A stretch of DNA of 32,140 nt from Erysipelotrichaceae bacterium (GTDB taxonomy: Bacteria > Bacillota_I > Bacilli_A > Erysipelotrichales > Erysipelotrichaceae), in NCBI GenBank assembly GCA_009773735.1, contig WSYG01000036.1, positions 1 to 32,140 on the forward strand, given 5' to 3'. Positions within the stretch are counted from its first letter, which is position 1, and each line of letters opens with the position of its first letter. Positions 1-32,140 of the stretch are shown in pieces. The translations under genes and the position numbers were made by a program. A model generated the notes under the pieces. The model saw only the letters and a list, made by a program, of their open reading frames with translations. It had not been told where the DNA came from and searched no databases.

Positions 1-124
1 GGACTCCTTTCGAATGAGTGTCGTAACTTTATTCTACGGCTTCCAATCCGTCTTTTACTACCCCTTCGAAAGTCTCACATCAATTGTAACTCTACAAAAC
101 TTTTTCGGTTTTAAAGTTACTTCA

Positions 125-153
125 TTGACATATACCGGTAATACATGTAAAAT
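125..153 (+). promoter_or_regulatory. Sigma-A-type promoter of the riboswitch transcript
   Basis: A consensus -35 box TTGACA (125-130) is followed after exactly 17 bp by TAAAAT (148-153), so transcription should start near 160, about 30 nt before the riboswitch core. The 124 bases to its left show no recognisable feature. Confidence 0.8.
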
Positions 154-189
154 TAAAGATGGTTTTGGTATTATGAATAACAATTGAAT

Positions 190-290
190 AACAGCGATAA
201 GGGCAAACCTGCTTAAAGGCAGGGACGCAAAGCCATAGGATCTAAGGTGCTTACCGGCACTATGATAGCCTGGTTGCCGTAATGATTGTA
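190..290 (+). promoter_or_regulatory. Cyclic di-GMP-I (GEMM) riboswitch
   Basis: The conserved GEMM-I core is present in order: GGCAAACC (202-209), a P2 stem CCTGC/GCAGG, then GGGACGCAAAGCC, CTAAGG, TATGATAGCC and the closing GGTTGCC (272-278), which pairs with the opening strand. Such RNAs bind cyclic di-GMP and control the downstream gene by transcription termination or translation. A terminator follows 10 nt later. No gene now follows on this strand, because the mobile element begins right after the ribosome binding site. The assignment rests on motif identity and is strong; whether ligand turns expression on or off cannot be read here. Confidence 0.93.
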
Positions 291-295
291 TGACT

Positions 296-326
296 AAATC
301 TGCCCTTTTAGGGGCAGATTTTTTTA
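296..326 (+). terminator. Riboswitch-linked intrinsic terminator
   Basis: A perfect 10-bp stem (AAATCTGCCC, 296-305, with GGGCAGATTT, 312-321) is followed by an uninterrupted T-run. It lies directly after the c-di-GMP aptamer, so it is the likely expression platform. Confidence 0.9.
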
Positions 327-358
327 TTCAAGCGCAGTGACTGACCTAATTGATATAC

Positions 359-365
359 AAGGAGG
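359..365 (+). promoter_or_regulatory. Orphan Shine-Dalgarno sequence of the riboswitch-controlled gene
   Basis: AAGGAGG stands 33 nt after the riboswitch terminator on the same strand. No ATG, GTG or TTG start follows at a normal distance. The next bases are the 3' end of an opposite-strand gene (stop at 371-373). This looks like the leader of a gene cut off at its start codon by insertion of the adjacent element (inference). Confidence 0.6.
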
Positions 366-370
366 AAGTA

Positions 371-694
371 CTATTTTTTTAACAGAGCTTCCACAGTCGC
401 AGTAATAACATCGATCTCGTGTTGATCACAAAGGGATAACAATCTATTCAAATTTCTATTTTGGGTGTTATTACTTTCCTGCTCTGGGTAGAAAATTGCA
501 TCTGCTGATAAGCCTAGTTTTCGAATAAGGCGGAATAGGACATCATAGCTTGGTTTCTTGTTTTCGTTTTCGATAGACATAAGATAGCGGGGGGTTATGT
601 TTATGATTTCCGATAATTGCTCCCGAGTCAGGCCTTTATATTTTCGAGCCTCCTTGAGGACATCGCCAAGTTTATCAAAATTATTATGCTCCAT
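371..694 (-). CDS. XRE-family transcriptional regulator
   Basis: This 107-residue protein carries a Cro/C1-type helix-turn-helix near residues 10-65, with recognisable text around LTREQLSEIINITPRYLMSI and a conserved hydrophobic stretch before LGLSADAIF. Its C-terminus (residues 75-107) is short and of unknown role. The start is supported by a GAGGTGAT ribosome binding site 5 nt upstream. It lies at the left border of the recombinase element and reads against the other element genes, a position where such regulators commonly control the element's excision genes (inference). The DNA-binding family is clear; the target is unknown. Confidence 0.85.
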   Translation of the reverse strand: MEHNNFDKLGDVLKEARKYKGLTREQLSEIINITPRYLMSIENENKKPSYDVLFRLIRKLGLSADAIFYPEQESNNTQNRNLNRLLSLCDQHEIDVITATVEALLKK

Positions 695-902
695 TGGATC
701 ACCTCAAATAACAGTCTACAGTTCTGGTATAGATAGTAAAACGATATTACAATTCTATATAAATAGGAGCCAGTAGTTCTTAATGCTGTTTGTGTCTACT
801 GCTCAGGGATAAAACTTGCATGGTTAAAAGTAAATTTGGTGGGTGAACACAATCGCGTCATGTAAAAAGTCCCCATCAAGTTTGCAGATTGGAGGGGGCA
901 TT

Positions 903-965
903 ATGCTTACCAGATATGCTTTTGACAACCAGTTGCAGTTTATTCTGATTAGTGCTTCGGCATAA
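903..965 (+). CDS. Possible 20-residue leader peptide
   Basis: An ATG follows a strong GGAGGGGG site (892-899) and opens a 20-codon frame ending at TAA 963-965. The last codons overlap a hairpin (GCTTCG 954-959 with CGAAGC 966-971). A peptide ending inside a hairpin suggests a leader, but a remnant of a decayed gene is as likely. The rest of 700-1100 shows no longer frame and no recognisable feature. Confidence 0.3.
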   Translation: MLTRYAFDNQLQFILISASA

Positions 966-1100
966 CGAAGCAGACATTCTTTATCTCTGTTTTACCATTC
1001 ATAAAACTGAACTGTTAAAAAAAGCCTACTCTATCCATCGGATTATTATAACCACTATGTAGAACTATCAGTACTTATTAATAGGAATCGAAAAGTCACT

Positions 1101-1137
1101 AACGCTTATTTGGACTATCGCCAAGTAAGCGTTTTTT
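1101..1137 (+). terminator. Intrinsic terminator before the sigma-like gene
   Basis: An 8-bp perfect stem AACGCTTA (1101-1108) with TAAGCGTT (1126-1133), extended inward by TTGG/CCAA, is followed by a T-run to 1137. It would end transcripts from the left, or act as an attenuator for the gene at 1220. Confidence 0.8.
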
Positions 1138-1175
1138 GTTGTAAAGAAGAGAATCCAGTCGGATGTCGCTCACCG

Positions 1176-1212
1176 CCTCCATTTTGATTTTTCAAAAAAA
1201 TCAAAATGGAGG
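1176..1212 (+). promoter_or_regulatory. 17-bp perfect hairpin masking the ribosome binding site of the sigma-like gene
   Basis: Bases 1176-1192 are the exact reverse complement of 1196-1212, leaving a 3-nt loop (CAA). The right arm ends in GGAGG (1208-1212), the only ribosome binding site for the ATG at 1220. In RNA the site would be fully paired, so translation should depend on something that opens the stem. The inverted repeat is seen directly; the control role is inferred. Confidence 0.75.
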
Positions 1213-1219
1213 TAAAGCA

Positions 1220-1663
1220 ATGAAAATCATAAACATACGACAAATTTACCCTTTTTACACATCAGATTGTTTTTGCGAAGTTTCAGACGAAATTGCAGAA
1301 CAACTAAGACAGTATGATCAACAAGACCACGCAGACTATGAACGCAGACGTATCCACAAAGCGTACTATTCTCTCGACGCTAACGACGGCATCGAAGATG
1401 AAATCGTCCTGTTGGTTTTATCGCCCGAGGAAATCTATGAGCGAAAACTATCCAATCAGGAATTGTACGCCGCTATTAACAGTCTGCCAGAAAAACAGGC
1501 GCATCGTATCTATGCATACTTCTTTCTTGGCATAAACAAGGCTGAAATTGCCCGGATTGAAGGTGTGAGTAAAACTGCGATAACACATTCCATTAAACAA
1601 GGATTAAAAAGCATGGGAAAATTTTTAGATGGATTTCCCCGAGAGGGTTACCTTTTCCCCTGA
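1220..1663 (+). CDS. Sigma-70 region 4-like protein of the mobile element
   Basis: The protein has 147 residues. The C-terminal half holds a region-4-type helix-turn-helix (LPEKQAHRIYAYFFLG, then KAEIARIEGVSKTAI), as in the small sigma-like proteins carried by many clostridial conjugative and mobilizable elements. No core-binding region 2 is seen, so it is probably a DNA-binding regulator rather than a full sigma factor. The start at 1220 is preferred over an ATG at 1163 because GGAGG ends 7 nt before it and family members begin MKIINIR-like. The upstream alternative would run through the hairpin. Confidence 0.8.
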   Translation: MKIINIRQIYPFYTSDCFCEVSDEIAEQLRQYDQQDHADYERRRIHKAYYSLDANDGIEDEIVLLVLSPEEIYERKLSNQELYAAINSLPEKQAHRIYAYFFLGINKAEIARIEGVSKTAITHSIKQGLKSMGKFLDGFPREGYLFP

Positions 1664-1676
1664 AAATCTGCTGGAT

Positions 1677-2170
1677 ATTAGAGGGACAACTTCTACCCTC
1701 TCAACTGAACCTTGACAACTGAATAGGCGTCTTTCCGGTACGTTCCCCGTATGTCCCGAGGAGGGAAAGCCAGATTGCAGGTACGCCAAGACCACCTGTC
1801 CGGCATCAAGCTGGATGGCAGCCGATAGATCAATGCCGCTCTTGCGGATTAGATGAAGGTATGGTGCGAGCGACTAATACCCGTGCATAAATAAATGCCG
1901 GCAGCATTTAAGGCGAAAACACATACGAAGGGATAATGATACTTCCGTCCAGCCACAGCCCTGCCTGAAAGCAGGATCACGCAATGGGGGCGGCTTGCAG
2001 AGAACCTGGGAGGGGTGAAATTCCCATGAGGACGGTCAAAGCCACCGTCCGCCGGATAAGGCTAGAAAAAGATAAAACCAAAACAGAGAATGTGGCATGG
2101 GGTATGCTTGTATTAAGCGTATGCATATGCGTATCCAAAACACAGGCATACCCTAAATGCCGCATTTCTT
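1677..2170 (+). ncRNA. Structured non-coding stretch within the element (candidate RNA)
   Basis: About 500 bases between the sigma-like gene and tnpW hold no convincing gene but a series of hairpins: GAGGG/CCCTC (1681-1700), CTTTCC/GGAAAG (1731-1769) with an inner GTACG/CGTAT, AAATGC/GCATTT (893-909 of the second kilobase, i.e. 1893-1909), CCTGC/GCAGG (1960-1975) and GGACGGT/ACCGTCC (2030-2050). The last is GGGTATGC/GCATACCC (2100-2153), extended by GGCAT/ATGCC, ending about 15 nt before the tnpW ribosome binding site. Base composition is GC-rich relative to the host. It may be a leader or a conserved element RNA. I do not recognise a named family; no group II intron domain V or intron protein is present. 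Confidence 0.4.
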
Positions 2171-2191
2171 ACCATATGGAGGTGTAACAAT

Positions 2192-2374
2192 ATGTCTGCG
2201 CTCACGCAAAAGCAGCTTCAAACAGGTGGGCAGCATAATGTCCGTATAGGCTCTACCACCTTTATTGTGTCTTCTCATTTTAATGAAAAGTCAAAAGAAA
2301 ATCTAAGCTCCAAGCTCATCCGACTGGTCGGAAAAGAATACGAGAAAGATAGTAAACCTGAAATCGCAGATTAG
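2192..2374 (+). CDS. tnpW: TnpW-like transposon-encoded protein
   Basis: This 60-residue protein matches the small TnpW proteins of Tn4451-type elements, with the characteristic centre VRIGSTTFIVSSHF followed by a lysine-rich KSKENLSSKLIRL region. The function of TnpW is not established; it travels next to the large serine recombinase genes. GGAGGT lies 8 nt before the ATG. It precedes the two recombinase-type genes in the same direction with an 80-nt gap. Confidence 0.75.
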   Translation: MSALTQKQLQTGGQHNVRIGSTTFIVSSHFNEKSKENLSSKLIRLVGKEYEKDSKPEIAD

Positions 2375-2454
2375 ACAGCAGGCAGTATAAGAGGGTATCA
2401 TTGTTGTGATACTGAACCCCTGACTGGTTTGGCTGTCGGAAATGGAGGTTTAAG

Positions 2455-4523
<2,069 letters not shown>

Positions 4524-4548
4524 CAACAAGTGTTATGCCATTGTGTAA

Positions 4549-4719
4549 AGAACTTTACTTCTTTACGACACCCCACCTAATGCGGAGTTCCTTTTGGTGT
4601 ATAGCGAGGTTGTTTTAGTCAATCTTCAAAACATTCCCGATTGGTCCTTATCTTTAAATCAAACTCCACTTTCGTACATACAAGAAGGCTCATATTCATT
4701 GAAGAAGGAGATTGGGTAA
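4549..4719 (+). pseudogene. Start-less gene fragment right of the recombinase element
   Basis: A 56-codon open frame without a start codon runs to TAA 4717-4719 and reads like protein (NAEFLLVYSEVVLVNLQ, then NIPDWSLSLNQ). It starts just past the recombinase stop, after a hairpin (GTAAAGAA/TTCTTTAC, 4545-4567). It is on the same strand as the orphaned riboswitch at the other end of the element, so it could be the rest of the riboswitch-controlled gene. I do not recognise the family. Bases 4720-4848 hold no further feature. Confidence 0.35.
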
Positions 4720-4848
4720 TCGACTAAATCGATCTGGATTCTCTTTACTAACATGGACTTCATTTGTGCTTGGACTTTTCAATGACCCTGATCTTCATAA
4801 TACATGCCAAAATTGAGTTAGTTTTGCATCGATAAGCATCAAGTTTGT

Positions 4849-5334
4849 TTACTGACTTACTAACCCTTTGTTTTTTAACACTTCGATAAGTCTTACAGTG
4901 TATAGGTTGATGTGTTCCTCAAGGAAATTTGTATCTTCGCCAACAATTTTCTCGGGTGTAAATGTCTCTTCGACAACTCCATTTTTGACCACAACATAGG
5001 TTGGGGTCGCGTTGGGCTTACTAACTAATTTGTATAACTTTTGGAGCAGGCTATCAGAAGTCTTGTTCATTTCAATGTAATACATTGGTACTCCAGTTCG
5101 ACGGACGACTTCATTGTTAATTGACTTCATGAATTGGCAGGCTCCACAAATTGAACTGCCGAAATAGAAGAAAAAGGTTTCCTTATTTTCAAGCAATTCT
5201 ACAATGTAGGTTGGTTTTACTTGAGTAATCTCGGTTGTACTGGCGGCTTTGTCCGCGACTTTTTCAGGGATACCGTCAGAGCATCCAGTTAACAGTAATA
5301 AAGTAATCGAAATGAGTAATAGTGTTTTTTTCAT
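4849..5334 (-). CDS. Thioredoxin-fold lipoprotein
   Basis: The 161-residue product begins with a lipoprotein signal peptide (lipobox LLTGC, Cys18), so it should be anchored outside the membrane. The thioredoxin active site is CGAC (Cys63, Cys66), preceded by a hydrophobic strand FFFYFGSS. The cis-proline motif ATPTYVVV follows at about 110. This is a thiol-disulfide oxidoreductase. It directly follows the CcdA-like gene (36-nt gap), which would supply electrons across the membrane, so the two probably form one extracytoplasmic thiol-reducing pair. The link to the upstream cadmium/zinc exporter suggests repair of metal-stressed thiols (inference). Confidence 0.85.
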   Translation of the reverse strand: MKKTLLLISITLLLLTGCSDGIPEKVADKAASTTEITQVKPTYIVELLENKETFFFYFGSSICGACQFMKSINNEVVRRTGVPMYYIEMNKTSDSLLQKLYKLVSKPNATPTYVVVKNGVVEETFTPEKIVGEDTNFLEEHINLYTVRLIEVLKNKGLVSQ

Positions 5335-5370
5335 AGGGTTTACCTGTCTTTCTTTTGATACTTAATTCAA

Positions 5371-6558
5371 TCAGAATTTAAGCATTAACCATTCCGGTTT
5401 TAAAACCATGATAATTGCTAGAGTAATCATCACTATCCCACCAACCAAATGAGACCAACGTGAATACTTGGTGGAGATACCTGTCAGTTGTGTGGTCTTC
5501 ATCGCAATGATGAAAACGATTATATCATCGGCGATGAAGAATGCAAGATAGAGTAGCAAATACAGGATCTTCTCGATGCCAGTCATATTTTGGATTGACA
5601 GTACCTGCGTATACAGGACCGGTAGTCCAGCGGAACAAATCAGTTCGACCAGGTTGACTGAGATGGCTAATGCAACGACGCCGATCGCAGCCAAAACAAA
5701 TACTGGCTGACTGAAGATTTCTTTGATGCGTTTTGAGATCTTCTTGCGTTTTCGATCATCGATAACTTCGCAACCTGGAGGTGTCAAAATGTATTCGCGG
5801 ATATTGAAGATTCCACCGGCCACGGCAATCGCCGCTATGAACCAACGTAGATAGGTGATCGTCCCAAACAAAATGGTGATGTTGAGCCAAGTCAGCATGA
5901 AACTGAAATACATGACGGCCGTGGTCGCTAAGAACAGACCACCTAAGAACCATCGTTTCCAGGATTGTTCAAGATGGAAAAGCATACTGATCAACAGTAA
6001 TAAGACCCACATTGCACATGGATTAAAACCGTCTAGAGTTCCTAATACGATGCCTAATAACGGTAATGAAATGCTTTTCGCATTCACTTCTCCAAAAAAT
6101 GGCAAGGTAATGTTCGCATTGTCCGGGTTGATATCGAACCCAGAGCCTGGCTTTACAAACCCCAGCAGTTCACCAATAACGTCCTTACCATTGTTGTCGC
6201 GGAAATACTTCAATGATGCCGCAATGTTGGCTTCAGTTGATCCTTTAGTGAAACCAACAATCATTTTGCGGCCGATGATCAGTGTTGGGGTCGATCTTAT
6301 TTCGATATCGAGTATCTCTTTTAGTTGTTTAAGTAGTTTTTGATTTTCAACATCGAAAGCTACCTCATAACGATGGACGACGAGATTTGGATCTGACGCT
6401 TCAAGTTCATCTAGGTATTTACTCTCTGCAGCACAAACAAGGCATCCTTCGGCTTCAAAGAAATAGATATGAGTTTTATCATCATACGCTTTCACCGTGA
6501 TCCCGCTGGTATACACTGCCATCATCACTGCAAGAATCAATACTATTTTTCTAAACAT
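5371..6558 (-). CDS. Thioredoxin-CcdA/DsbD-like fusion membrane protein
   Basis: The 395-residue protein has a signal segment, then an extracytoplasmic thioredoxin-like domain (about 28-120) with GCLVC (Cys39, Cys42) and cis-proline STPTLIIG. A polytopic membrane part (about 165-395) of the CcdA/DsbD type follows, with the two membrane cysteines in FNPCAMW and LICSAGLP. Such proteins pass electrons from cytoplasmic thioredoxin to partners outside the membrane. Here acceptor and transporter are fused, and a second thioredoxin lipoprotein follows. It lies 126 nt after cadA on the same strand. Whether it shares the cadC promoter is unproven. Confidence 0.85.
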   Translation of the reverse strand: MFRKIVLILAVMMAVYTSGITVKAYDDKTHIYFFEAEGCLVCAAESKYLDELEASDPNLVVHRYEVAFDVENQKLLKQLKEILDIEIRSTPTLIIGRKMIVGFTKGSTEANIAASLKYFRDNNGKDVIGELLGFVKPGSGFDINPDNANITLPFFGEVNAKSISLPLLGIVLGTLDGFNPCAMWVLLLLISMLFHLEQSWKRWFLGGLFLATTAVMYFSFMLTWLNITILFGTITYLRWFIAAIAVAGGIFNIREYILTPPGCEVIDDRKRKKISKRIKEIFSQPVFVLAAIGVVALAISVNLVELICSAGLPVLYTQVLSIQNMTGIEKILYLLLYLAFFIADDIIVFIIAMKTTQLTGISTKYSRWSHLVGGIVMITLAIIMVLKPEWLMLKF

Positions 6559-6684
6559 CGATGTATCTCGCTTTCTAACGCGACTTAGTTCAAATTACCC
6601 GCGTTCCTTATTTGGATTTCCATTTAAATTATTTTATTGATCACGGGCTGGTCAAACGTTTAGTTGGATATTAACGAACTCTTG

Positions 6685-9069
6685 TTAAAGACCTTTTACA
6701 TTCATAACGCGCATTGCGTTAAGTACAGCAAGCAATGCAACACCACTATCTGCAAATACTGCTTCCCACATTGTAGAGACTCCTAGTGCTCCTAAAACCA
6801 AAAAGATTAACTTAACTCCAAGCGCGAAAGAAATATTTTGCAGGACTATTATCCGCGTTTTTTGAGCTACTCGAATTGCAGTGGCTATTCTAGAAGGTTC
6901 ATCGGTCATAAGAACGATATCTGCAGCTTCGATGGCAGCATCTGATCCTAATCCTCCCATTGCGATTCCAATATCGGCTCTGGCTAAGACAGGGGCATCA
7001 TTAATACCGTCACCGACAAACACCACGATTCCCCTTTTTGATTTCTGCTTATTCAGCAATTCAATTTGATCAACTTTATCAGCGGGAAGTAACTCTGAGT
7101 AAACCTCATCAAGTCCAAGTTGTTTTCCAATTTTTTCTCCCACATCTTTACTGTCTCCGGTTAACATAACAGTTTTCTTAACTCCCAGCGCCTTTAGCTC
7201 TTTGATGGCAGCCACCGAATCTTCTTTTACTTCATCAGAAATTACGATGTAACCTTCGTATTTTTGTTCAATTGCCACATGAATAATCGTTCCAAGAGTA
7301 TCAGGATTAAGACATTCGATCTTCTCTTGTACCATTAATTTCAAATTACCTACGAGTATTTCCTTGCCTCTAACATTTACTTTCATTCCAAAACCAGGAA
7401 TTTCCTGATAATTCTTAATCAATTCACTTTCAATTTTCTTATTGTATGCAGAAAGTACAGATTGAGCTATTGGATGAGTTGAGAAACTTTCAGCGTATGC
7501 GACATACTCAAGCAGTTCATCATCTGAATAATCCCCATATGATTTCATTTTCGTTACTTTGAAAACGCCTTTCGTCAAGGTTCCTGTTTTGTCAAATACA
7601 ACGGTTTCTACATAATTTAATGCTTCTAGGTAATTACTTCCTTTTACTAGGATCCCTCGCTTTGACGCACCTCCAATTCCTCCAAAGAATCCCAAAGGTA
7701 TCGAGATGACCAAGGCACAAGGGCATGAAATAACCAAAAATACGAGAGCTCTATAAATCCATGTATCAAAAGTTGCCCCTGGAATCAATAAGGGCGGCAA
7801 AATCGCAAGAGCAAGAGCGGCAAAGACCACCACCGGTGTATAGTAACCGGCAAATTTGCTGATAAATTTCTCAGTAGGCGCTTTCTTACTGCTGGCATTT
7901 TGAATCAAATCCAGTATTTTGGAAACCGTTGATTCGGAAAAGTTTTTTGTCACCTTAATGGTTAAAACACCATTCATATTGATAAACCCACTTAATGCTA
8001 CACTTCCAGGTTCAAGTTCTCTTGGAATAGATTCACCAGTAAGCGATGCTGTATCAACCATAGAATATCCATCAATGACTTCTCCATCAAGGGGAATACG
8101 TTCTCCAGGTTTGACAACGATGGTATCTCCTACTACTACCTCTTCGGGCAAAACTTTTTTGAGCTCGCCACCCACGACTAGATTTACAAAATCTGGCCTG
8201 ATATCCATCAAAGCAGCGATTGATTTTCTGGAGTGTCCAACAGCCAAGTCTTGGAATAATTCGCCAACCATATAAAACAGCATTACAGCCACACCCTCTG
8301 GGTATTGTCCAATCGCAAAAGCACCGATCGTTGCAACACTCATCAAAAAGAATTCACTGAATATCTGCCCGCGGACAACTCCTTTAATTGCGTGCAGAAC
8401 AACTTCGCCTCCAACAATGACATAACTCACTAAGAAAACAAGTAGTTCATACGGTGCTGGAAATTTGAAGATCAAACCGATAGCGAAAATCGAACCACCA
8501 AGTATAAACCTGATGATCTTTTTCTTTATTTCGTCATCGTCATCACTTTCCTCAACCTCACCTTTTCCCGATATTTTTTCAGGTTTCGACAATTCGACTT
8601 TTGACTTATTACCAAAAATGACTTTTATCTCCGGTTCAATCTTGGTCGCAACTTTCTTCACGTTCAAATTCAGTTCGGTGAGATCGATCCCTTCCATGAT
8701 GTCCATTGTAATTTTCTGAGTGGCAAAATCAACATTCACTGATCTAACACCCTCTAGTTTCTTAATTTCATTTTCAATCTTGATCGCACAACTTGCACAT
8801 GACAACCCCTCGAGGTTGGCCACAAGATTAGCTTCTCTTTTTTTCCCTTGCTCAACTAGTACAACATCTGGCTCATATTTACTAATTATGCTTCTTATTT
8901 TAGGTAATACGTCTGTCAGTTTTGATTCATCCTCAATTTGTAACTGAAGTGTTTTAGTGACGAAATTAATCGATGCATCCACACCTTCGATTCGGTTGAC
9001 ATCATTTTGGATCTTTGCCGCACAATTTGCGCAGTCTAACCCTTCAAGCAAAAATGATTTCGTTTCCAT
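6685..9069 (-). CDS. cadA: Cd/Zn/Pb-exporting P1B-type ATPase
   Basis: The 794-residue protein has two N-terminal heavy-metal domains with metal-binding GLDCANC (Cys13, Cys16) and GLSCASC. Membrane helices follow, then the TGES phosphatase motif and the transmembrane metal site SCPCALVISIPLGF. The phosphorylation motif DKTGTLTKG, HP in FSTHPIAQ and [20 protein letters not shown] complete it. The CPC followed by SIP and the end of the protein fit the Zn/Cd/Pb (P1B-2) group rather than copper. Its ATG is 2 nt past the cadC stop, with the ribosome binding site AAGGAG inside the end of cadC, so the two are one operon induced by the same metals. Confidence 0.93.
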   Translation of the reverse strand: METKSFLLEGLDCANCAAKIQNDVNRIEGVDASINFVTKTLQLQIEDESKLTDVLPKIRSIISKYEPDVVLVEQGKKREANLVANLEGLSCASCAIKIENEIKKLEGVRSVNVDFATQKITMDIMEGIDLTELNLNVKKVATKIEPEIKVIFGNKSKVELSKPEKISGKGEVEESDDDDEIKKKIIRFILGGSIFAIGLIFKFPAPYELLVFLVSYVIVGGEVVLHAIKGVVRGQIFSEFFLMSVATIGAFAIGQYPEGVAVMLFYMVGELFQDLAVGHSRKSIAALMDIRPDFVNLVVGGELKKVLPEEVVVGDTIVVKPGERIPLDGEVIDGYSMVDTASLTGESIPRELEPGSVALSGFINMNGVLTIKVTKNFSESTVSKILDLIQNASSKKAPTEKFISKFAGYYTPVVVFAALALAILPPLLIPGATFDTWIYRALVFLVISCPCALVISIPLGFFGGIGGASKRGILVKGSNYLEALNYVETVVFDKTGTLTKGVFKVTKMKSYGDYSDDELLEYVAYAESFSTHPIAQSVLSAYNKKIESELIKNYQEIPGFGMKVNVRGKEILVGNLKLMVQEKIECLNPDTLGTIIHVAIEQKYEGYIVISDEVKEDSVAAIKELKALGVKKTVMLTGDSKDVGEKIGKQLGLDEVYSELLPADKVDQIELLNKQKSKRGIVVFVGDGINDAPVLARADIGIAMGGLGSDAAIEAADIVLMTDEPSRIATAIRVAQKTRIIVLQNISFALGVKLIFLVLGALGVSTMWEAVFADSGVALLAVLNAMRVMNVKGL

Positions 9070-9071
9070 AC

Positions 9072-9446
9072 TTATATTTCTCCTTCTGAGATATGGTTCA
9101 TCGCTTGATTAAAAATCTGCTGTACATGGTCATCACTAAGTGAGTAGAAAACAATTTTACCTTCTCTCCTGAATTTAACTAGATTAACTTGCTTTAGAAC
9201 TCTCAGTTGATGCGAAATGGCAGATTGAGTCATGTTTAGAAGAACAGAAATATCACAAACACATAACTCTGACTCATAAAGTGCCCACAGAATTTTAACT
9301 CTTGTAGAATCACTGAAAACTTTAAATAATTCAGCCAGTTTATAAAGCACTTCAGTTTCTGGCATCTTTACCCTAACTTGATCCACAATCTCACTGTGAA
9401 TAACATCACAATCGCAATTTTCTACAACCTGCCTTCTCTCAGTCAT
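9072..9446 (-). CDS. cadC: CadC-type ArsR/SmtB metal-sensing repressor
   Basis: The 124-residue protein is a winged-helix ArsR/SmtB repressor (FKVFSDSTRVKILWAL, then ISVLLNMTQSAISHQLRVL). It has the CadC cysteine set: an N-terminal pair in ENCDCD (Cys11, Cys13) and ELCVCD (Cys62, Cys64), which sense Cd, Pb or Zn and release DNA. The start at 9446 is preferred over 9530 because GGAGG lies 8 nt before it. The longer frame would also run through the promoter and operator. It leads the operon with cadA and represses itself (inference from family). Confidence 0.92.
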   Translation of the reverse strand: MTERRQVVENCDCDVIHSEIVDQVRVKMPETEVLYKLAELFKVFSDSTRVKILWALYESELCVCDISVLLNMTQSAISHQLRVLKQVNLVKFRREGKIVFYSLSDDHVQQIFNQAMNHISEGEI

Positions 9447-9461
9447 TTTCCAACGCCTCCA

Positions 9462-9530
9462 AACATATGAACACTTGAACATACGGTCATATGTTGTTTC
9501 TATTTTAGTATATCTATAGAATCTTGTCAA
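9462..9530 (-). promoter_or_regulatory. cadCA promoter and candidate CadC operator
   Basis: On the minus strand a TTGACA -35 (9525-9530) is followed after 17 bp by TAAAAT (9502-9507). Directly downstream is an inverted repeat, AACATATGA (9462-9470) with TCATATGTT (9487-9495), 9 bp perfect around a 16-bp spacer. It covers the transcription start, where a bound ArsR-family repressor would block RNA polymerase. The sequence resembles the ATATGAA half sites of SmtB/CadC operators. Promoter confidence is high; repressor identity is inferred from the adjacent gene. Confidence 0.85.
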
Positions 9531-9642
9531 TAATTGTCTATTTCAAATTGAATTGTAATATTGATTTGCTTTGAATAAATAGAAGATTCAATTTTATGTT
9601 GCATACCTAAATGCTGCTCATTATTTTTTAGTTACCCCCTGT

Positions 9643-9732
9643 TCAGGAAAATTGAGTTAAATCTGCGATATAGTCGTCATAGACAATGTGGAAAGTGCTC
9701 TCATACCATTCGCCATAATTAGTAAAACCCGC
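9643..9732 (-). pseudogene. Unrecognised 29-codon protein remnant
   Basis: Between stops there is an open frame without a start codon. It reads as a protein C-terminus (GFTNYGEWYESTFHIVYDDY) and ends TGA. It is probably the tail of a lost gene. The rest of 9541-9922 shows no gene, repeat or RNA that I can support. Confidence 0.25.
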
Positions 9733-9946
9733 TTAGAAATGCAAACATAATGTCAATAGATTTTACTACTTTGACACATTTGGTGAGTATTACTAGTAAA
9801 CTTTAAATTTGTATAGTCTAGTTTTGTCTTGATTTTAGCTATGAGAACATGAAATGACGACTCCAATAATCATTTCCTCAGCCATAGTGAACAACCCACT
9901 TAAAGAGTCTGTTCATTCAATTGTGACAGTTAATAAAAGGGTCATA

Positions 9947-10790
9947 TTAGAGAGTTAACTGCCGATATTGAATCGGAGTTAGCTCTTTTAATTTTTCTTG
10001 AAGTCTTTTTTCATTGTAATAAATAACGTAATCTGAGACAACTTGAATCATTCTTTCTTCAGTAAGATGCTTGAATAAGTAAACAAATTCGGTTTTTAAG
10101 GCACTGAACCAGGACTCAATCGGGACGTTGTCGGCGTAGCTTCCTTTGTAGGAGACACTGTAAATAACGATATTTTATCTAAGAATCTCTGTATACTGTG
10201 CAGAAGTGAATTGATAACCCTGGTCAGAATGAAGGATTAGATTTAATCTTTGATTCGCTGGGACACTCTCAAACGCTTTACTCAAAGTGTCAAATACGAT
10301 CTGATTATCGTTTCTCCGAAACAAAGTATAAGCGATAATCGACTTGTCATAGAGATCCTTGATCGCACAGACATACAGCTTTTTCCCAAGTGGGAAAAGA
10401 TGACTGATGTCGATCGACCATTTCTGATTGGGTCCTGTTGTGCTAACTTGCCATATTTGTATTTCATTTTTCGGATGACGGATTGGACACTGTTCAATCT
10501 CATGTATCGGTATACCGTCCCGTTGGTTAAACAGATGCCGTATACCTTTTTAACATTCATTTGTAAACGTCGAATTCCTTGTCTATTATCCTTTGTATGC
10601 TAGTCCAACACGATTTGGTTGATGGTTGATTCAAACGCCTTATAATCAGGCCTACCTAAGTTAATCCAGTTATAATACCCGTTTCTGGAACACTGGAGCA
10701 CGCGACAGAGTTTCGCAACTGAATATCAGCCCTTTAATCGCTCGATCACTTTATATTTGGATCGAGCTTCCTTAGTTAGGCCATTGCTTT
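9947..10790 (-). pseudogene. IS3-family transposase OrfB, frameshifted
   Basis: Pieces of an rve-type DDE transposase are readable in order. They run from an N-terminal part (RRLQMNVKKVYGI) to KWSIDISH (first Asp), LHSDQGYQFTSAQYTEILR (second Asp) and YADNVPIESWFSALKTE (Glu), ending ELTPIQYRQLTL before TAA 9947-9949. A frameshift separates the part before NQKWSIDI (near 10430) from the rest. An in-frame TAA (10175-10177) interrupts after TEILR. All three catalytic residues survive, but in separate frames, so the gene is dead unless repaired by recoding. Confidence 0.85.
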
Positions 10791-11089
10791 TTTTATGTCT
10801 TCAATCATCCTAATATGTTTGATCAGTTCTTCTTTGTTCATGTCTTCTATTCGAACAAACTTCGGACGACCTTTCATCGTTATTCCTTTGACACTCTTGC
10901 CTCGTTGATCGATGAGTCGTCCGTGTTTCAACTTCATATCCCGCCATTTTCGAATCTTCTTGGGATTACCCAAATCATATTCTCGAGCTAACTCTTTTGA
11001 AGTTTTCGCCCAACTCAGATACAACTCTAGTATTTTCTCTTTCTCTTCAAACGTATACACGCGTATTTTATTGTCTTGCGTTCTTTCAT
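10776..11089 (-). pseudogene. IS3-family OrfA (helix-turn-helix), shifted start
   Basis: The main frame (10776-11060) encodes 94 residues of an IS150-type OrfA: a helix-turn-helix (KILELYLSWAKTSKELAREY, then GNPKKIRKWRDM) and a KEELIKHIRMIEDIKK tail. An AAGGAGG site and ATG lie at 11089, but that ATG is out of frame by one base with the main body. The natural start is therefore lost, and only a GTG at 11060 without its own site remains. This matches the decay of orfB. Confidence 0.75.
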
Positions 11090-11517
11090 TCAGTCCTCCT
11101 TGAGTTTAGCCTATAAAAAAACTAGATTTCAAGTTTCTAATGTGTCCTTTTATTTATCTGTCCCTTTTAGTTAAACTAACTCAAACAACGGGTTTTTGAT
11201 GATTAGCGACCATTTTGACCATACAATGATCAGACAAAACTATTCTTACTGAAAATAGGTTCAAGATGGAGCGGATTAGGAGATTCGAATTACTCCTTAT
11301 CATGGCTTTACCGAGCCTTCAAACCACTAACATTTCCTCGAAAATATTCTACTCTTTTACTGGCTCTTTCATTCTGTATAGTCATTTATATAGTTAGAAG
11401 AATATCAGTATAGTAACGCTATAACATTATGCAAAAGGTCTTCACTATTCTCAAAACATCCCACTTTTGTTTGGGATCATTATAATCTATTAATGTTCAC
11501 TCCCTTTCCGGTTACAG

Positions 11518-11553
11518 CTTTTAGGCTCTTATTAACTGAGAAACGCCTAAAAG
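11518..11553 (+). other. 9-bp hairpin in the HD-GYP upstream region
   Basis: CTTTTAGGC (11518-11526) pairs perfectly with GCCTAAAAG (11545-11553), without a good T-run, about 95 nt before the HD-GYP start. A TTCTACA heptamer (11571-11577) followed after 11 bp by TATGTT (11589) lies just downstream and may be the promoter. The rest of 11163-11517 shows no supported feature. Confidence 0.4.
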
Positions 11554-11648
11554 TTTAAAAGATTCACGACTTCTACACAAATAGATGATATGTTTAATCC
11601 GATAGTTTAGTGTCAAATCCGCAAAGGAACTCAAAGAGAGGTAGCACA

Positions 11649-12911
11649 ATGTCAAAATCTCCACTTATTCGATCATTTACGATATTTAGTCTATTAGCGT
11701 TCATTATTACGGGGGTTATTCTTTCCTCTATAACGTCGCAACACATTAGAAATGATAAGGTCTTTAATCTATATGAAGTCTCCAGAATGGCAATTGATAC
11801 TACTTTTCCTGATCTTGATTTTGATATAGATTCTAATGATATGTTGGCTGTTGAGATCAAAGAAGTCATCGATACCAAAATTCGAAACCACCTTATTGCC
11901 TATGATGTACATTCAATTTCAGTGTTTAATAATCAGAAAAAAATAATTATGACGGATGATCAAACTTTCCTAGAAATCAGCAAAATATCTTACATTTACG
12001 ACCAGTTATTCGTTGAACGCAAGAATTTCATAAAATCGAATACCTTCAACTCAAATGATCCCTCACAACCAAATGCAATGAGTTTCGATCTATATATCCC
12101 CATTACTACCAACTCCAATTCTAATGGTGTTGTAGTTATTCGGTTTTCCGATAGTATAATAACAACTCATGCTAACGAATTGGTGCTTTTAATTGTCATT
12201 ACAATGGTGGGAGGCTTGATTATTTTGTTTGCATTATTGATTGGGATTATGTATAAGACCTCACAAACATTACTAAAACAAAACGATGCTTTGAAACTAA
12301 AAAATGAAGAACTGGAATCAGCAAACAAGACAATTGATAAAGCCTATGTTAATACTGTCATCGCAATTTCAAACGCAGTAGATGCCCGAGACCCTTATAC
12401 CGCAGGTCACTCATCAAGAGTATCAACAATATCATTAGCGATCGCAAAAGTAATTAACCTATCAGAAGATGATATAAAGACTTTGGAATATGCTACTCTA
12501 TTTCATGACATAGGAAAAATTGGAATTTCAGATGCAATTTTAAACAAGGCTGGGAAACTCAATGATGAGGAATACGCTCAAATGAAGAAACACCCCGAAA
12601 TAGGGATCAATATTCTGTCAGGAATTGAGTTTCTCGAAAAATCATTATCTATTATAAAACATCACCACGAAAGATTTGATGGGAGAGGTTATCCGGATGG
12701 GTTAGTGGGAGATGAGATCCCATTAGGTTCTCGAATCGTGGCAATTGCGGATACCTTTGATGCCATGACTACTGATCGGCCATATCGAAAAGGGGTAAGT
12801 TCATCGGTTGCTATTTCTGAAATCATTAAGAACAGCGGATCTCAGTTCGATGGTAGTTTAGTTGATTCTTTTTTGAAAATTGATCTCATTGAAGTATTAA
12901 ATCGCAGTTGA
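11649..12911 (+). CDS. Membrane-bound HD-GYP cyclic di-GMP phosphodiesterase
   Basis: The 420-residue protein has an N-terminal membrane helix (about 10-30), an extracytoplasmic sensor region, a second helix (about 180-205) and a short coiled coil. A complete HD-GYP domain follows (about 230-410), with HDIGKIGI and HHHERFDGRGYPDGL. HD-GYP enzymes hydrolyse cyclic di-GMP, so a signal sensed outside the cell probably lowers the messenger. The start at 11649 is chosen because GAGAGGT lies 7 nt before it; the earlier ATG at 11610 has no site. It stands alone, ended by its own terminator. The ligand of the sensor part is unknown. Confidence 0.92.
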   Translation: MSKSPLIRSFTIFSLLAFIITGVILSSITSQHIRNDKVFNLYEVSRMAIDTTFPDLDFDIDSNDMLAVEIKEVIDTKIRNHLIAYDVHSISVFNNQKKIIMTDDQTFLEISKISYIYDQLFVERKNFIKSNTFNSNDPSQPNAMSFDLYIPITTNSNSNGVVVIRFSDSIITTHANELVLLIVITMVGGLIILFALLIGIMYKTSQTLLKQNDALKLKNEELESANKTIDKAYVNTVIAISNAVDARDPYTAGHSSRVSTISLAIAKVINLSEDDIKTLEYATLFHDIGKIGISDAILNKAGKLNDEEYAQMKKHPEIGINILSGIEFLEKSLSIIKHHHERFDGRGYPDGLVGDEIPLGSRIVAIADTFDAMTTDRPYRKGVSSSVAISEIIKNSGSQFDGSLVDSFLKIDLIEVLNRS

Positions 12912-12933
12912 TTAAACATTCGCCTTAGGTCAT

Positions 12934-12975
12934 AAAAAAGCAATGAGATTTCTTAGATGTTCCATTGCTTTTTTT
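12934..12975. terminator. Bidirectional terminator between convergent genes
   Basis: A perfect 12-bp stem AAAAAAGCAATG (12934-12945) with CATTGCTTTTTT (12963-12974) provides T-runs on both strands. It serves both the HD-GYP gene and the converging SHOCT gene. Confidence 0.9.
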
Positions 12976-12990
12976 AGCTGATTATTGTGA

Positions 12991-13257
12991 TTACTTTAAA
13001 TCCTTTAGAATCTGGTCATATTGGTCTTTGGTAATCTCACCCTTAGCGTATCGATTCTTTGCGATTTCAACCGCTGAGCTATTTGATGACCCATTGCGTT
13101 CAACATAATGGCTCTTTGTCGAACGATTAACTAAAGCCACAACACCAATTATGATCAATACGATAATCAATAACCAAATAAATCCACCAAACCATCCAAA
13201 CCCACTCATCATTCCAAAACCATTGCCCCACCCAAAACTTCCGAATCCGCCCATCAT
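12991..13257 (-). CDS. Small Gly/Met-rich membrane protein with SHOCT domain
   Basis: The 88-residue product starts with a Gly/Met/Phe-rich stretch, has one membrane helix (about 25-45) and ends with a SHOCT motif (IAKNRYAKGEITKDQYDQI). The start at 13257 is preferred over 13332 because AGAGGA lies 7 nt upstream and the extra residues are unlike the family. SHOCT is a short module often found near membrane segments; its function is unknown. Its C-terminus is clearly related to that of the Met-rich protein at 15032-15679. This suggests both act at the membrane in metal handling (inference). Bases 13258-13496 hold a likely promoter region, with no further gene. Confidence 0.7.
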   Translation of the reverse strand: MMGGFGSFGWGNGFGMMSGFGWFGGFIWLLIIVLIIIGVVALVNRSTKSHYVERNGSSNSSAVEIAKNRYAKGEITKDQYDQILKDLK

Positions 13258-13496
13258 ACTGTTTTCCTCTGGCGATTCAATCCTCATCTCGAGATGTTTG
13301 GACTTCGCCGTTTCTTTCTTTAATAAACACAAGTTTGTGTTTCTAAACCGATCATAACACCAACATGTGACGAAAGTGTGATGAATGCCTTATGTTGAAA
13401 ATTTTACCTCAAATTCTGGTTTCAATCAAAATGAGGTGTTGCATAGACAAGTTTACACTTTTGAATATAAACCAAATCGATTCATCCTAACTAAAG

Positions 13497-13533
13497 AAAG
13501 TAGTTGACCTTGAATTGATCAACTACTTTTATT
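13497..13533. terminator. Hairpin terminator downstream of the FTR1-type gene
   Basis: An 11-bp perfect stem AAAGTAGTTGA (13497-13507) with TCAACTACTTT (13519-13529) lies 54 nt past the permease stop. The T-run is short on the minus strand and somewhat better on the plus strand. Confidence 0.65.
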
Positions 13534-13583
13534 CCAATACAGGTTTTTTATTCTTGAAACTCTATATCGATTATCTAGTTTGT

Positions 13584-14402
13584 TTAATATTTCTTACGTA
13601 AATTCTTCCAAACCAAAGTCATTCCAACAATATATCCATAATGTAGAATTAACTGAATCCATTCTGGCTTTGAATACCAACCAAACAAGACATACAGAGG
13701 AATACCCAAAACCCCTTCTTTGTGGTTAAAGACTGTACCAGATAAGTCAAATGCCTTCGTGAAGATGAAATTGTCACCACTTATTACAGACAATGCTTTT
13801 AAAGCTGACAAGCCTTCATGAACCGCATATCCAAGTAGGAATCCAGCCTGTAGAATCAGATAAACAAGTGTTATGTTGAACAAGATTCTTAGATTGATTT
13901 TAACCATGGACTTATAGATCAACACAGATAGGATTAGTGCTAATGAAATTCCCAGTCCTATTGAGGCTAAAGCGTATTGTCCAGCAAAGGTGAATATGGC
14001 GATTTCAGAGCCTTCTCTTACCACCATGATGAAAGCAACACTGAACAAACCGGCTTTCGATAAACTCTGCTTAACTTGGTTCTGAACTTCAACAACCATG
14101 TTGCTTCCGTGTTTAATCATCCAATAGATAAACGTGGTCACAAATATCAATGCAACGATACTAGCTCCACTTTCCCAGATTTTCGCAATCTCTTCCGTTT
14201 TCTGAATGGCAGATGAAACAGCATACAACGCTCCCCCAATAACAAAAGAGGCTAGGACACCCGCCATAGTTCCATTGTAGACAAACTTCTTATACTCATT
14301 CCTATTTGTTTGAGATAGGTATTGAAGTATGATCGTAACAATCAAGAATGCTTCCAACCCTTCTCTAAAACCCATAATCAATCCTGGGATAAATGTATCC
14401 AT
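13584..14402 (-). CDS. FTR1-family iron permease
   Basis: The 272-residue membrane protein has about seven hydrophobic helices and both REGxE iron-path motifs of the FTR1/EfeU family: FREGLEA near residue 13 and VVREGSEIAIF near residue 130. FTR1 permeases carry ferric iron, in many bacteria together with a copper- or cupredoxin-dependent oxidation step, which fits its place beside copper genes. It reads alone on the minus strand. The ribosome binding site is weak. On that strand a plausible TATAAT with TTTACA lies in 14480-14515. Metal specificity is inferred from the motifs. Confidence 0.85.
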   Translation of the reverse strand: MDTFIPGLIMGFREGLEAFLIVTIILQYLSQTNRNEYKKFVYNGTMAGVLASFVIGGALYAVSSAIQKTEEIAKIWESGASIVALIFVTTFIYWMIKHGSNMVVEVQNQVKQSLSKAGLFSVAFIMVVREGSEIAIFTFAGQYALASIGLGISLALILSVLIYKSMVKINLRILFNITLVYLILQAGFLLGYAVHEGLSALKALSVISGDNFIFTKAFDLSGTVFNHKEGVLGIPLYVLFGWYSKPEWIQLILHYGYIVGMTLVWKNLRKKY

Positions 14403-14751
14403 TTCAATCTCATGTTCTTTCTTTCAAAGCACATCCTACTATCCAAATCAGTCGTTCCCTAAGATTGGGATCATAATTTTATCGAAGCCTGTTTATTATA
14501 AATCATCTAAATGAATTTGTGTAATTTACTATCTTCTAACAAATGTAATCACATTTGACCAATTCAAAATTCATTCACCAACGCTGTCCAACAATAACGA
14601 TTCTAACCGCATTTCTAAGTGTACAGAATCACCATTAAGCTTTCTATATCAAACTATCCGCTTAACATTAAACTCGTCTTTAAAGGCTCTAAAACGCCCC
14701 ATATTCAATCCGATTTAAGCACCATTACTTTCTTCTAATTGTTAATTTCTC

Positions 14752-14786
14752 TTCTACACACTTTCTACATATCAATCCTTTATATT
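14752..14786 (+). promoter_or_regulatory. Response-regulator box A and promoter of the microprotein
   Basis: Two direct repeats TTCTACA (14752-14758 and 14763-14769) start 11 bp apart. After exactly 11 bp comes a TATATT -10 box (14781-14786). No proper -35 is present, as expected of an OmpR-class activated promoter. The same layout occurs upstream of cueP and copA, so the response regulator at 18061-18762 is the likely activator (inference). Confidence 0.75.
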
Positions 14787-14815
14787 AAAGGTGTCGAAAG
14801 ACAAGGAGGTATTCA

Positions 14816-14911
14816 ATGCTTGGTTTAGCACTAGCAAATTGCATTCATTCCTGTGGGCTTCACGGGCAAGAATTAGCTGCTTGTATTCAGATGATGATCA
14901 AAGGATTCTAA
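14816..14911 (+). CDS. 31-residue Cys/His microprotein
   Basis: This short gene has a complete set of signals: the box A promoter, AAGGAGG (14803-14809) 6 nt before the ATG, 31 codons, and its own terminator 35 nt after the stop. The peptide contains three cysteines (9, 13, 23) and two histidines (11, 16) in the segment NCIHSCGLHGQELAACIQ, enough to bind a soft metal. It has no signal peptide, although the N-terminus MLGLALAN is mildly hydrophobic. It resembles no family I know. The promoter shared with cueP and copA suggests a copper-bound peptide, possibly a buffer or a regulator. Confidence 0.7.
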   Translation: MLGLALANCIHSCGLHGQELAACIQMMIKGF

Positions 14912-14946
14912 AAAGATTACACTCTTGATTATTCACTAACTACGAG

Positions 14947-14977
14947 AAAGAGTTTATGCAAAATAAACTCTTTTTTG
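14947..14977 (+). terminator. Terminator of the microprotein gene
   Basis: A 10-bp perfect stem AAAGAGTTTA (14947-14956) with TAAACTCTTT (14964-14973) continues into a T-run to 14976. Confidence 0.88.
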
Positions 14978-14993
14978 TTTATGATTCAAAAAG

Positions 14994-15020
14994 AAAACTA
15001 GGAATTTTAATCCTAGTTTT
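14994..15020 (-). terminator. Terminator of the cueP operon
   Basis: A 10-bp perfect stem AAAACTAGGA (14994-15003) with TCCTAGTTTT (15011-15020) gives, on the minus strand, a T-rich tail. It lies 12 nt past the stop of the last cueP-operon gene and is converging with the microprotein terminator. Confidence 0.85.
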
Positions 15021-15031
15021 GATGTCTAAAT

Positions 15032-15679
15032 TTACTTAAGGTGTTCACTCATCCTTAAGAATTCTTCATGAGTAATCTCACCATGTGCGTATCTTGTCTT
15101 TAATATATTCAATGCATCACTTCCTGAGCTACTACTTTTCTGTTTTGATGATCGAGTTACTAGATAAGCAATACCGATAATGAGTGCTACAAGACCTAAC
15201 AGTCCTGCAACCATCCAACCCACCGCATAACCGCTCATCATGCTGCCATAACCCACATAATTTTCATTCTGGGGGAAATAACCATATCCGCCCATCATGC
15301 CGCCACCAAAGGACATCATGCCGCCGGCTCCCATGAATGTCATCATGGTAATGGGGACACCTGCCAGATAGTTATATCCTACTCGTATATGTACATTCGT
15401 TAAATTGGCAGATCCATCACCACCTAAGGCGATATCCATTCGATCATGAACTGCAGTGTTTCCTACGACTTGCTCCATTACGGAATCACCAAGTTCTTCA
15501 AGTTTGGCAGACGTTACTTTAGAAATGTTGATGGGATCCGTGGTGGCTATGTTTTGGTCCTGTCTTATTTCAGCAATAATTGTTTCTACACTTTTGAGAT
15601 CCATGCTATCAGCTTTGACACTGAGCACAGGTAACATCAACAATCCTAATATAAACGCAAATGAAACAAATTTTTTCAT
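15032..15679 (-). CDS. Secreted/membrane Met-rich protein with SHOCT domain
   Basis: The 215-residue product has a signal peptide (cleavage after about VKA), an extracytoplasmic region and a Met/Gly-rich patch (MGAGGMMSFGGGMMGG) of the kind that binds Cu(I). A membrane helix (about 165-190) and a C-terminal SHOCT motif (ILKTRYAHGEITHEEFLRM) follow. The start at 15679 has AAGGAGC 6 nt upstream; the longer frame from 15721 overlaps the preceding gene's end region and lacks a site. Last in the operon after cueP and an HMA protein, it probably takes part in extracytoplasmic copper binding. Its fold is unknown. Confidence 0.75.
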   Translation of the reverse strand: MKKFVSFAFILGLLMLPVLSVKADSMDLKSVETIIAEIRQDQNIATTDPINISKVTSAKLEELGDSVMEQVVGNTAVHDRMDIALGGDGSANLTNVHIRVGYNYLAGVPITMMTFMGAGGMMSFGGGMMGGYGYFPQNENYVGYGSMMSGYAVGWMVAGLLGLVALIIGIAYLVTRSSKQKSSSSGSDALNILKTRYAHGEITHEEFLRMSEHLK

Positions 15680-15724
15680 TTTTGCTCCTTCCGAGCACTT
15701 CACTCCAACCACAACATACACTTG

Positions 15725-15934
15725 TTAGTTAATATTTACTACTTTATAGCCCGCTTTTTCAACCGCCTTAGTAAGCACGATGTTGGAAACATCGCTTTTA
15801 AGCACGACAATCGCTGTTTTATCACCAATACTAACCTTGACATCGATCACTTCTTTTATCCCGAAAAGTTCAATATTGACTAACCCAGCACAGTGACTAC
15901 AATGCATCCCTTCAATGAAGATGGTTTTTTTCAT
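15725..15934 (-). CDS. CopZ-like heavy-metal-associated (HMA) protein
   Basis: The 69-residue protein is a single HMA domain with GMHCSHC (Cys12, Cys15), as in copper chaperones. The ATG at 15934 is preferred over a GTG two codons earlier, based on AAAGGA spacing. It lies between cueP and the Met-rich SHOCT gene in one operon (gaps 33 and 45 nt). It lacks a signal peptide, so it acts in the cytoplasm. It differs from the second HMA chaperone (18816-19022), so the cluster has two such proteins. Confidence 0.85.
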   Translation of the reverse strand: MKKTIFIEGMHCSHCAGLVNIELFGIKEVIDVKVSIGDKTAIVVLKSDVSNIVLTKAVEKAGYKVVNIN

Positions 15935-15967
15935 GTTCACTTTCCTTTGTATTTGCAGTTGTTCATT

Positions 15968-16549
15968 TTATGACAACTTTAACGGCGTTGTGATGCAGGT
16001 ATCGCTCTTAGTAAACGTTGTTAGTGGTTTTGATACAGTGGTTCCATTATAGTTAATCGTTAAGGTAGCCTCAATGTCTCGGGGTAACCATAAACCAATA
16101 AAGCCGGAATTCATACTTTTAACTTTTTGATTCATGATAACCGTGCCATCCTTTTTAACGATCGAAATCTCAAATTCCTTATTGAATAATTCTCCCCGGC
16201 ACGATACTAAATTGTGGGTCTGGCAAGGATGAATCTCATTAAGATACGGCGCGAAAGAAACATAGAATTCACTTTTAGGCAATTGAAAATCATATTGTTT
16301 TTCATTGTCATAAAGAATCAAAGTCGTGGACGTTATAGAGGCATTCAACCCATATTTCTCATCAGTGACACTATCGAGTTTATTCACCATTTCTTTGACA
16401 GACAATCCATTCAAACCATACTTTGTAAGCATTTGGGTCTTCGCTTCACTTGACGCATTAAAAAGAGTGGGTAGAAAAAAAGCAGAGATTAAAACTAGGA
16501 TTGAAACTGCAGCGATAATTAACTTCGTCTTTATCTTATTCGCTTTCAT
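15968..16549 (-). CDS. cueP: CueP-family periplasmic-type copper-binding protein
   Basis: The 193-residue product has a membrane-anchor or signal segment (about 8-28), followed by the CueP signature: HPCQTHNLVSCRGELF, then GFIGLWLPRD and the C-terminal TTFTKSDTCITTPLKL. In Salmonella CueP binds copper in the periplasm; here it would be tethered outside the membrane. The start at 16549 (AAAGG 5 nt upstream) is preferred. The ATG at 16588 would begin about 12 nt after the predicted transcription start. It leads the operon controlled by box B. Confidence 0.88.
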   Translation of the reverse strand: MKANKIKTKLIIAAVSILVLISAFFLPTLFNASSEAKTQMLTKYGLNGLSVKEMVNKLDSVTDEKYGLNASITSTTLILYDNEKQYDFQLPKSEFYVSFAPYLNEIHPCQTHNLVSCRGELFNKEFEISIVKKDGTVIMNQKVKSMNSGFIGLWLPRDIEATLTINYNGTTVSKPLTTFTKSDTCITTPLKLS

Positions 16550-16606
16550 AGAAACCTTTCTGGTGATACCTTGTCCATTCAACATCATGGATCACCTTGT
16601 ATCTGT

Positions 16607-16641
16607 ATTGTAAGCGGTAGGTTTGTAGAATTTATGTAGAA
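16607..16641 (-). promoter_or_regulatory. Response-regulator box B and cueP promoter
   Basis: On the minus strand two TTCTACA repeats (16641-16635 and 16630-16624) are 11 bp apart. After exactly 11 bp comes TACAAT (16612-16607). This is the same layout as boxes A and C. It abuts the terminator of the kinase gene. Confidence 0.8.
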
Positions 16642-16669
16642 AAAGAAATCTCGTTTTGAGATTTCTTTT
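16641..16669 (-). terminator. Terminator of the copA-kinase operon
   Basis: A perfect 12-bp stem AAAAGAAATCTC (16641-16652) with GAGATTTCTTTT (16658-16669) lies 3 nt past the kinase stop and shares one base with box B. Confidence 0.85.
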
Positions 16670-16671
16670 GG

Positions 16672-18060
16672 TTACTTTGGCAAAACCACTATGAAACTAC
16701 TGCCTACGCCCACTTCACTTTCGACTTGGATGTCTCCTTTATGGGCTTCAATGATACTTTTGACGATGGTTAACCCGATACCCGATCCACCAGTTGATCT
16801 GTTACGCGACTTATCCGCACGATAGAATCGCTCAAAGATGTAGGGCAATTCATCGGCTGAAATCCCACTGCCATTATCGCTCACTTTCACCATCACATCA
16901 TCGATTGTTTCATCAAACTCAATCGTAATGTTTCCATGAGCTTGAGTATATTTGATGGCATTGGTTAGAAGATTGATCATGACTTGCGTCATTCTTGATT
17001 CATCGACACTCAGTGATTCGCATTCCCCTTTGATCGTTACAACCATTTCTTTTTCATGAATTTGATGTTCAAGTTTTTTGACGACCTGCTTAGCAAGATC
17101 AACGAGATCCACTTTGGTTTTATCCAATTTTAAGTTCCCATCTTCCAAGATCGCTAAGCTTTCTAAGTCTTTAACAATGTTGGTTATTCGAAGCACCTCT
17201 TCATAACTGCTTTTAAGGCGTTCAGGTGAAGGTTCTATAATCCCATCCAACATTGCTTCAATGGTTATTCTTAAGGTTGTAAGAGGGGTACGAAGCTCAT
17301 GAGCCACATCTGACGTTAATTGTTTCTTCAAATTATCTTGTTTATCCAAAGAACTTGCCAATTGATTGACGGACTCAATTAAGTTATCCACTTCAGATAA
17401 ATTCGATCTGTCTTTGATTCTGATCTTATAATCTCCTTGAGAAATCTGACTCGTCGCATTGATCGTTTTCAGGATCGGTGAACTGATCCGTTTGGCAATC
17501 AGTGATCCTAGGATAATCGAAACTAAAAGTGAGATCGCACCCACAATTAAAAGGATTGAACTCAATTGATTCAAGAAATCGAAATCATTATCCGAGTAAA
17601 AATAAGGTCCAAAATACGTGACATTCACTCGCCCAATCTGATTTCCCATCAGTTCAATCGAAAAGTCAGAATCACTGAATTTTCCACTTGTCCCAGGAAA
17701 CTTTGTAAGCATCTGATGTGTTATGTCTTCTTTGATTTGGACACACACAGACATATCCCAGATTTCCGCATCCCACACGGTTTGGTCTGAATCATTGTAT
17801 ACCTTGATGATGTACCCATCATATAAGGCATACATTCCAATCGTATGAACATAGTCAACATTCCACATTTGAGTATCCGGATTATATTGTTGTCCTAAAC
17901 TATAGACAATTTCATTGAGTGTAGAGACTTGTTGTTTCGTAATATACGATTTAAATTGCTGGTTAATAAAGTAACTTGAGAGCGAACTAATGATCGCAAT
18001 AAGCACCAATGCCACAGCGGCTATCGATAATGTTAACCTTGATCGCAAACTCCCTTTCAT
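16672..18060 (-). CDS. Sensor histidine kinase of the copper module
   Basis: The 462-residue protein has two membrane helices (about 10-32 and 165-190) around an extracytoplasmic sensor region of about 130 residues, then HAMP. The HisKA phospho-acceptor is VAHELRTPLTTLR (His about 254). The ATP-binding boxes are NLLTNAIKYT, DNGSGI, FERFYRADKSRN and GSGIGL. It phosphorylates the response regulator encoded directly before it; the stop and start are adjacent (TAAATG). The sensor region contains one Cys and several Met, His and acidic residues, but no classical copper site is recognised. Copper sensing is inferred from context. Confidence 0.92.
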   Translation of the reverse strand: MKGSLRSRLTLSIAAVALVLIAIISSLSSYFINQQFKSYITKQQVSTLNEIVYSLGQQYNPDTQMWNVDYVHTIGMYALYDGYIIKVYNDSDQTVWDAEIWDMSVCVQIKEDITHQMLTKFPGTSGKFSDSDFSIELMGNQIGRVNVTYFGPYFYSDNDFDFLNQLSSILLIVGAISLLVSIILGSLIAKRISSPILKTINATSQISQGDYKIRIKDRSNLSEVDNLIESVNQLASSLDKQDNLKKQLTSDVAHELRTPLTTLRITIEAMLDGIIEPSPERLKSSYEEVLRITNIVKDLESLAILEDGNLKLDKTKVDLVDLAKQVVKKLEHQIHEKEMVVTIKGECESLSVDESRMTQVMINLLTNAIKYTQAHGNITIEFDETIDDVMVKVSDNGSGISADELPYIFERFYRADKSRNRSTGGSGIGLTIVKSIIEAHKGDIQVESEVGVGSSFIVVLPK

Positions 18061-18762
18061 TTATTGACCTCCAAACTTGTAACCGATGCCATGCACTGTA
18101 AGGATATACGTTGGATTTTTCGGATCAGTTTCTATCTTCTGTCGAATGTTTTTGATATGGCTATCCACAGCCCGATCGAAACCTTCGAAATCTTGACCTA
18201 AAGCAATCTGGATCAATTCATCACGGGTAAATGTTTTATTCGGGAATTTGATGAGTGAGATAAAAATCTTGTATTCATTGGGTGTAAAACTGACTGGTTC
18301 AAGTTTCTTCAAAACAATACGATTTTCGAAATCGATGATCAAATCATTATCACCGAACTTACTCTTTTGAAATAATGGAACCAGATCACTTTTAGATCGT
18401 CGAAGTACAGCTTCAACCCGGACATACAGTTCCTTCAGTCCGAAGGGTTTCGTGATATAGTCATCTGCACCATAATCAAAACCATTAACAAGATCTGCTT
18501 CTGTTACTTTGGCTGTCAACATGATAATAGGAACCCTTGAAGTTTGTCTCATTTTGACACAAAGTTCCTCACCTGAGATTCCCGGTAACATCAAATCCAA
18601 TAAAACTAAGGTGATCGAGTTTCTTTTAAACAACTCAAAACCAAGCTCACCGGTTTCGGCAGAGAGGATGTTATATCCTTTCGTTTCCAAGAACGCTTTA
18701 ACGATCTCAATGATTTTTACTTCATCATCTATAATTAGTATCGTTGGTTTATTATTCATCAT
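18061..18762 (-). CDS. OmpR-family response regulator
   Basis: The 233-residue protein has a receiver domain with the acidic pocket DDE, phospho-acceptor Asp in LVLLDLMLPG, conserved Thr in MLTA and Lys in KPFG. An OmpR/PhoB winged helix follows (FTPNEYKIFISLIKF to DSHIKNIRQKIE...VHGIGYKF). GGAGGT precedes the ATG. It lies in the copA operon before the kinase. The direct heptamer repeats of boxes A-C, one DNA turn apart, are the kind of site that OmpR-class dimers bind head to tail, so it probably activates those three promoters, including its own. Confidence 0.92.
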   Translation of the reverse strand: MMNNKPTILIIDDEVKIIEIVKAFLETKGYNILSAETGELGFELFKRNSITLVLLDLMLPGISGEELCVKMRQTSRVPIIMLTAKVTEADLVNGFDYGADDYITKPFGLKELYVRVEAVLRRSKSDLVPLFQKSKFGDNDLIIDFENRIVLKKLEPVSFTPNEYKIFISLIKFPNKTFTRDELIQIALGQDFEGFDRAVDSHIKNIRQKIETDPKNPTYILTVHGIGYKFGGQ

Positions 18763-18784
18763 CCGTTACCTCCAAAAGGCTAAA

Positions 18785-18809
18785 GCCCAAATCCGTTGAG
18801 GAATTGGGC
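18785..18809 (-). other. Weak hairpin between copZ and the response regulator
   Basis: GCCCAA (18785-18790) and TTGGGC (18804-18809) form a 6-bp stem, followed on the minus strand by TTTAGCCTTTT, just before the regulator's ribosome binding site. It may reduce read-through or stabilise the upstream message. Confidence 0.4.
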
Positions 18810-18815
18810 AATTTT

Positions 18816-19022
18816 CTACACGACTTCGTAACCAGCTTCACCAATAGCAAGCTTGATTGAATCGAGCGACAATTCTTCCGCGTCGTATTCAATTCTAACG
18901 GTTTTAGCGGATAAATCAACATTAACGTCTTTTGCGCCTTTAAGTGCTGTAATCGAGGAGGTAATGGCATGAACGCAATGGGAACAAGACATTCCCTCAA
19001 CGTTGAGTACTTCTGTTTTCAT
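18816..19022 (-). CDS. copZ: Copper chaperone CopZ
   Basis: The 68-residue HMA protein carries the Cu(I) site GMSCSHC (Cys13, Cys16) and the typical ending IGEAGYEVV. CopZ proteins deliver Cu(I) to the CopA ATPase and to CsoR-type sensors. It is cytoplasmic and sits in the copA operon between the TauE/SafE fusion gene and the response regulator. Confidence 0.92.
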   Translation of the reverse strand: MKTEVLNVEGMSCSHCVHAITSSITALKGAKDVNVDLSAKTVRIEYDAEELSLDSIKLAIGEAGYEVV

Positions 19023-19062
19023 TTAAAACCTTTCTTGGTCTTACTTTGACCTAATAACACCT

Positions 19063-20460
19063 TTATTCAACGACATTCACTGAACTGCGAATCATACCCA
19101 TCCAACAGTTATAAGAGAGTTTACCCGTTTTTGTTGGGGTAAATTCAAGTACATTGTCGCCTTCTTCAAGTTGGTATTGAATACCCAATGCCTTGATTTC
19201 AAATCGATAATTACATCCTGATAATTGACCAACGCCAACATGAATCGTCCATTTGACTGGCACACCAACTTTAACAGTGATGGGTTCATAACTACCATTA
19301 TAAACTTCGCTGGTGACAGTTTGCACTCCATCAACAACCTCAGCAACAACACCAGCGCCACTACCTCCACCAAAATTGAATAGATGACTTACCGAGAAGG
19401 ATGGCAATTGAATCCCAGATACCGCTAACCCTGTTTGAAACATAGCGAATCCCAAAACGATAACCAATACCGCACTAACTTGCATCATTTTAGCAGTGAA
19501 TTGTTTGCTTAAGAAAGAACTTAGAGCACCTAACCCAAACATCAAAGGAACAGTACCTAAACTAAAGACCAACATAGACAAGGCACCTTTTATTGGATCA
19601 CCGGTTGAAAGTGCATATAACTGCATTGCTTGAAGGGGTCCACAGGGCATTAATCCATTCAGAAGTCCAACATAGAACGGGCGATTCTTACTCACACCTT
19701 TTTCTTTACCGATCAATCGGGCAAAGACCTTGGGCATTCTTGGATTGAATCTTCTTAAGCTAGGGAATATATTGAGCATATTGATTCCCATGATGACCAT
19801 GAAGATACTGGCTCCGATGGCCACAATGCCCTTTGCAGGACCTGAGAAACTTACGACAGATCCTAAGGCACCAACAACACCACCAATAATTGTATAAGAT
19901 ACTACTCTACCAGCATTGTACAAAATACTTGGCATTAGATTATTAATCCCGCCTTTAGTGCCGGTTTCAACTTTTTGAGGAACACATTGGGATAAATTGA
20001 TGCCGCCACACATGGCAACGCAATGAACCGAAGTCAAGATACCAATCACAAACAACACGCCAAAGCTCATACCGGCTTTAGCTTCCGGGAACACATTGAA
20101 CACATTCAGTAATCCAAATTTATTGGCAATCATGTACAAGATATACAGGATGACAAAGATGGTTAAGATGTCGATTAGCTTTTCTTTGGTACTTACAGCT
20201 TTCTCGCCTTTTACAGAGGAGATATTCGAATCCCCTTTGACTTTGTACTCCAAGGATTCGATTGCCCTTTTTATTTCTCTTAGGCTAACAACATCATCGT
20301 GGTATGTCACTCGCACTGTATTTGTCGAGTAACTGGCTTTTACGCTGATGATCCCACCGGTTTTACGAAGTTTACTCTCTATACGGTTTTTTTTCTTTCG
20401 AACTTTTCCATCTCTTGCCTCCTTACAACACTCGCAATTTGGCACTTTGAGTGTGATCAT
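19063..20460 (-). CDS. HMA-like/TauE-SafE/cupredoxin fusion membrane protein
   Basis: The 465-residue protein combines three parts. The first is an N-terminal HMA-like domain (1-75), whose metal loop is CECC rather than CxxC. The second is a linker helix and a polytopic TauE/SafE (DsbD_2-like) domain (about 135-350), with TSVHCVAMCGGINLSQC and GLLNGLMPCGPLQAMQ. The third is a C-terminal cupredoxin-like domain (about 370-465), with GCNYRF and YNCWMGMIRSSV as probable copper ligands. Relatives occur in copper clusters of Gram-positive bacteria. The build suggests copper transfer through the membrane to an external cupredoxin, but transport is not proven. Thirty nt separate it from the DUF2933 gene. 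Confidence 0.82.
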   Translation of the reverse strand: MITLKVPNCECCKEARDGKVRKKKNRIESKLRKTGGIISVKASYSTNTVRVTYHDDVVSLREIKRAIESLEYKVKGDSNISSVKGEKAVSTKEKLIDILTIFVILYILYMIANKFGLLNVFNVFPEAKAGMSFGVLFVIGILTSVHCVAMCGGINLSQCVPQKVETGTKGGINNLMPSILYNAGRVVSYTIIGGVVGALGSVVSFSGPAKGIVAIGASIFMVIMGINMLNIFPSLRRFNPRMPKVFARLIGKEKGVSKNRPFYVGLLNGLMPCGPLQAMQLYALSTGDPIKGALSMLVFSLGTVPLMFGLGALSSFLSKQFTAKMMQVSAVLVIVLGFAMFQTGLAVSGIQLPSFSVSHLFNFGGGSGAGVVAEVVDGVQTVTSEVYNGSYEPITVKVGVPVKWTIHVGVGQLSGCNYRFEIKALGIQYQLEEGDNVLEFTPTKTGKLSYNCWMGMIRSSVNVVE

Positions 20461-20490
20461 TTTTATCTACTAATAAATTCTTATATAGCA

Positions 20491-20748
20491 CTAATGACAA
20501 CTCGGTTTTTCCTTTGAACCGTTTTCTTCCACTTGACCTTCACTGTGATGATCCTTCGATTTGTGCATTAGGGGCATCATCAGAAAGTGTGAAAGCGGAC
20601 AAAGTAGAAACAGCGCATAAGGCAACAATTTAACAATTGAGGTACCCGATCCAGGAATCAATAACCAAGCAGCAAGACCTAAAATCGGAGCTCCGATACA
20701 TATAATCAACAACCACTTTGGCATCCTTTGCCCACTGTGTTTATTCAT
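20491..20748 (-). CDS. DUF2933-like small membrane protein
   Basis: The 85-residue product has two membrane helices (about 12-32 and 40-58) followed by an external or cytoplasmic tail with HKSKDHHSEGQ and a final CH. It resembles the short DUF2933 proteins that accompany heavy-metal ATPases. The function is unknown; the His/Met content (MMPLMHKSKDHH) fits metal contact. It lies between the csoR-like and TauE/SafE genes in the copA operon. Confidence 0.7.
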   Translation of the reverse strand: MNKHSGQRMPKWLLIICIGAPILGLAAWLLIPGSGTSIVKLLPYALFLLCPLSHFLMMPLMHKSKDHHSEGQVEENGSKEKPSCH

Positions 20749-20775
20749 AACTCTTCTTTCCTTAGTTTTACTAAA

Positions 20776-21105
20776 CTAATTACCAATTTGGTGAAGACGC
20801 TTAATCGAGACAAACAAATCATCGATTGTTTGATCATCAACTGCACCTTGTCGATCCTTTAAACTGTGTTGAATATGGTTTTCCAAGATTAGTCTACCCA
20901 CTGAATAGAGAGCGGCTTGTGCTGCGTTGACTTGTACTAAAATGTCATCGCAGCACTCTTCATTGACTACCATCTTGTTAATTCCTTTGATTTGACCTTC
21001 TATTTTGTTGAGTCTAAGTGTCAAATCTTGGCTGTTACATCGAGCACGACCTCCAGATTTTATCTTCATCTGAAATCTGGGGTCGCTTGTTTCGCTTTCT
21101 TTCAT
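20776..21105 (-). CDS. CsoR-family repressor with one copper ligand replaced
   Basis: The 109-residue four-helix protein aligns clearly with CsoR (LRLNKIEGQIKGINKMV, then CCDDILVQVNAAQAAL and LILENHIQHS). Of the three Cu(I) ligands in CsoR (Cys, His, Cys), the first (Cys52) and the His (His77) are present. The third position, four residues after the His, is Ser81. It may use another ligand (Cys51, His80) or sense another signal. The gene begins 2 nt after the lipoprotein stop. A CsoR-type operator exists in front of copB (26999-27015), so it is the obvious candidate repressor for copB. Confidence 0.88.
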   Translation of the reverse strand: MKESETSDPRFQMKIKSGGRARCNSQDLTLRLNKIEGQIKGINKMVVNEECCDDILVQVNAAQAALYSVGRLILENHIQHSLKDRQGAVDDQTIDDLFVSIKRLHQIGN

Positions 21106-21107
21106 TT

Positions 21108-21776
21108 TTATTTTAAGTTGAAGGGTTTTAATAATTTTTCAACTTCTACTTTATTTCCAGAAGCATCCATGACTTCAACTTTGGCAAACACCCAGCCACT
21201 AACATTAGCTACATCAACACCGGCATCCGCAAATACAACCGGATCAAGCACAAATACAATGTCTTTATCATTGGCTGCCAAATCTTTGGCCCATTCAAAT
21301 TTATTGCCATCACCCAAATCAATCCCATAGTGGGCGAGTGCCTCGTGGTATCCTAAGGTGACTCTGCTCAGTTTCACCAATTCTTTAAATGAGGCTTCTG
21401 GGGTTGCTTGGGCATTTGCCGAAAATTCTTGTTCTCCCAAAGCCTGTCCAACCATGATCATGCCATCAATAAACATTCCGGCTGGTAATTTAGTGACATC
21501 TAAACCAGCGTCAATAAACGGTTGGGCATCGATTTCGGCCATCACATCATGAGGAGCAGTCGTTTTGAAGTTGGTGCTGAACAAGAAGCGTGCTGAGCCA
21601 TCTGGGGCACTCAAAGACCATGCGTTTAGCTCTGAATCAGCAGTGACATCACTCAGTTCAACAACTTCATTAAAAGATGAAATACCATACTTAGCCACGA
21701 CATCCGTTTGGGTGCAACCTACTAATCCTGCTAAAACTAATGCTGAAACTCCAGAAACGATCGCTAACTTTTTCAT
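21108..21776 (-). CDS. Lipoprotein of unknown family with a two-fold repeat
   Basis: The 222-residue product has a lipoprotein signal peptide (LVGC, Cys21). The mature part seems to contain two related halves. The first has KYGISSFNEVV and ends PFIDAGLDVTKLPAGMFIDG; the second has HYGIDLGDGN and ends VFADAGVDVANVSGWVFAKV. No Cys pair or His cluster is present in the mature part, so a metal site is not obvious. It lies between copA and the csoR-like gene (gaps 19 and 2 nt), so it is co-expressed with copper export. The family is not recognised. Confidence 0.75.
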   Translation of the reverse strand: MKKLAIVSGVSALVLAGLVGCTQTDVVAKYGISSFNEVVELSDVTADSELNAWSLSAPDGSARFLFSTNFKTTAPHDVMAEIDAQPFIDAGLDVTKLPAGMFIDGMIMVGQALGEQEFSANAQATPEASFKELVKLSRVTLGYHEALAHYGIDLGDGNKFEWAKDLAANDKDIVFVLDPVVFADAGVDVANVSGWVFAKVEVMDASGNKVEVEKLLKPFNLK

Positions 21777-21795
21777 TTTGTTTTTCCTTTTCTTC

Positions 21796-24261
21796 CTAGT
21801 TATAGGGTTTGAATGATTTTAGTCTTAATGCATTGGTTAATACAGATACAGAAGATAATGACATCGCTGCGGCTGCGAAGACGGGGTTTAATACTGGACC
21901 GCCAAAGATGTAAAGTGCGCCTGCAGCCAAGGGTATTCCCAAAACGTTGTAAGCAAAGGCCCAAAACAAATTCTGCTTGATATTACGGATTGTGCTCTTA
22001 CTTAACTGTATGGCCGTAGGCACTTCCATCAAATCACTTCTCATCAAGACAATATCTGCGGATTCCATCGCGACATCTGTTCCAGATCCAATCGCAATTC
22101 CCACATTGGCTTGTACTAAAGCCGGAGCATCATTAATTCCATCACCGACCATCGCAACAATACGGCCTTCGTTTTGTATTTTCTTAACTTCAGAGGCTTT
22201 ATCCTGAGGTAATACCTCAGACAATACACGATCGATCCCTACTTGTTTGGCAATTGCAGCAGCAGTCTTTTTGTTGTCACCTGTGATCATGATGGTTTGA
22301 ATACCCATTTTATTGAGTTTCTGGATGGCTCTTGCACTGCTTGGTTTTACAACATCAGCGACAGCAATGATTCCGGCAAATCGTCCTTCAACCGCAATAA
22401 ACATGGGTGTTTTCCCCTGATCTGCTAGGTCATCAGAGATTTTCTCAAATTCCTTAAGCTCGATGTTATTTTCACGGATTAATTTCTGATTTCCGAGTAA
22501 CACAGAAAGTTGATTGATTTTTACTTTAATTCCATGACCTGGAATGGCTTCAAATGAATCAATACTTTGGAATTCAATTTTGTCTTGTTCAGCTCTTCTA
22601 ACAATAGCCTGACCTAGAGGGTGTTCAGACCCCTTCTCAGCCGATGCAGCAATCTGAAGGATAAGCGCTTCAGACAAATATCCCGGCACAACCACAATGT
22701 CTGTGACCGCTGGTTTGCCTTCAGTAAGTGTTCCTGTTTTATCGAATACAATCGTATTAATTTTGTGGGCAGTTTCTAACGCTTCACCACCTTTAATCAA
22801 AATTCCATTCTCAGCCCCTTTACCGGTTCCAACCATGATTGCAGTCGGTGTTGCCAAACCAAGCGCACATGGGCATGCGATGACCAGAATGGCGATGAAG
22901 ATTGACAATGAGAAGGTCAGGGTTTGGCCACTAAGAAACCAAATCGCAGCAACGAGAGTCGCAATAACAAAGACGATTGGCACAAAGTATCCGGAGACAA
23001 TATCTGCCATCTGAGCGATCGGCGCTTTTGATCCTTGAGCATCCTCAACCAGTTTAATGATTTGAGCTAAGGCTGTGTCCGCCCCAACTTTTGTGGCTTT
23101 AAAATGAATCAAGCCATTAGTATTGATACTGGCTGCATAAACTACATCACCGATCTTCTTTTCAACTGGCATAGATTCTCCAGTTAACATGGATTCATCA
23201 ATTGCGGTATATCCAACAGTGATTTGACCATCGACTGGAATCTTTTCACCTGGTTTAACGATTAGAACATCACCCACTTCAACTTCCTCTACTGGAATGA
23301 TGACTTCTTCCCCGTTATGAATGACGAGTGCCGTTTTTGGTGCTAAGCCCATTAGTTTCTTGATCGCTTCAGAAGTTTTACCTTTAGAAACTGATTCCAG
23401 ATATTTCCCTAACAAAATCAAGGAGATGATGACGCCTGCTGTTTCAAAATACATGTTTTCAACAGCCGAGAATGTTCCTATTGAGATAAGGTAGGTTGCA
23501 TATAAACTGTAGAGCACAGCGGCGGTTGTCCCCATCGCGATCAAGGAATCCATATTGGGTGATCTTTGCCAAATTGCTTTGAATCCAACCACGAAGAACC
23601 GGTTTCCCGCAATCAATACAGGAATGACCAATGCAATCTGAGCGAAGGCAAAGACCAGCGGAAATGTCATTGGATCTAGGAATTCAGGAACCGGTAAGGA
23701 TAACCACTTAATCATCGGCGCCATAGCGAGATAGAATAGTGGAATACTAAATACGGATGAAACAACGAATTTAATCCATAAGACTTTAATCGCTTTTTGC
23801 TTTCTAGCCTTATCTTCATCCACTTTATCAACACCAATACTCTCCAAAGGTTTGTATCCAATCTTGATGATTTCTGACTTTATCTGAGAAAGCCTGATCT
23901 TTGAAGGATCATAATGGATCGTTGCTTTTTCGGTCGCAAGATTTACATTTGCTGAACTTACCCCATTCAATTTTGAGACCGTCTTTTCTATTCTTTGAGC
24001 ACAAGAGGCACAGGTCATCCCCTCAATGGGAATCGTGACTTGTTTTTCACTTTGTTCAATATGAAGTTCATAACCCGCTTTGCTGACTGCACTTTGAATG
24101 TCTGAATAATTAATCACTTTTTCATCAAAGTTAACCGTAAGTTTTTCTGTTGCGAAATTTACACTTGATTCAGAAACACCAACAAGTTTCCCCGTCACTT
24201 TCTCAATTCTCTGCGCACAAGCAGCGCAAGTCATTCCTGATATTCGAAGCGTTTGTTGCAT
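21796..24261 (-). CDS. copA: Cu(I)-exporting P1B-type ATPase CopA
   Basis: The 821-residue protein has two N-terminal HMA domains ([13 protein letters not shown] and [13 protein letters not shown]), eight expected helices and the TGES motif. The Cu(I) site is [13 protein letters not shown], followed by [15 protein letters not shown] and [20 protein letters not shown]. This is the P1B-1 signature, so it exports Cu(I) or Ag(I). GGAGGG lies 11 nt before the ATG. It is first in a minus-strand operon of eight genes down to the kinase, behind box C and a structured 5' leader. Confidence 0.95.
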
Positions 24262-24291
24262 ATAATTCTTTCCCTCCGTTGTTCAATTTTG

Positions 24292-24360
24292 GTACCATAC
24301 AGTCCTATGGTATCTGCTTAATGTGGTTCTCACCCTTGTTATTTTGGTAATGAACCACAT
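24292..24360 (-). promoter_or_regulatory. Two-hairpin 5' leader of copA
   Basis: Between the predicted start of transcription (near 24377) and the copA ATG the leader holds two inverted repeats. One is ATGTGGTTC/GAACCACAT (24321-24329 and 24352-24360, 9 bp, 22-nt loop). The other is TACCATA/TATGGTA (24293-24299 and 24306-24312, 7 bp, 6-nt loop), ending about 15 nt before the ribosome binding site. No T-run follows, so they are not terminators. They may act on RNA stability or translation, or the second may be a DNA operator. Confidence 0.5.
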
Positions 24361-24383
24361 TCATTTTTGTTGAAGACAGTATT

Positions 24384-24418
24384 AGTTTACAAATTAGTTA
24401 TGGAGAACTTATGTAGAA
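24384..24418 (-). promoter_or_regulatory. Response-regulator box C and copA promoter
   Basis: On the minus strand TTCTACA (24418-24412) and TTCTCCA (24407-24401) are 11 bp apart. They are followed after exactly 11 bp by TAAACT (24389-24384). The layout equals boxes A and B, with one degenerate heptamer position and a weaker -10. Confidence 0.7.
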
Positions 24419-24465
24419 GCGCGCACTAACCAATTAAAATGCGATGCATTATTTTTTGGAAGACA

Positions 24466-24507
24466 AAGACAAAAAGAAACCCACTCACGCAGGTTTCTTT
24501 TTGTCTT
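24466..24507 (-). terminator. Terminator of copB
   Basis: A 16-bp perfect stem AAGACAAAAAGAAACC (24466-24481) with its complement at 24492-24507 lies 13 nt past the copB stop and ends in a T-rich tail. It separates copB from the copA operon. Confidence 0.9.
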
Positions 24508-24520
24508 AAATTATGCTCAC

Positions 24521-26809
24521 TTAATCAATTTTAAGTAATCTGGCATTTATTGAAACAATGATTGTACTGAGAGACATGAATACGGCACCCAATGCTGGGC
24601 TGATCAGAATCCCTTGATTATAAAGGACTCCGGCCGCTAAAGGCAAGGCAACAATATTGTAACCAGTCGCCCACAAAAGATTTTGGATCATCTTACGATA
24701 GGTCGCCTTAGATAATTTAAGGATATTCACAACATCCAACGGATTGCTTCTGACGAGGATAACATCTGCGGTTTCAATCGCAACATCTGTTCCAGCTCCG
24801 ATAGCGATACCTAAGTCCGCCAAAGCAAGTGAAGGCGCATCATTAATGCCATCACCAGTCATTGCTACTCTCTTGCCAGATTTAATCAATTCATCGATTT
24901 TCTTTGCCTTGTCTTGGGGCAACACTTCGGCGATAATTTGATCGATACCAATCTTCTTCCCTACATAATTTGCGACTTTCGTATTGTCTCCGGTCAGCAT
25001 GATGGATTCAATATTCATCTCTTTCAATGTCGCGACTGCTTCAATTGCCGAGTCTCTAATGATATCCGATAGCGCAATAAATCCGATTAACTTGCCCTCT
25101 TCAAGTGCGAAGATAACCGTTTTACCCTCAGCAGCCAGTTTTTCATAGGCGACTCTATCAAAATCGATTTTTTCTAAGGTCAAGTACCCAGGGCTTACAA
25201 TTCTCATCTCTCTTCCTGCAACCTTTGCGATGAGACCTTTACCTGGCAAAGCTTGATAATCATTGACTTTGAGCGTCTCAAGATTACGCTTTTTACCTTC
25301 ACTAACCAATCCTTTGGCAATAGGGTGTTCAGAATTTGATTCAACTGAATAAACTAAAGTTAGAAATTCTTTCTCGGTGTACTTGTTCGAGAAGATATCG
25401 GTAATTCCAAATTCGCCTTCTGTCAGTGTCCCTGTCTTATCGAACACTACCGCATTCAATCTCCGGGCATCTTCAAATGCCGCACGATTTCGGATCAATA
25501 ATCCTTTTTTAGCACCAATGCTAGTTGAAACAGCCGTTACTAGTGGTGTAGCCAAGCCTAAGGCATGAGGGCAAGAGATAATGATGACGGTTACTGCGCG
25601 TTCGATCGCAAAACTCAAGTCTTTTCCTAATAATATCCATACTGTAAACGTGGTAATCCCGCCAACAACGGCTATGTAGAAGAGCCACTTCGCTGCTACA
25701 TCGGCTAAGCGTTGAGTATTTGATTTTGAAGCTTGAGCTTCTCTAACAAGTTTAATGACTTGGGATAAGAATGTCGCTTCACCAACTCGAGAAACAGTAA
25801 ATTTCAGGACGCCTTCTCCATTGATTGAACCGCCAATGATTTCGTCACCAGTAGTCTTTTCAACGGGGACGGATTCCCCGGTCATCATGGATTCGTTGAC
25901 GGAAGAGATTCCTTCGTAGATGGTTCCATCGAGTGGTATCTTTTCACCTGGTTTTACCAACACATTGAATCCCACTTTAAAGTGTCCCACAGGATGATCC
26001 ATGATCTCCCCATCATCGTGAATCATATGGGCAACATCCGGCATCAACTTAACCAGTTCTTCAAGTGCTCTGGAAGCACCTAAGATTGATTTCATTTCTA
26101 TCCAATGTCCCAGTAACATGATCGTGATAAGGGTTGCTAATTCCCAGAAGAAATCACCACCTGTCAGGACAAAGACTGTCAATGCACTATAGATGTATGC
26201 GACCGAAATTGCGAGCGCAATCAGCATCATCATGGCTGGTGACTTCTTTTTAATTTCATCCACTGCACCTGTCAAAAAGGGTTTTCCTCCATAAATGAAC
26301 AACACTGTGGATAAAGCAAACAAAATATATGTATCCCCTGCGAACCTCCAATCGACTTTCATAAACATCTGTATCATCGGAGATAGTAATAAAATAGGAA
26401 TAGTAATAAAGAGTGATACAAAGAAACGTCGTTTGAAATCATTTACCATCATCAAATGATGATCATGATGATCCTCATGTCCCGCTTGGGCTTCAGTTTC
26501 GTGATCCAATGCACCATGGTCCATATTACTATGGTCCATTTTACTGTGATCCATTTTACTATGATCTGTCGGCTCGGTGAGTTTTGGCGGCTGCGGAGTA
26601 TGATGTGCATGCTCCATCGTTTCTTGACCGGAATGACCCATTTTACTGTGGTCCATCTTACTGTGGACCGTCTCACTGTGTTCTGTCGGTTCGGTGAGTT
26701 TAGGTGTCTGTGGAGTATCATGCTCATGCTCCATCGTTCCATGATTGTGATGGTCCATTTTACTATGATCCATTTCAATATTCTTCGAATCTCTTATTTT
26801 GTCTTCCAT
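24521..26809 (-). CDS. copB: CopB-type P1B ATPase with His/Met-rich N-terminus
   Basis: The 762-residue protein has about 120 N-terminal residues rich in His and Met (repeated HSKMDHSKM), in place of HMA domains. The P1B core follows: TGES, the membrane metal site [30 protein letters not shown] and [23 protein letters not shown] is the mark of the CopB (P1B-3) group, reported to export Cu(II) or Cu(I)/Ag(I). The N-terminus shows an internal duplication of about 40 residues (HxTPQxPKLTEPT twice). AAAGGA precedes the ATG. It is transcribed alone, from the CsoR-type promoter at 26994-27022. Confidence 0.93.
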   Translation of the reverse strand: MEDKIRDSKNIEMDHSKMDHHNHGTMEHEHDTPQTPKLTEPTEHSETVHSKMDHSKMGHSGQETMEHAHHTPQPPKLTEPTDHSKMDHSKMDHSNMDHGALDHETEAQAGHEDHHDHHLMMVNDFKRRFFVSLFITIPILLLSPMIQMFMKVDWRFAGDTYILFALSTVLFIYGGKPFLTGAVDEIKKKSPAMMMLIALAISVAYIYSALTVFVLTGGDFFWELATLITIMLLGHWIEMKSILGASRALEELVKLMPDVAHMIHDDGEIMDHPVGHFKVGFNVLVKPGEKIPLDGTIYEGISSVNESMMTGESVPVEKTTGDEIIGGSINGEGVLKFTVSRVGEATFLSQVIKLVREAQASKSNTQRLADVAAKWLFYIAVVGGITTFTVWILLGKDLSFAIERAVTVIIISCPHALGLATPLVTAVSTSIGAKKGLLIRNRAAFEDARRLNAVVFDKTGTLTEGEFGITDIFSNKYTEKEFLTLVYSVESNSEHPIAKGLVSEGKKRNLETLKVNDYQALPGKGLIAKVAGREMRIVSPGYLTLEKIDFDRVAYEKLAAEGKTVIFALEEGKLIGFIALSDIIRDSAIEAVATLKEMNIESIMLTGDNTKVANYVGKKIGIDQIIAEVLPQDKAKKIDELIKSGKRVAMTGDGINDAPSLALADLGIAIGAGTDVAIETADVILVRSNPLDVVNILKLSKATYRKMIQNLLWATGYNIVALPLAAGVLYNQGILISPALGAVFMSLSTIIVSINARLLKID

Positions 26810-26823
26810 TAATTTTCCTTTCC

Positions 26824-26847
26824 TAGATTATTGACATTAATAATCTA
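26824..26847 (-). other. 9-bp inverted repeat in the copB leader
   Basis: TAGATTATT (26824-26832) and AATAATCTA (26839-26847) are perfect complements with a 6-nt spacer, directly before the copB ribosome binding site. They could be a hairpin controlling translation or an operator. A second promoter candidate (TTGTTG 26907-26912, 17 bp, TATTAT 26884-26889) lies upstream. Confidence 0.45.
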
Positions 26848-26993
26848 AATTCAATTTCCCTTCCAAGTTTGCTTAACACTTACATAATACAACATAGCAT
26901 GCAATTCAACAATTTTTGACAATCTATGTCTTGGACGTTAAACTTTACCGTAAATTGTTTCGAGATGACGCAACTTGGATGTCCAGTAACTCA

Positions 26994-27022
26994 ATAATAT
27001 ACCCCCCAAGGGTATTTATCAA
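26994..27022 (-). promoter_or_regulatory. copB promoter with CsoR-type operator in the spacer
   Basis: On the minus strand TTGATA (27017-27022) and TATTAT (26994-26999) are 17 bp apart. The spacer holds the inverted repeat ATACCC...GGGTAT (26999-27015), the GC-rich palindrome type bound by CsoR repressors. A bound CsoR would occlude the promoter, so copB should be induced by copper. The 5' leader to copB is about 180 nt. Confidence 0.82.
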
Positions 27023-27057
27023 GCAAATTTTTCAAATTTCACATTATTTACTATGAT

Positions 27058-27531
27058 TTATGGGTATTCGAAAGATAAGTTATTTATGAATTCTAATGAG
27101 TTCAAACATTTCTCTGAAACAAACTTGGCCATCGGTAAATTGTGGTCTAAGTAATTTCCACAGTCTTTTGCTTCGGAACCCGGGATCACCTCATTAAAGT
27201 CGGCTATGAATGCAAACATACCACTGATTAACGTAAGAATTGATAAAGATTCGATTTCTCCAATCATTAAGAGATAAAAACCTGTTCGGCATCCCATCGG
27301 ACCGAAGTAAAGTATTCGATCTTTAAATTCTTTATGATTCCTAAGATAAGTTGCACCGAGATGTTCAATCGTATGCACCTCGGCTGTATTCATTACTGGT
27401 TCAGAATTAGGTTTTGTTATTCTTAAATCATATGTGATTATTGGTATTCCGTTAACGAAGTCACGTCTGGATTCGTAGATTCCAGGTTCAAGATTTATAT
27501 GATTAACCGTAAAACTTTTTATTTTTTCCAT
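27058..27531 (-). CDS. luxS: S-ribosylhomocysteine lyase LuxS
   Basis: The 157-residue protein has the metal site HTIEHLG (two His) and a Cys in AKDCGNY, and the catalytic Cys in GPMGCRTGFY. It splits S-ribosylhomocysteine into homocysteine and the AI-2 precursor. As the last gene of the operon it supplies homocysteine to the beta-synthase encoded just upstream (41-nt gap). The companion nucleosidase (Pfs/MtnN) is not in the window. Confidence 0.95.
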   Translation of the reverse strand: MEKIKSFTVNHINLEPGIYESRRDFVNGIPIITYDLRITKPNSEPVMNTAEVHTIEHLGATYLRNHKEFKDRILYFGPMGCRTGFYLLMIGEIESLSILTLISGMFAFIADFNEVIPGSEAKDCGNYLDHNLPMAKFVSEKCLNSLEFINNLSFEYP

Positions 27532-27572
27532 TTTAATTCCCGACGTTAAGTCGGTATCCTTTCTATTTGTAT

Positions 27573-28493
27573 TTACTTCTTCTCCATAAAGATGTTTTGA
27601 CTTAAATATCGCTCACCTCGATCGTAGAATATGGTTACTATGTTTCCACGTTCTAAAGTTTTTGCTAATTTGATTGCCGCTGCAAGATTCGCACCGGAAG
27701 AACTTCCCACAAATAATCCCGTTTTTGCAGCAATTTCTCGAACCATCGTAAAGGCTTGTGCATCGCTTACTTTGATTATTTGATCAACCAAAGAAAGATC
27801 CATAGTCTGTGGAATGAATCCATTTCCTATCCCTTCAATCGCATATTGTCCATGAATACCTCCACCAATAATCGATCCGTCGGGATCAGCCAAGACTCCA
27901 ATAATCTTTCGATCCTGCTCTTTCAAGTATCGTGTTATTCCACTATACGTCCCACCCGAACCTGCTCCAGCTACAAAATACTGAATATCCCCTTCAAGAT
28001 CCCGATATATTTCGGGACCCGTACTCAGGTAATGTGCATTTGGATTCTCAGGGTTGTCGAATTGGTTAATCGATAGACTTTCTGGAATACTTTTACGAAT
28101 TTGCTTTGCCTTATCTATTGCTCCTTGCATGCCAAGATTCTCATCTGTGTTCACTACTTGCGCTCCCATTGCACGCAACAATTGCTGTTTCTCGATTGAA
28201 AACTTAGTTGGAATGACCAAGATCAAATTCACTCCAGTATTTACGAGTGCGAATGCCAATCCCAATCCGGTATTTCCAGCTGTAGCCTCAACAATCGTCA
28301 TGCCTGGTTTTAATTTCTTTGTTTTGAAGAGTTGATTGACCATATGGATACCGATGCGGTCTTTAACTCCTCCTGCAGGGTTCTGTAATTCCAACTTTAC
28401 ATAGATATTAACGTTTTCATTCACTCTAAACGCTTCAAGCAACAACAACGGAGTGTCTTTGACAAGTTCCTTCGGATCTCTAAAGAGTGCCAT
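27573..28493 (-). CDS. mccA: Cystathionine beta-synthase / cysteine synthase family (MccA-like)
   Basis: The 306-residue PLP enzyme has the cofactor lysine motif NPAGGVKDR, the TAGNTG substrate loop and the phosphate-binding GSGGTYSG. The family includes CysK and MccA. Its neighbours (methyltransferase, cystathionine lyase, luxS) match the reverse transsulfuration operon of Bacillus (yrrT-mtnN-mccA-mccB). It therefore more likely joins homocysteine and (O-acetyl)serine to cystathionine than makes cysteine directly. The start overlaps the preceding stop by one base (TAATG). Confidence 0.87.
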   Translation of the reverse strand: MALFRDPKELVKDTPLLLLEAFRVNENVNIYVKLELQNPAGGVKDRIGIHMVNQLFKTKKLKPGMTIVEATAGNTGLGLAFALVNTGVNLILVIPTKFSIEKQQLLRAMGAQVVNTDENLGMQGAIDKAKQIRKSIPESLSINQFDNPENPNAHYLSTGPEIYRDLEGDIQYFVAGAGSGGTYSGITRYLKEQDRKIIGVLADPDGSIIGGGIHGQYAIEGIGNGFIPQTMDLSLVDQIIKVSDAQAFTMVREIAAKTGLFVGSSSGANLAAAIKLAKTLERGNIVTIFYDRGERYLSQNIFMEKK

Positions 28494-29580
28494 TACAGTA
28501 CACGCGCCAGCGCGAAAGCTTGCATCAAATCGTCAATTAAGTCCGAGTAATGTTCACAACCGACAGAAAGGCGAATCAGTTGATCGACTATCCCGATCGA
28601 TGCTCGATACGCCGCAGGATAGCTGGCATGCGTCATGGATGCCGGATGGGAGATGAGTGATTCAATTCCGCCCAGGCTTTCTGCCAGACTTATTGTTTTA
28701 AGTGAAGATAAAAAGATATTGATATGGATGGAATCATCCAATACGAATGAGATCATTCCGACACTGCCCTTGGATTGGGTGTATGCTAAAATGTGATTTG
28801 GATGATCCAAAAGACTTGGATGATATATTTTAACCACATTTGGATTTGTCTGAAGAAATTCCAAGATCTCTTCTGTATTTTCAAGATGCCGATCCATCCG
28901 CATCGCCAGTGTCTTTATGCCTCGAATTAGGAGAAAAGAATCTTGTGGGCCGAGTATAGCACCCATTGCATAAGATCGCTATGTCCGCCTAGATATTTAG
29001 TTCCGCTATGAATGACGACATCAGCGCCTAATAATAGAGGCTTTTGGAGATAAGGCGTCATAAAAGTATTATCTACAATCAAAATTGAGTTGTGCATTTT
29101 GGCGATTCTTGATATGCCGGCGATATCACTGATTCCGAGTAAAGGATTCGTGGGTGATTCGATAAAAACCGCTTTATATGCAATGGAAAAAGCATTTTCA
29201 ACATTGAGTAGATCACTTGTATCGATCATAGTGTAATTAATACCAAATCGTTTAAACACTTTATCGATGACACGATATGTCCCTCCATAAAGATTGTTTG
29301 AAATCAGGATTCGATCACCTTGACTAAACAAGGACAAAACCGTTGTGATCGCAGCCATCCCTGAACTGAATGCAAAACCTTCATCACCTTCTTCTAAATC
29401 CCTAATCAAGCTTTCCAATGCACTGCGAGTGGGATTTTTTGTACGTGCATATTCATAACCTGAATTGACACCCATGGATATTTGTCTAAACGTGGCGGTT
29501 TGATAAATCGGGGTATTAACCGATCCTGTTAGTTGATCGATTGTGTTACCTCCGTGAATAGTCATCGTTTCTATTTTCAC
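28493..29580 (-). pseudogene. mccB: Cystathionine gamma-lyase/synthase (MccB/MetB-like), broken by internal deletion
   Basis: Two overlapping frames together give a Cys/Met-metabolism PLP enzyme. The first (from GTG 29580) contains MTIHGG, ARTKNPTRSALE, VDNTFMTPYLQKPL and the PLP lysine SGTKYLGGHSDLM. The second (ending 28493) contains AMGAILGPQDSFLLIRGIKTLAMRMDRH and the C-terminal domain. In the family about 20-25 residues lie between GGHSDLM and the GAILGP-like motif; here they are missing, and the frame changes at about 28965. The missing DNA is about 60 nt and not a multiple of three. The gene is probably inactive, unless this is a sequencing or assembly error. It overlaps the genes on both sides. 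Confidence 0.85.
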
Positions 29581-30215
29581 GTGAGTTGATCTCCTTTTTT
29601 CGCGATTGCCATAAAAATGTGCGGTGTAATTGTTTCACCTTTAACACTTGTTGATACTGCGATATACCCAGTATCAATAACCGATGGTTCGATAAATCCA
29701 GCTTGTTTAATCCAACTCTCAATATCTTTTAAAGTAAAACCTAACCATTTATCGTGCATTTCGGTTTTAGCCCACTCGCCTTCATGTTCCATGACATCGC
29801 TTAATACGAAGGTTCCACCCGGTACCAACATTTGATATATTTCTTTTATCATATCTGCTGGATTTTCTATATGATGTAATGCCATGTTCATGGATACAAT
29901 ATCGATCTGCTCCTGTATAAGTACGCTATTACTCAAATCTGACTTTATGGCAAAGATGTTAGACAGTTTTTGAATTCTAGCCTTCCTAACCAAGTGATCG
30001 AGCATGTTTTGAGATTGGTCCAGTGCGAATACGATTTGTGCCTGGCGTGCTTCTTCCAATGCCAGATAACCTGTTCCGGACCCTAAATCCGCTACAATTC
30101 GGTTTTTAAAATCAACCTTCTCAAATATCAGCGGTCGGATATCCTCTTTAAAGTAATTTTGGCGGATCTGGTTCCACCTATGTGCAATCAAGTCAAAATA
30201 ATGTTGTGAGTTCAT
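29577..30215 (-). CDS. yrrT: SAM-dependent methyltransferase (YrrT-like)
   Basis: The 212-residue class I methyltransferase has motif I VADLGSGTGYLALEEA, followed by MNMALHHIENP and VPGGTFVLSDV. It is the first gene of the homocysteine/cysteine operon, like yrrT in Bacillus. Its substrate is not known. It lies behind the cysteine T-box and overlaps the next gene by 4 nt (GTGA). Confidence 0.82.
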   Translation of the reverse strand: MNSQHYFDLIAHRWNQIRQNYFKEDIRPLIFEKVDFKNRIVADLGSGTGYLALEEARQAQIVFALDQSQNMLDHLVRKARIQKLSNIFAIKSDLSNSVLIQEQIDIVSMNMALHHIENPADMIKEIYQMLVPGGTFVLSDVMEHEGEWAKTEMHDKWLGFTLKDIESWIKQAGFIEPSVIDTGYIAVSTSVKGETITPHIFMAIAKKGDQLT

Positions 30216-30234
30216 GGTTCCTCCTGTTGCTGTG

Positions 30235-30500
30235 ATAAAAATAAAAAGACTAAAGCCAATAAGAGGCGATAGTCTTTCCGCGGTTCCACTCTTTTTGGGT
30301 CAAATAAAAATTCAACCCATCTTTTCGGGTACAATCATACCCTAACGCTATAACAGGCGTACCTGCAGGCAACTACATTTTCGTTGCCTTTGCTCCAAGA
30401 CGCATTCACATCACATCTACCAGAAGTCACTTTCAGCTAGCGGACTTCTCTCTGTTGGTTTCAGTGAAGCTACTATTTCTTTTCACAGCATTTTGTTCAC
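30235..30500 (-). promoter_or_regulatory. T-box leader with a cysteine (TGC) specifier
   Basis: On the minus strand the leader has the AGTA of the specifier-loop E motif (30474-30471) and AGAGAG in stem I. The partner GAA (30407-30405) is followed directly by the codon TGC (30404-30402). The T-box AGTGGAACCGCGG lies at 30290-30278. A terminator follows: stem AAAGACTA/TAGTCTTT (30277-30270 and 30252-30245) and a T-run. Uncharged tRNA-Cys would stabilise the antiterminator and switch the operon on when cysteine is scarce. This supports a cysteine-forming role for the operon. Confidence 0.92.
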
Positions 30501-30506
30501 AGAATC

Positions 30507-30535
30507 ATTTTAAATTGATTTAAGACATTTGTCAA
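30507..30535 (-). promoter_or_regulatory. Promoter of the T-box operon
   Basis: TTGACA (30530-30535) and TAAAAT (30507-30512), 17 bp apart on the minus strand, place the start of transcription near 30500, just before the T-box stem I. Confidence 0.85.
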
Positions 30536-30544
30536 TCATTATTG

Positions 30545-30579
30545 TATACATAACATACCTGTATAGTATGTTATGTATA
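30545..30579. promoter_or_regulatory. 14-bp perfect inverted repeat upstream of the T-box promoter
   Basis: TATACATAACATAC (30545-30558) and GTATGTTATGTATA (30566-30579) are exact complements with a 7-nt spacer. The repeat lies 10 bp upstream of the -35 box, without a T-run, so it looks like an operator or activator site rather than a terminator. The factor is unknown. Confidence 0.6.
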
Positions 30580-30930
30580 TTCATATTTTGTAATTCCTTC
30601 GTTTACACTACCATTATTTGTCCTTTTAAGTCAAGGGCAGTGTATGCACATCCTAGGTTTCTAGATTCGCACGAATTGATAATCTCGTTTGGCTCTCAAT
30701 TGTCATTTCAAGGTCTCCATCACCAAACTCAATCCTCGCATCATTACTCATAATTCAAACACGTGTCTGACGAAATCCAAAGTCAATTAATAACTGCTCG
30801 GGTTGATCGATCATTTGAGTTTAGCAAGAGTAATTTTTCGCCATATCGGAATTGAGAGAACAAAAAAGCATAAGACTGTGTCTTTCAAATTTTAGACCAG
30901 GATCTGTTTGCTAAGTTTCTAATCTATTAC

Positions 30931-31484
30931 TTAATTATTCGCTTCACGTAAAGTTCTTGCGTTCTCACTTTCCGAAATAGCTCTTAGACTTGGACGATAA
31001 TCCAAAAGATCCTCATGATTGGATTCTTCAGCTATGAATTTAAGACCTTTTATGTGACGATTTCCTATACCTTTCAGCTCAATTCGTTAAAGCATACATA
31101 TCAGCAGTTTAAAGGTTTCTGACGGAACAGACAAAACCTAGTTTTTCGATATGATGACATAATGTCAGATATTTTATTCAGTTACATATTCTACCGCTTC
31201 TTGATGTTCACTCTCAGGATACTTGGTAGATCTTGCGGTCACACCAGCCATTTTATCATCAAGAACATTATGAGCAACCTTCAGTTGAAACAACGAATCT
31301 ATACTTGGCGAGTGTGCTCATCAAAATAACCAATCTCTTTCAAGTTGGTTCTCACAAGTTCAAACTTAGTTTCGATACCAAACATATGATTTTTTCTTTC
31401 AAATTTATATTTCGTAATCTTATAAAAGAGTAATCGGCTAACCCGACGAATACCGAGAAGCTTACCTAATTGTGCTTTTGATCC
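30931..31484 (-). pseudogene. Decayed, unrecognised gene
   Basis: Across 30931-31484 the minus strand gives protein-like text in several frames, interrupted by stops. One segment begins KLLGIRRVSRLLFYKI and continues FELVRTNLKEIGYFDEH. After a frameshift (near 31320) come LFQLKVAHNVLDDKMAGVT and EHQEAVEYVTE, and later ELKGIGNRHIKGLKFIAEES and ENARTLREANN. The order and absence of starts suggest one gene in decay. A hydrophobic piece at about 31505-31640 (MMLLPFCSKLALMQ) may be its upstream part. I do not recognise the family. Bases 30580-30930 and 31650-31768 show nothing that I can support. Confidence 0.4.
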
Positions 31485-31768
31485 TTAGGAAAGAAAGATT
31501 TGATTCAGGCCATTATTATACAATTTGTTAACGATGTACCCACATAGAGCATAATATCAAGGACCTGCATGAGAGCCAATTTTGAACAAAACGGTAACAA
31601 CATCATAATCGGTTGACTATTGAACTTTCTTACTAAGCTTTTGAGACTAATCTAACTCATTTTTCTTCGATTTCCGAATTCGGCATCCAAAGCATATGTA
31701 GTACTCATGAATAGCCGTTTGAAACAGAAATTAATTATTGGGCAATAACATATAAAAAAGTTCTGTTC

Positions 31769-32140
31769 TTAAAGTAGAGAATTCTTTGAAATTTCATCTC
31801 TACTATAATATACCATCGTTGTTTTATCGTAAATCACCACTTGATTTTTTCCTTGTTTTTTGGCGGTCAATAAAGCGAAATCACTTGCCTTAATTGTGTT
31901 TTCAATAGTTAAAGAATCTTCCGGCATTGAGGCGACACCTGCCGAAATCGTTATATTTGGATAAGACGAATCTCTTTCATCACGAATTTTCCCCACAACA
32001 CTTTGTGCAATTTTATATGCTTCATTTTTGTTGCAACGGTTTAAAATTATTATGAATTCCTCACCGCCAAATCGGTATGCTTTGTCACTTTCCCTTATGC
32101 AACTTTTAATAATATTTGCACATCGGATAAGAACTTGATC
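31769..32140 (-). CDS. GGDEF diguanylate cyclase, C-terminal part (cut by window edge)
   Basis: The open frame continues through the right edge; 123 residues are visible. They contain YRFGGEEF, an active-type GGEEF site, preceded at five residues by RESD, the RxxD inhibitory product-binding site. The later ISAGVAS and ASDFALLTAKKQGKNQVV are typical of the domain end. The enzyme makes cyclic di-GMP from two GTP and should be product-inhibited. The sensor part lies outside the window. It reads on the minus strand, with stop TAA at 31769-31771. Confidence 0.92.
   Translation of the reverse strand, partial: DQVLIRCANIIKSCIRESDKAYRFGGEEFIIILNRCNKNEAYKIAQSVVGKIRDERDSSYPNITISAGVASMPEDSLTIENTIKASDFALLTAKKQGKNQVVIYDKTTMVYYSRDEISKNSLL

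Follow-up and report, generated by a model that had tools for sequence, protein, structure and literature searches.

An orphaned class-I c-di-GMP riboswitch leader between an insertion-sequence end and a truncated serine-recombinase module

Unlike c-di-GMP-I riboswitches generally, the leader described here has no regulated gene downstream, which raises the question of how a complete riboswitch came to stand alone. It lies in a window of 32,140 nucleotides (contig 18 of a 1.94-Mb Erysipelotrichaceae draft genome in 82 contigs), where an intact promoter, aptamer, terminator and Shine-Dalgarno sequence are followed by no open reading frame and are bounded by an insertion-sequence end on one side and the truncated module of a mobile element on the other. 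The explanation that we favour, with a probability of roughly 0.68, is that this OFF-type class-I leader lost its gene, and that mobile DNA came to lie on both sides of it through deletion or rearrangement and the landing of an insertion sequence.

A complete leader and its predicted switching

The complete GEMM-I leader spans positions 125-366 on the plus strand. Its aptamer (192-281) matched the c-di-GMP-I (GEMM-I) family RF01051 over the full model (positions 1-87) with 79.7 bits and an E value of 2.4e-14 in cmscan, against a gathering score of 35 bits and with no non-standard pairs, so that it resembles the known members in sequence and structure throughout; in a genome-wide search the same aptamer had an E value of 3.4e-16. 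Upstream lies a sigma-70-type promoter (TTGACA-17-TAAAAT, about 125-154) that agrees with the consensus at 11 of 12 positions. Downstream, an intrinsic terminator with an 11-bp stem (296-321) and a T tail (to 327) folds within the full leader (z -2.98), as in C. difficile, where most type-I riboswitches act through a transcription-terminator platform (PMC3649979, PMC7699646). The leader ends in the Shine-Dalgarno sequence AAGGAGG (about 360-366), and inspection of the sequence 3' of it revealed no ATG, GTG or TTG at a usable distance. The earlier note, which had described all of these elements as intact and the start codon as absent, was right on this point. Because gene control is not part of the RF01051 definition, the aptamer stays a member of the family even though no start codon follows and the adjoining gene, xre, is on the opposite strand.

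The expression platform appears capable of switching. In folds of partial transcripts ending at 306-310, the 5' arm of the terminator (301-307, TGCCCTT) pairs with 199-205 (AAGGGCA), and this predicted antiterminator (199-307) overlaps one strand (202-206, partner 274-278) of a P1-type helix, which it thereby excludes. Once the 3' arm has been made, the full terminator is favoured (-49.0 kcal/mol, compared with -39.7 kcal/mol when the antiterminator is forced), and switching would therefore be kinetic. This modelled layout is that of an OFF switch in which a ligand-stabilised P1 would promote termination: binding of c-di-GMP would stabilise the P1-type helix and free the terminator arm, and transcription would end with an RNA of about 165 nt, on the assumption that transcription starts near 161. 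At low c-di-GMP, read-through would instead yield an untranslated RNA antisense to xre, stopping near 1140 at a predicted terminator (1101-1140, plus strand) with a 13-bp stem (1101-1133) and a T tail.

Mobile DNA on both sides of the leader

Positions 1-96 (minus strand), at the contig edge, form the right end of an IS1202-like insertion sequence (ends TCTACA/TGTAGA) that the earlier note had missed. The same sequence recurs at the starts of four further contigs of this genome (C3, C57, C66 and C80), and a scan for the terminal motif found the right end five times and the left end four times. The other four copies pair with perfect target duplications of 24-25 bp and ends TGTAGA; for the copy in the window there is no left partner, and its target duplication is absent elsewhere in the assembly. 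The four paired copies combine a target duplication, which we take to be about 24-29 bp in the IS1202 family, with imperfect terminal inverted repeats. Such repeats are 24-26 bp long in this family (PMC10132070). Together, the ends and target duplications point to the IS1202 family; the body of the insertion sequence lies on no contig examined. Since 1-96 are an insertion-sequence end, both flanks of the leader have been severed.

On the right, the leader abuts an XRE-family regulator (Orf9-like, PF01381/PF12844) that is complete at 107 aa (371-694, minus strand). The earlier note had this gene beginning immediately after the leader; it does adjoin the leader, but it ends there, with its stop codon at 371-373, its start at 694 and its 3' end facing the riboswitch. 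Full-length homologues of xre were found next to serine recombinases, and none was found in viral contigs. Beyond it, on the plus strand, lie a sigma-70 region-4-like regulator (Orf7-like; 1220-1663; PF08281, 8e-7), a pemK RNA (1933-2029; RF02913, 72.1 bits) that is also present in several related elements, TnpW (2192-2374; PF14202, 1.6e-10), a short resolvase-domain protein (2455-2880; PF00239, 2e-20) and a large serine recombinase (2877-4523; PF00239, PF07508, PF13408 and PF14287). The recombinase is up to 57% identical to those in elements of Clostridia and Erysipelotrichales (Holdemania), and several elements of its relatives also carry a homologous xre. Near-identical copies of relatives diverge about 100-125 bp past the equivalent of recombinase residue 534, so that the right end of the element in the window is expected near 4592-4597. 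The approximate end predicted there, at about 4583-4597 (CGGAGTTCCTTTT), resembles the CGGGAGGCACCTTT end of the relatives.

The order of divergent xre, sigma-like gene, TnpW and large serine recombinase is the usual one of Tn916/Tn1549/Tn4451-type modules. Unlike those elements, the module in the window has no mobilization, conjugation or left-end genes and stops abruptly at the riboswitch, with only the leader and the insertion-sequence end past xre; hence, although the recombinase and regulatory module of a Tn916/Tn1549-like ICE are present, we call it a remnant. The window holds the regulation and integration end, on the right-hand side, of a Tn916/Tn1549-like element (ICE or IME) that lacks its left part; in larger elements, xre with the sigma-like, pemK, TnpW and recombinase genes is conserved as such a right-hand module. 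In all 23 related xre loci examined (23/23), the 3' end of xre faces further genes, of cargo or mobilization type, so that xre is internal to the element; these genes include MobC, a relaxase, ABC transporters, a response regulator, a membrane transporter and others, names that were read from the sequences and not assigned by family search. Because xre is internal in these loci, the join at 367-371 resembles a deletion junction more than an intact left end, and it is more likely to be the former than the attachment end of an intact insertion.

Several minor features were seen in this module. On either side of xre lie the arms of a 19-bp inverted repeat (84%; 367-385 and 1012-1030). It might have been the border of a transposon, but it is partly a T run, shows no target duplication and may be due to chance. 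The GGAGG of the sigma-like frame starting at 1220 falls within a very stable perfect hairpin (1176-1212, z -7.1), and the ribosome-binding site of that frame is accordingly predicted to be occluded. In two elements, the Rfam model SQ2397 (HTH-factor cis-regulator) matches just upstream of the xre homologue (L120:1761-1989 and L125:1260-1489); no such match was found at xre in the window.

Probable loss of the regulated gene

Orphaning was probably brought about by deletion or rearrangement of a mobile element and not by simple insertion. A deletion or rearrangement would have removed the regulated gene and, with it, the part of a Tn916/Tn1549-like element that held its left end, mobilization genes and cargo, leaving the Shine-Dalgarno sequence of the leader fused to the 3' end of xre, and the IS1202-like sequence would have landed just upstream of the riboswitch promoter. 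Most likely, the leader is a vestige that still makes the terminated RNA of about 165 nt.

The earlier note had proposed instead that an element inserted exactly at the start of a c-di-GMP-controlled gene, of which a start-less frame at 4549-4719 (plus strand) might be the remainder. On this account an intact minimal serine-recombinase element (about 370-4595) would have entered between the Shine-Dalgarno and coding sequences, leaving about 4596-4719 of the gene beyond it. The recombinase does have all expected domains, the predicted right end (about 4592-4597) falls inside the frame, and a fusion of the leader to about 4596 would bring a TTG or GTG codon within acceptable reach of AAGGAGG. 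However, the module is truncated, with an xre that is internal in every related locus examined, and the predicted right end showed no inverted symmetry with 97-460 above background; nor was a long shared repeat found that would mark 367-400 as its partner, the longest repeats being 8-9 bp and off the junction. The frame itself exists but argues against the proposal, since an open frame of its length arises in 58% of random sequences of the same composition, and its codon score over 4597-4716 is exceeded by 99% of true 40-codon windows but is reached by 17.5% of windows taken in a wrong frame. It has no Pfam match and no convincing homologue in 41 genomes; the best match (E 0.002) contains an internal stop and lies antisense to a riboflavin-biosynthesis-like gene. 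On the grounds of homology, codon usage and the chance frequency of such frames, we judge that 4549-4719 is not a credible remainder of a gene, and we regard an intact insertion as unlikely. What stands of the proposal is a genuine, intact leader that has no gene and abuts mobile DNA.

The comparison with relatives lacking the element that the note had suggested was made in 272 genomes of the family, and no empty site joining the leader to the right flank was found among them; all matches were short, and the best one fell within the aptamer. Nor did sister genomes, compared by the synteny of the right-flank lipoprotein gene, reveal an ancestral neighbour of the riboswitch. As neither an empty site nor an ancestral arrangement appeared in the 272 genomes, the loss of the gene is inferred and not seen.

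Could the leader have acquired a new role? Read-through at low c-di-GMP might cover xre, lower the repressor and so tune the element, the riboswitch having been captured as a c-di-GMP-gated antisense RNA. The convergent geometry suits such a role: the sole hairpin on the plus strand before the strong terminator (1101-1133) is a weak one at 953-972, and read-through would span all of xre. There are also precedents. In a survey of antisense-acting riboswitches, c-di-GMP was the most over-represented family, and one riboswitch, a c-di-GMP-I member in Paenibacillus, was proposed to act antisense to an XRE gene that it faces (PMC9943018). In C. difficile prophages, c-di-GMP-I riboswitches precede antisense antitoxin RNAs (PMC7699646); Cdi1_4 and Cdi1_5, before RCd11 and RCd12, resemble our leader in being mobile-element switches, which yield a non-coding RNA by read-through besides a terminated one of about 140 nt. 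In those systems, however, the antisense RNA is transcribed from a promoter of its own, its toxin partner has been demonstrated and the riboswitch-led transcript was dispensable for toxin control (PMC7699646), whereas the geometry in the window is a prediction. Moreover, the Shine-Dalgarno sequence shows that the leader once preceded a protein-coding gene, chance insertion of the element has been given as the explanation for riboswitches that lie antisense to transposase genes (PMC9943018), and a c-di-GMP riboswitch lay beside none of the related xre/recombinase loci scanned, so that conservation gives co-option no support. We therefore hold antisense tuning of the element to be quite improbable, and co-option of the leader as an antisense RNA to the gene for the element's repressor, xre, to be very improbable; if true, it would tie the regulation of the element to a biofilm and motility signal. 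An assembly artefact, in which the leader and the xre module would lie apart in the real genome, is conceivable in a draft whose window starts at a repeat-broken contig edge but is highly doubtful, as no repeat was seen at 367-371 that would cause a chimeric join, and leader and element each occur once in the assembly.

Loss of the gene by deletion or rearrangement, the reading that we prefer, places the leader in a known kind, as orphaned and antisense c-di-GMP riboswitches have been described before (PMC9943018). The catalogue of TE-orphaned and antisense riboswitches in that study includes intact switches facing the 3' end of an opposite-strand mobile gene, as here; our case differs in that the neighbour is the xre of an ICE remnant and not a transposase, the Shine-Dalgarno sequence has been kept and the ancestral gene was not recovered. 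It is probably an ordinary, if well-preserved, relic. Nevertheless, it is a clean example of a riboswitch that has outlived its gene, it illustrates how, through mobile DNA, a cis-regulator can become a potential antisense RNA, and it cautions that the position of a riboswitch alone is insufficient for assigning c-di-GMP targets.

c-di-GMP signalling in the genome and genus

The window also encodes c-di-GMP machinery, namely an HD-GYP protein (11610-12911) and a GGDEF fragment (31769-31996); together with a second GEMM-I leader, which precedes a type IV pilus operon, these genes indicate that the genome uses c-di-GMP signalling. In other genomes of the genus, GEMM-I leaders immediately precede pilus, surface and PAS-like signalling genes, and the orphan leader most likely once controlled a gene of one of these types. 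The pilus operon, led by the only other c-di-GMP-I riboswitch of the genome, is itself interrupted: an IS1202-like insertion with a 24-bp duplication, found at the end of contig C25 (L023:12769-12792) and the start of C80, splits pilT.

Two further observations concern other genes in the window. A T-box leader (30259-30495, minus strand) precedes genes for a methyltransferase, a Cys/Met enzyme and a cysteine-synthase-like protein. The gene for a PLP enzyme of Cys/Met metabolism at 28493-29580 is split into overlapping frames (28927-29580 and 28493-28966), both matching PF01053; either a frameshift or an error of assembly is suggested.

Follow-up and report, generated by a model that had tools for sequence, protein, structure and literature searches.

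A 31-residue cysteine microprotein with a copper-type promoter box in Bacillota, a putative Cu(I) buffer or shuttle

A stretch of 32,140 nucleotides from the genome of an Erysipelotrichaceae bacterium (assembly GCA_009773735.1, contig WSYG01000036.1; hereafter the window) contains an open reading frame for a 31-residue peptide (MLGLALANCIHSCGLHGQELAACIQMMIKGF; Table 1), which is almost certainly a genuine gene, conserved and subject to purifying selection. Its membership in a copper regulon is strongly supported (albeit no copper-induction data are available), and the promoter signal that it has in common with copper-export genes makes it probably a tiny, overlooked copper-handling protein. 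The role that we consider rather likely is that of a CopR-activated cytosolic buffer or shuttle for Cu(I), of roughly 30 residues, where Cu(I) binding, copper induction, dimerisation and buffering are all inferred. Somewhat more guardedly, we lean towards a generalization of this role to an unannotated, Bacillota-wide copper-regulon family of ~30-residue peptides, which would bind Cu(I) via a duplicated LAxCIxx(C/M) hairpin and act in trans with CopA as a minimal buffer or shuttle that may embody the Csp principle in a miniature of two helices.

Table 1. Position of the microprotein gene, its signals and the adjacent copper genes in the window
Feature	Position	Strand	Basis or remark
31-residue Cys microprotein, twin LAxCIxxC / LAxCIxxM, predicted helical hairpin	14816..14911	+	homology, pN/pS, AlphaFold
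CopR-type box TCTACACACTTTCTACATA, two half-sites, 11-bp period, replacing -35	14753..14771	+	box common to cueP, copA and members in other genera
-10 element TATATT, 11 bp past the second TTCTACA	14781..14786	+	sequence; spacing similar in relatives
Predicted 5' hairpin TGTC-GAAA-GACA (TGTCGAAAGACA)	14792..14803	+	directly 5' of Shine-Dalgarno, near expected mRNA start
Shine-Dalgarno AAGGAGG	14803..14809	+	sequence; ends six bases 5' of ATG
Intrinsic terminator, 16-pair stem and T-rich tail	14942..14978	+	
cueP (PF21172), copper-binding protein	15968..16588	-	promoter box as that of the microprotein
CopR-type box of cueP	16622..16640	-	
Sensor histidine kinase, CopS-like	16672..18060	-	
OmpR-family response regulator, CopR-like, proposed activator	18061..18762	-	
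HMA-DsbD_2 membrane protein	19063..20460	-	homologues box-bearing in other genomes
CsoR-like repressor (PF02583)	20776..21105	-	
222-aa protein, family-less	21108..21776	-	box directly upstream of homologues in other genomes
copA, Cu(I) P-type ATPase	21796..24261	-	
CopR-type box of copA	24399..24417	-	

The gene and its expression signals

The microprotein gene is flanked by an FTR1 gene, which is divergent, and a SHOCT gene, which is convergent. Its place is on the margin of a copper island that encodes CueP, a sensor kinase, an OmpR regulator, HMA-DsbD, CsoR and CopA along with another Cu-type ATPase. The first-pass annotation of the window had credited the frame with a strong ribosome site and a terminator of its own, and both are indeed in place (Table 1). 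A comparable Shine-Dalgarno sequence precedes most members of the family, and comparable terminators are found downstream of many of them. No sigma-70 promoter was detected at the gene by a consensus scan. Promoters activated by OmpR-family regulators typically have a direct repeat of 11-bp period that ends 11 bp 5' of the -10 element, and the repeat found here, occupying the place of the -35 element 11 bp 5' of TATATT, fits the expectation for an activator-dependent promoter.

The 5' hairpin (same or nearly same form in five Erysipelotrichaceae members only) might stabilise the mRNA. Its candidacy as a riboregulator was rejected, given a folding energy not clearly beyond that of shuffled sequences (z about -1) and its restriction to five related members.

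Distribution and conservation of the family

Searches by tblastn revealed a second copy of the microprotein in the same genome (74% identity), within the copper island of contig C46, as well as homologues in seven other genomes of relatives (E 1e-9 to 3e-4), the weakest of which (in genome G085, E 3e-4) reached 3e-18 by profile. A third match in the same genome (C31) and other weak matches are apparently due to chance. By profile search the microprotein is present in 8 out of 273 genomes of the bacterial family (own genome included; a ninth, weak match is probably fortuitous) and, with 10 out of 207 genomes in the other family searched, its distribution is patchy. The patchiness is also evident from a profile search of 392 genomes across the phylum, which returned only its own members and weak chance matches.

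Species genomes were also scanned with a degenerate DNA pattern derived from M1, G3, L6, A7, I10, G17, L20, A21, I24 and M27, in which the codons for Cys9, Cys13 and Cys23 were left unspecified, providing an unbiased test of the cysteines. Less than one chance match was expected in the 84,980 species genomes scanned (our own estimate from information content). The scan produced 32 matches, 30 of them real open reading frames of 30-34 residues in Bacillota, mostly with a strong Shine-Dalgarno sequence, from Erysipelotrichaceae, Clostridium, Bacillus/Neobacillus, Paenibacillus and Desulfosporosinus. Two matches in Bacteroidota (L082, L095) are located inside long open reading frames and were discarded as chance. 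Three further members from the Clostridium family (L188, L189, L190), found by profile, retain the cysteines and have a perfect box each; the cysteines are also kept in a longer paralogue of C. algoriphilum (MTCQTFAQCIVECVHKCGMHGQELVNCIQMMLGMK). The loci L130/L191 and L190 constitute a longer subfamily (34-35 residues) with an insertion, extra Cys and, in each case, a perfect box.

Cys9 is present in all 33 collected members, Cys23 in 32 (Met in the remaining one) and Cys13 in 28 (the others having Ser, Ser, Met, Met and Gly). The initial description of the peptide had stressed three Cys and two His within about 15 residues, and Cys9, Cys13, Cys23, His11 and His16 do all fall inside residues 9-23. 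Of the conservation then proposed as a test, the cysteine part is borne out by the family while the histidine part is not: His is conserved at neither position (11/33 at position 11 and 8/33 at position 16), so that the two histidines are no family feature. The invariance of columns specified in the pattern was imposed by the scan and provides no evidence; the nine Erysipelotrichaceae members found without it keep M1, G3, A7, G17, L20, A21, I24 and M27. The pooled pN/pS ratio is 0.22 (twelve pairs).

Neither Pfam nor NCBIfam contains a credible family match (the lowest E value, 0.0097, was for a model of a scorpion toxin, which 2 of 32 sequences matched), and no copy was found by tblastn in plasmids and phages; a scan of viral contigs gave a single chance match with an internal stop. 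A literature search (limited to open-access papers) returned no description of such a peptide.

The copper box and its regulon

The box preceding the microprotein gene, TCTWCATA-N3-TCTWCATA, is an 11-bp direct repeat located about 62 bp 5' of the start codon in most members. The suggestion that the promoter is of the kind serving cueP and copA could be confirmed and extended to other genera. In the 1.94-Mb genome the form TTCTACA-N4-TTCTACA (at most one mismatch) occurs in four places, namely at the microprotein gene, at copA and at both cueP copies. As the reversed control also gives 2 matches in this genome, the evidence is in the placement of the sites and not in their count. Across 13 carrier genomes TCTWCATA-N3-TCTWCATA was found at 25 sites, versus 0 for the reversed control. 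In Clostridium carboxidivorans P7, which is a carrier, an HMA-DsbD gene also has the box. The genes behind these sites are mostly those for the peptide, copA, HMA, HMA-DsbD, CcdA-thioredoxin and the copper two-component systems, together with the 222-aa protein accompanied by CsoR-CopA-HMA, an FtrD-DsbD-regulator-kinase operon and a few others; one site is inside an open reading frame.

Among members with upstream sequence, most boxes match at 14-16 of 16 positions versus about 10 in shuffles, and the distance from box to ATG is 58-69 bp in most of them (once 87). Weaker matches (12-13) were observed at L028, L033, L084, L096 and L099, a divergent form (TCGACA...) at L031 and L032, and in four loci (L072, L076, L080, L090) the microprotein gene follows a SHOCT gene with a weaker box 5' of the latter. 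In genomes G040 and G083 the box of the member is divergent, CueP is absent and the gene is remote from copper genes, although copA is present in both. The peptide adjoins copper genes in most Erysipelotrichaceae, and in their loci boxes of at least 14 precede the peptide or a copper-island gene, with the exception of one (L028:9588), which has no assigned gene closer than 260 bp. In genomes of Clostridium and Bacillus the box is found 5' of copA, CopZ/HMA, HMA-DsbD and the genes of copper two-component systems, also when the peptide is encoded elsewhere. Thus the peptide of Clostridium, Bacillus and Paenibacillus has the copper-gene box without adjoining those genes.

In co-occurrence profiles over the 273 genomes (phylogeny uncorrected), 5 of the 6 genomes with the kinase also have the peptide (P 3e-8), and 6 of the 8 with the peptide have CueP (P 6e-7). 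An OmpR regulator and a full-length sensor kinase are present, albeit not in every genome; for Paenibacillus G663 the alignment to the kinase covers the kinase core only.

The copper-responsive site of CopR in Corynebacterium glutamicum (TGAAGATTTnnTGAAGATTT) was proven by EMSA, mutation and a copper-dependent reporter (PMC3140484). Read on the other strand, the TCTTCA form of our box is identical to its TGAAGA-N5-TGAAGA core, and the two regulons are alike in the OmpR-type direct repeat, the TGAAGA half-site and the 11-bp period. By analogy with this CopR, the OmpR-family regulator of the window is inferred to bind the box. The C. glutamicum regulon has one genomic site, serving copper ATPase, heavy-metal-binding and thioredoxin-like genes, with no such microprotein described (PMC3140484). 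In contrast, the Bacillota genomes usually have several sites, one of them driving the microprotein, and TGTAGA frequently stands in one half-site of the box or in both.

The genome has two copies of the copper island (contig C46, locus L026, versus 13584-24261 of the window), each with its own microprotein gene and with protein identities mostly of 83-95% (54-68% for a few genes). The 222-aa protein, without a family in Pfam or NCBIfam, has conserved counterparts in Erysipelotrichaceae, Clostridium and Bacillus copper islands, and five homologues (L028, L030, L128, L132, L133) have the box directly upstream. C. folliculivorans has two near-identical operons (L136, L137; polyprenyl synthetase, YtkA-like, 4Fe-4S membrane protein and others), before each of which are three tandem copper-box half-sites (box at 2001).

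Predicted structure

AlphaFold predicts for the 31-residue peptide a helix at residues 2-13, a turn and a second helix at 18-30, with moderate confidence (pLDDT 77, pTM 0.38), and much the same two-helix form for the Clostridium carboxidivorans sequence; the monomer may not fold alone. A Foldseek search of the PDB gave nothing significant (all E >5), which is no surprise for a fragment of two helices. The two halves match when offset by 14 residues (L6/L20, A7/A21, C9/C23, I10/I24, C13/M27). Over the whole set the half-to-half identity is 0.35 at this lag versus <0.10 at every other, a repeat not reproduced in any of 5000 column shuffles; the same holds for the nine sequences not chosen by pattern. 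The peptide is an internal duplication, LAxCIxxC / LAxCIxxM.

The near-invariant Cys9 and Cys23 are equidistant from the turn, and C9xxxC13 is on the predicted helix 2-13 in 28 of 33 members. In ideal helices the cysteines and Met27 would be about 10-110 degrees off the centre of the hydrophobic face. The helices are amphipathic and the mean hydropathy is fairly high (0.79), which leaves a membrane-associated role possible. That Met takes the place of Cys in some members speaks for a soft metal rather than for zinc or disulphide chemistry.

Comparison with known copper and cysteine-motif proteins

Copper in the bacterial cytosol is usually ascribed to CopZ, a few metallothioneins and the Csp proteins. 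Bacterial metallothioneins (SmtA, MymT) are small, metal-induced, cytosolic peptides with many Cys and little helix. The microprotein has only 3 Cys in 31 residues (about 10%), located on predicted helices, and lacks the high Cys content without regular secondary structure that marks a metallothionein. Alpha-hairpinins and twin CX3C or CX9C proteins (small Tims, Cox17) form a helical hairpin with two Cys motifs. The microprotein is unlike these in its second motif (CX3M), in the nine residues between motifs and in its bacterial cytosolic context, and no homology to them was detected. With the CopZ/HMA chaperones it has in common the regulon and, likely, the Cu(I) cargo; CopZ, on the other hand, is a domain of about 70 residues with MXCXXC, and neither Pfam/NCBIfam nor the sequence itself gave a match to such an HMA domain. 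As in Csp1 and Csp3, the microprotein is predicted to be helical with Cys on the helices (including a single-helix CXXXC) and is proposed to bind Cu(I) by thiolates. Csp3 is a cytosolic four-helix monomer with 18-19 Cys, in which eight Cu(I) sites use single-helix CXXXC motifs (PMC5171941). Unlike it, the microprotein has 31 residues, three Cys and two predicted helices, without a many-Cys four-helix core; no homology to Csp was detected as a PDB sequence match (the presence of Csp chains in the PDB copy used being unconfirmed) or as a Pfam match. Overall, the microprotein is outside the Csp, metallothionein, HMA and leader-peptide classes, and no named family was found for it.

Proposed role and alternatives

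In the mechanism that we propose, rising copper would cause the CopS-like kinase to phosphorylate the OmpR-family regulator, which, bound to TCTWCATA-N3-TCTWCATA, would activate copA, cueP and the microprotein gene. The short, well-translated mRNA would yield a helix-turn-helix hairpin of two similar helices (LAxCIxxC and LAxCIxxM), and such hairpins would probably pair into a four-helix bundle. Cu(I) may be held by soft sulphur ligands, two or three from among Cys9, Cys13, Cys23 and Met27, and the peptide would buffer it, or carry it to CopA, until export catches up. High-capacity storage is disfavoured by the low Cys content (3/31).

The main rival, distinctly less probable but to be taken seriously, is a copper-induced regulatory partner, an amphipathic hairpin that, in the manner of other small proteins, would bind and tune another product of the regulon (the sensor kinase, CopA, a SHOCT membrane protein or FTR1), with Cys as a copper or redox sensor and not a store. 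It can draw on the hydropathy and amphipathicity, on there being only 2-3 thiols, on the SHOCT and FTR1 genes flanking the microprotein in the window and on the two-gene arrangement with SHOCT in four loci; yet the predicted helices are interrupted by a turn and, at 11-13 residues, do not have the length to span a membrane, and the neighbours outside Erysipelotrichaceae are unrelated, so no single adjacent partner gene is constant. A thiol-redox or envelope-stress peptide, working by a reversible Cys9-Cys23 disulphide or in the thiol branch (CcdA, thioredoxin, DsbD-like) rather than by copper chelation, appears improbable. The near-invariant, symmetrically placed Cys pair and the several boxes 5' of CcdA-thioredoxin and DsbD-like genes would suit it, whereas the same box serves copA and cueP, the peptide is devoid of a CXXC motif, and Met in place of Cys at position 13 (two members) or 23 (one) abolishes disulphide chemistry while preserving soft-metal ligation.

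For an exported peptide under copper stress (leaderless bacteriocin or signal) we see very little room: small size, amphipathic and hydrophobic character and strong translation signals are compatible with it, but the charge is about neutral, signal peptide and double-glycine leader are both absent, genes for export or immunity are not constant neighbours, and conservation is centred on Cys9/Cys23. Least credible of all, and in practice refuted, is a leader peptide or a chance frame in a non-coding RNA or attenuator of copA. The terminator after the frame and the adjacency to copA in L029, L030 and L033 could be taken to suggest it, except that in these very loci the gene is divergent from copA (with separate boxes for the two in L029), the next gene in the window is convergent, most members outside Erysipelotrichaceae are single genes remote from copper genes, and the conservation is at the protein level, as the pN/pS value indicates.

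If the preferred role of a Cu(I) buffer or shuttle is true, annotation pipelines have missed a copper-regulon component from Erysipelotrichaceae to Clostridium, Bacillus and Paenibacillus, one that would be among the smallest natural Cu(I) proteins and has an obvious internal duplication. With the microprotein, a CopR-type regulon in Bacillota can be put to a direct test, and the box alone offers a route to further copper genes, for example that of the family-less 222-aa protein.

Other elements of the window

A pemK RNA (RF02913; 1933-2029, +) is located beside two serine recombinases (2455-4523, +), possibly marking the border of a mobile element. The window also contains a c-di-GMP-I riboswitch (192-281, +) and a T-box leader (30259-30495, -).
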